DNA of 64,000 nt from Candidatus Gastranaerophilales bacterium (GCA_944325605.1 CALVAX010000004.1:1-64000); one strand, 5' to 3'; numbered from the stretch's first letter, positions 1-64,000 are shown. A program made the numbers and translations. Notes: generated from the letters alone by a model not told the origin.

Positions 1-234
1 GAAATTGTAAGTTCGCTAATGCTCACTAACAATTTCTTCCCTCTCCCCTCAAGGGAGAGGGGATTTATTTTACGTAACGAACTTATCGTCTTAACGTCCT
101 AACGTCTTTTATTCCGAAACAAACCATTCAACCTTTCACCCGTTCAACCTTTCAACTCTCTTCACTTATTATCGCCATAAAAAAAGACGGCTTTTGATTA
201 CCGTCTTTTATTTAATTTTCCTTTTTCCTATTAA
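1..234. repeat. Repeat-rich intergenic end of window with terminator
   Basis: No gene is seen. The stretch holds a CCCTCTCCCC/GGGAGAGGGG hairpin near 41-62, the short word AACGTCCTAACGTCTTTT and degenerate CATTCAACC-type words. The same words recur in the islands near 28.9, 29.3, 43.5 and 55.0 kb. The right end carries a terminator, listed separately. Confidence 0.7.
180..212 (-). terminator. Rho-independent terminator of the 94-aa gene
   Basis: The inverted repeat AAAAAGACGG/CCGTCTTTTA is followed on the minus strand by a T-run. It sits just downstream of the minus-strand gene ending at 235. The same AAAAAGACGG stem is used again at 48723-48754. Confidence 0.8.
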
Positions 235-519
235 TTATGCAACGACTTTTGATACAAAGTTTGTGATTTCAAATATTGTGTCTTTTACAAATTCCTTTGC
301 CAGTGTGCTTACCGGTCTGTTCTCGATACATTCAAATACGTAATATATCGGATCCCGGGCATTGTTAAATCTCATTCTTCTGTCTTTCTTATCCAAAAAC
401 GTATAGTCTTCATAAGAAAAACCTTTATTACTTCTGCGTCTGGTTCTTTTTCTAACCAAAGTTCCAAACTGTCCATTTCCGTTTGTATCGTTTTTTGAAC
501 CTGATGTTGTAGGTATCAT
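235..519 (-). CDS. Small basic protein of unknown function (94 aa)
   Basis: Not recognised. The first 20 residues are polar and Gly/Asn/Ser-rich, followed by a strongly basic patch (KRTRRRSNK, about residues 24-32) and a mixed C-terminal half without a membrane segment. The basic patch could contact nucleic acid or membrane phosphates, but nothing proves this. It is a single-gene unit with its own terminator at 180-212. A promoter-like block upstream (561-596) matches blocks before two other unknown genes (starts 43407 and 49712) in sequence and spacing. The start is supported by a purine-rich leader, and no clear alternative start exists. Confidence 0.65.
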   Translation of the reverse strand: MIPTTSGSKNDTNGNGQFGTLVRKRTRRRSNKGFSYEDYTFLDKKDRRMRFNNARDPIYYVFECIENRPVSTLAKEFVKDTIFEITNFVSKVVA

Positions 520-560
520 TTGTTTGCTCTCTTTCTTAACTTCTCTTTATTTATCTCTTA

Positions 561-596
561 CGTATATATAAAGTATATAAGAATAAAAAAATTGCC
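561..596 (-). promoter_or_regulatory. Promoter-like block GGCAATTTT-N11-ATACTTTATATA
   Basis: Read on the minus strand, GGCAATTTT is followed after exactly 11 bases by ATACTTTATATATACG, ending 41 bases before the start at 519. The same arrangement with the same spacing lies before the genes starting at 43407 and 49712. The TATATA part may be the -10 region. The role of the GGCAATT part is unknown. Confidence 0.5.
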
Positions 597-648
597 TTTT
601 TGTGCTTCTTTTTGTTAAGAAATATTAACACAACAAATCATGATTTTT

Positions 649-1104
649 TTAATTTTTCATTTTCTCTTTTAATAATCTAATTTTATTTTTTTCTTCTTCA
701 AAACGTTCTATTTTGTATTTATCACTATATATTTCTTTCCTACCCTTTTCGCGTATTATTTTACCTGATAATTTCAAGGATCCAAATTTTTGCTTAATGC
801 TATTAATAGGGATTCCGGTTAATATCCAATGATACTTATTCTCCGGTGCTGCATCTGTAATAGGCAAGAACATATTATATTTCACGTCATTTCTCTTTAA
901 CATTTTTTCAATAACTAATTCTTCCATTGGATTCTTACAAAATATCCCATAAAACATATCGTTGATAACCAGAATTTGGGGTTTAAATATTGTATTAACA
1001 CCTCGAATTGTCCCCATTGCTTTTGCGAGATTTTTTTGCTCTCGATTATTCATAACTATTCTTATTCCGGAAAATGGTGTGTTATTGCAAGAATTTATTT
1101 TCAT
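649..1104 (-). CDS. Unknown 151-aa protein with N-terminal NNTPFSG motif
   Basis: Not recognised. The N-terminus (MKINSCNNTPFSGIRI) has a short polar stretch ending in F-x-G. Similar short N-termini occur on other unknown proteins here (60187-60609, and more loosely 34658-36175). The middle looks like a compact alpha/beta fold and the last 30 residues are a charged, Lys/Glu-rich helix. There is no signal peptide or membrane segment, so it is probably cytoplasmic or exported by an unknown route. It stands alone between the 94-aa gene and the tolC end of the efflux operon. A GAGGTAA ribosome site lies just before the ATG. Confidence 0.7.
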   Translation of the reverse strand: MKINSCNNTPFSGIRIVMNNREQKNLAKAMGTIRGVNTIFKPQILVINDMFYGIFCKNPMEELVIEKMLKRNDVKYNMFLPITDAAPENKYHWILTGIPINSIKQKFGSLKLSGKIIREKGRKEIYSDKYKIERFEEEKNKIRLLKEKMKN

Positions 1105-1287
1105 ATATTACCTCATTATATTAAATACTTTTTTAACTTATAACCTACTGTAATCTATAATAAAGAATATAATAGTTAAAATTTTTATATTTTTCAACAA
1201 GATTTTGAGGCGTAGTTTTCCCACAAAACTAAACTATCTGATAAAATAATCAAACCTTTTGAACTAAATGCTCAACCCCTTTACACT

Positions 1288-2739
1288 TCACTTGTTTTGA
1301 GAGGTTTTAACATTTTCATCAAGTTCAAGCTGAATATCTTCTTCTTCTTGAGAGGCAAGGTTTTTACCTATTGCTTTTTCTAAAGAAGCTTTTGCAACAT
1401 TATATTGATACAATGCACCATAATAATTCAATTGAGCAGTTTGGTAAGTCGTTTGAGCTTCTTTCAACTCAATCGGGTCAGCTTCACCTACTCTATAACG
1501 GCCGTAAGACAATTCATAATTCTCTTTTGCCTGTTTTACCTGCAAAATGGCAACAGGAATCTGGTTTTTCTTTTCCACCAGTGTCAAATACGCATTTTGG
1601 ATTTCCAGAAAAATCTGGTTCTGGGTGTTGACGGCATTTGCTATTTCTTTATCATAAAGATATCTTGCTTCTTTAATCTCGTTTTTAATCAGCATGCCGT
1701 TAACTGTCGGAAAGTTCAGGTAACCGCCTATATTGTAACCATAGTTTGATGTAAAGTTTTTACCGCCGACCTGAAACTGGCCTTCCAGCGAAAGCGTCGG
1801 GAAATAAGATTTTTTGACGAGTTTCAGGGTCTGTTTTGCTGCCTCAACCTTTGTTTCCGCAAGCTTTAAGTCCGGTCTTGAGTCCCTTGCAATCTCGACT
1901 GCTTTTTCTAATGTTATGTCGACAGGTTCGTATCTCAAGCGCTCCTTTACGTCATAAGGTTCTATAAACGGAACTCCCATAATATTATTCAATTTTGCAA
2001 TCGCAAGGTTTACAGCGTTGCTTGCCTGAATTAACTGTAATTTTGCATTACTCAAATTTGATTCGGCAATAGTGACGTCAACTTTCGGGTTCAAACCTAT
2101 TTCATAGAAAGCCTTTGCCTGATCGTAAAACATCATATATTGTGCGACTGTTGTTTCTGCAACCCTTTTATTCTCATAAGAGTATAAAAGATTAAAATAA
2201 GCGTCTTTTGTTTGATATACAACATTGTTTATAGTTTCAGATAAAGTTGACTTTTGCCCTTCATATTCCAGTTTGCGGATTGTTGCCTGATTCTGGGTTA
2301 CGCCAAAGTCGTAGAGCATCTGCTGGAGCGTAATCTGACCGAGAACATAGTAATTAAACGTCAGGTTTCTCCCTAAAGCGTCTGACAACTGAAGCTGCTT
2401 AATTCTTGTATAACCTGTCTGCCAGCTGAATTGCGGGAAATAATTTGACCAGACCTGCTTTATTCTTGTATCTGAGGCCAGAACATCGTGGAAAGCTGCA
2501 TTAATTTGAGGATTGTTTCCAAGTGCAATTTCAATACATCTTTCAAGAGTAAGGTCAATATTTTTTTCGACCGAACCTTCTATAACAATTTTATCGTCAA
2601 CTTTTTTGGGCAGAACTTCTTCTGCATGCGGAAATTCTTTCGGGTTTATGGTATTGCCGGTTTTCTGTGCGACTTCTTCCGCGTCTGCAAAGCCACCGAG
2701 CATTGATATTAAAATTATTATTAAAATACGCTTTAGCAT
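1288..2739 (-). CDS. TolC-family outer-membrane efflux channel
   Basis: Outer-membrane factor that should form the exit duct of the tripartite RND pump encoded just upstream. The product has a signal peptide (hydrophobic to about residue 18, Ala-Asp-Ala before charged residues). It then shows the two helical repeats typical of the OEP family, with ALGNNPQINAAFHD near residue 72 and the second repeat near 275 (ARDSRPDLKLAETKVEAA). The length of 483 aa is usual. It is the last gene of the operon and starts 3 bases after the pump gene stop. Its ribosome site (AAGGA) lies inside the end of the pump gene, so translation is probably coupled. The polar Glu/Asp-rich tail after residue 465 is probably periplasmic. 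Confidence 0.93.
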   Translation of the reverse strand: MLKRILIIILISMLGGFADAEEVAQKTGNTINPKEFPHAEEVLPKKVDDKIVIEGSVEKNIDLTLERCIEIALGNNPQINAAFHDVLASDTRIKQVWSNYFPQFSWQTGYTRIKQLQLSDALGRNLTFNYYVLGQITLQQMLYDFGVTQNQATIRKLEYEGQKSTLSETINNVVYQTKDAYFNLLYSYENKRVAETTVAQYMMFYDQAKAFYEIGLNPKVDVTIAESNLSNAKLQLIQASNAVNLAIAKLNNIMGVPFIEPYDVKERLRYEPVDITLEKAVEIARDSRPDLKLAETKVEAAKQTLKLVKKSYFPTLSLEGQFQVGGKNFTSNYGYNIGGYLNFPTVNGMLIKNEIKEARYLYDKEIANAVNTQNQIFLEIQNAYLTLVEKKNQIPVAILQVKQAKENYELSYGRYRVGEADPIELKEAQTTYQTAQLNYYGALYQYNVAKASLEKAIGKNLASQEEEDIQLELDENVKTSQNK

Positions 2740-2742
2740 AAT

Positions 2743-5700
2743 TTATAAAGTTTCCTTATTTTTCTTTTCTTTATATTTTTTTGCAAGATTGTGTGTAAAT
2801 TGTTTAAAGCTTTCGATGATTACGTAATAAGCCGGCACAAGGAAAGTTCCGATAAATGCAACAGCAATCATTCCGCCAAATACCGTCATACCGACAGAAT
2901 TTCGGCTTGCGGCACCAGCGCCTTTTGCAAATACAAGCGGGAGCAGCCCTAAGATAAACGCAATATTTGTCATCATTACAGCTCTGAACCTTAATTTTGC
3001 CGCCTGCAATGCGGCTTCTTTATAAGGTATACCTTGTTCATGCGCGTCTTTTGCAAATTCTATAATCAAAATTGCCTGCTTTGTGGAAAGTCCGATTAAC
3101 ATAACAAGCCCTATCTGCGCATAAATATCAAGCGAAAGCCCTGCGAATGTTCCAAACATTCCAGCCACATACTGGAAAAACAACGCTCCCATCAAAGCTA
3201 CAGGAGATACCAGCATTACTGCAACCGGAAGCATCCAGCTTTCATAAAGTCCGACAAGGAACAGATAAACAAATACCAGCGACATTATGATAATCGGCAG
3301 AATTTGCCCTGATGACTCCTGTTCCTGCAGCGAACTTCCTGACCATGCAAAGCCCATGTCATCCGGCAGAACTTCTTCTGAAATCCTTTCCATAATCTTG
3401 ATTGCTTCACCGGAACTTATGCCTGATCTTGTCATCCCGTTTATGGTAATCGCAGGGTACATATTAAACCTTGTCAGACTATACGGCCCGACAATTTCTT
3501 TTACATCTATGACTGATGTCAGAGGAACCATTTTGCCTGCATTGTTTTTGACAAATATTTTATTAATATCCGCAGGTTTTTCTCTGAATTCGGAATCCGC
3601 CTGAAGATAAACACGATATACACGTCCGTATTTGTTAAAGTCGTTTACGTAGGACTTGCCGAAATATCCTGCAAGCGCACTGTAGATTTCGGAGATTTCA
3701 ACTCCCTGCGCCATTGCTTTGTCTGCGTTTACGTTAATCAATAACTGCGGGAGGTTTGCCGTAAACGAAGTATAAACAAGCTGGAAGGCCGGATCTTTGT
3801 TTGCCGCAGCAATAAGCTTTTCTGCTTCATCATAAAGTTCCTGCGGAGTTCTGTCGCCTTTGTCCAGAAGTTCATACTCAAATCCGCCGAACATACCGAG
3901 TCCGGATATTGAAGGCGGTGAAAATACAGCAATCTTCGCTGACGGATAGTTTGAAAACTCTTTCTGCATCCTGCTCATAATACTCTGCATTGAAAGTTCT
4001 TTTTTCTTTCGCTTTGACCAGTCGGAAAGCCTTGCTACAATCAGTGCGGTATTTTCGCCCGAATATCCGACAAGCGTAATCGTTGTTTCTACCCCGGGAA
4101 TTGCAAGTATTTTTTCTTCAATTTCTGTTGCGACAATATCTGTTCTTGAGGCGGAAGACCCGTCAGGAAGCTGTATTTGAGAAAATATTGCGCCCTTATC
4201 TTCTGTCGGCAAAAACCCTTGAGGAATTAATTTGCCTAAAAATACAATAAATGCAACAATCAGAAAAAATGTCACAATTGTAGATTTGGGCGAATCAATA
4301 AAAAACTTCGCTCCGACAAGATATTTATCGCGAATTTTGTTAAACCATTCATCAAATTTTTGAATAAATATAAAATGACTGTGTTCATCGCCGGATTTTA
4401 AAATCATCGCACAAAGTGCCGGTGCAAGAGTTAAGGCGACAAGTGTCGAAAGCCCGATAGATGAAGCAATACACAGTGCAAACTGTCTGAACATCTGTCC
4501 TGTAATCCCTGCCATAAACGATACAGGAACAAACACCGCCATCAATACAAGAGAGGTTGCAAGAACAGCGCCGAAAACTTCTTTCATCGTAACTTCTGTC
4601 GCATCCTTCGGATTTTTACCTTCCTGAATGTGACGCTGGGTATTTTCCAGAACTACAATAGCATCGTCTACAACAAGCCCGACTGCAAGAACCAGTGCAA
4701 ACAAAATTAAGAGGTTTATTGAAAATCCCAGAAGGTTCATAAATATAAATACGCCGATTAACGACACAGGAATTGCGCAAAACGGAATTAATGCGGCACG
4801 TGCGCTTCCTAGAAATACGTAAGTTACAATTCCGACAAGAACAATCGCTAAACCGATTGCATTGATAACCTCTTTGATTGATTCACGTACAAAGTCGGTT
4901 TCATCACGCTCTATTTTATACTCAATACCCTGCGGAAAACCTTTTGAAAGTTCTGCCATTTTCTTTCTGATTTTGTTTGAAAGATCAATAGCGTTAGCTT
5001 CCGGAAGCTGGCTTATTGAAATAATTGCAGAATCTCTGCCGCCGATACGTGAAAAGTATGAATAACTTTCCGCCCCGAGTTCAACACGCGCGATATCTTT
5101 CAATCTTATTTGGGAACCGTCCGGTTTTGAGCGGACTATTATATCTTCAAATTCTTCAACATCCTGAAGCCTGCCTTTTGTACGCATCGTAAGCTTAATC
5201 ATCTGCTTGTTTTTCATAGGCTCAACACCTAAATCGCCTGCAGGACTCTGTGTGTTCTGGTATTGAATTGCATTGTTGACTTCCGCTATCGAAACCCCGA
5301 GGTTTGCCATTTTGGCAGCGTCAAGCCATATTCTCATTGAATAATCAGCCGAGCCGAATACTGATACTTTACCGACACCTTTGATACGGGCAAGTTCATC
5401 TTTAATATAAATTGAGGCATAGTTTGCGATATACAAAGAGTCATAAGTATGCGTCGGAGAATTTACGGCAATCATCATCAATCCGGGGCCGCCGGTGGAT
5501 TTTTTAACAGAAAGCCCGTACCTTCTTACATCCTCAGGAAGCCTCGGAGTCACAAGTTGAAGCTGGTTCTGAACGTTTACAACCGCCATATCAGGGTCTG
5601 AGCCGATTTCAAAGTACAATGTAAGCTGATACTGCCCGTTTTGGGAAGTTGACGACATATAAATCATATCCTCAACACCGTTCAACTGAGCCTCAATCGG

Positions 5701-5904
5701 CGCGGCAACCGTTGCTTCAACTACGTCAGAACTTGCGCCTGCATAAGTCGCGGTTACAACAACCTGCGGAGGAGTGATTGACGGATATTCTTCCAATGGC
5801 AGCATATTTATCATCAACATGCCGGCCAGAATAATCGCTAACGATATTACTATCGCAAGTTTTGGTCTTTTTATAAATATATTGCCGTTATTATTCTCTG
5901 CCAT
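2743..5904 (-). CDS. RND multidrug efflux transporter (AcrB/MexB type, HAE1)
   Basis: Inner-membrane proton/drug antiporter. At 1053 aa it has the normal AcrB length. The N-terminal membrane helix (about 14-32) is followed by porter domain 1, a block of helices and a second porter domain. The two proton-relay Asp residues are present in GLVVDDAIVVLEN (about residue 405). The matching Lys region is present near 945 as GLSTKQAILIIEFAKD, close to the AcrB version. These features place it in the hydrophobe/amphiphile branch, not the metal-pump branch. It lies between the adaptor gene (2-base gap) and the tolC gene (3-base gap), giving a complete pump in one operon. Substrates cannot be told from sequence. 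Confidence 0.96.
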   Translation of the reverse strand: MAENNNGNIFIKRPKLAIVISLAIILAGMLMINMLPLEEYPSITPPQVVVTATYAGASSDVVEATVAAPIEAQLNGVEDMIYMSSTSQNGQYQLTLYFEIGSDPDMAVVNVQNQLQLVTPRLPEDVRRYGLSVKKSTGGPGLMMIAVNSPTHTYDSLYIANYASIYIKDELARIKGVGKVSVFGSADYSMRIWLDAAKMANLGVSIAEVNNAIQYQNTQSPAGDLGVEPMKNKQMIKLTMRTKGRLQDVEEFEDIIVRSKPDGSQIRLKDIARVELGAESYSYFSRIGGRDSAIISISQLPEANAIDLSNKIRKKMAELSKGFPQGIEYKIERDETDFVRESIKEVINAIGLAIVLVGIVTYVFLGSARAALIPFCAIPVSLIGVFIFMNLLGFSINLLILFALVLAVGLVVDDAIVVLENTQRHIQEGKNPKDATEVTMKEVFGAVLATSLVLMAVFVPVSFMAGITGQMFRQFALCIASSIGLSTLVALTLAPALCAMILKSGDEHSHFIFIQKFDEWFNKIRDKYLVGAKFFIDSPKSTIVTFFLIVAFIVFLGKLIPQGFLPTEDKGAIFSQIQLPDGSSASRTDIVATEIEEKILAIPGVETTITLVGYSGENTALIVARLSDWSKRKKKELSMQSIMSRMQKEFSNYPSAKIAVFSPPSISGLGMFGGFEYELLDKGDRTPQELYDEAEKLIAAANKDPAFQLVYTSFTANLPQLLINVNADKAMAQGVEISEIYSALAGYFGKSYVNDFNKYGRVYRVYLQADSEFREKPADINKIFVKNNAGKMVPLTSVIDVKEIVGPYSLTRFNMYPAITINGMTRSGISSGEAIKIMERISEEVLPDDMGFAWSGSSLQEQESSGQILPIIIMSLVFVYLFLVGLYESWMLPVAVMLVSPVALMGALFFQYVAGMFGTFAGLSLDIYAQIGLVMLIGLSTKQAILIIEFAKDAHEQGIPYKEAALQAAKLRFRAVMMTNIAFILGLLPLVFAKGAGAASRNSVGMTVFGGMIAVAFIGTFLVPAYYVIIESFKQFTHNLAKKYKEKKNKETL

Positions 5905-5906
5905 TG

Positions 5907-7094
5907 CTATTTTTTCTCCTGTACGGATTTATTATCTGATGTTTTTTCAAAATTTTTAATTTTCTGCATTTCTTCTTTTGAAACAATTGTGACAGGCTTT
6001 CCGGGAACGACTTTTTGAAGTCCGTCCGTAATAATTCTGTCGCCTTTTTTAAGCCCTTCTTCAACAATCCAGTTATCGCCGTTCTGGCCTTTTGTTTTTA
6101 TGTAAGTCAACTGAGGAAGGTCATTTTCATCAAGCTTGTAAACATACTTGCCGGCTTGATTTTCCTGAACTGCAGTCATCGGAACAACCGGAATATCAGA
6201 AGGTTTATTAGCATAGAGTTTTACAGTTAAAAACTCGCCCTGAATTAAAGCATTATTCGGGTTTTGAAAAGTTGCCCTCATTGTGATTGTACCTGTTGAC
6301 TGGTCAACTTTGTTATCCTGAAAATCCTGAACCCCGTCGAATTTATATTTTTCTCCGTTTGCAAGATAAAGTTCGGTTTTCCTGTTCGAATTTGCCTCTG
6401 CATCCGAATTTGCAAGGATTGCATAGTCATTTGAATCCAGCGGAAACGTAACATAAATCGGATTTGTACTGTTGATTGTTGTTAAAGCACCTGATGAAGG
6501 GGTTACATAGTTTCCAACGGTAACATTAATAATCCCGACACGTCCGTCTACCGGGGATTTCACCATTGTATAACCCATTATACGCTGGCTGTCATTGTAG
6601 CTTGCTTCTGCCGATGCAAGCTGCGCTCTTAGAGAATCCCTCTGTGAAAGCATTTCATCATATCTTGATTTTGCGATGTAATCATTTTTCACAAGTTCCT
6701 GCGCTCTGGCAAGCTGTTTTTCAGCATAAGCCAATTGTGCTTTTAAGTTTGCAACATTTGCGCTTGCCATTTTGGCCGAGTTTGAAAACTCTGTAGGCTC
6801 AATCTGGAACAATGTCTGGCCTGCTTTTACAAAGTCGCCTTCTTTAAAGTAGCTTTTTGTAAGATAACCTGAAATACGGGCAAGAACATCTACCCTGTAT
6901 TTTGAAACCACACGTCCGGGAGCTTCGTAAGTTCTTATAATGCTTCTTTCCTGAATTTCTTCTGCCACAACCTGCGGAGCCGGTTTATTTCTCATTGCTT
7001 TGCCGGTTTTAATATTATCATAAACCGTAACACCATATCTTGCGACAATTGCCAGTAATAACACCGCCAAAATTATAAAAATTGTTTTCTTCAT
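5907..7094 (-). CDS. RND pump periplasmic adaptor (membrane fusion protein)
   Basis: HlyD/AcrA-family adaptor, 395 aa, first gene of the efflux operon. An N-terminal hydrophobic segment (residues 4-22) lacks a lipobox Cys, so it is probably a signal anchor and not a lipoprotein. Barrel-sandwich halves appear at about 65-95 (ARISGYLTKSYFKEGDFVKAGQ) and 175-200 (VKSPVDGRVGIINVTVGNYV), separated by a helical hairpin with alternating Ala/Gln/Arg. Beta-barrel and membrane-proximal domains follow. The ATG at 7094 has AGGGGAAA as its ribosome site. The mapped -35/-10 and inverted repeat upstream suggest control by a repressor that is not encoded next to it. Confidence 0.93.
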   Translation of the reverse strand: MKKTIFIILAVLLLAIVARYGVTVYDNIKTGKAMRNKPAPQVVAEEIQERSIIRTYEAPGRVVSKYRVDVLARISGYLTKSYFKEGDFVKAGQTLFQIEPTEFSNSAKMASANVANLKAQLAYAEKQLARAQELVKNDYIAKSRYDEMLSQRDSLRAQLASAEASYNDSQRIMGYTMVKSPVDGRVGIINVTVGNYVTPSSGALTTINSTNPIYVTFPLDSNDYAILANSDAEANSNRKTELYLANGEKYKFDGVQDFQDNKVDQSTGTITMRATFQNPNNALIQGEFLTVKLYANKPSDIPVVPMTAVQENQAGKYVYKLDENDLPQLTYIKTKGQNGDNWIVEEGLKKGDRIITDGLQKVVPGKPVTIVSKEEMQKIKNFEKTSDNKSVQEKK

Positions 7095-7132
7095 CGGTTT
7101 CCCCTAATCTTTTTTAAATCGGATATTTGTAT

Positions 7133-7165
7133 ATTTTAAATATAGTTTGTTGTTTTTGCAACAAA
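7133..7165 (-). promoter_or_regulatory. Efflux operon promoter with overlapping inverted repeat
   Basis: On the minus strand, TTGCAA (7161-7156), a 17-base spacer and TAAAAT (7138-7133) make a good sigma-70 type promoter. The inverted repeat TTTGTTG-N6-CAACAAA (7146-7165) covers the -35 box, a typical position for a TetR- or MarR-like repressor. The regulator itself is not in the window. Confidence 0.55.
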
Positions 7166-7329
7166 TCAATTATACAAAAACGTTTTTTAAAAAGCAATAT
7201 AATTACATGGATAAATAGAATTTGGTTTTACCTTCTAAAATTGCGTAATTATCAAAAATTTAATTCCTGACGCAAATGTGCCAAGATGTATTAATACTTG
7301 TTATTATTCGGATGCAGACTTACTTTTAA

Positions 7330-7914
7330 TTAATAATTCTTTTTTATATATTCAAACAATTTTTGCATGGCACGGCTTCTGTGCGAAATCTTATTTTTTT
7401 CATCCTCGCTCATATCAGCCATAGTTTTTGAAGTTCCGTCAACCAGAAAGACAGGGTCATAACCAAAACCGTGGGTGCCGGATTGAGAAAGCGCAATTTC
7501 TCCTTTACATTCGCCTCTGCCGGTAAACTCAACTTCACCGGACGGATTAATCAAAGTTATTGCGCAAACAAATTTTGCTTTACGGTTTGTTTCGCCCTTC
7601 AAAGCGTCAAGAAGTTTGTCAATTCTTTTTTGGGCAGTTTCGGCATACCTTGCTGAGTGAATTCCAGGGGCGCCGCCAAGCGCATCAACGCAGAGTCCTG
7701 AATCATCTGCCAGAGTATAAGCATGTGTCAGGCGGTTTGCCTCTTTTGCTTTTATATAAGAGTTTTCTTCAAAAGTTTTGCCGTCCTCAACAGGATCAAA
7801 ATCCAGACTTGAATCAATAGCTTCAAAATCAACCCCGCTGACACCGAAAAGACGTGCTATTTCTCTGATTTCTTCAAGTTTGTGCGGATTTTGGGTCGCA
7901 ATTATTATCTTCAT
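7330..7914 (-). CDS. rdgB: XTP/dITP pyrophosphatase (RdgB/HAM1 family)
   Basis: House-cleaning nucleotidase that hydrolyses non-canonical purine triphosphates (XTP, dITP) to monophosphates. The N-terminal KIIIATQNPHKLEEI and the central LADDSGLCVDALGGAPGIHSAR (about residues 68-90) are family hallmarks. GFGYDPVF (about 148) and SHRSRA near the C-terminus complete the active site. The length of 194 aa is normal. It follows uppS with an 18-base gap and has its own ribosome site (AAAGGGAG). The pair is probably one transcript. Confidence 0.95.
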   Translation of the reverse strand: MKIIIATQNPHKLEEIREIARLFGVSGVDFEAIDSSLDFDPVEDGKTFEENSYIKAKEANRLTHAYTLADDSGLCVDALGGAPGIHSARYAETAQKRIDKLLDALKGETNRKAKFVCAITLINPSGEVEFTGRGECKGEIALSQSGTHGFGYDPVFLVDGTSKTMADMSEDEKNKISHRSRAMQKLFEYIKKNY

Positions 7915-7932
7915 AAAACTCCCTTTATTTAA

Positions 7933-8673
7933 TTATTTTCCGTAGCGTCTTTGACGTCCGTAAAACTCTTCAATCGCCTCTGCGAGCATATTTTTATCAA
8001 ATTCCGGCCAGTATCTTTTTGTAACTATAATCTCAGAATAAGCAATTTGCCACAACAAATAGTTTGAAACCCGCATTTCTCCGCCAGTTCTTATCAACAA
8101 ATCCGGATCCGGAACATTTTTGGTATATAAGTTGGCGGAAATTGTATCTTCCGTAATATCTGAAACCGATATTTCACCTGATTGAACTTTTTTACATATA
8201 TTTTTAACCGCATGAACAATCTCATCACGAGCACCATAATTGAATGCGATTTGAAGGTTCACACCGGTATTGTTTTTTGTTGTCTCAACAGCATTACTTA
8301 AAATCTTTTGAAGTTTTTCGTTCAATCTTGTCGTGTCGCCGATAAAACTTATTACAACATTATTTTCATGCATTTCCTTTAATTCGTTTTGGAGAGTCAC
8401 ACCGAGCAAATCCATCAAAAATGCGACTTCCTCTGGTTTTCTGTTCCAGTTTTCGGTAGAAAATGCATAAACTGTCAGATATTTTACGCCAAAATCGTCA
8501 CAGGCTCTCATTGCAGCCTTAAGCGCATCAACACCCTTCTTGTGCCCGAATGCTGACGGAAGATTGTGAGCTTTTGCCCATCTTCTGTTTCCGTCCATAA
8601 TTATTGCGATATGCTTTAAATTTGTTTCTTTAACGATATCTTTTATTCTTTGTTCAGCTGCTGCAACTGACAT
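7933..8673 (-). CDS. uppS: Isoprenyl transferase (undecaprenyl diphosphate synthase)
   Basis: cis-Prenyltransferase that condenses isopentenyl diphosphate to make the C55 lipid carrier for peptidoglycan and LPS. The first motif IIMDGNRRWAK and FGHKKG bind the diphosphate. TVYAFSTENW and the C-terminal DLLIRTGGEMRVSNYLLWQ with SEIIVTKRYWPEF are all present. The open frame could begin at 8742, but the extra residues (MLKCAALYLYISF...) are unlike the family. A ribosome site AGAGGT lies 7 bases before the ATG at 8673, with another ATG directly before it at 8676. The chosen start gives 246 aa, the usual size. Confidence 0.93.
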   Translation of the reverse strand: MSVAAAEQRIKDIVKETNLKHIAIIMDGNRRWAKAHNLPSAFGHKKGVDALKAAMRACDDFGVKYLTVYAFSTENWNRKPEEVAFLMDLLGVTLQNELKEMHENNVVISFIGDTTRLNEKLQKILSNAVETTKNNTGVNLQIAFNYGARDEIVHAVKNICKKVQSGEISVSDITEDTISANLYTKNVPDPDLLIRTGGEMRVSNYLLWQIAYSEIIVTKRYWPEFDKNMLAEAIEEFYGRQRRYGK

Positions 8674-8720
8674 CATCAACACCTCTGCCTGACAATTATA
8701 TCTGAAACTAATATATAAGT

Positions 8721-8760
8721 AAAGAGCGGCACACTTTAACAATTAAATGTACCGCCCTTT
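8721..8760 (-). terminator. Hairpin between the 169-aa gene and uppS
   Basis: AAAGAGCGGCACA and TGTACCGCCCTTT form an imperfect 13-bp stem (11 of 13 pairs) with a weak T-run on the minus strand. It probably ends the transcript of the gene ending at 8780. Confidence 0.5.
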
Positions 8761-8779
8761 CGTAACTATATGAAGGTAT

Positions 8780-9289
8780 TTACTTTTTAAAACCTTTGAA
8801 AAAATCTATTACTTTTGCAAAACCGTTAATCACTTTTTCCGTTCCTTTTGCAACAGCTTCATCTATTTTGTGAAGAGTATCTTTTGGATTTTTGATTGCT
8901 TCCTGAGCTTTAGTTTTTGCGTTCTGTGCAGCTGATTTTACTTTTGCCGCACTATCACTATTTACCAGATTTGTTAAAACTTCTTTTGTTCTGGAATTCT
9001 TAAAGAAACTTGCAATATCTTTACGGTAAATTACACCTGCAACAGTGCCTAATCCCAATATCGCAAGCCCTGCTTTCTGCCAGAATGACATCGGCTTTTT
9101 AAATTTGATATCTTCGCCGGCTTTGAGTTTGTCAGCGTTATTTTCAATATTCTTTCTGAATTCATCCTGCGTCAAAACTTTTTTATGCCCTTTTTTATCC
9201 GTAACATGATAACGGTTTTTATTATCAATCTGCACCAGATTTCCGCCGATAATCGACGAATTAACTGCACTAACCATTTCCGCTTTCAT
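8780..9289 (-). CDS. Unknown membrane-anchored protein with amphipathic C-terminus (169 aa)
   Basis: Not recognised. The N-terminal 60 residues are polar, with IDNKNRYHVTDKKGHKKVLT suggesting a small beta element. One membrane helix follows (about residues 72-88, AGLAILGLGTVAGVIYR), then a long amphipathic Lys/Ala-rich helix (SAAKVKSAAQNAKTKAQEA) and a final FAKVIDFFKGFKK. Its layout of short N-terminus, one helix and amphipathic tail is the same as the protein at 60187-60609, and both begin M-x-SAV with a GN a few residues on if the internal Met is counted. AAGAAGGA lies 9 bases before the ATG at 9289. It is probably a single-gene unit. Confidence 0.75.
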   Translation of the reverse strand: MKAEMVSAVNSSIIGGNLVQIDNKNRYHVTDKKGHKKVLTQDEFRKNIENNADKLKAGEDIKFKKPMSFWQKAGLAILGLGTVAGVIYRKDIASFFKNSRTKEVLTNLVNSDSAAKVKSAAQNAKTKAQEAIKNPKDTLHKIDEAVAKGTEKVINGFAKVIDFFKGFKK

Positions 9290-9991
9290 TTTTATAAATC
9301 CTTCTTGTTTGCACTACCTTATATATAGAATAAGTATTAAAACCGCAATTTTTTGCTAATTGTGCAAAATATTTTTACGAATATTTACATTATACCTTCT
9401 GCAAAACGCAAACGGTATGTCTTTTTTATATTTTGATAAATTTATTTTGTCCTCCGAACGGGGTCGCTTTTACGGAAAAGCGACGGAAACCGGCCGCACG
9501 CTTTCGTTCGCTAATAATTTGCATAACTCGACTCTTGGCTGGTTAAACTCGCTTTGCTCAAACTATACCCGCCTTTGAAGTTTGTCTAGTTTGCAATTAT
9601 TGCTCACTCCGCTATTGCGGCATTTTGGGTTTTGAGTATTTTCGTCATTTTGGTCGGAGCAAATAGGCTCGTCACAATGTCTCATGTCATTCTGAGGGCG
9701 AAGCCCGAAGAATCTTCTCGCTTTTTAATGGGATCCTTCGCCTTTGGCTCAGGATGACGTCCTTTTTCCTGTCATTCTGAGGGCAAAACCTTCAGTATCT
9801 CATCGGGTTATCAGCATCTTCTTCGGCTAAAGCCTCAGGATGATGTATTTGCAGAAAAGAGAAAAGCCTGTCCAAGCAAAAGACATACTTCTTGCATAAC
9901 GCAATCAGTATGTCTTTTAATCTTTTTAAGACCACCGGCTAAAGTGCCATTACTAACATCTAGCCGATGTGTAAGAGCGGACTTCGTCCGC
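9290..9991. repeat. Repeat island downstream of class II RNR
   Basis: No gene is supported. From left to right: a structured repeat with a perfect stem GTCGCTTTT-acgg-AAAAGCGAC (9463-9484) extending to about 9632; several REP-like units (for example GTCATTCTGAGGGCG at 9686) and their inverted forms to about 9844; the terminator at 9878-9918; and a copy of the ACTAACATCTAGCCGATGT element running up to the nrdJ stop codon. Open frames here translate repeats only. Confidence 0.8.
9878..9918 (-). terminator. Rho-independent terminator of nrdJ
   Basis: AAAAGACATAC and GTATGTCTTTT form a perfect 11-bp stem with A/T runs on both sides. Nearly the same hairpin and flanks lie downstream of groEL (18914-18954), so the terminator and the sequence up to the stop codon have been copied as a unit. 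Confidence 0.85.
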
Positions 9992-12040
9992 CTATGAGCA
10001 GCCGGAGTAACCGCATTTAAGGCAAATGAAACAGCCTTCCGCCATCTGAATTTCGTTTCCGCATTCAGGACATTTGACAGTTTTAATTTCGCCTGTCGGA
10101 TTGTAATCTTCAGTCTTTTCTTCCTTAATCGGATTTGTAACATCAGATTTCTTTTCCGGCTCAGAAACCGTTTTCATTGATTTTTCGGCCTCAACCTGAG
10201 CTTCTGATTTTTTTGAATCAAGGTTCATCGGCTGGAACTGACGGCTGTTGTTTCTGTAAACGGTTATGCCTTTTAGATTATTCTCATAAGCTAAAACATA
10301 GGCCTGTTCAATGTCTTCGCGGGTTGCGTGTTCTTCAAAGTTAACTGTTTTAGAAACAGCGTTGTCCGTGTGAAGCTGGAATGCAGCCTGCATTTTAACG
10401 TGCCAGTACGGAGAAACGTCGTGCGCAGTTACAAAAATCTTTTTAGCATCGGCCGGAACTTTGTCAACATGAGCAACTGAACCGGTTTTAGCAATTTCTT
10501 TCATCAGATCTTCAGAATAAAATCCGTGTTTGATAGCGTATTCTTTGAAAATCGGATTAACTTCAAGCATTTCTGTTCCGTCCATAATAAGTCTTGAGAA
10601 AACAAGCCCGAACAAAGGTTCCACACCGCCGGAGGCGCCTGCAATCATTGAAATCGTTCCTGTCGGCGCAATGCAGGTTGTAGTTGCGTTGCGAATTCCG
10701 AATTTTTCAATCTGCGCATCAAGTTCCTTCCACTGTTCATCGGAAACTTTTCCGGCTGATTTTCCTTTGTATTTGTTGTAGAGGAAGTTTTTGCCGTCGT
10801 AAACGCTTCCTTTGAAGTTGTTAAATCTTCCTCTTTCTTTAGAAAGTTCAATTGACTCGCATTTTGATTCGTAATCAATGAATTCCATAACCTGAGAGGC
10901 AAGTTTTGTACCTTCTTCTGAGCTGTAGGAAATTCCCATTTTCATAAGCATATCAGCCCAGCCCATAACTCCGAGTCCGATTTTGCGGTTGTTTTGAACC
11001 ATCTCTGAAATCTGCGGAAGCGGGTAATTGTTTACGGCAATTACGTTGTCCAAAAATCTTATTGCAGTTCTTGTCGTTTCTGCAAGAGTTTTCCAGTCAA
11101 CTTCAGGGCCGTTTGCGCCTTCAATAACCATTCTGCCAAGATTAATTGAACCTAAATTGCAGGCTTCGTAAGCAAGAAGCGGAACTTCACCGCAGGGGTT
11201 TGTAGATTCAATCTGACCGACAAGAGGTGTCGGGTTGTCAGAGTTCATTTTGTCAATAAAGATGATTCCCGGCTCCCCGTTTCTCCATGCGCCGTCAACG
11301 ATTAAGTCAAACACTTTTTTAGCGCTCAATCTTGCAACAACCTGATTGTTCTGCGGGTTGACAAGGTCGTAATCTTCGCCTTTTTTGAGAGCTTCCATGA
11401 ATTTGTCCGTAATCGCAACGGAAATATTAAAGTTGTTTAATTTGTTGTTGTCAGATTTGCAGTTGATAAAGTCCAAAATATCCGGATGGTCAACTCTTAA
11501 GATACCCATATTAGCGCCGCGTCTTGTACCGCCCTGTTTAACGGCTTCTGTGGCAGCGTTAAATACTTCCATAAATGAAACAGGGCCTGAAGATACGCCC
11601 ATTGTCGAACGGACAACGCTGTTTTTCGGGCGGAGTCTTGAGAAGGAGAAACCTGTTCCGCCGCCTGATTTATGAATAAGCGCCGTATTTTTAACTGTTT
11701 CAAAAATTCCTTCAAGGCTGTCTTCCACAGGAAGTACAAAGCATGCTGCAAGCTGACCGAGTTCTCTTCCCGCATTCATCAATGTCGGAGAGTTCGGCAT
11801 AAAGTAACATTTTGTTATAAAATCATAAAATCTGTCTGCAAGTTTTTCAACTTCAGCCTGAGATTTGCCGAATTTCAAATCACCTGATGCAATTGCAAGA
11901 GCCACACGTCTGAACATATCAGCAGGTTTTTCTGTGCAATTCCCGTCTTTGTCCCTTTTCAAGTATCTTCTTTCAAGAACTTTTATTGCGTTTTCGGATA
12001 AATTCAATTTTTCTTCCACTAAGTTCACACTAACCTCCAT
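9992..12040 (-). CDS. nrdJ: Adenosylcobalamin-dependent ribonucleotide reductase (class II)
   Basis: Reduces ribonucleotides to deoxyribonucleotides using a B12-derived radical, so it works without oxygen. The alpha-chain core shows [11 protein letters not shown], the active-site [21 protein letters not shown] (about residues 280-300), and the phosphate-binding [20 protein letters not shown] (about 460). A C-terminal zinc ribbon (CPECGN...[10 protein letters not shown], last 26 residues) follows a poorly conserved linker. The 682 aa length fits vitamin B12-dependent NrdJ. The ATG at 12040 has no good ribosome site. A GTG four codons later (12028) has GGAGG 5 bases upstream, so the protein may be four residues shorter. 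No NrdR box or cobalamin riboswitch was seen upstream. Confidence 0.95.
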
Positions 12041-12254
12041 TTATTAGTCCAAGTCTTCTTATTCATCAAATTTATTAAAAATCATCCCCATAAATAAAAA
12101 TATTTAAAGCATGGTTTGTTCTACAATTTTACATCAATTAAAAAAGTCATGCAACATGGTTATTCAATTAATTTTCAGTTTTGTAACAAAATATTTTCTA
12201 AAAGTTTAGTGATAAACATGTTTATAATATAATTGCTTGGCGAGGTGAATTTAT
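12041..12254. promoter_or_regulatory. Divergent promoter region, nrdJ / symporter
   Basis: AT-rich spacer between divergent genes. It holds the perfect palindrome TTTTGTAACAAAA (12179-12191), which recurs before other genes, and a TATAAT (12223-12228) about 14 bases before the symporter ribosome site. No riboswitch fold was recognised. Confidence 0.5.
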
Positions 12255-13559
12255 TTGAAACACTCAAAACTTACAGCCCTGATATTTATAGCATTATTTT
12301 TAGGTGTAATAATAGGACATTTTGCACCTGATTTTGCAGTAAAAATGAAACCTTTTGCAGAAATTTTTCTGAGAATGGTTAAAATGATTATTGCACCTCT
12401 TTTGTTTTCGACGCTTGTTGTCGGAATTGCAGGACACGGAGATGCAAAAAGCCTCGGTAAAATCGGGCTTAAAACAATTATATATTTTGAAATTGTCACG
12501 ACCCTGGCTCTTATAATCGGGCTTACAATGGGGAATATATTTAAACCGGGCGTCGGTTTTGTTTCCGGAACTTCGGTTCATGCAATGGAAATGCAGGCTG
12601 CAGGACTGGTAGCCGCATCACATGCGCACACTTCAATAGGTGCAATGGTGACTGATATTTTCCCGACAAGTATCGTTGATTCGATGGCAAAAGGCAACCT
12701 GCTGCAGATCGTTGTGTTTTCAATATTTTTTGCGCTTGCAATCTGCGCTGTCGGCAAAAAAGCACAGCCGGTTCTTGATATTTTGAATTCCGTTTCGCAG
12801 ATTATGTTTAAGTTTACGGAATACGTTATGTATTTTGCACCGCTTGGAATTTTCGGAGCGATAGCTTCAACTGTCGGCGCAAACGGGCTTTCCGTCCTTA
12901 AAAATTATTGTAAAATAATCGGCGCATTATATACAGCTCTTGCGGTTTTTGTAGTTCTTGTATTATTTATAGTCTGCAAAATTGTCAGAATTTCGTTCAG
13001 AAATTTATTAAGAGCGTTGCAGGAGCCGGCACTTCTTGCGTTTACAACAGCAAGCTCAGAAGCCGCTTTCCCGAAAGCCATGGAAATTATGGAGCGTTTC
13101 GGTGTTCCGAAAAATATCGTAGGCTTTGTTATGCCGACCGGATACACGTTTAATCTTGACGGAAGCACGCTGTATCTTGCGATGGCAGTTTTGTTTTCTT
13201 CGCAGATTGTCGGAATTCATCTTGACTTAAACCAGCAGATTATAATTATGCTTGCTCTGATGCTGACAAGCAAAGGGGTTGCAGGAGTGCCGAGAGTTTC
13301 TCTTATTGTTCTTGCCGGAACATTAGCAAGTTTTGACATTCCGATACTGGGTGTTGCAATACTTCTCGGCATTGACCAGATTCTTGATATGGGCAGAACG
13401 ACCGTAAACTTAATCGGAAACTGCGTTGCGACCGTTGTTATCGCAAGATGGGAAAAAGTTTTTGATTATGATAAAATGAAAGAGTTCGTGGCTCAGTCAA
13501 AGGCCGAAAGTATCGGCGCCGATATTGAAAAATTCAGACGCGACCACGAAAGACATTAA
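12255..13559 (+). CDS. Dicarboxylate/amino acid:cation symporter (DAACS family)
   Basis: Sodium- or proton-coupled importer of glutamate, aspartate or C4-dicarboxylates in the inner membrane. The product has eight hydrophobic segments and the family signature region TASSEAAFPKAMEIM (about residues 262-276), then MPTGYTFNLDGSTLYLAMA (HP2/TM7) and NLIGNCVATVVIARWE (TM8). The last resembles DctA and GltT more than archaeal homologs. Translation starts with TTG at 12255, because GAGGTG lies 7 bases before it and the family N-terminus begins there. The 434 aa length is normal. Substrate cannot be decided. It is followed by ileS after 32 bases with no terminator between. Confidence 0.93.
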   Translation: MKHSKLTALIFIALFLGVIIGHFAPDFAVKMKPFAEIFLRMVKMIIAPLLFSTLVVGIAGHGDAKSLGKIGLKTIIYFEIVTTLALIIGLTMGNIFKPGVGFVSGTSVHAMEMQAAGLVAASHAHTSIGAMVTDIFPTSIVDSMAKGNLLQIVVFSIFFALAICAVGKKAQPVLDILNSVSQIMFKFTEYVMYFAPLGIFGAIASTVGANGLSVLKNYCKIIGALYTALAVFVVLVLFIVCKIVRISFRNLLRALQEPALLAFTTASSEAAFPKAMEIMERFGVPKNIVGFVMPTGYTFNLDGSTLYLAMAVLFSSQIVGIHLDLNQQIIIMLALMLTSKGVAGVPRVSLIVLAGTLASFDIPILGVAILLGIDQILDMGRTTVNLIGNCVATVVIARWEKVFDYDKMKEFVAQSKAESIGADIEKFRRDHERH

Positions 13560-13591
13560 TAAAAACAATTAAAAAAAGAAGGATACAGAAG

Positions 13592-16480
13592 ATGAGTGAA
13601 AGCACAAAAGTTGAATTGAAAGATACCTTAAACCTGCCTCAGACAAGCCTTGCGATGAGAGCAAATGCAACTGTCAGAGAAATTGAAATTCAAAAATTCT
13701 GGGAAGAAAACAAAATTTACGAAAAATCAGTTGCAAACAAAGATAAAAATAACAAATTTATTCTTCACGACGGGCCACCGTATTTGAGCAGTGAAAAAAT
13801 TCACGTAGGCACAGCACTCAACAAAATTCTAAAAGATATCCTCACAAAATACAAATCACAGAAAGGTTTTTATGCGCCATACGTTCCGGGATACGACGGG
13901 CACGGGCTTCCGATTGAAAACAAAGTCGTAAAAGAAATCAAAGGCGGCAGAAGTGCCGTAACGCCTTACGAACTCCGCCAGAAGTGCAGAGAATTTGCTT
14001 ATAAAAACCTTAAAGGTCAGGAAAGCGAATTCAAACGCCTCGGTGTCTGGGGTGACTGGGAGCATCCATATTTGACGATTGCGCCTGAATACGAAGCAGA
14101 ACAGGTCAGAGTTTTCGGCGACATGTACAAAAAAGGCTACATTGAAAAAGGGATGAAACCTGTTTACTGGTGCGCCTCCTGCGAAACCGCGCTTGCAGAA
14201 GCAGAAGTTGAATACGCAGACCATACCTCAACTTCAATTTACGTAAGATTTAAGTTTGATGAGGACAGCACAAAGAAAATTAATAGTGAAATTCTGGCAA
14301 AATCATGTCATTCTGAGCAAAGCGAAGAATCTCATAAAAATATTTACGCAATAATCTGGACAACAACCCCGTGGACAATTCCTTCAAACATGGCAATCAG
14401 CATGCACCCGAGGTTTGAATACACCTTCTTTGAATACAAGGGGGATGTCTATGTTGCGGCACAGGAACTTCTCGGCGCATTTTTGAATGACGTTGAATGG
14501 GATGAAAAAGATATTAAAGTTATCGGCTCCTGCACCGGACAGGATTTAGAGCTTTTGAATACAAAACACCCGCTCTATAACAGAAAATCTCCGATAATTT
14601 TAGGCGAACACGTAACGCTTGACGCAGGTACGGGTTCTGTCCACACTGCTCCCGGACACGGGCTTGAGGACTATGAAGTCGGATGCAGATACGGAATTGA
14701 AGTATTCTCACCGCTTGACAGCCGCGGAATCTGGACAGATGCGGTCGGCGACAAAGACCTTGAAGGTGTTCCGTATTACAAAGGCAACAAAATCGTTATT
14801 GAAAAACTTCAAAACTGCGGAGCGTTGTTAAAAGCGCAGGACATAAACCACAGTTACCCGCACTGCTGGAGATGCAAAAATCCGGTAATTTACCGTGCAA
14901 CGCCGCAATGGTTTGTAAAAGTCGACAAATTCAGAGAACAAACGCTTGATGCAATCAAAAACGTTAAATGGATTCCGGCCGGCGGAGAATCCAGAATTTC
15001 AAACATGGTTGCAGGCCGTACGGACTGGTGCATCTCACGCCAGAGAGCATGGGGCGTTCCGATTCCTGTTTTCTACTGCGAAGATTGCGGCGAAGTTATT
15101 GTAACTGATGAAACAATTAATCATGTTGCGGAAATTTTCGAAAAAGAAAGTTCCGATGCATGGGTTAAATACACGGCAGAAGAACTTCTTCCGGCAGGTT
15201 TCAAATGCCCGAAATGCGGCAACCGTTCACCGCAATCTGAAAATTCAACAGGAATTAACGCAGACGTTAAAAAAAGCCATTTTAAAAAAGAAAATGATAT
15301 TATGGATGTCTGGTTTGACTCAGGTATAAGCTGGCGCGCAGTTGTCGAAAAAAGAAGCGGACAGCTCGGCACAACTCCGGTTGAGATGTATCTGGAAGGT
15401 TCGGATCAGCACAGAGGCTGGTTCCAGTCCTCACTTTTGACTTCCGTTGCGACTGAAGGCAAAGCGCCTTACAAAACAGTTCTGACCCACGGGTTTGTGT
15501 TCGGAGAGGACGGCCGCAAAATGTCAAAGTCACTCGGCAACTATATCCGCCCTGATGACATTATCAAAAATTACGGCGCAGATATCTTAAGACTCTGGGC
15601 AGCGTCCGTTGATTACAGAAATGATACCAAAATCGGCGACAATATCATTAAGCAGCTTGTAGAAATCTTCAAAAAAACAAGAAACACAGCAAGATTTTTA
15701 CTCGGCAACCTTTTTGATTTTGACCCGAAAGCTGATTATGTGGAATATAAAGATTTGAAAGAACTCGACAAATTCGCTCTTCACAAACTCAACAACCTGA
15801 TAGAAGAAGTTACTGTTGCGTTTGAAAATTACGAGTTCTACAAATACTTCCAGCACCTGCAAAACTTTGCAGCAGTGGATTTAAGCTCTTTCTATCTTGA
15901 TATTGTAAAAGACAGACTCTATACAGCAGGCAAAAAATCACTTTCCCGCCGCGCCTGCCAGACTGTAATGTATGAAATTTTGCAGGCACTGGTCAGAATG
16001 CTCGTTCCCGTAATGCCTCATCAGGCGGAAGACATCTGGATGAGCGTTCCGGAATCACAAAAAGACGGACTTGAAAGTATTCTTCTGTCCTCGTGGCCTG
16101 AGGCAAAACCTGAATGGAAAAATGAAAAACTTGAAGAAGAATTCACTCAAATTCTGAAAGCGCGGGAAGTTGTAAGCCGTGCAATAGAACCTCTCAGAGC
16201 GGACAAAAAAGTCGGAAGTTCACTGGAAGTTGCAGTTTACGTAAGTGTCAAGGATAACGCTGTCTTAAAAGCAAACGAAGATGAACTCTGCAACATCTTC
16301 ATTACATCTCAAGCTTATGTAACAGACGAAAAGCCGTCGGATGTTTTAAACGAATACAAAGAAGACGATTTTACTGTATGGGTTACAAAAGCGGAAGGCG
16401 AAAAATGCGCCCGCTGCTGGAAATACAGAAAACTCAACCCTGACGGAATTTGTGAAGAATGCCTTGAGGCGATAAAATAA
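13592..16480 (+). CDS. ileS: Isoleucyl-tRNA synthetase with an in-frame repeat insertion
   Basis: Charges tRNA-Ile. HVGT (HIGH variant, about residue 72) and KMSKS (about 640) mark the class I catalytic core. IIWTTTPWTIPSN opens the editing domain. The C-terminal anticodon-binding domain ends in a zinc finger (CARCWKYRKLNPDGICEEC). The 962 aa length is slightly above usual. Residues 239-248 (CHSEQSEESH) are the translation of a REP-like repeat at 14307-14331, placed just before the editing-domain start, in a stretch that varies in the family. The frame is kept and all motifs are intact, so the enzyme is expected to work. GAAGGA lies before the ATG. A strong terminator follows. Confidence 0.96.
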   Translation: MSESTKVELKDTLNLPQTSLAMRANATVREIEIQKFWEENKIYEKSVANKDKNNKFILHDGPPYLSSEKIHVGTALNKILKDILTKYKSQKGFYAPYVPGYDGHGLPIENKVVKEIKGGRSAVTPYELRQKCREFAYKNLKGQESEFKRLGVWGDWEHPYLTIAPEYEAEQVRVFGDMYKKGYIEKGMKPVYWCASCETALAEAEVEYADHTSTSIYVRFKFDEDSTKKINSEILAKSCHSEQSEESHKNIYAIIWTTTPWTIPSNMAISMHPRFEYTFFEYKGDVYVAAQELLGAFLNDVEWDEKDIKVIGSCTGQDLELLNTKHPLYNRKSPIILGEHVTLDAGTGSVHTAPGHGLEDYEVGCRYGIEVFSPLDSRGIWTDAVGDKDLEGVPYYKGNKIVIEKLQNCGALLKAQDINHSYPHCWRCKNPVIYRATPQWFVKVDKFREQTLDAIKNVKWIPAGGESRISNMVAGRTDWCISRQRAWGVPIPVFYCEDCGEVIVTDETINHVAEIFEKESSDAWVKYTAEELLPAGFKCPKCGNRSPQSENSTGINADVKKSHFKKENDIMDVWFDSGISWRAVVEKRSGQLGTTPVEMYLEGSDQHRGWFQSSLLTSVATEGKAPYKTVLTHGFVFGEDGRKMSKSLGNYIRPDDIIKNYGADILRLWAASVDYRNDTKIGDNIIKQLVEIFKKTRNTARFLLGNLFDFDPKADYVEYKDLKELDKFALHKLNNLIEEVTVAFENYEFYKYFQHLQNFAAVDLSSFYLDIVKDRLYTAGKKSLSRRACQTVMYEILQALVRMLVPVMPHQAEDIWMSVPESQKDGLESILLSSWPEAKPEWKNEKLEEEFTQILKAREVVSRAIEPLRADKKVGSSLEVAVYVSVKDNAVLKANEDELCNIFITSQAYVTDEKPSDVLNEYKEDDFTVWVTKAEGEKCARCWKYRKLNPDGICEECLEAIK
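14307..14331 (+). repeat. REP-like repeat inside ileS coding sequence
   Basis: GTCATTCTGAGCAAAGCGAA plus GAATC matches the intergenic REP-like family (for example 9686-9714 and 43859-43880). It is read in frame as part of IleS. Confidence 0.8.
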
Positions 16481-16492
16481 AAATAAAATAAT

Positions 16493-16522
16493 AAAAAAGG
16501 AAGCGTAACAGCTTCCTTTTTT
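16493..16522 (+). terminator. Rho-independent terminator of ileS
   Basis: AAAAAAGGAAGC-gtaaca-GCTTCCTTTTTT is a 12-bp perfect stem ending in a T-run, 13 bases after the ileS stop. Confidence 0.92.
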
Positions 16523-16523
16523 G

Positions 16524-16538
16524 TGCAATAATCATTAT
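16524..16538 (+). promoter_or_regulatory. Extended -10 promoter of a leaderless hydE
   Basis: TGC-AATAAT (16524-16532) is followed by six bases and then the ATG at 16539. It directly follows the ileS terminator. No ribosome site is present, so transcription probably starts at or beside the start codon. Confidence 0.45.
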
Positions 16539-17561
16539 ATGCAAAAACTGATTGACAAAGCAAAAATTGAACACACACTCTCTAAATCAGAAATTGTAGA
16601 CATTTTAAAAGAGGATTCAATAAACCAATACCTTTTTAAATCAGCAGATGAAGTCAGGAAAAATTTTACCGGCAATGAAGTTCATCTAAGAGCCTTGATT
16701 GAGTTTTCAAACATCTGCCGCTGTGATTGCAAATACTGCGGAATTCGCCGTGACAACCCAAAAGTCGAACGCTACAGGCTTGAAAAAGATGAAATTTTAA
16801 AGCTGGCGGATTTTGCGGTTCTGTCGGGATACAAAACAATAGTTCTCCAGAGCGGAGAAGATATATTTTTTACGGCGGAGTATCTTGCTGAAATCATAAC
16901 GGCAATTAAAAAATATGATGTTGCCGTGACACTCAGTATCGGCGAACGGTCTTATGAAGAATACCAAGTTTTAAAAAACGCCGGCGCGGACAGATTTTTG
17001 CTCAGGATTGAAACAACGGACGAAAATTTATACAAAAAAATGCACCCGGGTATGAGTTTTGAAAACCGCAAACGCTGTCTTTATGATTTAAAAAGCCTCG
17101 GATTTGAAACAGGCACCGGCTCGCTTGTCGGACTTCCGGAACAGACAATAGAAAGCCTTGCGGATGATATTTTATTTTACAAAGAATTGAACGCAGATAT
17201 GGTTGGAATAGGGCCTTTGATTGTGCACCCCGAAACACCTTTGAAAGACGAAAAAAACGGTGATTTAATTCTTGCGATAAAGGTTCTTGCGCTTACGCGT
17301 CTGCTTTTGCCGGATATAAATATTCCGGCAACAACTGCAATGGAAACATTACATCCGCAAGGGCGGATTATGGCGCTTCAGGCAGGCGCAAATGTTATCA
17401 TGCCCAACGTCACATTTGAAAAATGCAAGAAAAATTATGAAATCTATCCGGATAAAGTTTCCGTTGACTATTCAAAACTTGAAACAGATTTGAAACAAAT
17501 CGGACGGACAATTTCTAAAAAGCACGGCTTCAGAGGAAACTCCGACCGCCCCCTCACTTGA
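16539..17561 (+). CDS. hydE: [FeFe]-hydrogenase maturase HydE (radical SAM)
   Basis: Radical SAM enzyme needed to build the organic part of the hydrogenase H-cluster. The cluster motif C-x3-C-x2-C is seen as [14 protein letters not shown] (about residues 63-76). [30 protein letters not shown] and the C-terminal [15 protein letters not shown] with [11 protein letters not shown] are typical of HydE and distinguish it from biotin synthase. The frame opens at a TTG at 16521 inside the ileS terminator T-run, so the ATG at 16539 (340 aa) is the better start. HydF, HydG and the hydrogenase are not in the window. Its presence implies hydrogen metabolism in an anaerobe. Confidence 0.9.
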
Positions 17562-17644
17562 AAACGGCTACCTGTAACCATACTTGCACGGCAGAAATTA
17601 GAACGGGTGAGGGGGGCGGAAATAAAAAAGAAAGGACAAATTTA

Positions 17645-18559
17645 ATGGAAATTGCAGATAATATACTGGAAACCATCGGGCACACGCCGCTTGTAAAAAT
17701 TAATCGCATGAACGACGGCAGCGCAAAAATTGTTGTAAAACTCGAAAAACAAAACCCCGCAGGTTCTGTCAAAGACCGCCCCGCGCTTAATATGATTGAA
17801 AAAGCGGAAAGAGAAGGTTTGATAAACAAAGACACAGTAATAATTGAACCGACAAGCGGAAACACAGGAATAGGACTTGCTCTTGTCTGCGCAATCCGCG
17901 GCTACAGAATGATTTTGACAATGCCTGAAACAATGAGCATTGAAAGACGAAAGCTTCTTGCCGCATACGGGGCCGAACTCGTACTCACAGACGGGCAAAA
18001 AGGTATGCAGGGTGCTGTCGATAAAGCAGAAGAACTTCACAGAGAAATTAAAAACTCTTTTATCCCGCAGCAATTTGCAAATCCGGCAAACCCCGAAGCG
18101 CATTCGGTTACAGCGAACGAAATCTGGAATGACACAGACGGGAAAGTTGATATTGTAGTTGCAGGAGCCGGCACGGGCGGTACAATCTGCGGGTTATCAA
18201 AATTTTTAAAAGAAAAAAATCAGAACATAAAAGCCGTTGCGGTTGAGCCTTATGAAAATCAGGTTCTGAAAGGCGAAAAAGCCGGCGCGCATAAAATTCA
18301 GGGCATCGGCGCAAATTTTGTTCCGAAAAATTTCGACAAAAACCTTGTTGATGAAATTATTCCAGTCAAAAGCGATGAAGCGATTTTAACAGCCCGCAGA
18401 CTTGCAAAAGAAGAAGGAATTTTGGCGGGGATTTCCTCGGGAGCAGCACTGCTGGCAGCTATTGAACTTTCAAAACGTCCTGAAAACAAAGAGAAATTAA
18501 TCGTTGTAATCTTGCCCGACAGCGGCGAAAGATATCTTTCAAGCGAGTTGTTTGAATAA
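17645..18559 (+). CDS. cysK: Cysteine synthase (O-acetylserine sulfhydrylase)
   Basis: PLP enzyme that makes cysteine from O-acetylserine and sulfide. The PLP lysine lies in NPAGSVKDR (about residue 42). The phosphate cradle appears as [10 protein letters not shown] (about 69) and [10 protein letters not shown] (about 175). [19 protein letters not shown] and [13 protein letters not shown] form the C-terminal end. A longer open frame begins at 17558, but AAAGGA lies 8 bases before the ATG at 17645, which gives the usual 304 aa with the typical N-terminus ([15 protein letters not shown]). The 83-base gap after hydE has no terminator, so the two may be cotranscribed. Confidence 0.95.
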
Positions 18560-18617
18560 TTTTTTGGATGCGCAAGGCGCAGCCTTGCGCCGGAAGAACA
18601 ATATTTTGTATAATGTT

Positions 18618-18659
18618 AAAAAGACATGTGCCGGCAAAAGCGCCGGTACATGTCTTTTT
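18618..18659 (+). terminator. Terminator downstream of cysK
   Basis: AAAAAGACATGTGCCGGC and GCCGGTACATGTCTTTTT form a long stem with one G/A difference that a G-U pair can hold, ending in T's. It is symmetric enough to act on both strands. Confidence 0.85.
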
Positions 18660-18913
18660 GATAGTTTGGCTTTTATTTATAAAATTATATCCAACTTTGC
18701 TTATTTTGTATGTTTTATTTGGTACTTTCTTGTACCGGCAAGAAAGTACAGCAAAGAAGCTCCCGGCCTGTTGCTCCGTTCGCTAATCAATTGTAACCGT
18801 TTCTATCTTAGCAAGCTGACTCGTGCTACGCACTCAAACAAAGCTTGCTCTGTTATTTAGAAACGGAACATTGATTGCTCACTGCGCAGAGGTCGGTTTG
18901 TTTTGTTTTATAA

Positions 18914-18954
18914 AAAAGACATACCTCTTGCATAACACAGTCAGTATGTCTTTT
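18914..18954 (-). terminator. Distal terminator for the groESL operon
   Basis: AAAAGACATAC/GTATGTCTTTT stem, a near-copy of the nrdJ terminator. Read from groEL, it is the last of three hairpins. Confidence 0.75.
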
Positions 18955-18987
18955 AATCTTCTTAAGGGCATCAACTAAAGTGCCATT

Positions 18988-19314
18988 ACTAACATCTAGC
19001 CGATGTATAAGAGTGGACTTCGTCTGATTAAACTGCGGCATTTTTCAGATTTCGTTAAAAAGACATGTGCCGGCAAAAGCGCCAATACATGTCTTTTTTA
19101 AGATTTAACTTCTATTTATAAAAGCGGTTCTTACTAACATCTGGCCGATGTATAAGAGTGGACTTCGTCTGATTAAACTGCGGCATTTTTCAGATTTCGT
19201 TAAAAAGACATGTGCCGGCAAAAGCGCCAATACATGTCTTTTTTAAGATTTAACTTTTATTTATAAAAGCGGTTCTTACTAACATCTGGCCGATGTGTAA
19301 GAGTGGACTTCGTC
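18988..19314. repeat. 145-bp tandem duplication ending at the groEL stop
   Basis: Units start at 18988, 19133 and 19278 (spacing 145 and 145) with ACTAACATCT and the following GCCGATGT. The third is partial (about 37 bp) and runs into the groEL stop codon. Each full unit contains an AAAAAGACATGT/ACATGTCTTTTT hairpin (19057-19098 and 19202-19243). Unit differences are few, which suggests recent duplication. Confidence 0.85.
19202..19243 (-). terminator. Proximal terminator of groESL (copied at 19057-19098)
   Basis: AAAAAGACATGT/ACATGTCTTTTT 12-bp stem about 75 bases after the groEL stop. An identical hairpin follows 145 bases further on. Confidence 0.8.
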
Positions 19315-19316
19315 CA

Positions 19317-20987
<1,671 letters not shown>

Positions 20988-21087
20988 TTATAACTTTTAG
21001 ATTGTTTAAAGGTTTATATGTTGAACAGTTGAAAATATTTTGATTTTATTAACCATTCAGCCTTTAAACCGTAATCACTTCAACTAT

Positions 21088-21372
21088 TTACTCAATAATT
21101 GCCAGTGCATCTTTGATAGACAGAATTTTATATTCTGTTCCGTCCATTTTGATGTCAGTTCCGGCGTATTTAGCATAGAGAACAGTGTCACCTACTTTAA
21201 CGTCCATAGGTTCTCTTTCGCCTTTTTCGTTCATTTTGCCAAGACCAACGGCGACAACTTCACCTTTTTGCGGTTTTTCTTTAGCGCTGTCAGGAATAAA
21301 AATACCGCCTGAAGTTTGTTCGGTATCTTCAATAACTTTGATAACAATTCTGTCTGCTAAAGGTTTAATCAT
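21088..21372 (-). CDS. groES: Co-chaperonin GroES
   Basis: Lid of the GroEL chamber. [14 protein letters not shown] opens the beta-barrel, the mobile loop is [18 protein letters not shown] (about residues 18-35), and [16 protein letters not shown] follows. The 94 aa length is normal. The ribosome site AAGGAG lies 8 bases before the ATG at 21372. First gene of groES-groEL. Confidence 0.97.
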
Positions 21373-21408
21373 AATATTTTCTCCTTCTTTAACTAATCTG
21401 TCATTCTG

Positions 21409-21456
21409 AACTTGTTTCAGAAGCTTCTACAGCTCCTGAAATAAATTCAGGATGAC
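21409..21456. repeat. REP-like repeat upstream of groES
   Basis: GTCATTCTGAACTTGTTTCAG begins the unit and AATTCAGGATGAC ends it, giving an imperfect palindrome. It belongs to the same family as the copies at 29055, 43859 and elsewhere. Confidence 0.7.
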
Positions 21457-21495
21457 TTCTACAATATATTTATATAACGGATTTAAAAAATTATT

Positions 21496-21513
21496 AAAAA
21501 CCTTAAGGTTTTT
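21496..21513. promoter_or_regulatory. Perfect palindrome AAAAACCTTAAGGTTTTT
   Basis: An 18-bp perfect palindrome lies between the divergent groES and binding-protein genes, flanked by further T/A runs. With no loop bases it may be an operator. It could also be a weak bidirectional terminator. Confidence 0.4.
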
Positions 21514-21568
21514 TTAATTATTTAAAAAATTTAATAGCCGGTCTTGCTATAAACAAACTTTATTTTTA

Positions 21569-21583
21569 TGATATTCTAATCTT
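21569..21583 (+). promoter_or_regulatory. Extended -10 promoter of a leaderless gene
   Basis: TGA-TATTCT (21569-21577), six bases, then the ATG at 21584. There is no ribosome site. Confidence 0.45.
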
Positions 21584-23425
21584 ATGAAGAAATGGGTTTA
21601 TGTTGTTTTAGTCTTGGTATTTTGTGTTTTGTTTTTGAAAGCGTGCATAAAGCGCGACTATCCGGATAACGAGGAAGTGAGGAATTCCGTTCAAAAAGAA
21701 GTTGTCTACACGGAATTTCCCCCTTCACAAAAGACAGTAACGATTGACGGGGTTGACTATCTGCAATCGCAGGCGCCAATCGGAAAATTCGGCGGAGAAA
21801 TTCATGCCTCCACAATCGGCGAAGGCCCGAAAACTTTTAACCCGTTTAACTCCAAAGATAATATCTCCTCTTTAATGTCGGATATTATGTATGACGGGCT
21901 TTTGTCTACCGACGCAGAGACCGGCGAGCCGATTCCAAAACTTGCAAAATCTTTTGAGATAACAGGAAACGATTATATAATTCACCTCCGCCGCGGGGCA
22001 AAGTGGTCTGACGGAAAAGAAATTACGGCAGATGATGTTGTTTTTACATGGCAAAATATAATTTTTGACGGGTTCGGAAACACTTCAACACGGGATTCTC
22101 TGGTTATTGACGGCAAGCTTCCGGCTGTTGAAAAAATCGACAAATATACAGTAAAATTTTCAACTATACAACCTTTTGCGCCGTTTATCAGAATGCTTTC
22201 AACCTCAATTGCGCCGAAACATGTTTTCGAGCCGGCAGTCAAAAAAGGTAAAGATTATTTTTACACGTTTTTGTCAACCAACACAGACCCGAAAACTTTT
22301 GTAACCTCAGGCGCTTTCCGGCTTAAAGAATACGTGCCTGCCCAGCGTGTAGTGTTTGAACGTAATCCGGATTATTACATTATCAACAAAAACAACGAAA
22401 AACTTCCTTATCTTGACAAACTTATTTACTACATTGTCGGAGATTTGAATAATGAGGTCTTGAAGTTTGAAGGAGGAGAAATTGATGTTATAAATCTTCA
22501 AGGAGCAAATGTTGCAAGATTTAAGGAGCGCGAGGCACATTCGGATTACAAAATCTACAACCTCGGGCCAAACACCGGCACAATGTTTCTTTCAATGAAC
22601 CTTAACGACCGCAAAAACAAGGACGGTAAATTTTACGTAAGTCCGATGAAGCAGAAATGGTTCAGGGATGTAAATTTCAGGCTTGCCTGCGACTATGCGA
22701 TTGACAGAAAAAACATGGTTTTGAATATTGCAAACGGACTCGGCGAACCTCTTTACACAGCCGAAAGCCCGAATTCAATATTCTTAAACAAAGCCCTCAA
22801 GCCTTATCCGAGAGATGTTGAAAAATCAAAAGAATATCTGAAAAAATCAGGGTTTTACTGGGATAAAAAGGGGCATCTTCTGGACAAATACGGAAATCAC
22901 GTTGAATTTGACCTTTTAACCAACGCCGGAAACACCGAACGTGAAGCAATCGGGGTTATGGTAAAGCAGGATCTTGAAGATTTAGGGATGAAGGTCAATT
23001 TTAAACCCGTTGAATTCAACACTCTTGTCAATAAACTCGTCAATACTCTTGACTGGGATATGGTCATAATGGGTCTGACAGGAAGCCTGCTAGAGCCGAA
23101 CGGCGGCAAAAACGTCTGGATGTCTGACGGGACTTTACACATGTTCAACCAGCGGCTTGAAGGGGATGAAAACAGCCGCAGGTTTGACTGGGAAAAAGAA
23201 ATTGATGATGTTTACGTAAAAGGCGCGCTTGCAACAAGTTTTGAAGAACGTAAAAAATATTACGATGAATACCAGCGGATTGCATACGAACAGAAACCTT
23301 TTATTTACATTTATTCGCCGCTTATAATAACCGCGATAAGAACGAAGTTTAAAAATGTATATCCGTCGGCGCTGACAGGGGTTACGTACAATCTGGAGGA
23401 AATTTATATTGATAAAGGGCAATGA
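21584..23425 (+). CDS. Peptide ABC transporter substrate-binding lipoprotein (SBP family 5)
   Basis: Periplasmic binding protein for oligopeptides or related solutes. The signal peptide ends in a lipobox (LKAC, Cys at residue 21), so it is a lipoprotein. FNPFNSKDNISSLMSDIMYDGLLS and YIIHLRRGAKWSDGKEITADDVVFTW are the family 5 signature. VNFRLACDYAIDRKNMV comes later. At 613 aa it is longer than DppA and nearer the AppA/OppA-like group. It heads an operon with two permease genes. It appears to be leaderless, with an extended -10 just before the start. The 39-base gap to the first permease holds that gene's AGGAGAAA site. Confidence 0.92.
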   Translation: MKKWVYVVLVLVFCVLFLKACIKRDYPDNEEVRNSVQKEVVYTEFPPSQKTVTIDGVDYLQSQAPIGKFGGEIHASTIGEGPKTFNPFNSKDNISSLMSDIMYDGLLSTDAETGEPIPKLAKSFEITGNDYIIHLRRGAKWSDGKEITADDVVFTWQNIIFDGFGNTSTRDSLVIDGKLPAVEKIDKYTVKFSTIQPFAPFIRMLSTSIAPKHVFEPAVKKGKDYFYTFLSTNTDPKTFVTSGAFRLKEYVPAQRVVFERNPDYYIINKNNEKLPYLDKLIYYIVGDLNNEVLKFEGGEIDVINLQGANVARFKEREAHSDYKIYNLGPNTGTMFLSMNLNDRKNKDGKFYVSPMKQKWFRDVNFRLACDYAIDRKNMVLNIANGLGEPLYTAESPNSIFLNKALKPYPRDVEKSKEYLKKSGFYWDKKGHLLDKYGNHVEFDLLTNAGNTEREAIGVMVKQDLEDLGMKVNFKPVEFNTLVNKLVNTLDWDMVIMGLTGSLLEPNGGKNVWMSDGTLHMFNQRLEGDENSRRFDWEKEIDDVYVKGALATSFEERKKYYDEYQRIAYEQKPFIYIYSPLIITAIRTKFKNVYPSALTGVTYNLEEIYIDKGQ

Positions 23426-23464
23426 AAATAATAGTTTGCCGCAATTTTAATATCAGGAGAAAAA

Positions 23465-24445
23465 ATGCAAATTTTAATATATATATTAAAAAGAATACTT
23501 CAATCAATCCCGCTATTGATAATAGTTTCAATATTGAGCTTTTTTATCATAAGGCTTTCGCCGGTTGACCCGCTTGCGGAACTGCGCCTTAATCCTTCAG
23601 TTTCAAAAGAAACCCTTCAGAAAGAAACCGAACGCCTCGGACTTGACAAACCCATAATCGTTCAATACGGCAAATGGGCAAAATCATTTTTGCAAGGGGA
23701 TTTAGGAATAACTTCAAACGGCGAGCAGGTGAGTACTAAATTAAAGGAAAGAATACCGAACACACTTCTTCTTGCTGTTGTCGTAATTTTTATGACATGG
23801 ATTGTCGGAGTTCCTCTAGGGGTTCTTGCGGCATTAAAATGGAAGTCGCCGGCGGACAGAATTTTGACGGTTTTAACAAGTATCGGCATGGCAATTCCGT
23901 CGTTCTTTTTTGCGGTTTTGCTGCTTTTGTTTGCGGTAAAAACAGGCTGGTTTCCGGTCGGAGGGCTTACATCTTCAAACTTTGCGGAGATGTCATTCGG
24001 CGGAAAAGTTCTGGATATTACGCATCACCTTGTGCTTCCCGTAACTGTTTTGTTTACGATTTCTCTTGCAGGGCTTCAGCGGCAGATGAGGGCTAATCTT
24101 CTTGATGTTCTTGACAGCGATTATGTGAAATTTGCAAAAGCGAAAGGGCTTTCGGAATTCAAAGTCGTCTATAAACATGCTCTCAGAAATGCAATCAACC
24201 CGATGATTACACTTCTGGGGTTTGAATTTGCGGGACTTTTAAGCGGGGCTGCGCTGACAGAATACGTTTTTCAATATCCGGGACTGGGGCGTTTGATTTT
24301 GGAAGCCGTTTTAAGGTCAGACATAAATCTTGTTATGGCATCTTTGATGATGGGTGCAATTATGCTGATTCTAGGAAATTTAATCGCAGACATTCTTTTG
24401 ATTATCACAGACCCGAGAATAAGAGTTAAGGGAGGTGTTTCATGA
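23465..24445 (+). CDS. Peptide ABC transporter permease (DppB/OppB type)
   Basis: Inner-membrane channel half. The N-terminus (IYILKRILQSIPLLIIVSIL) and the periplasmic loop with LRLNPSVSKETLQKETERLG then LDKPI are classical for DppB. The EAA loop that docks the ATPase is DSDYVKFAKAKGLSEFKVVY (about residue 218). Six membrane segments, 326 aa. It overlaps the next gene by 4 bases (ATGA), so translation is coupled. Confidence 0.94.
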   Translation: MQILIYILKRILQSIPLLIIVSILSFFIIRLSPVDPLAELRLNPSVSKETLQKETERLGLDKPIIVQYGKWAKSFLQGDLGITSNGEQVSTKLKERIPNTLLLAVVVIFMTWIVGVPLGVLAALKWKSPADRILTVLTSIGMAIPSFFFAVLLLLFAVKTGWFPVGGLTSSNFAEMSFGGKVLDITHHLVLPVTVLFTISLAGLQRQMRANLLDVLDSDYVKFAKAKGLSEFKVVYKHALRNAINPMITLLGFEFAGLLSGAALTEYVFQYPGLGRLILEAVLRSDINLVMASLMMGAIMLILGNLIADILLIITDPRIRVKGGVS

Positions 24446-25509
24446 TAAAAGAAGTTCTGCAATCTCTCTGGAAAGACAAATTTGCCCGTGCCGCTCTGAT
24501 TGTTCTCGGAATAATTTATCTTGCTCTGTTTTTTGCGGATTTTATTGCACCTTATACAAAAGATTTTTCGGATAGAACAATGGCTTATGTGCCGCCGTCT
24601 AAAATCTTCACGATTGACGAGAACGGGAAACTGTCCAAACCTTACACCTACAACTACCGCCGTGATTTTGACGGTGAAAATTTGAGGATTGTTTATTCGC
24701 TTGACAGAAGCCAAAAACATTATATAAAATTCTTTGCGCAGGGAGAACCCTACAAATTTTTAGGGCTTATTCCGATGAAGCGCCATCTTGTAACAACAGA
24801 TGAGAACGGAAGATTGTTTTTGCTCGGAACCGACATTAACGGGCGGGATGTTTTTTCGCGCCTGATTTTCGGCGGAAGAATATCAATGACAATAGGATTT
24901 CTGGCACTTTTTGTGCTTTTTCCGATAGGGCTTTTGTACGGCGGAATTTCAGGATACTTCGGCGGCAAAGTCGATACTGCGATGATGAGATTTGCAGAAG
25001 CCGTTATGTCAATCCCGAGCTTTTATCTTTTGATAATACTTGCGTCAGTCTTGCCCTCAGGAATGACGAGTGTACAAAGGTTTATGCTGATTGTAATAAT
25101 CCTTGCACTTGTCGGCTGGGCAGGATTTGCAAGGGTTGTAAGAGGTATGGTGCTGTCAGTTAAAAATCAGGAATTTGTTCAGGCTGCACGCTCAATCGGA
25201 CAGTCAAGACTCGGGATTATCATAAAACACATCCTTCCGCAGACAACGAGTTTTGTAATCGTTGCAATGACCCTATCCGTACCGTCTTATATTCTGTCAG
25301 AATCCGGCTTAAGTTTTCTGGGTCTCGGAATTCAGCAGCCTGATGCAAGCTGGGGAAATATGCTTAAAGAAGCGCAGGAATTCACTAACATAATCTCCCG
25401 TCCGTGGCTTTTGACACCCGGATTTTTAATTTTTGTTGCGGTGTTGGCATTTAACCTTATCGGTGATACAATAAGAGATGTTCTTGACCCGAAAAATAAG
25501 GTTAGATAA
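24442..25509 (+). CDS. Peptide ABC transporter permease (DppC/OppC type)
   Basis: Second channel half. The OppC N-terminal domain has one helix followed by an extended insert of about 80 residues before the core (YVPPSKIFTIDENGK...). Then come LGTDINGRDVFSRLIFGGR and the EAA loop NQEFVQAARSIGQSRLGIII (about 233). The C-terminal SESGLSFLGLGIQQPDASWG is diagnostic. At 355 aa it is longer than E. coli DppC because of the insert. It ends with TAATG, sharing bases with the mgtC start. No ATPase subunits follow, so they must come from elsewhere. Confidence 0.93.
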   Translation: MIKEVLQSLWKDKFARAALIVLGIIYLALFFADFIAPYTKDFSDRTMAYVPPSKIFTIDENGKLSKPYTYNYRRDFDGENLRIVYSLDRSQKHYIKFFAQGEPYKFLGLIPMKRHLVTTDENGRLFLLGTDINGRDVFSRLIFGGRISMTIGFLALFVLFPIGLLYGGISGYFGGKVDTAMMRFAEAVMSIPSFYLLIILASVLPSGMTSVQRFMLIVIILALVGWAGFARVVRGMVLSVKNQEFVQAARSIGQSRLGIIIKHILPQTTSFVIVAMTLSVPSYILSESGLSFLGLGIQQPDASWGNMLKEAQEFTNIISRPWLLTPGFLIFVAVLAFNLIGDTIRDVLDPKNKVR

Positions 25510-26231
25510 TGCTGGAGATATTCGGACAGTTATTTGATTACAATATAATAGAAAGAGTTTTGTCAGCAGTGCTTTTAGGCTTTGCGATAGGCCTTGAGCG
25601 TGAAATGACAAACAAATACGCAGGACTCCGCACAAACATTCTTGTGTGTGTCGGGGCGTGTGTTTTTACAATAATTTCGATTTACGGATTTCCTGAAGTG
25701 TCGGTAACAGGTGACGAACTCGGAACCCGTGATACCGCACGTGTTGCAGCACAGGTATTAACCGGCATTGGTTTTATCGGCGGCGGAACGGTTTTAAGAC
25801 ACGGAGCTAACGTTTTTGGCCTTACAACAGCCGCAACTCTCTGGGTTTCAGCCGCAATCGGGATGGCATGCGGAACCGGAATGTACGGACTTGCAATTAT
25901 TTCAACCATCGCTGCCATCATTGTACTTGTTTCAATCAGAATCTTTGAAAAAGATATTCTAACGAACAGTACGAAAAATAAAAAGCGTATCCGGATTAAA
26001 CTTGCCTGTGTAAGTGAAAATGTTGAAGATATTTATAACTACATAATTGACAACTTCCCGCAAATCGTAGAAATTAATAAAAAACAAAGCAATAAATTTG
26101 ATAACTGTACAAATATTTCGTTTACTGCAGATGTTTTAAGAAAACGTCCTGTTCAAAAATTGTATAAAGATTTTGAAAATCTTACAGGTATTGAATCAAT
26201 TACCATTTTAGAACCGGATGAACTGGCATAA
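25509..26231 (+). CDS. MgtC/SapB family membrane protein
   Basis: Member of the MgtC family, linked in other bacteria to magnesium limitation and control of ATP synthase. The hallmark AIGLEREMTNKYAGLRTNIL (about residues 19-38), the DTARVAAQVLTGIGFIGGGT (about 76-95) and TTAATLWVSAAIGMACG are all present. Four to five membrane helices are followed by a cytoplasmic ACT-like domain (about 155-240). The ATG at 25509 overlaps the permease stop, so it is translationally coupled to the transporter operon. The functional reason for the pairing is unknown. Confidence 0.92.
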   Translation: MLEIFGQLFDYNIIERVLSAVLLGFAIGLEREMTNKYAGLRTNILVCVGACVFTIISIYGFPEVSVTGDELGTRDTARVAAQVLTGIGFIGGGTVLRHGANVFGLTTAATLWVSAAIGMACGTGMYGLAIISTIAAIIVLVSIRIFEKDILTNSTKNKKRIRIKLACVSENVEDIYNYIIDNFPQIVEINKKQSNKFDNCTNISFTADVLRKRPVQKLYKDFENLTGIESITILEPDELA

Positions 26232-26232
26232 A

Positions 26233-26245
26233 TTTTGTAACAAAA
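26233..26245. promoter_or_regulatory. Palindrome TTTTGTAACAAAA
   Basis: A perfect 13-bp palindrome directly after the mgtC stop and 24 bases before the sigma-28-like -35 box of the next gene. Identical to 12179-12191. Confidence 0.5.
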
Positions 26246-26268
26246 TGTAAAGAGAATTCTTAAATAAT

Positions 26269-26296
26269 TAAAGATTTCATTTCCAAATGTCGTAGA
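26269..26296 (+). promoter_or_regulatory. Sigma-28-like promoter (first ASQARLL paralog)
   Basis: TAAAGATT (26269-26276), a 12-base spacer, then GTCGTAGA (26289-26296), 43 bases before the ATG. It resembles the flagellar sigma-28 consensus TAAA-N15-GCCGATAA with one extra spacer base. The paralog at 29479 has the same boxes at the same spacing. Confidence 0.5.
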
Positions 26297-26339
26297 TACA
26301 AATATAAAAGTTACGAACGAAGAAAGGACCGCACGACAT

Positions 26340-27464
26340 ATGGGAATGTCAGCTTCACAGGCAAGATTGCTGAGTATTACGGCACGACTGACCGATAACG
26401 AAAATTCGGGTCAGGACATTTCTTATGCTAAAATTCAACTGGCAGATAAGATGGATCAGTTGAACAACGATTATTTAGCGGCTCTTGATGCGACAAAATT
26501 AACCGTTCTAACAGGTTTTAACGACTCCGAGGAAGTTTATACAGATATTTCTTACGGACTTATGACAGGCTACAACACAGTTGCGGCAGGTAAACAATAC
26601 GTGGTTACAAATAAAGACGGAAAAGTTCTTGTAACTGCCGAAATCGCAAAAGCCTACGAATCAGGCAACGGCGATTTGAACAAATTTCTGGCAGCCCTCG
26701 GGTATTCGATGGCCGATATTGATATCACTAAAAATACCGAAGGCGCTGAAGATTCAGATGAAGACAAGCTTATAACAAAACAAAAAATCCATGATGCATG
26801 GGACGTATATTTGACATCTGTAGGTCTGGAATTTGAGGACGAAGAACACGGACTTGAATTCGGATATACAACCCTTGGAGATGGATACTTCAACGGTTAT
26901 GCAACCTACACCTACAACGGTGAAACCGTACCCTTGAACTATGAAGGAACCACTGAAGAACAACGTCACAATTATGACTATGCTTTAGCTTTAACCGAAG
27001 CATATTACGGAGATTCAAACTCTGCGACAGACCTCAAAACTGCCGCAAAACCCGAAAATGACGGTTATATTCAATATTTAACAAATATTTTCCAGCGTAT
27101 TCAGCAGACAGGCTATTATACAGAGGCTGATCCGAACATGACAATCAAAGATAATACCTGGTTTGAAGAACAATTACGCAAAGGCGAATTACAGCTTGAA
27201 TACTACTCAACAAGCGAAAAGAAATTCGTTTCAACTTCTATTTCGGAAGACACAAACATTCAGGAAGTTGAAGACGAAAGAGAAATTGCAATTATTGAAC
27301 AAAAATACAAAAATGACCTTCAAAAAGTCGAACAACTGGACAACAAATACGACCTTGAACTTCAGAAACTTGATTCAGAACATAATGCGCTACAGACAGA
27401 ATACGATTCCGTCAAAAACGTAATAGAAAAGAACGTAGAAAAAACATTCAACGTATTTTCATAA
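26340..27464 (+). CDS. Unknown ASQARLL-family protein, coiled-coil ends (374 aa)
   Basis: Not recognised by name. The N-terminal MGMSASQARLLSITARLTD and about 40 further residues form a helix. The C-terminal 80 residues (EQKYKNDLQKVEQLDNKYDL, then SVKNVIEKNVEKTF) form a second long helix with heptad spacing. Between them lies an acidic, Tyr/Asp/Gly-rich globular middle. Both ends closely match the protein at 29479-31197 while the middles differ in length. This end-conserved, middle-variable plan, the lack of a signal peptide and the sigma-28-like promoter suggest a flagellar or type III exported protein. That is an inference. GAAAGGA lies 11 bases before the ATG. Two hairpins follow the gene. 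Confidence 0.85.
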   Translation: MGMSASQARLLSITARLTDNENSGQDISYAKIQLADKMDQLNNDYLAALDATKLTVLTGFNDSEEVYTDISYGLMTGYNTVAAGKQYVVTNKDGKVLVTAEIAKAYESGNGDLNKFLAALGYSMADIDITKNTEGAEDSDEDKLITKQKIHDAWDVYLTSVGLEFEDEEHGLEFGYTTLGDGYFNGYATYTYNGETVPLNYEGTTEEQRHNYDYALALTEAYYGDSNSATDLKTAAKPENDGYIQYLTNIFQRIQQTGYYTEADPNMTIKDNTWFEEQLRKGELQLEYYSTSEKKFVSTSISEDTNIQEVEDEREIAIIEQKYKNDLQKVEQLDNKYDLELQKLDSEHNALQTEYDSVKNVIEKNVEKTFNVFS

Positions 27465-27479
27465 AAAATACAAAATACC

Positions 27480-27500
27480 CCCTTGTGCCCTCACAAGGAA
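27480..27500 (+). terminator. Hairpin directly after the 374-aa gene
   Basis: CCTTGTG-ccct-CACAAGG with no T-run. Either a weak terminator or an RNA-stabilising hairpin upstream of the stronger one at 27565. Confidence 0.45.
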
Positions 27501-27564
27501 AATTTGTAATACTTTAAATCAAATAAATAACATAATATTTCCCTAATTTCGTAACTATTCCCTG

Positions 27565-27590
27565 CCGCTTTTCTGTAAAAAGCGGTTTTT
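27565..27590 (+). terminator. Rho-independent terminator before trpS
   Basis: CCGCTTTT-ctgta-AAAAGCGG followed by TTTTT ends the 374-aa gene transcript. It is followed by the trpS promoter (TGT-TATAAT at 27624-27632). Confidence 0.85.
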
Positions 27591-27623
27591 GTTATGCAAA
27601 ATTTATTCAGTTCCGGAATTTTT

Positions 27624-27632
27624 TGTTATAAT
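27624..27632 (+). promoter_or_regulatory. trpS promoter, extended -10
   Basis: TGT-TATAAT, 27 bases before the trpS start, leaving room for the ribosome site GAAAGGACG. Confidence 0.6.
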
Positions 27633-27658
27633 AAAGTGCGTAGAAAGGACGTGGAAAT

Positions 27659-28660
27659 ATGAATAAAAGAATTGTATCCGGCATGCGGCCGACAGGAAAA
27701 CTTCATCTTGGACATTATCTTGGAGTAATCCAGAACTGGGTTGAACTTCAAAAGAAATATGAAAGTTTCTTCTTTGTCGCAGACTGGCACGCCCTGACTA
27801 CAAAATACGACAAGACAGAAACCTTAAGAAATGACGTACTTGATGTTGTAATAGACTGGCTGAGCTGCGGAATTGATCCGGAAGTTTCGACAATATATGT
27901 CCAGTCGCTTGTGCCTGAGATTGCGGAGCTGAATGTATATCTTGGCATGATTACCCCGCAAAACTGGGTGGAACGTGACCCTTGCCTGAAAGATATGGCA
28001 AAAATTCTCCGCACCAAAGAAGGAGCAAATTCTCAAATAAGTTACGGGCTTATGGGGTATCCGGTATTAATGAGCGCAGATATTATGATGTTTAATTCTT
28101 CATACGTACCTGTCGGAATTGATCAGGTTGCGCATATAGAGATTACAAGAGATATCGCAAGGAGATTTAACAACATTTACAAATGCGACTTCTTCAATGA
28201 GCCTGAACCTCTTCTGAACCATTGCTCGCTAATCTGCGGACTTGACGGCAACAAAATGGGCAAATCTTTCCAGAACGATATAAAGATTTCAGACACAGCG
28301 GAAGTTACGGCTAAAAAGATTATGACGGCAATCACAGACAGAAGCCGTATGAGAAAAGACGACCCCGGACATCCGGATGAGTGCGAAGTAGCATTCAAAT
28401 ACTGGAAAATTTTCGGCGCTGAAGATGAGATTGAAACAGTTAAATGCGAATGTGAAAAAGGCTTAAGAGGATGTGCAGACTGCAAACGCCAGCTAGCTTC
28501 CGTAATCAACGAAAAAATGGCTCCTATACGGGAAAAAAGAGCTTACTATGAAGCACATCCTGAAGTTGTACATAAAATAATAAAAGAAGGTTCTGAAAAA
28601 GCAAGAGCCGAAGCGCAGAAAGTATTAAAAGAAGTCAGACGCCTTGTTAATATGTACTAA
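27659..28660 (+). CDS. trpS: Tryptophanyl-tRNA synthetase
   Basis: Charges tRNA-Trp. The class Ic signature appears as GMRPTGKLHLGHYLG (residues 8-22, HIGH variant HLGH) and GNKMGKSFQND (about 200, KMSKS variant). The tryptophan pocket region is LMGYPVLMSADIMMFN. It has 333 aa, with a Cys-rich insert near 263-278 (CECEKGLRGCADCKRQ) that looks able to bind a metal, as in some bacterial TrpRS. It is transcribed alone, between the two ASQARLL paralogs, and no terminator was seen after it. Confidence 0.96.
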   Translation: MNKRIVSGMRPTGKLHLGHYLGVIQNWVELQKKYESFFFVADWHALTTKYDKTETLRNDVLDVVIDWLSCGIDPEVSTIYVQSLVPEIAELNVYLGMITPQNWVERDPCLKDMAKILRTKEGANSQISYGLMGYPVLMSADIMMFNSSYVPVGIDQVAHIEITRDIARRFNNIYKCDFFNEPEPLLNHCSLICGLDGNKMGKSFQNDIKISDTAEVTAKKIMTAITDRSRMRKDDPGHPDECEVAFKYWKIFGAEDEIETVKCECEKGLRGCADCKRQLASVINEKMAPIREKRAYYEAHPEVVHKIIKEGSEKARAEAQKVLKEVRRLVNMY

Positions 28661-29370
28661 AATAAATCACCTCTTCACTTTTTGACCCCTCACTCGAATT
28701 TCTAAATTCGCTGCGCTCATTAAGAAATTCTACCCTCAGCCATACGGCATACAGTCTCACACGGCTCATTCTTCGCCGGTTCGAACTAGCATCCCACAAG
28801 GGGCGAGGGGAAATATTTTACGTAACGCACTTATTCACTTTGTTTTCAACTTTACGTCTTAACGTACTAACGCCTTTTTTAAAGTAAATAAGTGACGAGG
28901 TGATGAAGTGAATAAGTTCTTTTCGGCGCTCCGCGCAAATTTTAATTTAACGTAACGCACTTATTCACCTATTTACTTATTCACTTATTCACTTTGTTAA
29001 AATCGCCTTTCTCAACTCTCTTCACCATCACTTTCGCCCCATTTTGTCTTTCACTGTCATTCTGAACTTGTTTCAGAATCTCAACGTCATCCTGAGGCGC
29101 ACGAGCAGAGGGTGAAAGGCGTTAGCCGTACCCGTTTACTGCGAGTGCGAAAAGCCGAAGGATCTTCTGGAAACACAAAAGGATTCTTCGGTCGTTTCAC
29201 TCCCTCAGAATGACATGACTTAGACAAAATGGGGCGCTGTCTTAACGTCCTAACGTCTTTTATTCTAAAACCTCTTAGTGCCCTAGTATCTTTTTCCGAA
29301 ACAAACCTTTCAACCATTCCACCGTTCAACCATTCAACTTCCCTCACCCTTCACCTTTCTTATGTAAACA

Positions 29371-29381
29371 TTTGTTACAAA
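29371..29381. promoter_or_regulatory. TTTGTTACAAA motif
   Basis: Copy of the recurrent TTTTGTAACAAAA palindrome (reverse orientation, 11 bp), 15 bases before the -35 box of the second ASQARLL paralog. Confidence 0.45.
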
Positions 29382-29396
29382 TCTATCATCATATTT

Positions 29397-29424
29397 TAAA
29401 GATTGAAAGCTAAAATGCCGTCAT
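29397..29424 (+). promoter_or_regulatory. Sigma-28-like promoter (second ASQARLL paralog)
   Basis: TAAAGATT (29397-29404), 12 bases, GCCGTCAT (29417-29424), 54 bases before the ATG. The TAAAGATT box is identical to that at 26269 and the spacing is the same. Confidence 0.55.
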
Positions 29425-29478
29425 ACTACATGAATAATCAGGAAATTGTTACTAACTCGAAAGGAAACACGTAAGACA

Positions 29479-31197
29479 ATGGGATTAGCGGCATCACAAG
29501 CAAGATTATTAACAATCACGGCCAGAAAGTCTGACTGTGAATATAAAAGCATGCTGCTTTCACACCAGAAAATAGCATTGTCACGTGATATGAGCAGGCT
29601 TTCAGCAGAATATGATGATGCAATTGCTCAGACAAAACTGGTTTACGATTATTACGGCAACAGCGAAGCAACGCCTTTGACTTATAACCTGATGATGACA
29701 CCGTCAGCGATGAATAATTACACTCCGCTTCTGGTGACTGACAATTCAGGCAGAGTTGTGCTGGATTCACGGCTTGCAAAAGCCGCAAGGGATGCGGGTA
29801 TTCCGCAGGAAGGCCTTGACGGTCTGCCGTCAAGCGATTTGCGTAATGCGTTTATTGATTCTCTTGCTTCGACAGGTTATATCAGTCAGAATACCGCTGA
29901 CAATATTAAAAAGACATCTTACAACCAGACAGCAGGTGTTGGATCTACCGATCTTATTAATATTAATACAACTGAATGTAATCTGACAGAATTGACAGAG
30001 ATGCTGACAACACAATATTTTGATTTCGGTGACGTTATCGGATTCAATAACGAGTTTGTGGATGATGTATACCTTAAAAAACGTGAAAATAATACAAACA
30101 CACAAGCCGGGAATGAGATAACTTTTGCGGAGCTCTTGAACGGTGATTATATCTTGATGGCAGAAACCAAGGATGATGGTCGTGATAACTTAAGTTTTAA
30201 CAACTTAACTGTTGATGGCGGTGTAACAGACGTTCTTTGCGGATTAAGCCTATGGGAAACAATGTTCCAGACATTTGAGGGACTTCTTGATACCGGAGAT
30301 GAATATACACAGGCCGCATTGGCTTATGCAAGACGTATGATTAGTGATAAGGTCACTAACCTCGGTGCCGGAATGGATTCAGGTAAAGCTTACGGTTATA
30401 GTGGCGATGGTACAGGTACTGTTGGTACAGAAGCAGGTCGAGATTATCATGAAGATGGTAAAAATATTCACGACAACTTCGGTGATTGGAGATATGTTGG
30501 TGAAAGTTACGACAGTGAAGTAAGAAATGCTGCAAATGATAGTATCTCAGCTGATGTCATAGGTTTGAATGGTATTTATAACCAGGACTGCACAGGTGGT
30601 GATAAAGATGATGACTCTTGTATGTCAATGGCTACCATCAACATTTCATCTATGTTCAAGGCATACCTGACATACTTTGCTCAGTACATGGAAGGTATTG
30701 ATAGTTCAATTTATGAAGTTAACAATACAAAAACAAATTCAAACCTGATTGATGATATGTTTACATTCACAGTTGTGACTGATGTTGATACATCAGGCGA
30801 CAACCTTTTGATTGCAGCATTCTACGATACATTGTTCAACCAGATTTGTACTAAAGGCTGGACTGAAAATGACAAGGTTAACGACCAGGATTATATGCAG
30901 GAATCCCTCAAAAACGGCAATATGTATATTTCAAGCCTTGCTGATGACGGCTACTATTATCAGGGCAACTATGCAACTCACAACTACATCAAAGAAATTA
31001 CCGATGAAGAAGCTATTGCTCAGGCTGAAGCTAAATACAACCGCGAAAAAGAAAAACTTAACTACAAAGAAAATATCCTCGATATGAAGATGAAAAATCT
31101 TGATACAGAAATTTCATCACTCACAACCGAATATGACACAATCAAATCAGTTATATCCAAAAACATTGAAAAAGGCTTCAAGCGTTACGAAGCATAG
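29479..31197 (+). CDS. Unknown ASQARLL-family protein, larger paralog (572 aa)
   Basis: Paralog of 26340-27464. The shared N-terminus is MGLAASQARLLTITARKSD. A matching middle piece is LLVTDNSGRVVLDSRLAKA (compare YVVTNKDGKVLVTAEIAKA). The C-terminal helix is AEAKYNREKEKLNYKENILD followed by EYDTIKSVISKNIEKGF. An Asp/Gly/Asn-rich central domain of about 350 residues is specific to this copy. There is no signal peptide. The open frame begins at 29446, but AAAGGAAA before the ATG at 29479 and alignment with the paralog fix the start there. A perfect terminator follows. Export through the flagellar-type system is inferred, not shown. Confidence 0.87.
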   Translation: MGLAASQARLLTITARKSDCEYKSMLLSHQKIALSRDMSRLSAEYDDAIAQTKLVYDYYGNSEATPLTYNLMMTPSAMNNYTPLLVTDNSGRVVLDSRLAKAARDAGIPQEGLDGLPSSDLRNAFIDSLASTGYISQNTADNIKKTSYNQTAGVGSTDLININTTECNLTELTEMLTTQYFDFGDVIGFNNEFVDDVYLKKRENNTNTQAGNEITFAELLNGDYILMAETKDDGRDNLSFNNLTVDGGVTDVLCGLSLWETMFQTFEGLLDTGDEYTQAALAYARRMISDKVTNLGAGMDSGKAYGYSGDGTGTVGTEAGRDYHEDGKNIHDNFGDWRYVGESYDSEVRNAANDSISADVIGLNGIYNQDCTGGDKDDDSCMSMATINISSMFKAYLTYFAQYMEGIDSSIYEVNNTKTNSNLIDDMFTFTVVTDVDTSGDNLLIAAFYDTLFNQICTKGWTENDKVNDQDYMQESLKNGNMYISSLADDGYYYQGNYATHNYIKEITDEEAIAQAEAKYNREKEKLNYKENILDMKMKNLDTEISSLTTEYDTIKSVISKNIEKGFKRYEA

Positions 31198-31213
31198 GAC
31201 AATAAATAAACTT

Positions 31214-31249
31214 AATCAATCCTCTCTAACATAGTGAGGATTGATTTTT
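31214..31249 (+). terminator. Rho-independent terminator
   Basis: AATCAATCCTC and GAGGATTGATT form an 11-bp perfect stem followed by TTT, 16 bases after the stop of the 572-aa gene. Confidence 0.9.
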
Positions 31250-31963
31250 ATATAAAAGTTTGGATAATCACAAGAATCTTCACGAACATTTTTTGATTCT
31301 TCGCTGCGCTCAGGATGACATGTTCTTTATTGTCGGACTTGTAAATCCAACCAACTACTGGTGAGGATTAATATTTATGATTTACCTCAGTCTGAGGACA
31401 AAGTCAGAATACTCTCGCAAATTTTTGAAGCAATTAGATTAGGCTTTCAGCCAAACTAAGAATACATTTTTTATTATGTTCATTCTTTTCTTTTGTTGCA
31501 GTGCAAAAGAAAAGAACGAACCAAGAAAAGAAAACATGCGACCAAAAAGCATCTCTAAGGCTCAACCCGAGGCTCGCAAACTCGCTTCGCTCAGACAATG
31601 CTCGCCTTGTTGCTGTTTCGCTAAGAGCTGCTAATTAGAATCTTAGTTAGGTTAAAAATCCAACATATTACTTCATCTCATTCCAAGGACGAAGTCCAAA
31701 ACTCTCGCAGGTTTTTGAAGTGGATTCATCGCCTTCGGCTCAGAATGACGCACATTTATTTCTCCCATAAAAAAATAACAGCCGCTTTCGCGGCTTTATC
31801 TCATTGTAAAAGGTTAGTGTGTAGGAGAAAATAAAGAAAAAGAAAATGGTTTTATATTCATGGTATACCCATGATATTTAAATATATAACATATATTATT
31901 TATATCTTTTACATATCTTAAAGATACATTATTCTCTAATTCTTTTCAATCCTTAATATTAAA
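31250..31963. repeat. Repeat island upstream of lptB
   Basis: No gene is supported. It holds REP-like units (31271-31322 and about 31680-31755) and a structured repeat with a 13-bp stem (31483-31516) extending to about 31632, which is an inverted near-copy of about 49960-50190. A small AGCCGC-tttc-GCGGCT hairpin (31780-31795) is followed by a very AT-rich stretch. Confidence 0.8.
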
Positions 31964-31992
31964 TTGCAATGAGTAAATATTTTAAGTAAAAT
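31964..31992 (+). promoter_or_regulatory. lptB promoter
   Basis: TTGCAA (31964-31969), a 17-base spacer and TAAAAT (31987-31992) sit 27 bases before the ATG, with GGGGGAA as ribosome site. Confidence 0.65.
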
Positions 31993-32019
31993 ACTGTTAT
32001 TCAAAAACGGGGGAACTCA

Positions 32020-32745
32020 ATGGAGATTAGAGCTAAAAATCTTGTTAAAATATACGGCGACAGAAGCGTTGTTAACGATATATCGTTTAACATTAACAAG
32101 GGTGAAGTCGTCTGCCTTCTCGGGCCTAACGGCGCCGGAAAAACAACGACTTTTTATATGGTTGTAGGTCTTGTTAAACCCAACAGCGGTCATATTATGC
32201 TCGATAATCAGGATATCTCGGCATGGCCTATGAACATAAGAGCTAAAGCCGGTATCGGATACCTTCCGCAGGAGGCCTCTATCTTCAGAAAACTCTCCGT
32301 TGAAGACAACATAAAACTCGTTTTGCAAATGAACGAAAAATTGACAGAATACGAGAAAAAAAGAAAACTGGAAGAACTTTTGACGGAATTCGGGGTTTTA
32401 AGACTTCGCAACTATTCAGCAGTTTCGCTTTCAGGCGGAGAAAGACGGCGTGTTGAAATTGCAAGAGCGCTTGCTGCAAGCCCTGATTTTATGCTTCTGG
32501 ATGAGCCTTTTGCCGGTATTGACCCTATCGCAATCGGTGAAATCAAAGATAACATCAGAAAAATTTCTCAGGACAAAGGCCTCGGCGTTCTGATTACAGA
32601 CCACAACCCGAAAGCCACCCTCTCAATCACAGACCGCGCTTATGTAATCTTTGACGGTAAAATTAAAATTCAGGGCAAAAGTGAGGATGTTGCGGTTGAC
32701 CCTGTTGCCAAAGAATTCTATCTTGGAAAGGATTTTGCTCTTTAA
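32020..32745 (+). CDS. lptB: LPS transport ABC ATPase LptB
   Basis: ATPase that drives extraction of LPS from the inner membrane with LptF/G. Walker A GPNGAGKTT (about residue 37), Q-loop YLPQEAS (about 84), ABC signature LSGGERRR (about 139), Walker B MLLDEPFAGIDP and the H-loop in ITDHNP are all present. The LptB-specific AGIGYLPQEASIFRKLSVED is clear. 241 aa. The stop codon overlaps the start of the next gene (TAATG), so the ATPase and permease are coupled. Confidence 0.95.
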   Translation: MEIRAKNLVKIYGDRSVVNDISFNINKGEVVCLLGPNGAGKTTTFYMVVGLVKPNSGHIMLDNQDISAWPMNIRAKAGIGYLPQEASIFRKLSVEDNIKLVLQMNEKLTEYEKKRKLEELLTEFGVLRLRNYSAVSLSGGERRRVEIARALAASPDFMLLDEPFAGIDPIAIGEIKDNIRKISQDKGLGVLITDHNPKATLSITDRAYVIFDGKIKIQGKSEDVAVDPVAKEFYLGKDFAL

Positions 32746-33860
32746 TGAAACCTTTCAGAATAACCATTTATGACAAATATATATTCACGCAGGTATTTTT
32801 TGCAACATTTGTGGCAATTTTGCTGTTTACTGTCGTGTGGATTGCGCCTGAAATGCTTCTGAATACCATTAAAAGAACTCTTGAAGGCGTTTATACGGCA
32901 AAAACTGCTGTTTTAATCCTGTTCTACGAACTGCCGAAAATTTTAGGAAAAGCTTTCCCTGTCGGACTGTTATTGGGAACTCTATTCACTTTCGACAAAT
33001 TAAGCAAAGACAGTGAACTTACAATTTTTAGAGCAGTCGGAATGTCTTTTTTCAGAATACTGGCGCCGGTTTTTGTCTTAAGCCTCATTGTTACAGCAAT
33101 TTGTTTTGTAACTTACGATAAGCTGATTCCAATGTCCTGCCAGAAACTTATGGACATCAGGGGCGCAAAACCCGTAACTCAATATATTTACACTCAGAAA
33201 GATGACGGCGGACATCCGACTATGGCGGTTGTTGTTTCAAGATTTTCCATGGGCGATATGTCCAACGTAATTGTGCTTGATTTTTCTAAAAAACAGTATG
33301 ATGATGTGCATCAGCTTTCGGAAATTTATGTTGCTAAAACAGGGAAATGCTATGACGACCATTGGGATTTGAGAAATATCACTGAATACAAAGTAAATTC
33401 CGACGGAATTTTCCAGAGTATCAAAAAAATCAAACACATGAATATTTTAGATGATGGCAAATCTGCCAAAAATGCTTTTACACTAATGTCCTACAGCACA
33501 AAACGCGACAGAGATATTACAAACAATGACCTGAAAAATTACATCTCGCTTCTCAAGCAGGAAGGGTTGACTGAAGAATACAGGTTTATGATGAACAAGT
33601 ATCTGCAAAGATTTTTCCATCCGTTTGTGTGTGTGCTGCTCGCTATAATGGGGACATTACTCGGTTTCAGCAAACCAAGAGAACAAAGATTAGTCGGGTT
33701 TACGATTGCAATAGGATGCATATTCTTATATTATATAACTCTGCCGTTTTTTGACCTTCTGGCAGAAAAAGGCGTGCTGCCTCCATTAATTACAGCACTG
33801 TTCCCGCCTCTTGCTTTCTTTGCGGGTATTGTAGGTTTTTACAAATCAAAGGATTTATAA
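32745..33860 (+). CDS. LptF/LptG family permease
   Basis: YjgP/YjgQ-type transmembrane protein of the LPS exporter. Three membrane segments at each end (about 12-110 and 285-365) flank a periplasmic beta-jellyroll-like domain (about 130-275). The N-terminal DKYIFTQVFFATFVAILLFTV and the conserved FPVGLLLGTLFTFDKLSKDSEL are typical. At 371 aa it is normal for one permease. A second LptF/G gene is not here, so the exporter is either completed elsewhere or uses a homodimer. Confidence 0.9.
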   Translation: MKPFRITIYDKYIFTQVFFATFVAILLFTVVWIAPEMLLNTIKRTLEGVYTAKTAVLILFYELPKILGKAFPVGLLLGTLFTFDKLSKDSELTIFRAVGMSFFRILAPVFVLSLIVTAICFVTYDKLIPMSCQKLMDIRGAKPVTQYIYTQKDDGGHPTMAVVVSRFSMGDMSNVIVLDFSKKQYDDVHQLSEIYVAKTGKCYDDHWDLRNITEYKVNSDGIFQSIKKIKHMNILDDGKSAKNAFTLMSYSTKRDRDITNNDLKNYISLLKQEGLTEEYRFMMNKYLQRFFHPFVCVLLAIMGTLLGFSKPREQRLVGFTIAIGCIFLYYITLPFFDLLAEKGVLPPLITALFPPLAFFAGIVGFYKSKDL

Positions 33861-33864
33861 GGTT

Positions 33865-34668
33865 ATGAAAAAATTTTTGATAGTTTTAATTTTGATAATC
33901 TCAGGTAATTTATGCTTTGCAGCAGATCCCGTCAAGGTTGAATTTAACGACGGAATATATCATATCACTGTTACAGGCGACAAGATTAAAAAGAAAATAA
34001 AATTTCTCTCAAGTGAAAGCCTGATTACCAACAGTGAAGCCCACAAGGCATCTGACGCGCTTTTAACAATTAATGCAGGATTTTTTGATCCTGAAAACGG
34101 AAAATCAACTTCCTATATTGTTACAGACAATATTACTTCAGAAGACCCGCATTTTAATGAAAACTTGCTTAAAAACAGTGTCTTAAGAAAAAATCTTGAT
34201 AAAATATTGAACAGAACCGAATTCCGGATTTTGGAGTGCACAAATTCAAGAGATTTGAAATATGCAATAGTTCCGCATAATACATCAGCCGATTTCAGCT
34301 GTATAGTAAAAACTTCAGCACAGGGAGGGCCGCTTATTCTGCCGCAGTTAAGGCTTGAAGAAGAATATTTTGTAGTCAAAAAAGACGGTGTTGTTGTTAG
34401 AGAATCTGCCTCAGTTCTTCACAAAACAGCAAGAACAATTATTGGACTTAAAGATGACGAATTGCATATTTTGATAATAACAGATAAGCACCCGATGGAT
34501 TTGTACGAAGTTCAAAAATACTGCAAAGATTTGGGGCTTACAAGAGCGATGGCTTTTGACGGCGGAAGTTCCACTTCTATGAACTACAAAGACGAAATAG
34601 AGGTAGTTTCAACAGAAGAAAATTCTACAGGTCGAAGCATTAAATCATTTATGCAGATTATGAAATAA
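33865..34668 (+). CDS. Exported NAGPA-domain (phosphodiester glycosidase-like) protein
   Basis: Family of GlcNAc-1-phosphodiester alpha-N-acetylglucosaminidase-like proteins often found near envelope polysaccharide genes. The signal peptide covers residues 1-20 (ends CFAA). Family hallmarks are NAGFFDPENGK (about 70), AQGGPLILP (about 153), ARTIIGLKDDELHILIITD (about 191) and AMAFDGGSSTSM (about 230). It follows the permease after 4 bases, so it is part of the lptB operon, which suggests an envelope-glycan role. The substrate is unknown. Its end overlaps the convergent gene by 11 bases. Confidence 0.85.
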   Translation: MKKFLIVLILIISGNLCFAADPVKVEFNDGIYHITVTGDKIKKKIKFLSSESLITNSEAHKASDALLTINAGFFDPENGKSTSYIVTDNITSEDPHFNENLLKNSVLRKNLDKILNRTEFRILECTNSRDLKYAIVPHNTSADFSCIVKTSAQGGPLILPQLRLEEEYFVVKKDGVVVRESASVLHKTARTIIGLKDDELHILIITDKHPMDLYEVQKYCKDLGLTRAMAFDGGSSTSMNYKDEIEVVSTEENSTGRSIKSFMQIMK

Positions 34669-36175
34669 TTGACTCATTAATCATTTTAACGGCATCTTCG
34701 AGATTAATTCCGAGAAGTTTTTCTGTTAAAAAATCCTCAGAGGTATTATTAAGCGCTGTCAAATGTTTTATCATCATATCAGCTTCGTCTTTTGTAATCC
34801 CCTGCTTCATATCATATTCAAATGCGGCATATCTTATATCTGCAATTTTCGGGCTGAATTGAAAACCGAGGGTGTATTTATTGATTGAAGGTTCCTGGAT
34901 ATTAAACCAGTCCTGACGATTTTTCAGCCTTGCTTTTGCATCGCATTTCAAGCCGGACGCTGTTAGCATTTTGCGAAGTTCGATTATATTATCAACATGC
35001 CTGTTATAATTGGCAGTATATTCTTCAATTTCTTTATTTTCATGATTCAGCTTTATTGCGCCGAATTTGTTATAAACGAGTTCTTTTGCAAAATTTGTAT
35101 CCGGTTCATAAGCTATTAAATTATCAACAATGATATCATTAAATTCAGGATTTTTCTTTGCAAAATTTATAGCTTCCTCTGCCATTTTAATATTGTTATT
35201 AATCTTTTCATCCTGTGAGAACTTGCCGAGCTTAAACAATATTGAATTTTTAACCCTGTCAATACCGATAAACTTCAAGAAGTCCAGATATTTTTTAAAT
35301 TCTTCAACCTGCTTTTCTTTAGGCTTGCGGGCGATTAGATTATCGCTGTTTGTAAAGACTGCAGAGCGATAATAATTATTAGAAAATTTTCCGTCTGTAA
35401 TAACCGGAAATACAATATCTCTGACTTCTTTATCCAGATTATCAACTTGTCTTAAATAATTGATATAATTATTCGCAAATCTTGCTTTTGAGTCTTTAAA
35501 AACTTCTGTATATTCCGGATGTTGTTTTGTGAATTCGGAAATACCGATAATATATCTTTCAAAGTTATCACGCTTCAAATTGTGCGACAGAAAAGAAACA
35601 TTCAATTCTTCAGGCGCAAGTCCGGAGATGAATTTGAGATACTGGGGTATCAGATCATACTGATATTCATAAGACAGGTCTTCAACAGCACTTCTGAAAT
35701 TCTGCCAGAATACAACTTTATCAGCATCATTTTTGCATTTTTTATATACAGAAAAGTCAAAAATTTCCGCAACTTTTTTCATATCGACAGATGTTCGTTT
35801 AAGACGTTCCGAGCGTTCGCCTTCAACAGGAACTTCCTGAACTGAAAACTTTGCCGGGATTTGTTTTACAGGCTCTTTTTTAGCAAAGATTTCTTCAATA
35901 GTTTCGGTAACTTCTTCTACAACAGGCTTTACAACTTCCTCTTTAACTTTTTTTTGTCCGAGGTTTCTAAAAACACCGGCGCGTCCCGCATACGCAACAG
36001 CCAAAATCGCTGCAGACACAACACCTGCACTTTTTAAGAATTTTGTTGCTTTTTTAGAGCGTTCTTCCTGTTGTTCCCAGAGCTCCCTGTTACTAACGAC
36101 AGCGGGAGTATCTCCGCCGAATGGCGATACCCCCTGTCGTTTTACATTAAAAATATTTATTTTTGATACGTTCAT
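34658..36175 (-). CDS. Unknown membrane-anchored helical protein (505 aa)
   Basis: Not recognised. The N-terminus is MNVSKINIFNVKRQGVSPFGGD, which ends in an F-G-G like other unknown proteins here. One membrane segment follows (about 45-62, SAGVVSAAILAVAYAGRAG), then a Glu/Lys/Val/Pro-rich linker (VKEEVVKPVVEEVTETIEEI). About 380 residues after that are mostly helical and charged, with possible repeats of Leu/Phe/Asn-rich helices. The large domain probably faces away from the short N-terminal side. It is a single-gene unit. AAGG lies 6 bases before the ATG. A weak version of the GGCAATT promoter block lies at 36196-36226. Confidence 0.8.
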   Translation of the reverse strand: MNVSKINIFNVKRQGVSPFGGDTPAVVSNRELWEQQEERSKKATKFLKSAGVVSAAILAVAYAGRAGVFRNLGQKKVKEEVVKPVVEEVTETIEEIFAKKEPVKQIPAKFSVQEVPVEGERSERLKRTSVDMKKVAEIFDFSVYKKCKNDADKVVFWQNFRSAVEDLSYEYQYDLIPQYLKFISGLAPEELNVSFLSHNLKRDNFERYIIGISEFTKQHPEYTEVFKDSKARFANNYINYLRQVDNLDKEVRDIVFPVITDGKFSNNYYRSAVFTNSDNLIARKPKEKQVEEFKKYLDFLKFIGIDRVKNSILFKLGKFSQDEKINNNIKMAEEAINFAKKNPEFNDIIVDNLIAYEPDTNFAKELVYNKFGAIKLNHENKEIEEYTANYNRHVDNIIELRKMLTASGLKCDAKARLKNRQDWFNIQEPSINKYTLGFQFSPKIADIRYAAFEYDMKQGITKDEADMMIKHLTALNNTSEDFLTEKLLGINLEDAVKMINESIIS

Positions 36176-36262
36176 GGTTAACCTTTTTAGCCGTTATTAT
36201 AAAAATCCTGAATATTTTTTTTTGCTAAAAAGTTTGTAAAATTTACATTATTTAACTATTTA

Positions 36263-37027
36263 TTATTTAACAAAAAAGCTTGCATTTACATTTGCATAGA
36301 TTTTTATAGCGCCGGCCTGAAGCGGTATTGCCTCACCGTAAGCAGAACCTGATTCTGCAGAGTCTGCGGCTTTAGCGCTCAGCATCATATTTCTGTAAGT
36401 TACTCTTGATGATGAATTCGGGCTGCAGCTTCCGCTGATTGATTTTACACCTGTAATTGATGAGCCTGCAGCTTTTACAATACTGTCAGCCTGAGAACGT
36501 GCACGCTGGGTTGCGACTGACAATAGCGCATCGCATTCCTGTTCATATTTTGAGAGAGTAAAGCTTAAGTTGCTAACATCAGTTGCGCCGAGGCTGATTG
36601 CTTTGTCTATCATATCACCGGCTTTGTCAATTGATTTTGTGTGTACAATAACGGTATTTGAAACTTCATATTTATCAAGGTTTCTTTTGTTGTTTGATGA
36701 ATATGTATAAACCGGATTTGCGCTAAAGTTAGCTGTTTTAACATAATCACCGTTTTCAGGATTAATCATTTCTTTTAGTGCTGTATAAACTTTTCCGGAA
36801 ATTTCTTTGTTTTCAGCCGTTGCTTTCTGCATGGATTTGCTGTCGGAAGTTACAACAGAGATAGAAATTTCAGCCAGATCAGGTGTCAATTCTTTATTTG
36901 AGGATGCGCTGATTGTAACATAACCTCTCTCCGGAGTTTCAGTAACTGTTACACCTGCATTTGCAGAAGTAAGTGTAATACCTGTAACAATTGCGGCTGC
37001 TGCCGCTGCAACTAAAAATCTTTTCAT
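36263..37027 (-). CDS. SIMPL-domain (DUF541) exported protein
   Basis: The signal peptide (residues 1-24, ends ANAG) directs it to the periplasm or outside. The SIMPL fold is indicated by GYVTISASSNKELTPDLAEI near residue 35, ALSVATQRARSQADSIVKAAG near 165, and the C-terminal GAIKIYANVNASFFV, with 254 aa in all. The family (E. coli YggE is an example) has been linked to envelope or oxidative stress without a defined activity. It overlaps the upstream membrane-protein gene by 4 bases, so it is the last gene of the speB-ligA operon. Confidence 0.87.
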   Translation of the reverse strand: MKRFLVAAAAAAIVTGITLTSANAGVTVTETPERGYVTISASSNKELTPDLAEISISVVTSDSKSMQKATAENKEISGKVYTALKEMINPENGDYVKTANFSANPVYTYSSNNKRNLDKYEVSNTVIVHTKSIDKAGDMIDKAISLGATDVSNLSFTLSKYEQECDALLSVATQRARSQADSIVKAAGSSITGVKSISGSCSPNSSSRVTYRNMMLSAKAADSAESGSAYGEAIPLQAGAIKIYANVNASFFVK

Positions 37028-37458
37028 AAATTCTCCTTTTTATTCTCATTTAACGTTGAGTCAGATTTATTTTCCAAATCAGACTTTTTAGTTTCGTCAT
37101 ATTTTTCACTTCTCAAAATCATTGAATTGATTCGTGAAGCCTGCGACTGTGTTTTTATCCTGTCCATCAAATCACGGATTTCGGATTCATTAAGCTGTGC
37201 AGCTTTTTTCATTTGCACAACAGATCTGCCGCTGCCTGAAAGATACACAATAAGCGCAACTATTGACCAGAGCAAAATTCCCTGCAAAATATTTATCTCA
37301 GGCAAATTTAAATATTCTGACAGAAAATTATTCCACAAACACATTCCAACAAGCCCCGGGAATACTACAAAGCCTGCCACAAGACAAACTGCGACAAAAG
37401 CAATGAATATTAATCCCCTAAGACCTGATATTTGTATAATTTTAGCATTTTTTCTCAT
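37024..37458 (-). CDS. Small two-helix membrane protein of unknown function
   Basis: Not recognised. Two hydrophobic segments (about 13-36 and 58-76) are separated by a short loop with NLPEINI. A cytoplasmic tail of about 65 residues is polar and charged and probably helical. It begins just after the ligA stop and overlaps the SIMPL gene by 4 bases, so it is certainly translated within this operon. Its layout is similar to LapA-like proteins, but no family motif is firm. Confidence 0.8.
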   Translation of the reverse strand: MRKNAKIIQISGLRGLIFIAFVAVCLVAGFVVFPGLVGMCLWNNFLSEYLNLPEINILQGILLWSIVALIVYLSGSGRSVVQMKKAAQLNESEIRDLMDRIKTQSQASRINSMILRSEKYDETKKSDLENKSDSTLNENKKENL

Positions 37459-37459
37459 T

Positions 37460-39478
<2,019 letters not shown>

Positions 39479-39496
39479 CTAATAAAAGCCTGTAAT

Positions 39497-40339
39497 TTAT
39501 TTCTGCATAATCATCAGCAATTCACGAATAACTTTTGTTGCGACCGCAGTCGAAACTCCTGATGCGTCATAATCAGGCGCAAGTTCAACAACATCAGCGC
39601 CTGCAATATCAAAATCTTTCAAATATTTGAACCAGTCTAAAAGTTCATTAAACTGCAATCCGCCGGCTTCTGGCGTTCCGGTTCCGGGCATTACGGAAGG
39701 ATCAAGAACATCCAGATCAACAGTTACAAAGATTTTTTTATCTTTTAATGCATCAAGATCAGAGAAGTTTTTAGCAAGAGTGTTATGTGTTTTCATAAAC
39801 TCAAATTCTTCCCTCATGCCGGATCTGATTCCAATCTGACGGATATTCTGCGGCCCTACAATCTTTGAACAGTGGCGGATGACAGCAGAATGCGACATTT
39901 CTTCACCAATGTATTCTTCTCTCAAATCCGTATGCGCATCAAAATGCACGATTGCAAGATTGTTATAAAACTTTGACACAGCCTTAATTTCAGGCAGGGT
40001 AACCAGATGCTCTCCGCCTATTCCAAAAACACGCTTGCCGTCGCGGTAAATATCAAAGACATTTTTTTCTATAACATCAAGGGATTTGTAAGTATTGCCG
40101 AGCGGAAACTCCAGATCACCTGCATCATGGAAATTTACTCTTTCCAGAGTTTTGTCAAAATACGGTGAATATTCTTCCAGCCCCCAGCTTGCAAGCCTTA
40201 TCTGCTCCGGCGCAAATCTTGATCCGGGTCTATAAGATACGGTTCCGTCAAAAGGCAAACCCAGCATTATTATATCCGAACAATCGTAATCAGGGTTCTG
40301 CCCCATCCAATTTCTGTCTAAAAAAGGTCCGCTCAACAT
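39497..40339 (-). CDS. speB: Agmatinase (ureohydrolase family)
   Basis: Manganese hydrolase that splits agmatine to putrescine and urea. Metal ligands are in GGEHLVTLPE (about residue 105), VHFDAHTDLREEY (about 128) and VDLDVLDPSVMPGTGTPEAGG (about 205-225). 280 aa. The Ser/Thr pattern after DLDVLDPS fits agmatinase better than arginase or formimidoglutamase, though this is not absolute. AAAGGAG lies 8 bases before the ATG. First gene of the speB-ligA operon. Confidence 0.9.
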   Translation of the reverse strand: MLSGPFLDRNWMGQNPDYDCSDIIMLGLPFDGTVSYRPGSRFAPEQIRLASWGLEEYSPYFDKTLERVNFHDAGDLEFPLGNTYKSLDVIEKNVFDIYRDGKRVFGIGGEHLVTLPEIKAVSKFYNNLAIVHFDAHTDLREEYIGEEMSHSAVIRHCSKIVGPQNIRQIGIRSGMREEFEFMKTHNTLAKNFSDLDALKDKKIFVTVDLDVLDPSVMPGTGTPEAGGLQFNELLDWFKYLKDFDIAGADVVELAPDYDASGVSTAVATKVIRELLMIMQK

Positions 40340-40424
40340 TTATACTTTCTCCTTTGCTCTTTTTTTATTTTACTACAAAAAAATATTTAAAAGAAAAAGT
40401 TAACCTTTTCCATCCGGACAAATG

Positions 40425-40459
40425 ATTGCTTTTTGCAAAAATAACGTTAAAATATCTGT
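40425..40459 (+). promoter_or_regulatory. Promoter of a leaderless exported-protein gene
   Basis: TTGCTT (40426-40431), 16 bases, TAAAAT (40448-40453), then six bases before the ATG at 40460. No ribosome site is present. Confidence 0.45.
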
Positions 40460-41023
40460 ATGAAAAGATTTTTTCTTACTTTTTTAATACTTTTAACAGG
40501 GCTTGCAGTCAGTGCTAAAAACATTGACTACGAGCAGATTTACAGAGATTTGGAAGTGCCAACCCACAGATATATCCACGATGTTGACCCAGGGGAATAT
40601 TATGACACACACACTTCCACATGGTCGCCTTACCCTTTATTCAGACTTTCAAGCCCGATTTATTTCAAGACAATCGCTATAGAACCGGGATATTACGTAC
40701 TCACGCCAAGAGAATACAAGGACAACTGGTATATTCTGTTCAAAGACAGCGGCAAAATAAGATATATAATTCCGGTTTATGACAGAGAAGTTGTTCCAGT
40801 CACATTCTACGAGGATCATATCCCGCAGAAAAAACTAACTATAACACAAAGCCTTCATATAAAAGCACTTGATACAATCGGCAGAATTTTCCCGAGTGCA
40901 AAGAGAAAGCCGACCCCGCAGACTTATCTTGAGGCAACAGATCTTGACCACAATTACCTCTCGCTTGTAATTTACTGGGGCAACTACAGATACTATACAA
41001 TATTCAGAACAATTCAATTATAA
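40460..41023 (+). CDS. Unknown exported protein (187 aa)
   Basis: Not recognised. The signal peptide covers residues 1-19 (FFLTFLILLTGLAVSAK). The mature part is rich in Tyr, Pro and Thr, with a predicted beta-strand pattern (IAIEPGYYVLTPREYKDNWYILFKD, then IRYIIPVYDREVVPVTFYED). The tail SLVIYWGNYRYYTIFRTIQL is beta-like and ends in a hydrophobic residue, but the protein is too short for a standard porin. It is probably periplasmic or loosely outer-membrane. Single-gene unit with a leaderless-type promoter. Confidence 0.75.
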   Translation: MKRFFLTFLILLTGLAVSAKNIDYEQIYRDLEVPTHRYIHDVDPGEYYDTHTSTWSPYPLFRLSSPIYFKTIAIEPGYYVLTPREYKDNWYILFKDSGKIRYIIPVYDREVVPVTFYEDHIPQKKLTITQSLHIKALDTIGRIFPSAKRKPTPQTYLEATDLDHNYLSLVIYWGNYRYYTIFRTIQL

Positions 41024-41087
41024 AGATGCGAACAGCAATATCAACTATGTTTTCCGGCAAGTGGAGTTAATTATTATATTATTTTAT

Positions 41088-41253
41088 CAAATTTTGGGAC
41101 TTATATAGCAAATTTCACAGATACTATAAAAGCCCGTCATTCTAAGAACTTTAGTCCGAAGAATCTTTTTTATTGTGATACTTCGCTAACGCGCAGTATG
41201 ACGCTGTTATGAAAATTTTTGGCGGAATTTGCTATATACATTCCCAAATTTTT
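41088..41253. repeat. Imperfect inverted-repeat element around a REP unit
   Basis: AAATTTTGGGACTTATATAG (starting 41089) and its near-complement (41225-41253, CTATATACATTCCCAAATTT) bracket a REP-like unit (about 41135-41210). About 22 of 27 arm bases match, with one gap. It looks like a small MITE-type insertion, but no target duplication was identified. Confidence 0.4.
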
Positions 41254-41261
41254 CGACAATA

Positions 41262-41299
41262 AAAAAAGGACAACTTCCAAAAAAGTTGTCCTCTTTTTT
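41262..41299 (-). terminator. Terminator of the HU gene
   Basis: AAAAAAGGACAACTT and AAGTTGTCCTCTTTTTT form a long stem with T-runs on both strands, 16 bases after the HU stop. Confidence 0.9.
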
Positions 41300-41314
41300 A
41301 TTAAAAAAATTTAC

Positions 41315-41590
41315 TTACTTTGTAAAAAGTTCTTTGAATTTTTTACCGGCAGTGAATGCAGGAACTGTTTTAGCAGCAATTTTCAAAGCAGCACCTGTCT
41401 GCGGGTTTCTGCCTGTTCTTGCAGCTCTTTTTCTGGGTTCAAAAGTACCGAAGCCTACTAAAGTAACTTTTTTGCCTTTAGAAACTGTTTTCTGGATAGT
41501 TTCCAAAGTTGCAGCAATTACGTCACCTGTTGCTTTTTGAGAAACTTTTGCTTTTTTTGACACTTCTTTTACCAATTCTTCTTTGTTCAT
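41315..41590 (-). CDS. hup: HU-family DNA-binding protein
   Basis: Histone-like dimer that bends DNA. MNKEELVKEVSKKAKVSQKA opens the helical body. VTLVGFGTFEPRKRAARTGR (about residues 42-61) leads into the DNA-embracing arm with the RNPQTG proline tip. The 91 aa length is usual. GAAGGAGG lies 6 bases before the ATG. It is transcribed alone from a good promoter, with a strong terminator. Confidence 0.96.
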   Translation of the reverse strand: MNKEELVKEVSKKAKVSQKATGDVIAATLETIQKTVSKGKKVTLVGFGTFEPRKRAARTGRNPQTGAALKIAAKTVPAFTAGKKFKELFTK

Positions 41591-41680
41591 TACGAACCTC
41601 CTTCTTACTCTTACCTTTTTAGCCTACGGGTTAGCAGAAACCATTCTCTCTTCCGCATGCATTTTGTATTCGACAAAGTT

Positions 41681-41708
41681 ATTATACCACTTTATTTGAT
41701 TTTGGCAA
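41681..41708 (-). promoter_or_regulatory. HU promoter
   Basis: On the minus strand TTGCCA (41708-41703), 16 bases, TATAAT (41686-41681) with TG before it (TGG-TATAAT). This leaves a leader of about 80 bases. Confidence 0.6.
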
Positions 41709-41812
41709 GGGTTTTGAGGAAAGTTTTCCGCTATTCGGCTAATTCTATTCAGAATCTGACAGTATTACCCCGCAAAAATGCTTATAAAACCGGACTTTTT
41801 GGCCGAGATAAG

Positions 41813-42694
41813 TTAATTAATTGAAGCTTCGCTTACCTTTGCAAATTTTATATTCTGGAAGAAATAACTCAATATCTGATAAGCATTATACCCTTCTTTT
41901 GCAAGATTATTTGCTCCATGCTGTGACATTCCGACACCATGACCGTTTTTTTTGACATTATCATCGTAAGACGGCACCGAGCGGATAAACGGAAGATCAT
42001 TTCCCCATGCAGCAGAAGCATTGATTGTCTGCCCTCCGGCAGATGCAGAATAATAAGCCGGAACCACTTTCATATTGTAAGTAAGAACAAGTCCTGTAGT
42101 GCTTTCGACAGCCTCGTTTGTTTTTGAAGTTTCTGCTGAAGCCCCGCCGTAAGCCTGATCTTCCGGTGTATCCTTCAAATCAAAACCTAAAGAAGCACGC
42201 TTGCCCAGATTGGCAAGAGCATAGCTTCTTGCAGCAATTGCCTGCGCTTTTAAAGCCTCAAGTTCCCAGCCCGACGGCATTTCTGAGGGTACAACCCCTT
42301 TCAGGTAATCTTCCAGATCAAGATCGTTTATGACAGTCAATTTTTTATTTTTATTCTGAACAATCAAAAGTCCCCTGTACCACTTGCCCTTGGCGCTGAC
42401 AAAACCTCCCGGAGGAGCTTTTAGAACAACATAATCCGAATAAATCTGATAAAATTTACCTTTGAGCGCAATTGCCATCGTGTTTTTGTAAGGGATAATC
42501 TCATATCCTTTCATTGCCTCAAAAGTCAAAACCGTTTTGTTAGTATTGGCATCTATCAGTGACGTTTCCGCTGATGCACCTATACCTATTTTGTCAACAC
42601 CTGTTTGAAGCCCTATTTTTATTGCATAACAGGGATTAGCGGCAGGTAGCGACAGCATAAAAACTATTGCAGCTGAAAATAATGCCCTCTTCAT
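41813..42694 (-). CDS. SpoIID/LytB domain protein
   Basis: Exported protein (signal peptide to about residue 24, ends CYA) of the SpoIID family, whose founding member is a lytic transglycosylase acting on denuded peptidoglycan. Diagnostic pieces are LEDYLKGVVPSEMPSGWELEALKAQAIAARSYAL (two blocks, about 125-160) with the catalytic-type Glu in PSEMP. DQAYGGASAE, VPAYYSASAGG and the ending GHGVGMSQHGANNLAKEG are also present. 293 aa. In non-sporulating bacteria the role is probably cell-wall remodelling. It has no ribosome site. TGG-TATAAT lies 7 bases before the ATG, pointing to a leaderless message. Confidence 0.9.
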   Translation of the reverse strand: MKRALFSAAIVFMLSLPAANPCYAIKIGLQTGVDKIGIGASAETSLIDANTNKTVLTFEAMKGYEIIPYKNTMAIALKGKFYQIYSDYVVLKAPPGGFVSAKGKWYRGLLIVQNKNKKLTVINDLDLEDYLKGVVPSEMPSGWELEALKAQAIAARSYALANLGKRASLGFDLKDTPEDQAYGGASAETSKTNEAVESTTGLVLTYNMKVVPAYYSASAGGQTINASAAWGNDLPFIRSVPSYDDNVKKNGHGVGMSQHGANNLAKEGYNAYQILSYFFQNIKFAKVSEASIN

Positions 42695-42710
42695 ATTTTA
42701 TATTATACCA
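42695..42710 (-). promoter_or_regulatory. Extended -10 promoter of leaderless spoIID-like gene
   Basis: Minus strand TGG-TATAAT (42710-42702) then seven bases before the ATG. It sits between the stop of the upstream gene (42715) and this start. Confidence 0.5.
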
Positions 42711-42714
42711 TATC

Positions 42715-43407
42715 TCAGGCTTTTTGGTCTAAATCCTTTGATTGATTTTCGGCTTTTTGTGTAATGCTGCCGGATTTTTCATTATCTTCAGGCTTATTTT
42801 TCCTTTCTATGCCGAGTTTTTTCATGATATCGCCTGCGTAGAATTCCCCGACTTCCTTAGCTGCAGCGTATGAACCCATTGACCCGCACACAAAAAGAAT
42901 TCCTTTTAAAATAGAGGCTGCTTTTCCTGTATGATTTGAATTGAGAACAGTTTCAGCAATCCATTTTAAAGCGGATTTATTTTGCACCTTTGCAGCGGCT
43001 TTTTTAAATGCGGATTCTGAAAAAACATCATTAAAATGTAATTTCATCAACCCTTCGCCTAAAAACATTCCTGAAAGCGCTGCCGTTTCTGTTATCCCGT
43101 CATGAACTTTGTCATCGGACATTGCAACTTTCAAAACCCCTGATGCGCAAATAAGAGGGTTTACGTTATCAGCCGTAAACTGCAAGGCTTTGCCGGCATA
43201 TCCAGCAAGTTTGTTATCCGCAGCAAAGCTTTCTAATGCCTTTAGTGCACTTCTTGCCGAGGCAGAAAAAATATTGTCATACTTGGCAATTTCCTGAATT
43301 ACACCTGTGCATTGCCCGACGGTTACAACACTTCTTCCGACATCACCGTCTTTGGTCTTTTCTGCGTTTCTATATGCAAATATTGTTGAAGCTACAGGAC
43401 TAAACAC
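42715..43407 (-). CDS. Unknown protein with hydrophobic patches (230 aa)
   Basis: Not recognised. The N-terminus MFSPVASTIFAYRNAEKTKD lacks a signal peptide. The body is Ala-rich and helical with moderately hydrophobic stretches (AALSGMFLGEGLMKL; LKGILFVCGSMGSYAAA). The last 45 residues are polar, Lys/Glu/Asn-rich and probably disordered. It may associate with membranes through amphipathic helices. It is preceded by the GGCAATTTT-N11-ATACTTTATATA block (43438-43473) and a TTGTTACAA motif, the same pair seen before the unknown gene at 49712. AAAGGTT lies before the ATG, a weak ribosome site. Confidence 0.72.
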   Translation of the reverse strand: MFSPVASTIFAYRNAEKTKDGDVGRSVVTVGQCTGVIQEIAKYDNIFSASARSALKALESFAADNKLAGYAGKALQFTADNVNPLICASGVLKVAMSDDKVHDGITETAALSGMFLGEGLMKLHFNDVFSESAFKKAAAKVQNKSALKWIAETVLNSNHTGKAASILKGILFVCGSMGSYAAAKEVGEFYAGDIMKKLGIERKNKPEDNEKSGSITQKAENQSKDLDQKA

Positions 43408-43437
43408 TATACTTTAACCTTTTTACACACTACTTTA

Positions 43438-43473
43438 CATTTATATAAAGTATTTTTTACTGACAAAATTGCC
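43438..43473 (-). promoter_or_regulatory. Promoter-like block GGCAATTTT-N11-ATACTTTATATA
   Basis: Same sequence and spacing as 561-596: the first 9 bases and the 12-base ATACTTTATATA are identical and the 11-base spacer is unrelated. It ends 31 bases before the start. Confidence 0.55.
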
Positions 43474-44248
43474 TGAATTTAAAACTTTTTTACAATTGTT
43501 ACAAAAGTGAGGAGTGAAGGGTGAGAAGAGTTGAAAAGTTGAACAGGTGAAAGGGTGAAGGGTTTGTTTTACACAATAAATCCCCTCTCCCCTTGTGGGA
43601 TGCTAGTTCGAACCAGCGAAGAATGAGCCGTGTGAGACTGTATGCCGTATGGCTGAGGGTTAGGGTGAGGGGGCGGACGGTAAAGTGAAGAGTGAAGAGT
43701 GAGGGGTGAGGAGAGTTGAATGGTTGAAAGGTGGAAGGGTTGAAAGGGTTGCTACAAAATACTCTCTCTCCCTGCGGGAGAGGGTAGAATTCCCGATGAA
43801 CGAAGTGAGTCGTTGGAATTCGGGTGAGGGTAAACTCCGCCCCATTTTGTCTTACACTGTCATTCTGAGTTTATCTCAGAATCTCATTGGGATCCTGAAA
43901 TAAATTCAGGATGACAAAATGGGGCGGATGTGGAGAGTGAAGATAGTTGAAAGGTTTGTTTCGGAAAATATTCCCCTCTACCTTTGGGATGCTAGCTCGA
44001 ACGGGCGAAGAATGAGCCGTGTGAGACTGTATGCCGCCTAAGGCGGCTGAGGGTGCCCAAAGGGCGGATGAGGGTTAAAACGTGAAGGGATATGCCTTAC
44101 GTAGAGTTAAAAAAAATGCGCACAGCGCCGGTGTGGACTTATTCACTTCATCACCTCATCACTTATTCACCTAAAATAAAGACGCTAAGTTCAAAATGCC
44201 ACGATGTACCGGACAATGCTAATCGCTTGATTTTCGGTAAAAAATTGT
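43474..44248. repeat. Repeat island between two divergent unknown genes
   Basis: No gene is supported. It contains TTGTTACAA near 43496, GTTGAAAGG/GGTGAAGGG words, two palindromic ~95-bp repeats (43581-43673 and 43972-44076), a CTCCCTGCGGGAGAGGG hairpin near 43770, and a REP-like unit (43857-43918). Confidence 0.8.
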
Positions 44249-44261
44249 TATAATAAAACTT
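44246..44261 (+). promoter_or_regulatory. Promoter of a leaderless gene
   Basis: TTGATT (44227-44232), 16 bases, TATAAT (44249-44254) preceded by TGT, then seven bases before the ATG. Confidence 0.55.
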
Positions 44262-44858
44262 ATGAAAAGAGCTTTATTATGCGTGTTAATTTTAACTTGT
44301 TTGTGCGGTGTACAGGCATATTCAGCACCTCAGTTAGAAAACATTCAGCTTGACATAAGAGAAGCTGACCCTGTTGAATTAAATGCCGGAACCTTTATTC
44401 CTGTAATCAGTGCTCAGGAAATTTCAACACAATACTGCTCTGAAGGTTATAAAGTAAGATTTATTGCTACAACTGATCTTTTCATGTATGAAACAAAAAT
44501 TATTCCAGAAAACACACTCTTTGAAGGTTACATTGAAAAAATGAATGAGCCGGTTATCGGAACAAATGCTTCTATGATTATCCGGATATCTAAAATGATT
44601 TTACCTGACGGATATGAACTACCGATGAAGGGATATATTTATACCTCAAATAATAATCTGATAGGAGGCGGGGTTTCCGAGCCTGAAAACTGGATAAGAA
44701 TGCCGCATTACCAGCATAAACTGAAAGGAACAGCCACCCTTCAGCTTAAACCGGGCGAAAAAAAGAAAATGGGAGAACATACAACACTTCCTGCAGGACT
44801 GGATTTGCTGATTATATTAACAGAACCGCTCGAAATTACGCATATTTTAACAAATTGA
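44262..44858 (+). CDS. Unknown exported protein, related to its neighbour (198 aa)
   Basis: Signal peptide at residues 1-21 (ends AYSA). The mature region NAGTFIPVISAQEISTQYCS, then IIPENTLFEGYIEKMNEPVI and ISKMILPDGYELPMKGYIYT parallel the next protein (VPAGQNIPVITTMALSSENL; IAPAGSSITGQVLEVSKAKR; ITTPYGTQIPISAVI). The two are therefore probably diverged copies of one beta-rich periplasmic domain, which resembles the C-terminal domain of VirB10/TrbI. The Pro/Gly-rich PAG/PEN turns match that type. It precedes a TonB-ExbB-ExbD cluster, so an envelope role is likely. No catalytic motif is visible. Confidence 0.75.
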   Translation: MKRALLCVLILTCLCGVQAYSAPQLENIQLDIREADPVELNAGTFIPVISAQEISTQYCSEGYKVRFIATTDLFMYETKIIPENTLFEGYIEKMNEPVIGTNASMIIRISKMILPDGYELPMKGYIYTSNNNLIGGGVSEPENWIRMPHYQHKLKGTATLQLKPGEKKKMGEHTTLPAGLDLLIILTEPLEITHILTN

Positions 44859-44926
44859 CAATAGACATAAAGTAAAATAAAATATTAAAAAGTACTATCA
44901 AAAAATCAGAAGGGAAGGGTTATAAT

Positions 44927-45730
44927 ATGTATCAAAAATTAAATTTACTGCTGGCCGCAATATTGTTCAGCGCAAATCTATCTTTTGCCGCCGGAAATTT
45001 CAGCTACACAGAACAAACTCCGGTATATCAGCAGCAGCAATATTCAAACGGTTCTTCAGCACAGTTCGGAGCGCCGGTCAACAATTATCAAAGACAAAAT
45101 TATAATACATCTTCTAATACCGTAAACACAAACCAAACACTCAAAGGCCACATTGTAACTGTACCTGCAGGACAAAATATTCCTGTCATAACAACAATGG
45201 CATTAAGTTCAGAAAATCTAACTCTCGGTCAAAATGTAACAGTTGCACTCGGGTCGGATTTTTATTATAACGGAAGTCTTATCGCACCTGCCGGAAGCTC
45301 TATCACAGGACAGGTTCTTGAAGTTTCAAAAGCCAAAAGAGGCAGCATGAACGGTAAACTTATGGTAAGATTTACCAAAATTACAACTCCTTACGGCACG
45401 CAGATTCCAATATCCGCCGTAATCAAAACTGATGACGGCACAGGCGTTTTAGTCGGCGGAACAAAGATGGATGTTGCAAAAGATTACGGCAAAGATCTGG
45501 CTGTAGGTTCAGCCGCAGGTGCAACTGCAGGCCTTGTAATGAGCGCACTTTCAGGCGGTGATCTGGGCAGAGGCACTGCGCTAGGTACAGCGGTCGGCGC
45601 CGGCGGAGGACTTGTTAAGTCAATCTGGGACAAAGGTGACAACGTAGAAATCCCTGCAAATGCCGGGATTCAGCTTACACTTACCCAGGCTATCACCGTG
45701 AACCCCGCAATTTATAATACCAATTATTAG
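44927..45730 (+). CDS. Exported VirB10/TrbI-like beta-domain protein (267 aa)
   Basis: Signal peptide at residues 1-21 (ends SFAA), a Gln/Asn/Ser-rich linker to about 70, then a beta domain (HIVTVPAGQNIPVITTMALS to about 185) with the resemblance to VirB10/TrbI described for its neighbour. A glycine-rich hydrophobic stretch (LAVGSAAGATAGLVMSALSG and GTALGTAVGAGGGLV) sits inside the domain and could insert into a membrane. The end is IPANAGIQLTLTQAITVNP. No other type IV secretion gene is nearby, so a conjugation role is unlikely. It probably works with the downstream TonB module. AGAAGGGAAGGG precedes the ATG. Confidence 0.78.
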   Translation: MYQKLNLLLAAILFSANLSFAAGNFSYTEQTPVYQQQQYSNGSSAQFGAPVNNYQRQNYNTSSNTVNTNQTLKGHIVTVPAGQNIPVITTMALSSENLTLGQNVTVALGSDFYYNGSLIAPAGSSITGQVLEVSKAKRGSMNGKLMVRFTKITTPYGTQIPISAVIKTDDGTGVLVGGTKMDVAKDYGKDLAVGSAAGATAGLVMSALSGGDLGRGTALGTAVGAGGGLVKSIWDKGDNVEIPANAGIQLTLTQAITVNPAIYNTNY

Positions 45731-45820
45731 TAAACAGGGTGATAATTTTGATGTCAACTTAAAATAAAATTACACCGCAGAGATAAAACAATATTAATAT
45801 AAAACGAAAGGTTAAGGGAT

Positions 45821-47056
45821 ATGTCAATCATCGGGAAATACACCGCTGACACAACAGAAGACGATGACAATAAAGAAAGTCAGGGCTTTACACTTCCTGT
45901 AGTAATCAAAAAACAGCAAGAAGAGAGTTTGAAACGTGACATAATAGTTTCAGCAATACTCCACCCTGCAGTTTTAGGTGCAATATATCTGATTTCGCTT
46001 ATTCTTTTATTGTTCGGGATACATTTTAGTATTTTTGACAGACCAAAACCGAAGATGAAAGATATAGAATTTGTGCTTGTTGAAAAAGAAGGCACGCCGA
46101 TAAATAAGAATACACCTTATCGTTCAGACAGAGATTCAAGAGCGGGCGGGCATCATGACCCGACCAAACCGGTTTCGGTGCCGTCACCTGCGCCTGCAAA
46201 TTCACCAAAACCTTCACCGGCACCTCAGCCGCCGGCAAAAACACAGCAGCCTGCCCCTCAAAAAGCGCAAACAACGCCAAAGCCGCAGCCTGCTAAAAAA
46301 CCAACAATAGCACAGCAAATTCAGCAGGCAGTTCAGCCGAAACCTATACCGCAAAAAGTTGAACCGCAGCCTCCGGCACCGGTTAAAGCACCACAGGCGG
46401 CAAAACCGGCACCGCCAACGGCAAGACCTTCTATAAAACCGCCGACAACACCAAAACCGGTAGCAAAACCGAGTTCAGCATTTCAGGTTCCGGTGCCGAA
46501 AGGCGGAACAAACACAGGCACCTACGCAACAGGGCCGATAAGCGGCTCCGGCACCGCAAACAAAGGCGGAGGCTCCGGCGGGCCTGTAAGCGGAAGCGGA
46601 GCGGGGAAATATACACCGGCACCATCTCTTGCCCCGACAGGCGGCGGAAGTTCTTCCGGACAAAAGCTTGCTAAAGGAGGCGGAGGAGGAACCGGCGGAT
46701 TGGGAAACCCCGGCCCCGGCAATCCTAACGGGGCTCCCGGTATTGATACAATCAGAGAACCGGACTTCGGCCCTTATATGAGAGAACTCCAGAGAAAAAT
46801 TAAAATGAACTGGGATCCTCCCAAAGGGAACGAAAGCAAAAGAGTTGTACTTTTGTTTAAAATAGCAAAAGACGGAAGACTTTTGTCCTGCAGCGTGTAT
46901 AAATCATCAGGCTTAAAAAGCGCCGATGACGCAGCCTTAAATGCGGTTAAACTGACGGCTCCGTTCAGACCGCTTCCTGCGGAATACAAAGGTCAAAGCA
47001 TAGATATTCAGTTCACCTTCGACTACAACGTATTCGGAGCTGCGGGATACCAATAA
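45821..47056 (+). CDS. TonB-like energy transducer with long Pro-rich linker
   Basis: Links inner-membrane proton flow to an outer-membrane or periplasmic partner. The order is: a cytoplasmic start of about 45 residues, one membrane helix (about 50-70, AVLGAIYLISLILLLFGIHF), a Pro/Lys/Ala-rich linker (about 105-230) and a Gly/Ser/Pro-rich stretch (about 230-305). A TonB/TolA C-terminal domain follows (YMRELQRKIKMNWDPPKGNE...VVLLFKIAKDGRLLSCSVYKSS, about 320-411). The 411 aa length is above E. coli TonB (239). The linker could span a wide periplasm. It is followed by exbB, exbD, exbD. Whether it is TonB or TolA in function cannot be told. Confidence 0.88.
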   Translation: MSIIGKYTADTTEDDDNKESQGFTLPVVIKKQQEESLKRDIIVSAILHPAVLGAIYLISLILLLFGIHFSIFDRPKPKMKDIEFVLVEKEGTPINKNTPYRSDRDSRAGGHHDPTKPVSVPSPAPANSPKPSPAPQPPAKTQQPAPQKAQTTPKPQPAKKPTIAQQIQQAVQPKPIPQKVEPQPPAPVKAPQAAKPAPPTARPSIKPPTTPKPVAKPSSAFQVPVPKGGTNTGTYATGPISGSGTANKGGGSGGPVSGSGAGKYTPAPSLAPTGGGSSSGQKLAKGGGGGTGGLGNPGPGNPNGAPGIDTIREPDFGPYMRELQRKIKMNWDPPKGNESKRVVLLFKIAKDGRLLSCSVYKSSGLKSADDAALNAVKLTAPFRPLPAEYKGQSIDIQFTFDYNVFGAAGYQ

Positions 47057-47156
47057 AAAAGAGAATTTGATAAAATTGTAAGCAAAATCTGACAACAACC
47101 TTCCAAGCAAAAACTACGAAGCAATCTAAATAAGACGATTCAATAAAATCGTAAGC

Positions 47157-47162
47157 TATAAT
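47157..47162 (+). promoter_or_regulatory. -10 box before exbB
   Basis: TATAAT 20 bases before the exbB ATG, following a small ACGATT/AATCGT hairpin. The 126-base gap after the TonB-like gene therefore may hold an extra promoter. Confidence 0.4.
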
Positions 47163-47182
47163 AAAAAAGAGAGGATAAAAAA

Positions 47183-47827
47183 ATGGAACTACTATTACAT
47201 TCAATTCAACTGGACTGGCCGGTACTTTTGCCGATATTGATTTGTTCAATACTGGTAGTAGCGGTAGTGTTTAACAGATTTCAATTTTACAAAGCAAACA
47301 AACGCGACGTTGTACTTTTCATTCCGAAATTGCAAAGAGAACTGGCAAAGAACAATCTTCAGGGAGCGCAGAGCATTGCGGAAAACTGCGGCGGCGTAAT
47401 CGGCGAAGTTACAGAAGAAGCTGTCAGAATTTTTTCAGAACAAAGAAACGGATTTTCAAGATCATTTGACATTGCAGCAGCGCTTGCGACAAGAAAACTT
47501 GAAAGCCACTTAACAATTCTCGGTACAATCGGCGGTGTTGCACCGTTCTTAGGTTTGTTCGGAACTGTTGTGAGAATTCTTTATACATTCCAGGATTTAG
47601 CAACTCAGGGCAACCAGTCAGCCGCAGTTGCAATGGGTATAGGTTCAGCCCTGATTGCAACAGCCTTCGGTCTTGGTGTTGCGATTGTTGCGGTTGTATT
47701 TTATAACTCATTCCAGTCAATCGTTAAAAGATACGAAGACGACTTCCAGTTAATAAAACTGTTATTCTTAAGCTTTGTGGATTCAGAAGACGAATCAAAC
47801 AAAACCGCTTCAAACGTTTCTTTATAA
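47183..47827 (+). CDS. exbB: ExbB/TolQ/MotA family proton channel
   Basis: Inner-membrane ring of the TonB motor. An N-terminal helix (about 12-30) is followed by a cytoplasmic helical stretch. LESHLTILGTIGGVAPFLGLFGTVVRIL (about 105-135) and IGSALIATAFGLGVAIVAVVFYN (about 152-175) are the ExbB/TolQ core helices. 214 aa. GAGAGGA precedes the ATG. Because two ExbD genes follow, the motor may carry a heteromeric ExbD pair. Confidence 0.93.
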   Translation: MELLLHSIQLDWPVLLPILICSILVVAVVFNRFQFYKANKRDVVLFIPKLQRELAKNNLQGAQSIAENCGGVIGEVTEEAVRIFSEQRNGFSRSFDIAAALATRKLESHLTILGTIGGVAPFLGLFGTVVRILYTFQDLATQGNQSAAVAMGIGSALIATAFGLGVAIVAVVFYNSFQSIVKRYEDDFQLIKLLFLSFVDSEDESNKTASNVSL

Positions 47828-47854
47828 AAACAAAACAACAAAGGAAAAATTAAA

Positions 47855-48307
47855 ATGGCATTCAGTTCAAATAACAAAGGAAAACTTTTTACGGAAATAA
47901 ACATAACACCGTTGACAGACATTTTTCTTGTACTGTTGATTATCATGATGGTTGTAGCACCCACGTTTCAATCAATGGACAATGCCATCACGATTCCTGA
48001 GATTAACAGCGGGGTGGCAATAGAGCAGAAAAATGCAACCATCGCAATTACAAGGGACGGCCAAATGTATCTGAACGGCACACCGATTACGGAAGATCAA
48101 TTGACAAGCGAACTTGCGGCATTGAAAGAAACAATAGAAAAGCCTGAGGTTGTGGTAAAAGCGGACGAAAACGTAAAAAGTGCCGAGATTATGAAAGTAA
48201 TGAATGCAGCGCAGGATGCAGAATACAAAAAACTTATCGTCGCAGGCGAACCTTTAAGTAAAAAAGAACAAAAAGACCTTAAAAAAGAAAATAACCAAGG
48301 AGTCTAA
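47855..48307 (+). CDS. exbD: ExbD/TolR family protein 1
   Basis: Stator-like partner of ExbB. The single helix carries the conserved Asp in NITPLTDIFLVLLIIMMVVA (about residues 16-35), followed by a periplasmic domain. 150 aa with a Lys-rich tail (KEQKDLKKENN) that the second copy lacks. The second copy starts immediately after it. Confidence 0.93.
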   Translation: MAFSSNNKGKLFTEINITPLTDIFLVLLIIMMVVAPTFQSMDNAITIPEINSGVAIEQKNATIAITRDGQMYLNGTPITEDQLTSELAALKETIEKPEVVVKADENVKSAEIMKVMNAAQDAEYKKLIVAGEPLSKKEQKDLKKENNQGV

Positions 48308-48308
48308 A

Positions 48309-48698
48309 ATGAGCCGTAACAGAGGAGAATTCAACGAAATAAACATAACACCGCTGACAGATATTTTTCTTGTTCTGCTGATTATAATGATGGTAATAGC
48401 GCCGTTACTGGATCAGCAGGGCTTGAATTTGACAGTACCGGAAAATGTTGCGGAAGAACAGGTTAAACAGGACACGAAAATTTTGACTGTAAACGTAACG
48501 GCAGATAATAAATATTATATCGGCGGAGAAGAAATTCCTGCAAACGAGCTTGAAAATTATATAAAGCAGAATGTTTCCAACTACCCTGACGGTATGATGA
48601 TAGAAACCGACGGAGAGGCAACCCACGGGGCTGTAGTAAAGCTTATGGACAGCGCGAGAAACTCCGGAATAACCAGCATTTCAGTTTCACAGGTGTAA
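48309..48698 (+). CDS. exbD: ExbD/TolR family protein 2
   Basis: Second ExbD, 129 aa. The helix is nearly identical in sequence to copy 1 (EINITPLTDIFLVLLIIMMV), while the periplasmic parts differ (TVPENVAEEQVKQDTKIL). It begins one base after the first copy stop, with AAGGAG inside the end of that gene, so the two are coupled. Last gene of the module. Confidence 0.93.
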   Translation: MSRNRGEFNEINITPLTDIFLVLLIIMMVIAPLLDQQGLNLTVPENVAEEQVKQDTKILTVNVTADNKYYIGGEEIPANELENYIKQNVSNYPDGMMIETDGEATHGAVVKLMDSARNSGITSISVSQV

Positions 48699-48722
48699 TA
48701 GTAAAAACTTCAAATAAACAGC

Positions 48723-48754
48723 AAAAAGACGGGATTTAATATGCCGTCTTTTTT
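48723..48754. terminator. Bidirectional terminator between exbD and the 318-aa gene
   Basis: AAAAAGACGG and CCGTCTTTTTT form a 10-bp stem with A/T tracts on both sides, placed between convergent genes. Confidence 0.9.
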
Positions 48755-48755
48755 G

Positions 48756-49712
48756 TTAAGCTTTAGACCGATTTTGTTCTTTTATCAGCTTGCTTAATTC
48801 CGAAAATTGCGTTGTCTGCGGTTTGGTCAACGGCGGATTAGTATTCAAGTTTTCCTCTTTTAAAGCAGCCAGCGGCCGGCTCGCCGCCTGTACATTTGAT
48901 GCTCTTGAACGTGCAGATGAAGATATTTTTTGAATCAAAAACATACTTCCGCCGACAAGTGCGGCAGCCACAGAACCCCAGATACCTGCTGTTTTCCATT
49001 GCATATTTTTGGCTGTTTTTTCAACTGTTTTGAAAAAATCATTCGAAATATAGCCGGATTTGTCAGGGACAAACCTTTGCTTTTTCACATCAAAAAGAGA
49101 TTCTGCCATATCTTTGACAGACTCGCCCGTGTTTAAGCCTAACAACAGATTTGTATTTTCTTCCCAACCGAGCTTAATTGTATTTCGCATTTGTTCCAAG
49201 TTATCAAAATACTTCATTAATTTTTTGTAATAAGCAATGGTGCTTTTTTTCAAATCATTAATACTACCGGCTTTTATAATAGCCCACAGATACTCAAGCA
49301 TAGTATCTCTCATTCTTTGATTTTTGGAGTTGGCAGTATATACCTGCATATCAACTATAAAACTTTGTTTGATAAGTTCTTTAATTCCTTCAAAAGATTT
49401 GTCAGGAGAAAGTTTTCGGAAATATTCAAAATTTATGTCTGCCATTTGCGAACAAGAATCAGCTTTTCCCATTTGTTTTATAAGGTTGTTGAATTCGCCG
49501 AAAGTACCTGCAGACAAGTTTCCGCCTGAATTTTTAACAGCCAGTTTTTTCTCGACATTTCGCACAAATTCATCCGAAATACCTCCGTCTTTAATGTATG
49601 GCTTAGAATTATAACCGCACATAGCAAAACCTGCCCCGCTGAGTAATCCTATAGCAGAGGAAGTTATCAAATTATCATTTGTTGAAATTTGTGAATTGTT
49701 TACAGAAGTCAT
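48756..49712 (-). CDS. Unknown protein with two hydrophobic segments (318 aa)
   Basis: Not recognised. MTSVNNSQISTNDNLITSSA leads to a hydrophobic stretch (AIGLLSGAGFAMCGY, about 20-34). A second one lies near 250-266 (GIWGSVAAALVGGSMFLI). The 200 residues between are helical and charged (FEGIKELIKQSFIVDMQVYT; SDINDLKKSTIAYYKKL-like). The tail is polar. It is a single-gene unit with the GGCAATT promoter block (49735-49770) and a TTTTGTTACA motif upstream, shared with the gene at 42715-43407. The weak similarity of overall plan to 34658-36175 is noted but not strong. Confidence 0.75.
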   Translation of the reverse strand: MTSVNNSQISTNDNLITSSAIGLLSGAGFAMCGYNSKPYIKDGGISDEFVRNVEKKLAVKNSGGNLSAGTFGEFNNLIKQMGKADSCSQMADINFEYFRKLSPDKSFEGIKELIKQSFIVDMQVYTANSKNQRMRDTMLEYLWAIIKAGSINDLKKSTIAYYKKLMKYFDNLEQMRNTIKLGWEENTNLLLGLNTGESVKDMAESLFDVKKQRFVPDKSGYISNDFFKTVEKTAKNMQWKTAGIWGSVAAALVGGSMFLIQKISSSARSRASNVQAASRPLAALKEENLNTNPPLTKPQTTQFSELSKLIKEQNRSKA

Positions 49713-50348
49713 AACCTTAAAAAATTAATACACACAATATTATAAAAACATAAACTCTCAAATAATTGCCTTGATTTTTAAATTTATACAATTTTGTTAC
49801 ATAAATACGCTGAAAATAAACTTACGTCATCCTGAGGCTTTAGCCGAAGAATCCCCTGAAACCAAAACAAGCCATTTTGTCGGATTTACTAATCCGACAA
49901 TAAATACTTAATAAAAGAGATTCTTCGGTCGCAAGCTCCCTCAGAATGATATTTAGCATCTCTTAGTGAAACAGCAGCAAGGCGAGCATTGTCTGAGCGC
50001 AGCGAGTCTGCGAGCCTCAAGTTGAACTTTAGAGATGCTATTTGGTCGCATGTTTTCTTTTCTTGGTTCGTTCTTTTCTCAGCTTGGTTGTCGGCATTAA
50101 ACGGGTCTGCGCGGCAAGGATCTTCGCCTTGACCGCTCCGCCCTCTGCCGACAATCCGCTTTGCACTGCAACAAAAGAAAAGAATGAACATATTAAAAAG
50201 TATTCTCTACGAATTTTTTGGGAGATTCTTCGGACTCCGTCATCAGAATGACATGAAAATAGGTACATTTTTTTCGTGCAAGCAATCAAAAAACGTCTTA
50301 TACTATAAAAATCTTCCCACATGTCTATACCATATTAAATTTTTGCGG
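49713..50348. repeat. Repeat island upstream of ftsH
   Basis: No gene is supported. It holds the promoter block of the 318-aa gene (49735-49770), TTTTGTTACA (49792-49801), REP-like units (49826-49950 and near 50220-50255), and a structured repeat (about 49960-50190) that is an inverted copy of 31475-31632. A nested hairpin TTGTCGGCA/TGCCGACAA (50088-50096 with 50146-50154) is inserted in its loop. Confidence 0.8.
49735..49770 (-). promoter_or_regulatory. Promoter-like block GGCAATTAT-N11-TGTTTTTATA
   Basis: Third copy of the arrangement at 561-596 and 43438-43473: GGCAATT and TTTATA fall at identical positions. It ends 22 bases before the start at 49712. Confidence 0.5.
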
Positions 50349-50354
50349 TATAAT
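50349..50354 (+). promoter_or_regulatory. -10 box of the ftsH operon
   Basis: TATAAT 40 bases before the ftsH start. A clear -35 was not found. The ribosome site is AAAGGGAG. Confidence 0.45.
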
Positions 50355-50394
50355 AAATTTACTTGAGAAGCTAAATTATTAAAGGGAGAACTTA

Positions 50395-52287
50395 ATGAAT
50401 AAAAGTCAATCTGCGGGGTACATAATACTTGCAATCGTCGTAATCGTTTTTACGGCATCAGTATTTATCGGCGGCCCTGTTACCGAAACAAAAGAACTGT
50501 CTTACTCAAACTTTCTGGAAAAACTGAGCAATAAAGAATTCAGCAAAATTGAAAAAGCTGATAACTTCCTTATTGCAATTCCAAAAGACCAGCCAAAAAC
50601 GGAAAAGAAAACAGAAACAGCAGTAACACCAAATCCGTTCATGCCGGCTGTAGAAAAACAATCGCCTACATTACAGTATAAGGTTTTAACACCTTATGAT
50701 CCGGACATTATGAAAAAACTTGAAGAGTCAGGCGCTGAAATTGCGGTCAAAAAGCCCAGCGAATCCTCACAGATTATGAGTATTATAGGTTCTCTTCTGC
50801 TGCCATTGCTTTTCATAATACTTCTGGTTGTAACAGCCAAAAGTATTCAAGCCGGCGGCTCTCAGGCAATGTCTTTCGGCAAAAGCAAAGCAAAATTGCT
50901 GCTCGACAGCAAGGTTAAAACAACCTTCAAAGATGTTGCAGGAATTGATGAGGAAAAGAAAGAACTTGAAGAAATCGTCGATTTTCTTAAAAACGGCGAC
51001 AAATACATTAAACTCGGCGCAAAAATTCCGAAAGGCGTACTTCTTATAGGCGCCCCGGGTACAGGTAAAACCTTGATGGCAAAAGCCGTTGCAGGTGAAG
51101 CAGGCGTCCCGTTCTTCTCAATAAGCGGTTCTGATTTTGTTGAAATGTTTGTCGGTGTCGGTGCAAGCCGTGTTAGAGATTTGTTTGATCAGGCCAAAAA
51201 ACACCAGCCATGCATTATCTTTATTGACGAAATAGATGCCGTCGGACGTCAGAGAGGTGCCGGAATGGGCGGCGGACACGACGAAAGAGAACAAACTCTT
51301 AACCAGCTGCTTGTTGAAATGGACGGCTTTGACGAAAATACAAACATTATTGTAATTGCAGCAACAAACAGACCCGACATCTTAGACAACGCGCTTTTGC
51401 GTCCGGGCAGATTTGACAGGCAGATTGTAATCAACAAACCCGACATCCTCGGTCGTGAACAAATTTTGGAAGTTCATGCTAAAAACAAACCTCTCGACAA
51501 AGACGTCGAGCTTAAAACGCTTGCAAAAAGAACACCGGGATTTTCAGGCGCAGATTTGCAGAATTTATTAAATGAAGCGGCACTTCTTGCAGCACGCCAC
51601 GACCAGAAGCTTATTACAATGGACAATCTTGAAGAAGCGATAGACAAAGTTATGGCAGGCCCCGAAAAGAAAAGCCGCATGATTACTGATGAAGAAAAAG
51701 AAAATACAGCATATCACGAAGTCGGCCACGCACTTCTTGCAAAACTTCTTAAAAACTGCGACCCGCTTCACAAGGTTTCAATAATTCCAAGAGGAATGGC
51801 ACTTGGGATTACAATGGTTCTTCCTGAAAAAGACCACCTTACAATGAAAAAATCCCAAATTCTTGATACCATCACAATGACACTCGGCGGACGAGTTGCT
51901 GAAGAAATCGTTTACGGAAAAGATTCCATCACAACCGGCGCAAGCAATGACCTTGAAAAAGTTTCCAAAATGGCACGGAACATGGTAACAGCCTACGGTA
52001 TGAGCGAAAAAATGGGAAATATGGCCTACGGTCAGAACGAACAAAATATCTTCCTCGGCCGGGATTTCGGCATGAAAAGAGATTACTCTGACGAAATCGC
52101 AGCAGAAATCGACAAGGAAGTTAAGAAAATTGTTGACGAAAGATACTCAATCGCTAAAAAACTCCTGACAGAAAACAGAGATATGCTTGAATATATTTCA
52201 AAAAATCTTCTGGAACGCGAAACTTTAGACGAAAAAGAATTTAACGAATTGATGGAAAAAGTAAAAAGTGACAGACAATCCTGTTAA
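50395..52287 (+). CDS. ftsH: ATP-dependent zinc metalloprotease FtsH
   Basis: Membrane AAA protease that degrades misfolded membrane proteins and regulators. Two membrane helices (about 8-24 and 125-145) flank a periplasmic domain with a Lys/Pro/Thr-rich insert. AAA motifs: Walker [11 protein letters not shown] (about 219), Walker [13 protein letters not shown] (about 275) and the second region of homology [19 protein letters not shown]. The zinc site is HEVGH (about 442). 630 aa, normal. The final 20 bases overlap the following acsD-like gene, so this operon ties the protease to corrinoid-protein genes. Confidence 0.97.
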
Positions 52288-53143
52288 AATTAAAAATTTG
52301 GAAAGCCTTATTGAAGATTCAAAAGAAGGCTTTCCTCTAAATTCAAAATACATTTTGGAACTTCCGATTTTCAATCCTGAAAACGGATTTCCTTTTATGC
52401 GGGAATATTTTGAGAACATTTGCGCACACCGGCACGAAAAATTTCCCGACCGAAAATCTGTAGAATACAAAATTCAACTGATAAAAACCGCCCAAAAACT
52501 TTCACCTGATATTCTCGGATTAAAATTCAATATTGAAAACGTAAATGAAATACCGGAGGCCGTAAAACTTTTAGAAAAATTAACCCCGCATATCACGCTT
52601 CCTCTGATGCTGCACGGATGCGGGAACGATGAAATTGACAGAGAGCTTTTGCCGGAACTTGCAACATCAGTTTCAACAGTATCAATAATAGCTTCAGCAA
52701 ATGAAAACACCTATAAAAAAATAATTCCGGCAGCAAAAACTTCTCATTTCATTGTTCTAAAATCGCCGATAGACATAAATCTGGCAAAAGAACTCAACAT
52801 TTTATCCTCAAAACTCGGCCAGCCGCTTGACAAAATCATAATTGATACAGATATAGGAGGCCTCGGCTACGGTTTTGAATACGGTTACAGCATAATAGAA
52901 AAAATAAAACAGGAGGCGCTAAAAGACAAATATCTTGATATGCCGATAGTTTCTTTTGCAGGCGAAGAAGCATTAAAAACAAAAGAAGCAAAATCCGAAG
53001 ATTTTTCGAAAAGCCGCGGCCCGCTAAAAGAGAGAAGAATTTTACTGGAAATCACAGCCGCAAACGCAATAAGAGCAGCAGGCGCCAATCTTATTGTATT
53101 GAATCAGCCTGAAGCACTTAAAACTTTAAAGGGGATAAAATAA
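52268..53143 (+). CDS. acsD: Corrinoid iron-sulfur protein small subunit-like (AcsD/CdhD)
   Basis: Resembles the TIM-barrel small subunit of the methyl-carrying corrinoid protein of the Wood-Ljungdahl pathway (ACDS delta). Supporting pieces are [20 protein letters not shown] (about 79), [20 protein letters not shown] (about 116), and the diagnostic [22 protein letters not shown] (two blocks, about 195-216). [21 protein letters not shown] lies near the end. 291 aa, slightly short. The start is GTG, 20 bases inside ftsH, with only a weak ribosome site, so coupling is likely. The partner gene follows after 2 bases. The rest of the pathway is not in the window. Confidence 0.8.
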
Positions 53144-53145
53144 AC

Positions 53146-54294
53146 ATGGAACTTTCAGGATTGCAAATTTTCAAATACCTTCCGGCCGCAAAAAAAACAG
53201 AAAATACAAACTGCAAAAAATGTGGATTTCCAACGTGCATGGCTTTTGCTCTTAAACTTGCAAAAGGAGGAATTTCACCTGAAGCCTGCCCCTTTATGCC
53301 AGATGAATTAAAGAAAAAAATTAATATTGCACAAAAAATTTCACAAAAAACAATAGAAATTCAGGACTTAAAAATCGGCGGAGAAAACGTGCTTTTCCGA
53401 CATGAAAAAACCTTCATAAATCCGACAGCACTTTGTGTTTTACTTGATTGCAAAGACCGGAACTTTGAAGATAAATTCAAACAAATCTCAAATTTTGAGA
53501 TAAATATTTTGAATAAAACAAAAAAAGTTGACCTGATTGTTCTGAAAAATTCAGACAAAACCACCATACCTTCAAACAAGGAACGTACGATTTCACTTGA
53601 AGACTTTGAAAAACTTCCTGTGAAAATTATAGAAGACAAAGATTTTGAAAAAACAGCGCAGGAACTGAAATTTATAAGAGAAAAAGCCGTCAAAGATAAG
53701 GATGAAAATTATTCAAATCCTGTATGCGTTCACTTTTCGTCCGGCGGAAACTCGATAGAAAATTTTGAAAATCTTACAGCAAAAGCATCTTTTTACTTAT
53801 GCAAATACGCAAATATGCTTCTGTTTGAAGACTTTAATGAAGGAATGATATCTTCACTAATGATGCTGAGAGAAAACATTTTCACAGACCCTCAGAAACC
53901 TCTGAAAGTCGAGCCTAAAATTTATGAATTTAACGGCGGGGATAAAAATGCACTGATATTTTTGACAACGAATTTTGCGCTGACATTTTTTGCGGTTGCG
54001 TCTGAACTTGAAAAGCTAAACCGCCCGTCATATTTGATTGTGACGCCGGCAGACGGAATGAGTGTTTTGACGGCTTGGTCAGCCGAAAAATTCACCGCCA
54101 AAATGGTTGTCAAAACCCTGAAAGATTACGATTTAGCCTCAAAAGTTAAGACGAGAAAAATCATAATTCCGGGTTTACTGGCACACATGAAAAAAGAGCT
54201 TGACTCGGAAATAAAAGCCTCCGGCCTTGACTTTGAAATTGTAACCGGCACAATAGATGCCTGCGATATTGCGAATTTTGTCAAACAGTTTTGA
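53146..54294 (+). CDS. acsC: Corrinoid iron-sulfur protein large subunit-like (AcsC/CdhE)
   Basis: Would carry the cobamide and the 4Fe-4S cluster that reduces it. The N-terminal cluster motif is C-x2-C-x4-C and a fourth Cys 16 residues on (CKKCGFPTC...EACPF, about residues 23-50). The C-terminal cobamide-binding half is recognisable: RPSYLIVTPADGMSVLTAWS (about 296), AEKFTAKMVVKTLKDYDL and RKIIIPGLLAHMKKELDSE, then EIVTGTIDACDIANFVKQF. At 382 aa it is shorter than acetogen AcsC (about 445). The loss is in the central barrel region, which is poorly conserved. AAAGGGG lies 13 bases before the ATG. Last gene of the ftsH operon. Confidence 0.83.
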   Translation: MELSGLQIFKYLPAAKKTENTNCKKCGFPTCMAFALKLAKGGISPEACPFMPDELKKKINIAQKISQKTIEIQDLKIGGENVLFRHEKTFINPTALCVLLDCKDRNFEDKFKQISNFEINILNKTKKVDLIVLKNSDKTTIPSNKERTISLEDFEKLPVKIIEDKDFEKTAQELKFIREKAVKDKDENYSNPVCVHFSSGGNSIENFENLTAKASFYLCKYANMLLFEDFNEGMISSLMMLRENIFTDPQKPLKVEPKIYEFNGGDKNALIFLTTNFALTFFAVASELEKLNRPSYLIVTPADGMSVLTAWSAEKFTAKMVVKTLKDYDLASKVKTRKIIIPGLLAHMKKELDSEIKASGLDFEIVTGTIDACDIANFVKQF

Positions 54295-55181
54295 TATTAT
54301 TAAACGCAATTAACGTGCACCTTATAGGCCCCGTCATTCTGAGGACGGAGCCCAAAAGAATCCATATTATTCCAAAAACATTTTGTCATGCTGAACGTCA
54401 GATTGACCTCTGTGTTTCAGTATCTCAAGGGGATTCTGAAATAAATTCAGTTAAGTTAAGTAGGTCGGATTTATTAATCAGACATTATGCTTCTATTGGA
54501 CTGAAAGCCCAACCAACAGCCTGTCATTGCGAGCGGAGCGAAGCAATCCAGCTGATTAATGTAAAGTCCTCCGGACGGGGGCACTTTTGGTGGCAAAAGT
54601 GCCGCAAAACCAGCCGCACGCTTCGTTCACTAATAATCTGCAAGGCTAGGCATAATAGCGGGTAAACTCGCTGCGCTCAAACAATACCCGCCTTTGAAAT
54701 CTGCCTCGCCTGCAATTATTGCTCACTTCGCTATGGCGGCAATAATTAAGTTGGAGTCTTCGGGCGTGTGCTTCAGGATGGCATGTTATTAATCGGCAGG
54801 ATTGCTTCGCTTTCGCTCGCAATAACTAACCTTTCAACCAATTCGACACCTCACCCGACAACTTCGTGTCACCCTAAGCCATCCGGCATACAGTCCCACA
54901 AGGCTCATTCTTTGCCTGTTCGAACTAGCATCCCGCAAGTGGAGAGGGAATAGTTTTCCTCACTCTTCACTTATCTAGCCTTTAACTATTCAACTTTCAT
55001 CTGTTCAACCAAATTTACCCCTCACCCGCCCTTTGGGCACCCTCTCCCACAAGGGGCGAGGGAGATAATCCCTTCAACCTTTCATCCTATCAACCATTCA
55101 ACCAAATAGACCCTTCTCACTTCACTTCTCACTTCACTTCTCACTTTTCCAATTGACTTTTCGTTAAAATACATTACAAAG
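54295..55181. repeat. Large repeat island between acsC and the type III export cluster
   Basis: No gene is supported. In order: REP-like units (54331-54460), a CATTGCGAGCGGAGCGAAGCA unit (about 54523), a structured repeat with a 10-bp stem GGCACTTTTG/CAAAAGTGCC (54580-54603) extending to about 54740, an inverted GCTTCGCTTTCGCTCGCAAT unit, a palindromic ~100-bp repeat (54849-54949), a CCCTCACCCGCCC...GGGGCGAGGG hairpin (about 55020-55065), and CATTCAACC and CTTCTCACTT words. Confidence 0.8.
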
Positions 55182-55211
55182 TTGAAACGGGGTAAAAAAA
55201 AATATTATACT
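55182..55211 (+). promoter_or_regulatory. Promoter of the type III export cluster
   Basis: TTGAAA (55182-55187), 18 bases, TATACT (55206-55211), 52 bases before the first gene. It resembles a housekeeping promoter, not sigma-28. Confidence 0.45.
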
Positions 55212-55263
55212 GTATCAGAGGGAAATTATACATTTCTTAGTTTAAAGGGATAGCCAACAAATA

Positions 55264-56481
55264 ATGGAAAATATATTACAGGCACTGGAACATACCAAAA
55301 TTCCGGTCAGCGACAATTTATATGAGGAATACGACTGGTTTAAGAAAGTCTTTCCAATTGCTGCACAAAAGTCCAGCGACGGATTTTTCCTGCCCGGTTT
55401 CAGATTTGAACTTGTCGCTGTCAGCAAAAATATTAACATGCTGATGACTAAAGAGCCCTACTTTGTCACAAAAATCAGAATTGACAAACTTTATGATATG
55501 TTTTTCAGAATTTCGGCTAAAACAGTCGGCATGCTTCTTGAAAAAGCCCTCGGCCGTGCAAACAGAACTTTCAATATTAACAAAATGACAGATTTGGAAG
55601 GAGAAATTCTCACTGCGTTTAATGATTACATGTTTAGAATTATGGCTAAATTCCTGACCCCTACCCCTGTTGTAAATATTAAACGTACAAACTTTGACAT
55701 GATTCATCTGACATTTATTGTCAAAAACAAAGACGACGGTGAAGCCGGAAAATTTATTATCTCAATTCCCTCGGTCAGACTGGAAGCAAACAAGGTTGTT
55801 TCCAAAGAAGACAAGTTTGAATATTCAGACTTTTACCAGTGCCCGATAAAAGCAAAAATTCAAATCGGCTCAACACGGTTCACCGTAAAAGAAATGAAAG
55901 AGCTTGCGAAAGAAGACATTATTCTTCTTGAAAACAGCAGGCTTGATATGATGAAATTTATATTAAAAGATTACGAGAAAGATTTTAACATCAACCCGAA
56001 TATGGGACTTGAACATCCCCTTGACGGAGACGGAGGATACAAAATGGACGAAAATACCGAAAATACTAATTTATGGGACAGTATCGAAGTTGACATGTAT
56101 GCCGAATTCGATCCCGTAAAAATTACTCTCGGCAATTTGAAGAAAATAGAAGAAGGGCTTGTTGTAGATATTGCAGCTCTTTACGACAATAAAGTGACCC
56201 TGCGTGTTGAAAACAAAGTTATAGGCCACGGTGAACTTGTAATAATAAACGACAGGTATGGCGTAAAAATTTCAGATATCGTAGAAAAAGGGCAGATGGA
56301 AGTCGAAGATATGCAATCCGCAGCACCTCAGCCAAATCCTGTTCAACAGGCACAGCCTCAAATGCAGCAGGCGCCTCAGCAGGACGCACCGCCGGAACCG
56401 ATGCCGGCTCCAGAACCTCAGCCCGGTGAAGAAGAAGAATTCGACTACAGCGACTTTGAGCTTGAAGACGAAGATATCTAA
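55264..56481 (+). CDS. SpoA-domain C-ring protein (FliM/FliN/SctQ-like)
   Basis: Probably part of the cytoplasmic ring of a flagellar or type III secretion machine. The clear domain is a C-terminal SpoA fold (ITLGNLKKIEEGLVVDIAAL and VIGHGELVIINDRYGVKISD, about 285-345). A second possible SpoA lies at about 195-245 (CPIKAKIQIGSTRFTVKEMK...IILLENS). The first 190 residues are not clearly FliM-like. A Gln/Pro-rich tail and an acidic end (EEEEFDYSDFELEDED) follow. Two SpoA domains in one chain recall SctQ/YscQ. It heads fliO-fliP-fliQ-fliR. AAAGGGA lies 15 bases before the ATG, rather far. Confidence 0.8.
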   Translation: MENILQALEHTKIPVSDNLYEEYDWFKKVFPIAAQKSSDGFFLPGFRFELVAVSKNINMLMTKEPYFVTKIRIDKLYDMFFRISAKTVGMLLEKALGRANRTFNINKMTDLEGEILTAFNDYMFRIMAKFLTPTPVVNIKRTNFDMIHLTFIVKNKDDGEAGKFIISIPSVRLEANKVVSKEDKFEYSDFYQCPIKAKIQIGSTRFTVKEMKELAKEDIILLENSRLDMMKFILKDYEKDFNINPNMGLEHPLDGDGGYKMDENTENTNLWDSIEVDMYAEFDPVKITLGNLKKIEEGLVVDIAALYDNKVTLRVENKVIGHGELVIINDRYGVKISDIVEKGQMEVEDMQSAAPQPNPVQQAQPQMQQAPQQDAPPEPMPAPEPQPGEEEEFDYSDFELEDEDI

Positions 56482-56514
56482 AACAATATCAATTTAAAAA
56501 ATAAAGGATAAATT

Positions 56515-57036
56515 ATGGGAAGTTACATTATGAATTTTGCGGTATATACAATGGCAATGTGCGGACTGATATTCTTCGCATTGTTTGTATATAAAAAATT
56601 CGCAACAGGAAGTTTCACTTCAAAAAATTCACAATTTCTGAACGTTGAAGACACACTCTCAATCGGGCCTAGAAAAGTCCTTTATGTAATAAGAGCCGGC
56701 AGAGAGAAGTTTCTTGTGGCATCAGATGCAGACAAAACAACCCTTATTTCAAAACTGGAAAACAACGAAACTATTCACACAGCTTCCGGATTTGAAAGAG
56801 AGCTGCAAGCTGCAGCAAAATCTACATATACCCCGCAAAATTATGAACGTCGTTCCGTGAACATTCAATCTCCCAAACCGCAGCAAAAACAAAAGGTTTC
56901 TGCTCCAGCACAGCCGGACAGAACAGTTTTTGCAGGAATTGACGAACTTCCGGATATCAAAGCACTTTCCAAAAACAAAAAAACAAACAACAATGTGCTT
57001 AAAAGTATGGTAAATAAAGTCAAAGTGAAGGAATAA
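56515..57036 (+). CDS. fliO: FliO-like flagellar biosynthesis protein
   Basis: One membrane helix (about residues 4-24) is followed by the FliO-type beta domain (LNVEDTLSIGPRKVLYVIRA, then EKFLVASDADKTTLISKLE). A basic Gln/Lys/Pro-rich tail to 173 aa follows. The position directly before fliP supports the assignment, since sequence alone is weak in this family. FliO assists FliP assembly in flagella and is normally absent from non-flagellar type III systems, which favours a flagellar identity. AAAGGATAAATT precedes the ATG. Confidence 0.78.
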   Translation: MGSYIMNFAVYTMAMCGLIFFALFVYKKFATGSFTSKNSQFLNVEDTLSIGPRKVLYVIRAGREKFLVASDADKTTLISKLENNETIHTASGFERELQAAAKSTYTPQNYERRSVNIQSPKPQQKQKVSAPAQPDRTVFAGIDELPDIKALSKNKKTNNNVLKSMVNKVKVKE

Positions 57037-57037
57037 T

Positions 57038-57679
57038 ATGGATTCTGTAATAAAAGATATAAATCCCGTAATACAAATGCTGATTGTAATGACACTGTTC
57101 TCATTGCTGCCGTTTGTATTTTGCTGTATGACAAGTTTTTTAAGATTTGTCGTAGTATTTTCTATGCTAAAAACAGCAATGGGCACCCAGCAGGTTCCGC
57201 CGTCAATCGTAATCATCGGGTTATCAATAATTTTGACATTTTTTACAATGGGTTCAACATTCCAGAAAATGTACGATATGGGAAGCGTTCCCTATCAGCA
57301 GAACCATAATATTATTCAGGCCGTAAATGAAGGCTCAAAACCGTTAAAAGAATTTATGATGAAGCAGACAAGAGAAAGCGATCTGGCATTTTTTGTGGAA
57401 CTTTCCCAAAAAACACCGCCAAAAACTCCTGAAGAAATAACTATCTGGCAGGTGGCGCCGGCTTATATCATAAGTGAACTTAAAACGGCTTTTGAAATCG
57501 GGTTTATCATATTTGTACCTTTCATTGTGTTAGACCTTGTTGTTGCAAACATTCTTCTGGCACTAGGTATGTTTATGTTATCACCAACAATTATTTCACT
57601 GCCGTTCAAACTCTTGATATTTATTGCTGTTGACGGCTGGGCGTTAATTGTACAGGGGCTTGTCACAAGTTACAACTAA
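57038..57679 (+). CDS. fliP: Type III export pore protein FliP/SctR
   Basis: Core of the export gate. SFLRFVVVFSMLKTAMGTQQVPP (two blocks, about 33-55), the central LKEFMMKQTRESDLAFF, and PAYIISELKTAFEIGFIIFVPF with LPFKLLIFIAVDGWALIVQG at the end are hallmarks. 213 aa. There is no cleavable signal peptide, unlike many flagellar FliP proteins (about 245 aa), which makes it similar in size to SctR. It starts 1 base after fliO. Confidence 0.94.
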   Translation: MDSVIKDINPVIQMLIVMTLFSLLPFVFCCMTSFLRFVVVFSMLKTAMGTQQVPPSIVIIGLSIILTFFTMGSTFQKMYDMGSVPYQQNHNIIQAVNEGSKPLKEFMMKQTRESDLAFFVELSQKTPPKTPEEITIWQVAPAYIISELKTAFEIGFIIFVPFIVLDLVVANILLALGMFMLSPTIISLPFKLLIFIAVDGWALIVQGLVTSYN

Positions 57680-57698
57680 GTTTTAAGGATTTGAAAGT

Positions 57699-58190
57699 AT
57701 GATAGAAATTTTAGCGGAATATTTGTCAAAGGGTTTTATCGTAATGCTTGCAATTTCAATGCCATGCGTACTTGTGGCTGCGGGTATCGGGCTTGTAGTC
57801 GGTATTTTGCAGGCTGTTACGCAGGTTCAGGAGCAGACAATCGCTGCCGCACCTAAAATTCTCGGGGTATTCCTGATTATTATTGTCGGCGGTTTTGGAT
57901 TTATCAGAATGCTGACAAATCTTTTTTACGAAGGGATGGCTCTTGCGTTCAACGGTGTAACTAAAAATGATAATTATGCGCTTTCAAGTGACTACTACAA
58001 ATACACTTCTCCTTTTAAAGGAGAAATGCAGGACAGATTCAAAGACAGCACAAATATCGACTACATTATGCGTCATCCTGGCAACATTCCGTTTATCAAC
58101 AGTCAGGAACGGCTGAAAGACACCCCTGCTAACGGTATGCCAAGACCTACACCGGACTTTAACGAAACAAAAACTATTCTCGGGAGATAA
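57699..58190 (+). CDS. fliQ: Export gate protein FliQ/SctS with a long C-terminal extension
   Basis: The first 90 residues are a normal FliQ: helix, PCVLVAAGIGLVVGILQAVT, QVQEQTIAAAPKILGVFLII and a second helix. Family members usually end there (about 89 aa). Here a polar tail of about 70 residues follows (SSDYYKYTSPFKGEMQDRFK, then DYIMRHPGNIPFINSQERLK), with no membrane segment. It is in frame with no sign of fusion to a neighbour. The tail is probably cytoplasmic or at the pore base, with role unknown. Confidence 0.9.
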   Translation: MIEILAEYLSKGFIVMLAISMPCVLVAAGIGLVVGILQAVTQVQEQTIAAAPKILGVFLIIIVGGFGFIRMLTNLFYEGMALAFNGVTKNDNYALSSDYYKYTSPFKGEMQDRFKDSTNIDYIMRHPGNIPFINSQERLKDTPANGMPRPTPDFNETKTILGR

Positions 58191-58198
58191 CGGATTAG

Positions 58199-58981
58199 AT
58201 GGATACTATTTACATTGAATTAATGAAAATGTTTCCACACCTGAACGCCGCTCTTGCAACAGGGATTTATATTTTTGCACGGTTAATCGGATTTTTCCGC
58301 TTTGCGCCGGTTTTCAACAAAAAAGAAATCCCCGGAATGGTTAAAATATGCCTTGCACTGCTTTTCACTTTTATAGTCGGCCCGTTTTTAAGGCCCGATA
58401 CGCTTGCCGGCACAACGGATTCTTTTATTTTATCTATTCTTTTGAACTTTGCAGTCGGCGCAATGATAGGGTATCTTGCACAATTGATTTTGATTGCGGT
58501 TGACGCAGGGGCTGATATGATAAACATGCAGATGGGGCTTTCATCCGCAATGGTTCTTGACCCGACAACATCAAGCCAGGTATCTATTTTAACAAGAATA
58601 ATGTCGCTTTTAGGGGTTTTAATCTTCATCCACATCGGCGGAATTTACTGGCTGTTAAGAGCTTTTATGAGAAGTTTTGAAATTTTTCCGCTTTTTGCAA
58701 CGAGCGTTCCGCTGAAAGAACTTGTCAATATGGATTATCTTGTAAAACTGAGTTCCAATGTATTGTTTATGGGGCTGCAAATTGCATCTCCGATTCTTCT
58801 GGCAACACTCGGACAGGATATTATTCTCGGCGTTATTTCAAAAACAGCCCCGCAGGTAAACGTTTTCCAGTTAAGCTTTCTGTTTAAGCCGGTTTTTGGA
58901 GCTGCAATTATGGTATGGATTTTGCCGATGCTTCTGGATGTAATTTCCGATTACTTCTTAACTTACGCAAATATATTTTAA
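58199..58981 (+). CDS. fliR: Export gate protein FliR/SctT
   Basis: Completes the FliP5-FliQ4-FliR1 gate. FARLIGFFRFAPVFNKKEIP (about 26), VGAMIGYLAQLILIAVDAGADMINMQMGLS (about 91-120), LDPTTSSQVSILTRIMSLLG and the C-terminal FLFKPVFGAAIMVWILPMLLD are typical. 260 aa. Last gene of the cluster: no flhB or flhA follows, so those genes lie elsewhere. Confidence 0.94.
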   Translation: MDTIYIELMKMFPHLNAALATGIYIFARLIGFFRFAPVFNKKEIPGMVKICLALLFTFIVGPFLRPDTLAGTTDSFILSILLNFAVGAMIGYLAQLILIAVDAGADMINMQMGLSSAMVLDPTTSSQVSILTRIMSLLGVLIFIHIGGIYWLLRAFMRSFEIFPLFATSVPLKELVNMDYLVKLSSNVLFMGLQIASPILLATLGQDIILGVISKTAPQVNVFQLSFLFKPVFGAAIMVWILPMLLDVISDYFLTYANIF

Positions 58982-59001
58982 ACTTCACATGCCTCAGCCC
59001 G

Positions 59002-59016
59002 TGATATAATTTTTTT
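59002..59016 (+). promoter_or_regulatory. Extended -10 promoter of leaderless hemW-like gene
   Basis: TGA-TATAAT (59002-59010), six T's, then the ATG. It lies just after the fliR stop. Confidence 0.5.
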
Positions 59017-60096
59017 ATGACTGAAAGCGTTTACATTCACATACCTTTTTGCAGACAAAAGTGCAAATACTGTTCTTTTGTATCTTTTGCGCACCCGGAA
59101 TTCATTGAAAAATATATTGAAGCGCTTGAAAAAGAGATTAAATATTTTTACAAAGGCGAAAGGCTCAAAACTTTGTACATAGGAGGCGGAACCCCTTCTC
59201 TGCTAACAGCGAAACAACTTGAAAAAATTCTGACTCTTTTGAATTTTGACTCAAAGACAGAAGTAACTATGGAACTTAATCCCGAACATCTGACAGAAGA
59301 TTATTTAAAAGAAATAAAAAATCTTAGCATAAACAGATTAAGCATCGGGTGTCAAAGCTTTGACGGCAGAATTCTTGAAGAAATAGGCCGCAAACATTCT
59401 CCGCAGGATGTTGAAAATGCAGTGAAATTTGCATTTGAAGCAGGATTTGAAAACGTAAGCCTTGACTTTATATACGGACTTCCAAACCAGACAATCGAAA
59501 GTTTCACATCTGATCTGAAACACGCTAAGGAACTCGGAGTTCAGCATATTTCTCTTTACGGATTAAAAATTGAAGAGGGTTGTTATTTTTATAATCATCC
59601 GCCCAAAAACATTGCTGACGAAGATCTTCAGGCAGACATGTACCTGAAAGCAATAGAAACTCTCTCAGACTTTGAACATTATGAAATAAGCAACTTTGCA
59701 CAAGAAGGATTTTACTCCCGCCACAACCTTAACTACTGGAACAACACACACTACTATGGCTTTGGCACAGCGGCGCACGGATATGAAAACAACACAAGAT
59801 ACTCTAATCAAACAAATCTGAAAGCTTACCTCTCAGACCCGCTGAAAAAGTTTGAACATTCACTCACCGCGCAGGAACGACTTGAAGAAGAAATTTTCCT
59901 CGGATTCAGAAGAAAATCAGGCGTAAATTTTGGATTGATAAACAAAAAATTCAACATAAATTTTGAGCAAAAATACTCCAAAATTCTGGATAAATACATT
60001 TCTTCCGGCCACCTTGAAAGAACTGAATACGGCTGCAAATTGACTGTCAAGGGAATTCTTGTAAGCAACATGATTTTATCAGAATTTTTGGACTGA
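59017..60096 (+). CDS. hemW: HemW-like radical SAM protein (coproporphyrinogen oxidase-like)
   Basis: Radical SAM enzyme of the HemN/HemW family. The cluster motif is C-x3-C-x2-C in CRQKCKYCSF (about residues 12-21). LKTLYIGGGTPSLL (about 49), VTMELNPEHLT, RLSIGCQSFD, VSLDFIYGLPNQT (about 148) and SLYGLKIEEG follow. The 359 aa length and the lack of the extra N-terminal Cys-proximal residues of HemN favour HemW, a heme chaperone, over a true oxidase. No other heme gene is nearby. The bidirectional terminator at 60132 ends it. Confidence 0.88.
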   Translation: MTESVYIHIPFCRQKCKYCSFVSFAHPEFIEKYIEALEKEIKYFYKGERLKTLYIGGGTPSLLTAKQLEKILTLLNFDSKTEVTMELNPEHLTEDYLKEIKNLSINRLSIGCQSFDGRILEEIGRKHSPQDVENAVKFAFEAGFENVSLDFIYGLPNQTIESFTSDLKHAKELGVQHISLYGLKIEEGCYFYNHPPKNIADEDLQADMYLKAIETLSDFEHYEISNFAQEGFYSRHNLNYWNNTHYYGFGTAAHGYENNTRYSNQTNLKAYLSDPLKKFEHSLTAQERLEEEIFLGFRRKSGVNFGLINKKFNINFEQKYSKILDKYISSGHLERTEYGCKLTVKGILVSNMILSEFLD

Positions 60097-60131
60097 AATA
60101 AAACAATATCTTCCGGCCGAACTTCATACTT

Positions 60132-60163
60132 AAAAAGCCGTTTTTAAATAAAAACGGCTTTTA
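60132..60163. terminator. Bidirectional terminator
   Basis: AAAAGCCGTTTTT-aaat-AAAAACGGCTTTT, a 13-bp perfect stem between two convergent genes. Confidence 0.92.
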
Positions 60164-60186
60164 ACTTTATGTTCATCAAATATAAA

Positions 60187-60609
60187 TTATGACGTTGTTA
60201 CATCTTCAGAAGCATTTGTGGCATCATCAGCTTTTTTGCCGAACCATTTTCCAAGAGTTTTGTCGTAAGCATCAGAAGCGGATTTACCGATAGTATAGAA
60301 GAAGTTTTTAGCTTTCTGTGCAAAACCTTCCGGAGCATCAACATGAGTCAATGCTTTGCGTCCTACAGCAATACCTAAACCAATCCAGACAAGAGCAAGA
60401 GCACCGATTATACCGCCGATAACTTTGCCTGTATTGCTTTTTTCTTCTTCCGGAACGCGGGTTGACAAATCAGCCTTATCACCTTCCGGCTGTGCCTGCT
60501 GTTGTGCCGGAGCACCTGCAGCATACTTGCCTGGCTGGTTGATTAAATTGTTAAAATCTGTCTTTTCTGTATTACCCCGAAAATTCACACCTGAAACAGC
60601 ACTTATCAT
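60187..60609 (-). CDS. Small membrane protein with NFRG N-terminus (140 aa)
   Basis: Not recognised. MISAVSGVNFRGNTEKTDF starts the protein, then comes a Gln/Ala/Pro-rich linker with acidic residues. One membrane helix follows (about 64-84, VIGGIIGALALVWIGLGIAV), then a basic amphipathic helix (FAQKAKNFFYTIGKSASDAY). The plan matches the protein at 8780-9289. A strong ribosome site AAGGAGG lies 6 bases before the ATG. The upstream region carries TTTGTTACAAAA (60719-60730), shared with the divergent 999-aa gene. Confidence 0.77.
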   Translation of the reverse strand: MISAVSGVNFRGNTEKTDFNNLINQPGKYAAGAPAQQQAQPEGDKADLSTRVPEEEKSNTGKVIGGIIGALALVWIGLGIAVGRKALTHVDAPEGFAQKAKNFFYTIGKSASDAYDKTLGKWFGKKADDATNASEDVTTS

Positions 60610-60718
60610 GAGAAAACCTCCTTATATATAATTCACACTTGTAATTTTATTTACTGCTAACACTAAAATAAAACCTGAAACATAAATATTTTGTCTTAAA
60701 AAGTGTATTTTTTCAATA

Positions 60719-60730
60719 TTTGTTACAAAA
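60719..60730. promoter_or_regulatory. TTTGTTACAAAA motif between divergent genes
   Basis: Copy of the recurrent palindrome, followed by GTTTACATTA. It lies 109 bases from the minus-strand gene start and 71 bases from the plus-strand gene start. Confidence 0.45.
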
Positions 60731-60801
60731 GTTTACATTATTTTTGGAATATTTTCAATTCCCGTGTCATCTTATTGTAAAGAGGAGGAAATATAAAGAA
60801 C

Positions 60802-63801
60802 ATGACAGGACAGGAAACTTTAATTTATATTGATGAAAATGACAAAAAAGAGGCAGGAATTAACGCAAAACACTTTGCAAAAGATGATGTAAAAAACCGC
60901 GCATATTACAATACTTTAGGCGCCCAGCTCATCAAAAAATTTCTTGCAAGCGAAAATGTTGATGCAACAAATACATATAACATTCACAGCATAAAAAAAA
61001 TACTTGAAGAGTTTGATATCGCAGATCTCATGCTCGGAAATATTCACATAGATGTCAGAGTAATCTTCAATGAAAACTTTATTTTCATCCCAAAAAGCCA
61101 CTTCAAATATGAAATCCTTCCTGATATTTACCTTGTCCTTCTTATGTCAAATGACAAAAAATATGTAAAATTTCTGGGATTTTTTGAACCCAAACTTTTA
61201 AACAAAAACAACCAGAATGAAGATTATTATTTTATAGAAAAAGAAAAACTTACTCCTCCGGCTAATCTCAAAGAATACATAAACAATTTCACCGGAAACA
61301 CTGATCAGGCACTGTCAGAATCAGAAATTGACAATGCAGACATGCTGATTATTTCTATGATTGATCAGGATATATCAGAACAAGAAAAAAAACAGCTTCT
61401 CAAAAATCTTGTAAAATCCGCAAAGTTAAGAGACAGATTTATTGAATTTGAAAACTTTGAAAACCTTTCATACAGAGCAGAACACTCACCGGATGTCAGC
61501 AAACCGGAACTTTCAACTTTTCCTTCACTCGATGTTGCAGCCGCTGCAACGGCAGATGCACTTGAAAAGCTTGACTTTGGAGGAAGCGTCACAAATGAAC
61601 AAAAAATAGCAAACGAAAATGACATAATAAACGGTTTTAATGACCTCACAAGAAATATTCCTGATTTGACTCCGGAAAATCCAGACTCTGAAACAAGCCA
61701 AAATGCAGGAACACAGGAAATTGATGACCTTTCTGACTTTATGAATCTTGATGAAGCACAGACTGCCAATGAACCTGTACAAGATACAATATCTTCCGAA
61801 AACGTTACGGATGAAGCGCCGGACGCCTCGGAAAATCTTCTTGAATTCGGGGAGCTGGAAGACTTGGCCCTTGATTTTGACACTCTTGAATCTGACAACA
61901 TCACGGATAACTCAAATGAAACTGCGGTTTCTCAATCAGGCATAATTGAACAGCAAAATACTCAAGATATAGTAAATTTTGACGAAATAATGCCGGTGGA
62001 AACAAACGACGCTGCCGCGGCAAAAACTGAAACGACAAATACAGCAGACGAGACCGTAGACTTTAACGACATAACTCCGATTGCAGCTTCAGACTCAACA
62101 CCTGCCGCTCAGAAACAAGATATTCCGCAGGAAACTCTAAGCTTTGATGAAATTCCGGCAGATAATACAAAAACAGACGCACAAAATACGCAGGAAATTT
62201 CAGATGCTCCTGTTCAGGAACTGGAAGATTTTGACAATCTTTCAATCCCCAATGCCAATAATATATCACAGGGAGCTGCTGACACTGAACTTGCACTTGG
62301 AGATGACCTTGTTGATATAAACAACGAATTAACCTCCGAACCTGAAATGACACTGGCAGAACCTTTGCAAGAACTTTCATTTGATGATGAAAGCCTTTCA
62401 CTGGAAGAACCTCTTCTTGATGTTTCCGATACGCAGGCGGACACACCGGTTAGCAAATCAACTGCCGGAGCAAACAATACATCAGATCTGGGTGACTTTG
62501 AAACTATGCTTCTGGAAGATGCACAAACTCACAATCTGGAAGATACAAACACCAAAACTTCCGCAGAGCAATCCGCCCTGCCTGAAATTTCACAAGAAGA
62601 TATGGAGCTTGACAGAATGCTTGCTTCCGAAAATATTACACCGGAAATGACGGCAGACACTTTTGAACTGGAAGCTCTTGTAAGCGATGACAACACCGGC
62701 AATAAAGTATTAAATGACACAGTTCCGCCCGCGGAACCGGTTCAGCAAACAGCACCGGATTTAGAAAATGCGGAAGATACAATAACAGACCTGAATCTTG
62801 AAGCTGAGGAAATAGAAAAATCAGTTTCAACAGATGATATTGCAGGAATAGGAGAAATATCCGAATTAAATAACAACACAGACATTTCAACCAATGATTT
62901 GATATCCCAAATTGATGATCTTCTCGGCACAGAAGAGTCCGCATCCGGCCAGCCGGCGCAATCGCAGGATTCCGACACTGAAGACAAACTTGGTATGCTT
63001 TTCAACACAAATGCAAACGCTAATGCTGAAGATTCCGAAAATGCAGACTTTATTGATGAAGATGAAAACAGTCAATATCCGGGACAAAAATTGCAGCAGC
63101 AGTCATTTGCACCGGAAAAAGGGAAGAAAGCTGTGCTTGCAGCAGCCGCAATTGTAGCTGTACTGGCCATTGCAGGCGGAGCAGGGTTATTCCTGAAGAG
63201 CAAAGGCTCCTCAGATCTTCTGGCTCAAAATCCAATTGAATCTGACACTGCAAATCTTCCGACCCCAGCAGGTGAAGATAATACTAACCTTATGACAAAT
63301 GCACCGGATTCAATACCACCGGCAACTGCACCGGCAACTGCGCAGCAAAAACCGGTCGAACAGGCAAAACAAACAAAACAGCCGAAACAGACAAAAGCTA
63401 ACCAGCAAGCCGCACCAAAACAAACTTCAGCGCAAAAGCCGTCAGGAACTCCGCTCCCGTACATAACAGTCAGAAGCGTTGCTTGGGAAGTTCCGGATTA
63501 TCTGTCATACAGCGATAAAGTAAAAAAATACCTTCAAACAGCCGGCAAAAGTATTAGACTGACACTTTCAAGTGATCTTCTATTAACTAATGAATATGCC
63601 TACTCAAATCAGGTAAAAGTTGAATTGAAACTCAAGAACGACGGAACAATTCAGGATGCACAAATTACAAAATCCAGCGGTTCAAATCAGATAAATGACA
63701 TTGTGTTACGAACTGTTAAAGACACCCTGAAGGTGGTAAAACCAGCACCAGGAGAGATTCCGACACCTGATTTTAAGTTAGGGCTTATCATTAATTTGTA
63801 G
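60802..63801 (+). CDS. Large acidic protein with TonB-like C-terminus (999 aa)
   Basis: Not assigned to a named family. The N-terminal domain (about 1-160; YYNTLGAQLIKKFLASENVD, then FDIADLMLGNIHIDVRV and DYYFIEKEKLTPPANLKEYI) resembles the cyanobacterial DUF1822 plan, but only weakly. Residues about 235-765 are very acidic and low in complexity, with repeated short pieces such as VNFDEIMPVE, VDFNDITPIA, LSFDEIPADN and LGDFETMLLED. A membrane helix follows (about 776-795, AVLAAAAIVAVLAIAGGAGL), then a Thr/Pro/Gln/Lys linker and a TonB/TolA-type C-terminal domain (VKVELKLKNDGTIQDAQITK, about 930-999). So the large acidic part is cytoplasmic and the TonB-like end periplasmic. GAGGAGG lies before the ATG. 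Confidence 0.88.
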   Translation: MTGQETLIYIDENDKKEAGINAKHFAKDDVKNRAYYNTLGAQLIKKFLASENVDATNTYNIHSIKKILEEFDIADLMLGNIHIDVRVIFNENFIFIPKSHFKYEILPDIYLVLLMSNDKKYVKFLGFFEPKLLNKNNQNEDYYFIEKEKLTPPANLKEYINNFTGNTDQALSESEIDNADMLIISMIDQDISEQEKKQLLKNLVKSAKLRDRFIEFENFENLSYRAEHSPDVSKPELSTFPSLDVAAAATADALEKLDFGGSVTNEQKIANENDIINGFNDLTRNIPDLTPENPDSETSQNAGTQEIDDLSDFMNLDEAQTANEPVQDTISSENVTDEAPDASENLLEFGELEDLALDFDTLESDNITDNSNETAVSQSGIIEQQNTQDIVNFDEIMPVETNDAAAAKTETTNTADETVDFNDITPIAASDSTPAAQKQDIPQETLSFDEIPADNTKTDAQNTQEISDAPVQELEDFDNLSIPNANNISQGAADTELALGDDLVDINNELTSEPEMTLAEPLQELSFDDESLSLEEPLLDVSDTQADTPVSKSTAGANNTSDLGDFETMLLEDAQTHNLEDTNTKTSAEQSALPEISQEDMELDRMLASENITPEMTADTFELEALVSDDNTGNKVLNDTVPPAEPVQQTAPDLENAEDTITDLNLEAEEIEKSVSTDDIAGIGEISELNNNTDISTNDLISQIDDLLGTEESASGQPAQSQDSDTEDKLGMLFNTNANANAEDSENADFIDEDENSQYPGQKLQQQSFAPEKGKKAVLAAAAIVAVLAIAGGAGLFLKSKGSSDLLAQNPIESDTANLPTPAGEDNTNLMTNAPDSIPPATAPATAQQKPVEQAKQTKQPKQTKANQQAAPKQTSAQKPSGTPLPYITVRSVAWEVPDYLSYSDKVKKYLQTAGKSIRLTLSSDLLLTNEYAYSNQVKVELKLKNDGTIQDAQITKSSGSNQINDIVLRTVKDTLKVVKPAPGEIPTPDFKLGLIINL

Positions 63802-63804
63802 TTA

Positions 63805-63813
63805 TGTTATAAT
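63805..63813 (+). promoter_or_regulatory. Extended -10 promoter at window end
   Basis: TGT-TATAAT (63805-63813) just after the 999-aa gene stop and 28 bases before the next start. Confidence 0.5.
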
Positions 63814-63841
63814 ACCATTAGTTATAAAAGGATTATTGTTA

Positions 63842-64000
63842 GTGGAATTTACACAAGATAAAATAGACTTAATAGAGAGAATAATTAAAAACGACCGGAA
63901 ATTTGCAAATAATGAAGATTTATATGATGATTTCTTCAACGAAACCTGCAAAAGATCCGTCAATATTGTTAAAACAATAACTTCAGACGCAACATTGGAG
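63842..64000 (+). CDS. Start of an unknown gene, cut by the window end
   Basis: Open frame from a GTG at 63842 to the last base, encoding at least 53 residues (VEFTQDKIDLIERIIKNDRK, then LYDDFFNETCKRSVNIVKTI). It is helical and charged, not recognised. AAAAGGA lies 9 bases before the GTG and an extended -10 promoter precedes it. No ATG is available in the frame near the start. Confidence 0.6.
   Translation, partial: MEFTQDKIDLIERIIKNDRKFANNEDLYDDFFNETCKRSVNIVKTITSDATLE

Follow-up and report, generated by a model that had tools for sequence, protein, structure and literature searches.

By analyzing a stretch of 64,000 nucleotides from a Candidatus Gastranaerophilales bacterium (hereafter the window), we found two genes, W1 and W2, whose products probably belong to a set of at least 14 late substrates served by a second type III apparatus of the flagellar type that lacks flagellin, and would act as subunits of a filament or other surface structure. 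Export of these proteins, here called the ASQAR family, by this system seems likely, while their polymerization has even or slightly better chances; the variable middles of the proteins would then be displayed at the cell surface. The initial annotation had already proposed export substrates, possibly filament or cap-like proteins, and this is partly backed by a FliA sigma factor, by the promoters, by co-occurrence with FlhA and by the predicted architecture, with export being a step that we infer.

W1 (26340..27464, plus strand) encodes 374 amino acids and W2 (29479..31197, plus strand; start taken at the ATG at 29479 rather than at an upstream TTG) encodes 572. Both were delineated by open reading frame, alignment and structure prediction, the latter of low confidence for W2. 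Their N-termini read MG(M/L)(S/A)ASQARLL(S/T)ITAR and the C-terminal helix common to both carries EYD-x-(V/I)-K-x-VI-x-KN-x-EK-x-F, i.e. the reading frames and shared end helices are present as first described. W1 had no Pfam match of any family and W2 had none to flagellin in Pfam; nothing exceeded the cut-offs in Pfam or NCBIfam for either protein, nor was anything found for W2 among PDB sequences.

The initial annotation spoke of two paralogs and recommended a search for further copies. With W1 as query, 27 matches were obtained in the whole 2.15 Mb genome, corresponding to 14 genes on 11 contigs; both genes are hence real but do not form a pair, the genome having at least 14 family members. 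Alignment of the 14 paralogs revealed conserved N and C ends and a middle without conservation, with all 13 invariant columns situated within the two ends. Two main subgroups were distinguished, ASQARLLSIT(A/S)R and ASQARFLGLTARKTN. An additional copy is probably truncated by the contig end on C8, which bears a promoter identical to that of the gene on C15. The named relatives with the family are Candidatus Gastranaerophilales or Melainabacteria genomes, almost all of them gut-derived.

Certain paralogs appeared to be mosaics. In C8a, C5a and C10, located on separate contigs, the last ~450-600 nt are 95-100% identical and the first 350 nt are well conserved, and the middles align at noise level only. 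The same pattern of similar ends and unrelated middles was seen between C5b and C24, and it recurs in a second species, where a divergent pair of genes shares one contig (L114). Since nearly identical ends are here combined with unrelated middles in dispersed paralogs, recombination is suggested, either by gene conversion acting on the ends or by swapping of the middles. The genome is a draft in which some copies lie at contig ends, where assembly artefacts are possible, but C8a, C5a and C5b are internal on their contigs and L114 is an independent case.

An AlphaFold2 model of W1, based on 33 sequences (pLDDT 87, pTM 0.70), consists of a helix at residues 2-49 (nt 26343-26486), a mixed alpha/beta middle and a helix at residues 313-373 (nt 27276-27458), the two end helices being paired. 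The low-confidence W2 model (pLDDT 63.6) agrees in its end helices, placed at residues 3-49 (nt 29485-29625) and 510-571 (nt 31006-31191). An arrangement in which the middle is flanked by long N and C helices predicted to pair is that of flagellar axial proteins, in line with the initial annotation; paired end helices around a variable middle would make it flagellin-like in architecture, not by homology. Foldseek with the predicted structure gave no match at E < 0.001. With VIA-align, flagellar filament chains scored Z ~9 and thus no better than Smc-type coiled coils (Z 10-11), which may reflect only a common helical-hairpin arrangement; no fold is therefore assigned, and neither tool pointed to an enzyme fold. 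Searches of Pfam and PDB sequences and profile comparisons likewise revealed no sequence relationship with flagellins or with hook, rod or needle proteins. The earlier remark that no visible motif marks these proteins as flagellin or hook agrees with a negative profile comparison against the flagellins of the class and with the lack of any match to Flagellin_N (PF00669) in the genome itself.

The genome nevertheless harbors what appears, from its gene content, to be a near-complete flagellar-type set for export, rod and hook-like genes. Genes for a FliN-like C-ring protein with two FliMN_C stretches (55264..56481), FliO (56515..57036), FliP (57038..57679), FliQ (57699..58190) and FliR (58199..58981) are found in the window, all on the plus strand. 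FliE, FliF, FliH and FlhA are encoded together in one operon on contig C17, contig C10 contributes FlhB together with FliJ-like, FliK-like and FlgE/F/G-like proteins, and contig C27 FlgB, FlgC and two FlgF/G-like rod proteins. The hook-like component is a short FlgE-like protein, and the FliK and FliJ matches fall under the Pfam cut-offs. The export gate components FlhA, FlhB, FliP, FliQ and FliR and the rod proteins, by which a flagellar-type apparatus can be recognized, were thus identified. Because flagellin is missing, the apparatus is not a flagellum for motility. The flagellar link originally suggested therefore stands as far as FliA and the export genes are concerned, but it leads to a second flagellar-type system with a distinct FlhA, and no other apparatus of this type was found in the genome.

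This distinction comes from FlhA. FlhA scores form two bands, which a tree of 15 FlhA proteins separates with 100/100 support. The FlhA of our genome clusters with the proteins from further gut genomes and from the non-gut family f4, whose members carry the flagellar FlhA as well. The second clade was present in seven of the eight genomes examined individually, and almost every gut genome sampled retains an intact FlhA of this kind. The tree thus places our FlhA in what would be a second, ancient clade, occurring beside the flagellar one in flagellated relatives, and the apparatus appears distinct from the motility flagellum of these relatives. Out of 194 genomes of the class, 116 had the ASQAR family, 140 an FHIPEP (FlhA-family) match, 140 FliA above the cut-off and 50 flagellin. 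All 116 ASQAR-bearing genomes had FHIPEP matches, although these counts are phylogenetically structured and hence not independent; homologs in genomes lacking flagellar or type III genes, which would have counted against the original proposal, were accordingly not encountered, the nearest case being G088, where the family is present together with FlhB and only partial FlhA matches. FlhA without an ASQAR match was found in families f5-f7, and neither was found in f3.

Sigma-28-like promoters precede both genes in the window. That of W1, TAAAGATT-N12-GTCGTAGA, spans 26269..26296 (boxes 26269-26276 and 26289-26296) and that of W2, TAAAGATT-N12-GCCGTCAT, spans 29397..29424 (boxes 29397-29404 and 29417-29424), both on the plus strand and with exactly 12 bases between the boxes, as first noted; in the E. 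coli sigma-28 consensus, 11 bases separate the two 8-mers. The TTTGT(A/T)ACAAA motifs reported further upstream are also in place, as a TTTTGTAACAAAATGTAA repeat 5' of the W1 promoter (~26233..26250, plus strand) and a TGTAAACATTTGTTACAAA repeat 5' of that of W2 (~29363..29381, plus strand). Both are putative regulator sites, judging from the enrichment of TGTAAC repeats upstream of family genes (0.91 per gene, compared with 0.14 per control gene).

A promoter score was built for TAAAGTTT and GCCGATAA boxes and tried at different spacings. In our genome the 14 paralogs had a mean score of 10.27 at spacing 12, whereas 183 control genes averaged 7.85 (p 3e-7), and this sharp peak was not equalled at any other spacing; the family gene on C22 is the exception without a promoter. 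In named relatives, a score of at least 10 at spacing 12 was reached by 70% of 76 family genes but by only 0.6% of 533 controls (p 4e-43), and the top-scoring control (L115) turned out to be a family gene with a misassigned start. The p values are descriptive, related genes not being independent. The consensus in relatives is TAAAGTTT-N12-GCCG(A/T)TAA, and the median distance of its -35 box upstream of the start codon is 70 bp (IQR 67-75). Genome-wide, the pattern occurs at 45 sites and its reverse at 65, i.e. not above control; its significance is confined to its position before family genes and does not extend to genome-wide frequency. Both parts of a sigma-28 regulon were found, namely promoters with TAAA and GCCGATAA boxes at fixed spacing and a FliA gene, the latter at G000:C2:247207-247869 with 244 bits (cut-off 189.6), so the sigma-28 gene on which the proposal depended is present. 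A perfect TAAAGTTT-N12-GCCGATAA sequence is also located upstream of the mini genes on C22 that encode a 90-aa putative chaperone and the 108-aa protein, and no promoter of the TAAAGTTT-N12 type was found upstream of the structural operons examined in this genome. A late-type promoter before family and mini genes that is absent from the tested structural operons would correspond to the early/late logic of flagella. In the non-gut families only some mini genes have the promoter, at spacing 11 or 12. Other genes under the same promoter encode unrelated proteins of no recognized kind, and the sigma-28 regulon is therefore broader than one polymer.

The mini genes show what the family looks like when reduced to its ends. 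In the non-gut families f4, f9 and f10, the family is represented by open frames of ~110-133 aa whose ASQAR match joins the N-end model (positions 1-43) straight to the C-end model (474-526), leaving no middle, and all 14 mini proteins extracted are exactly 109 aa long. A 108-aa version occurs in our genome (C22, L030:7580-7906) and is shared by most of the gut family. Judged by contig coordinates, ~8.5-10 kb separate it from the second FlhA in seven genomes (G004, G022, G039, G086, G098, G116 and G118), and in the two of these regions that were fully inspected, an ASQAR gene, a gene for a 272-aa protein and the mini gene are situated near FliE-FliF-FliH-FlhA. When 292 genomes drawn from the phylum were searched with a mini-form profile, 131 were matched; the matches listed all belong to families f1 and f2, and no listed genome from outside the class was matched. 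Compared profile against profile with flagellin, FliE, FlgB, FlgC, FlgF/G, FlgE-like proteins and FliJ, the mini form had no match; nor was the needle family (SctF) among the Pfam matches of 15 mini proteins, or a needle protein among the PDB sequence matches. Many haemagglutinin chains matched the 109-residue profile at E ~0.1 and were taken as chance; apart from these, it meets generic coiled coils only. The simplest reading is that the bare hairpin is ancestral and that the large middles are insertions of the gut lineage, though the reverse, with middles lost from larger proteins, may also apply.

Taken as a mechanism, early genes would build the machine from FliE-FliF-FliH-FlhA, FlhB, FliOPQR, the FliN-like protein, FlgB/C, the two FlgF/G-like proteins, the short FlgE-like protein and the FliJ-like and FliK-like proteins. 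FliA (sigma-28) would then switch on the ASQAR genes via their TAAAGTTT-N12-GCCG(A/T)TAA promoters, and the products would exit by the export channel. The two end helices of each protein may pair as a coiled-coil hairpin and assemble into a filament or other surface structure, much like the D0/D1 helices of flagellin, leaving the variable middle exposed on the outside. The ancestral subunit was probably a bare hairpin of 108-109 residues; in the gut family, big middles would have been acquired, the genes multiplied and the middles swapped by recombination between homogenized ends. Speaking against this picture are the negative comparisons with flagellin, FliE, rod and hook proteins, structural matches that do not surpass generic coiled coils, the partial FlhA matches of G088, the promoterless family gene on C22 and the occurrence of FlhA without ASQAR in families f5-f7.

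The main rival is export by the same apparatus without polymerization. The proteins would then be secreted effectors or adhesins, each with an activity of its own in the middle, and would have in common a C helix and an N helix that serves in export or in chaperone binding. Numerous paralogs with unrelated middles, and a promoter that also precedes genes for unrelated proteins, are what one would expect of such a set, but conservation at both ends and not at the N end alone is harder to reconcile with it, as are the non-gut members, which are fixed-length bare hairpins in several copies with no space for an effector domain; we regard it as rather unlikely. More improbable still are cytoplasmic coiled-coil proteins, acting as scaffolds or in a chaperone-like manner, whose only tie to the system would be their sigma-28 control. 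Cytosolic coiled-coil proteins do occur among the structural neighbors, and in flagellated bacteria the targets of sigma-28 include chemotaxis genes with cytoplasmic products; however, 14 diverging paralogs with fast-changing middles and recombining ends resemble exposed proteins, and the family is confined to genomes with FlhA.

Least probable of all, to the point of being very hard to sustain, is that the whole set is a decaying flagellum left by genome reduction, as Soo et al. 2014 (PMC4040986) and Di Rienzi et al. 2013 (PMC3787301) interpret incomplete sets in the relevant passages of their papers. The retained FlhA belongs to a separate clade and not to the flagellar one, both types coexist in flagellated relatives, the retained type has stayed intact in almost all of the sampled gut genomes, and FliA has been kept together with a promoter motif before family genes that is conserved between species.

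Gut Melainabacteria are described in the relevant parts of these two papers as having incomplete flagellar sets, read as flagellum loss or ongoing genome reduction, and the environmental genome ACD20 is listed there with two flhA genes (PMC3787301, PMC4040986). The genome group and many of the genes are the same as here, but no second apparatus or ASQAR family is named in those parts. A termite-gut relative and Vampirovibrio are described as flagellated (PMC5877343, PMC4451040). No paper on a second type III apparatus or the ASQAR family was found in the open-access literature; subscription papers and preprints lay outside this scope, and the novelty is hence provisional. If late substrates of a second apparatus are indeed what the family represents, the "incomplete flagella" of gut Gastranaerophilales would be a conserved machine with a large substrate family of its own, not relics, and likely variable surface proteins would be named for a flagellin-less lineage of the human and animal gut. 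As an evolutionary series that begins with a hairpin of 109 residues and leads to large proteins with variable middles, the family would also make it testable how type III apparatuses gain new filaments.

Among known systems, flagellin and the other axial proteins (FliC, FlgK, FlgL, FliD) resemble the ASQAR proteins in paired long end helices (predicted for ASQAR), a variable middle, a sigma-28-type promoter, multiple paralogs and genomes with a flagellar-type export gate. Unlike flagellins, the ASQAR proteins have shorter helices, show no profile similarity to the flagellins of the class and occur with an FlhA of a different clade, in a genome without a Flagellin_N match. With the needle and filament subunits of injectisomes (SctF, EspA) they share a small helical hairpin (109 aa in ASQAR) as a possible polymer unit, but there is no Pfam needle match, and flagellar-type rod, FlgE-like and sigma-28 genes are found instead of an injectisome set. 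More tentatively, the system might represent a third kind of type III-built appendage, i.e. an ASQAR-hairpin filament that non-photosynthetic cyanobacterial relatives would carry on a second, ancient basal body of the flagellar type, and that in the gut lineage has become a recombining variable surface structure. Lastly, the aphid symbiont Buchnera has basal bodies without flagellin, reported as being used for export. Basal body genes are retained without flagellin in both cases, but here they belong to a second, phylogenetically distinct system with a sigma-28 regulon and a substrate family of its own.

In stretches from close relatives (L059-L064 and L067), orthologues of W2, the second of the window's two ASQAR family proteins (29479-31197), lie downstream of W1 (26340-27464), but on either strand and at varying distances, so the interval between the two genes is often rearranged. 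The intergenic DNA at 28680-29350 contains many short degenerate repeats, of the types CTTATTCACTTTGTT / AACGTAACGCAC and CCTAACGTC, and these types recur downstream of the own-genome paralogs C10, C8a and C5a.

Around the mini, a bare ASQAR hairpin of 108-110 aa, gene order is conserved. An ASQAR gene is followed by genes for a 272-aa protein, a 90-aa protein (in contig 22 and genome G004) and the mini in contig 22 of the own genome (L030:4655-7906), L222:3586-6203 and L223:11371-14607. Neither the 272-aa nor the 90-aa protein had a Pfam match; the latter could be a chaperone.

Several unrelated genes of unknown function also have sigma-28-like promoters, about 30-90 bp upstream, in own-genome contigs 1 (L150/L151 and L148), 2 (L156/L157), 3 (L158 and L160) and 4 (L164). 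Examples of their products begin MFNSVNNPFNRAISSS, MEISGVSAGAYTSAAA and MTTSISAVNAGSSAAG, and these genes are candidates for further substrates or regulators.

Two FlhA-like proteins of the own genome, with 595 aa (contig 8, L226:2707-4494) and 491 aa (contig 9, L225:2274-3749), match FHIPEP, the Pfam family of FlhA, only at positions of about 258-655 and 321-653, i.e. in the cytoplasmic part, the membrane part being absent. Similar proteins occur in genomes G161 and G088, and two response-regulator genes adjoin the contig 8 gene. Both proteins are possibly soluble platforms for substrate docking. The N-terminal part of the contig 8 protein resembles that of a conserved protein of 338-358 aa without any Pfam match, encoded between FliF and FliH (L054:16886-17947 in contig 17, with FliE and FlhA in the same operon; L222:13233-14249), the position expected for a FliG-like protein.
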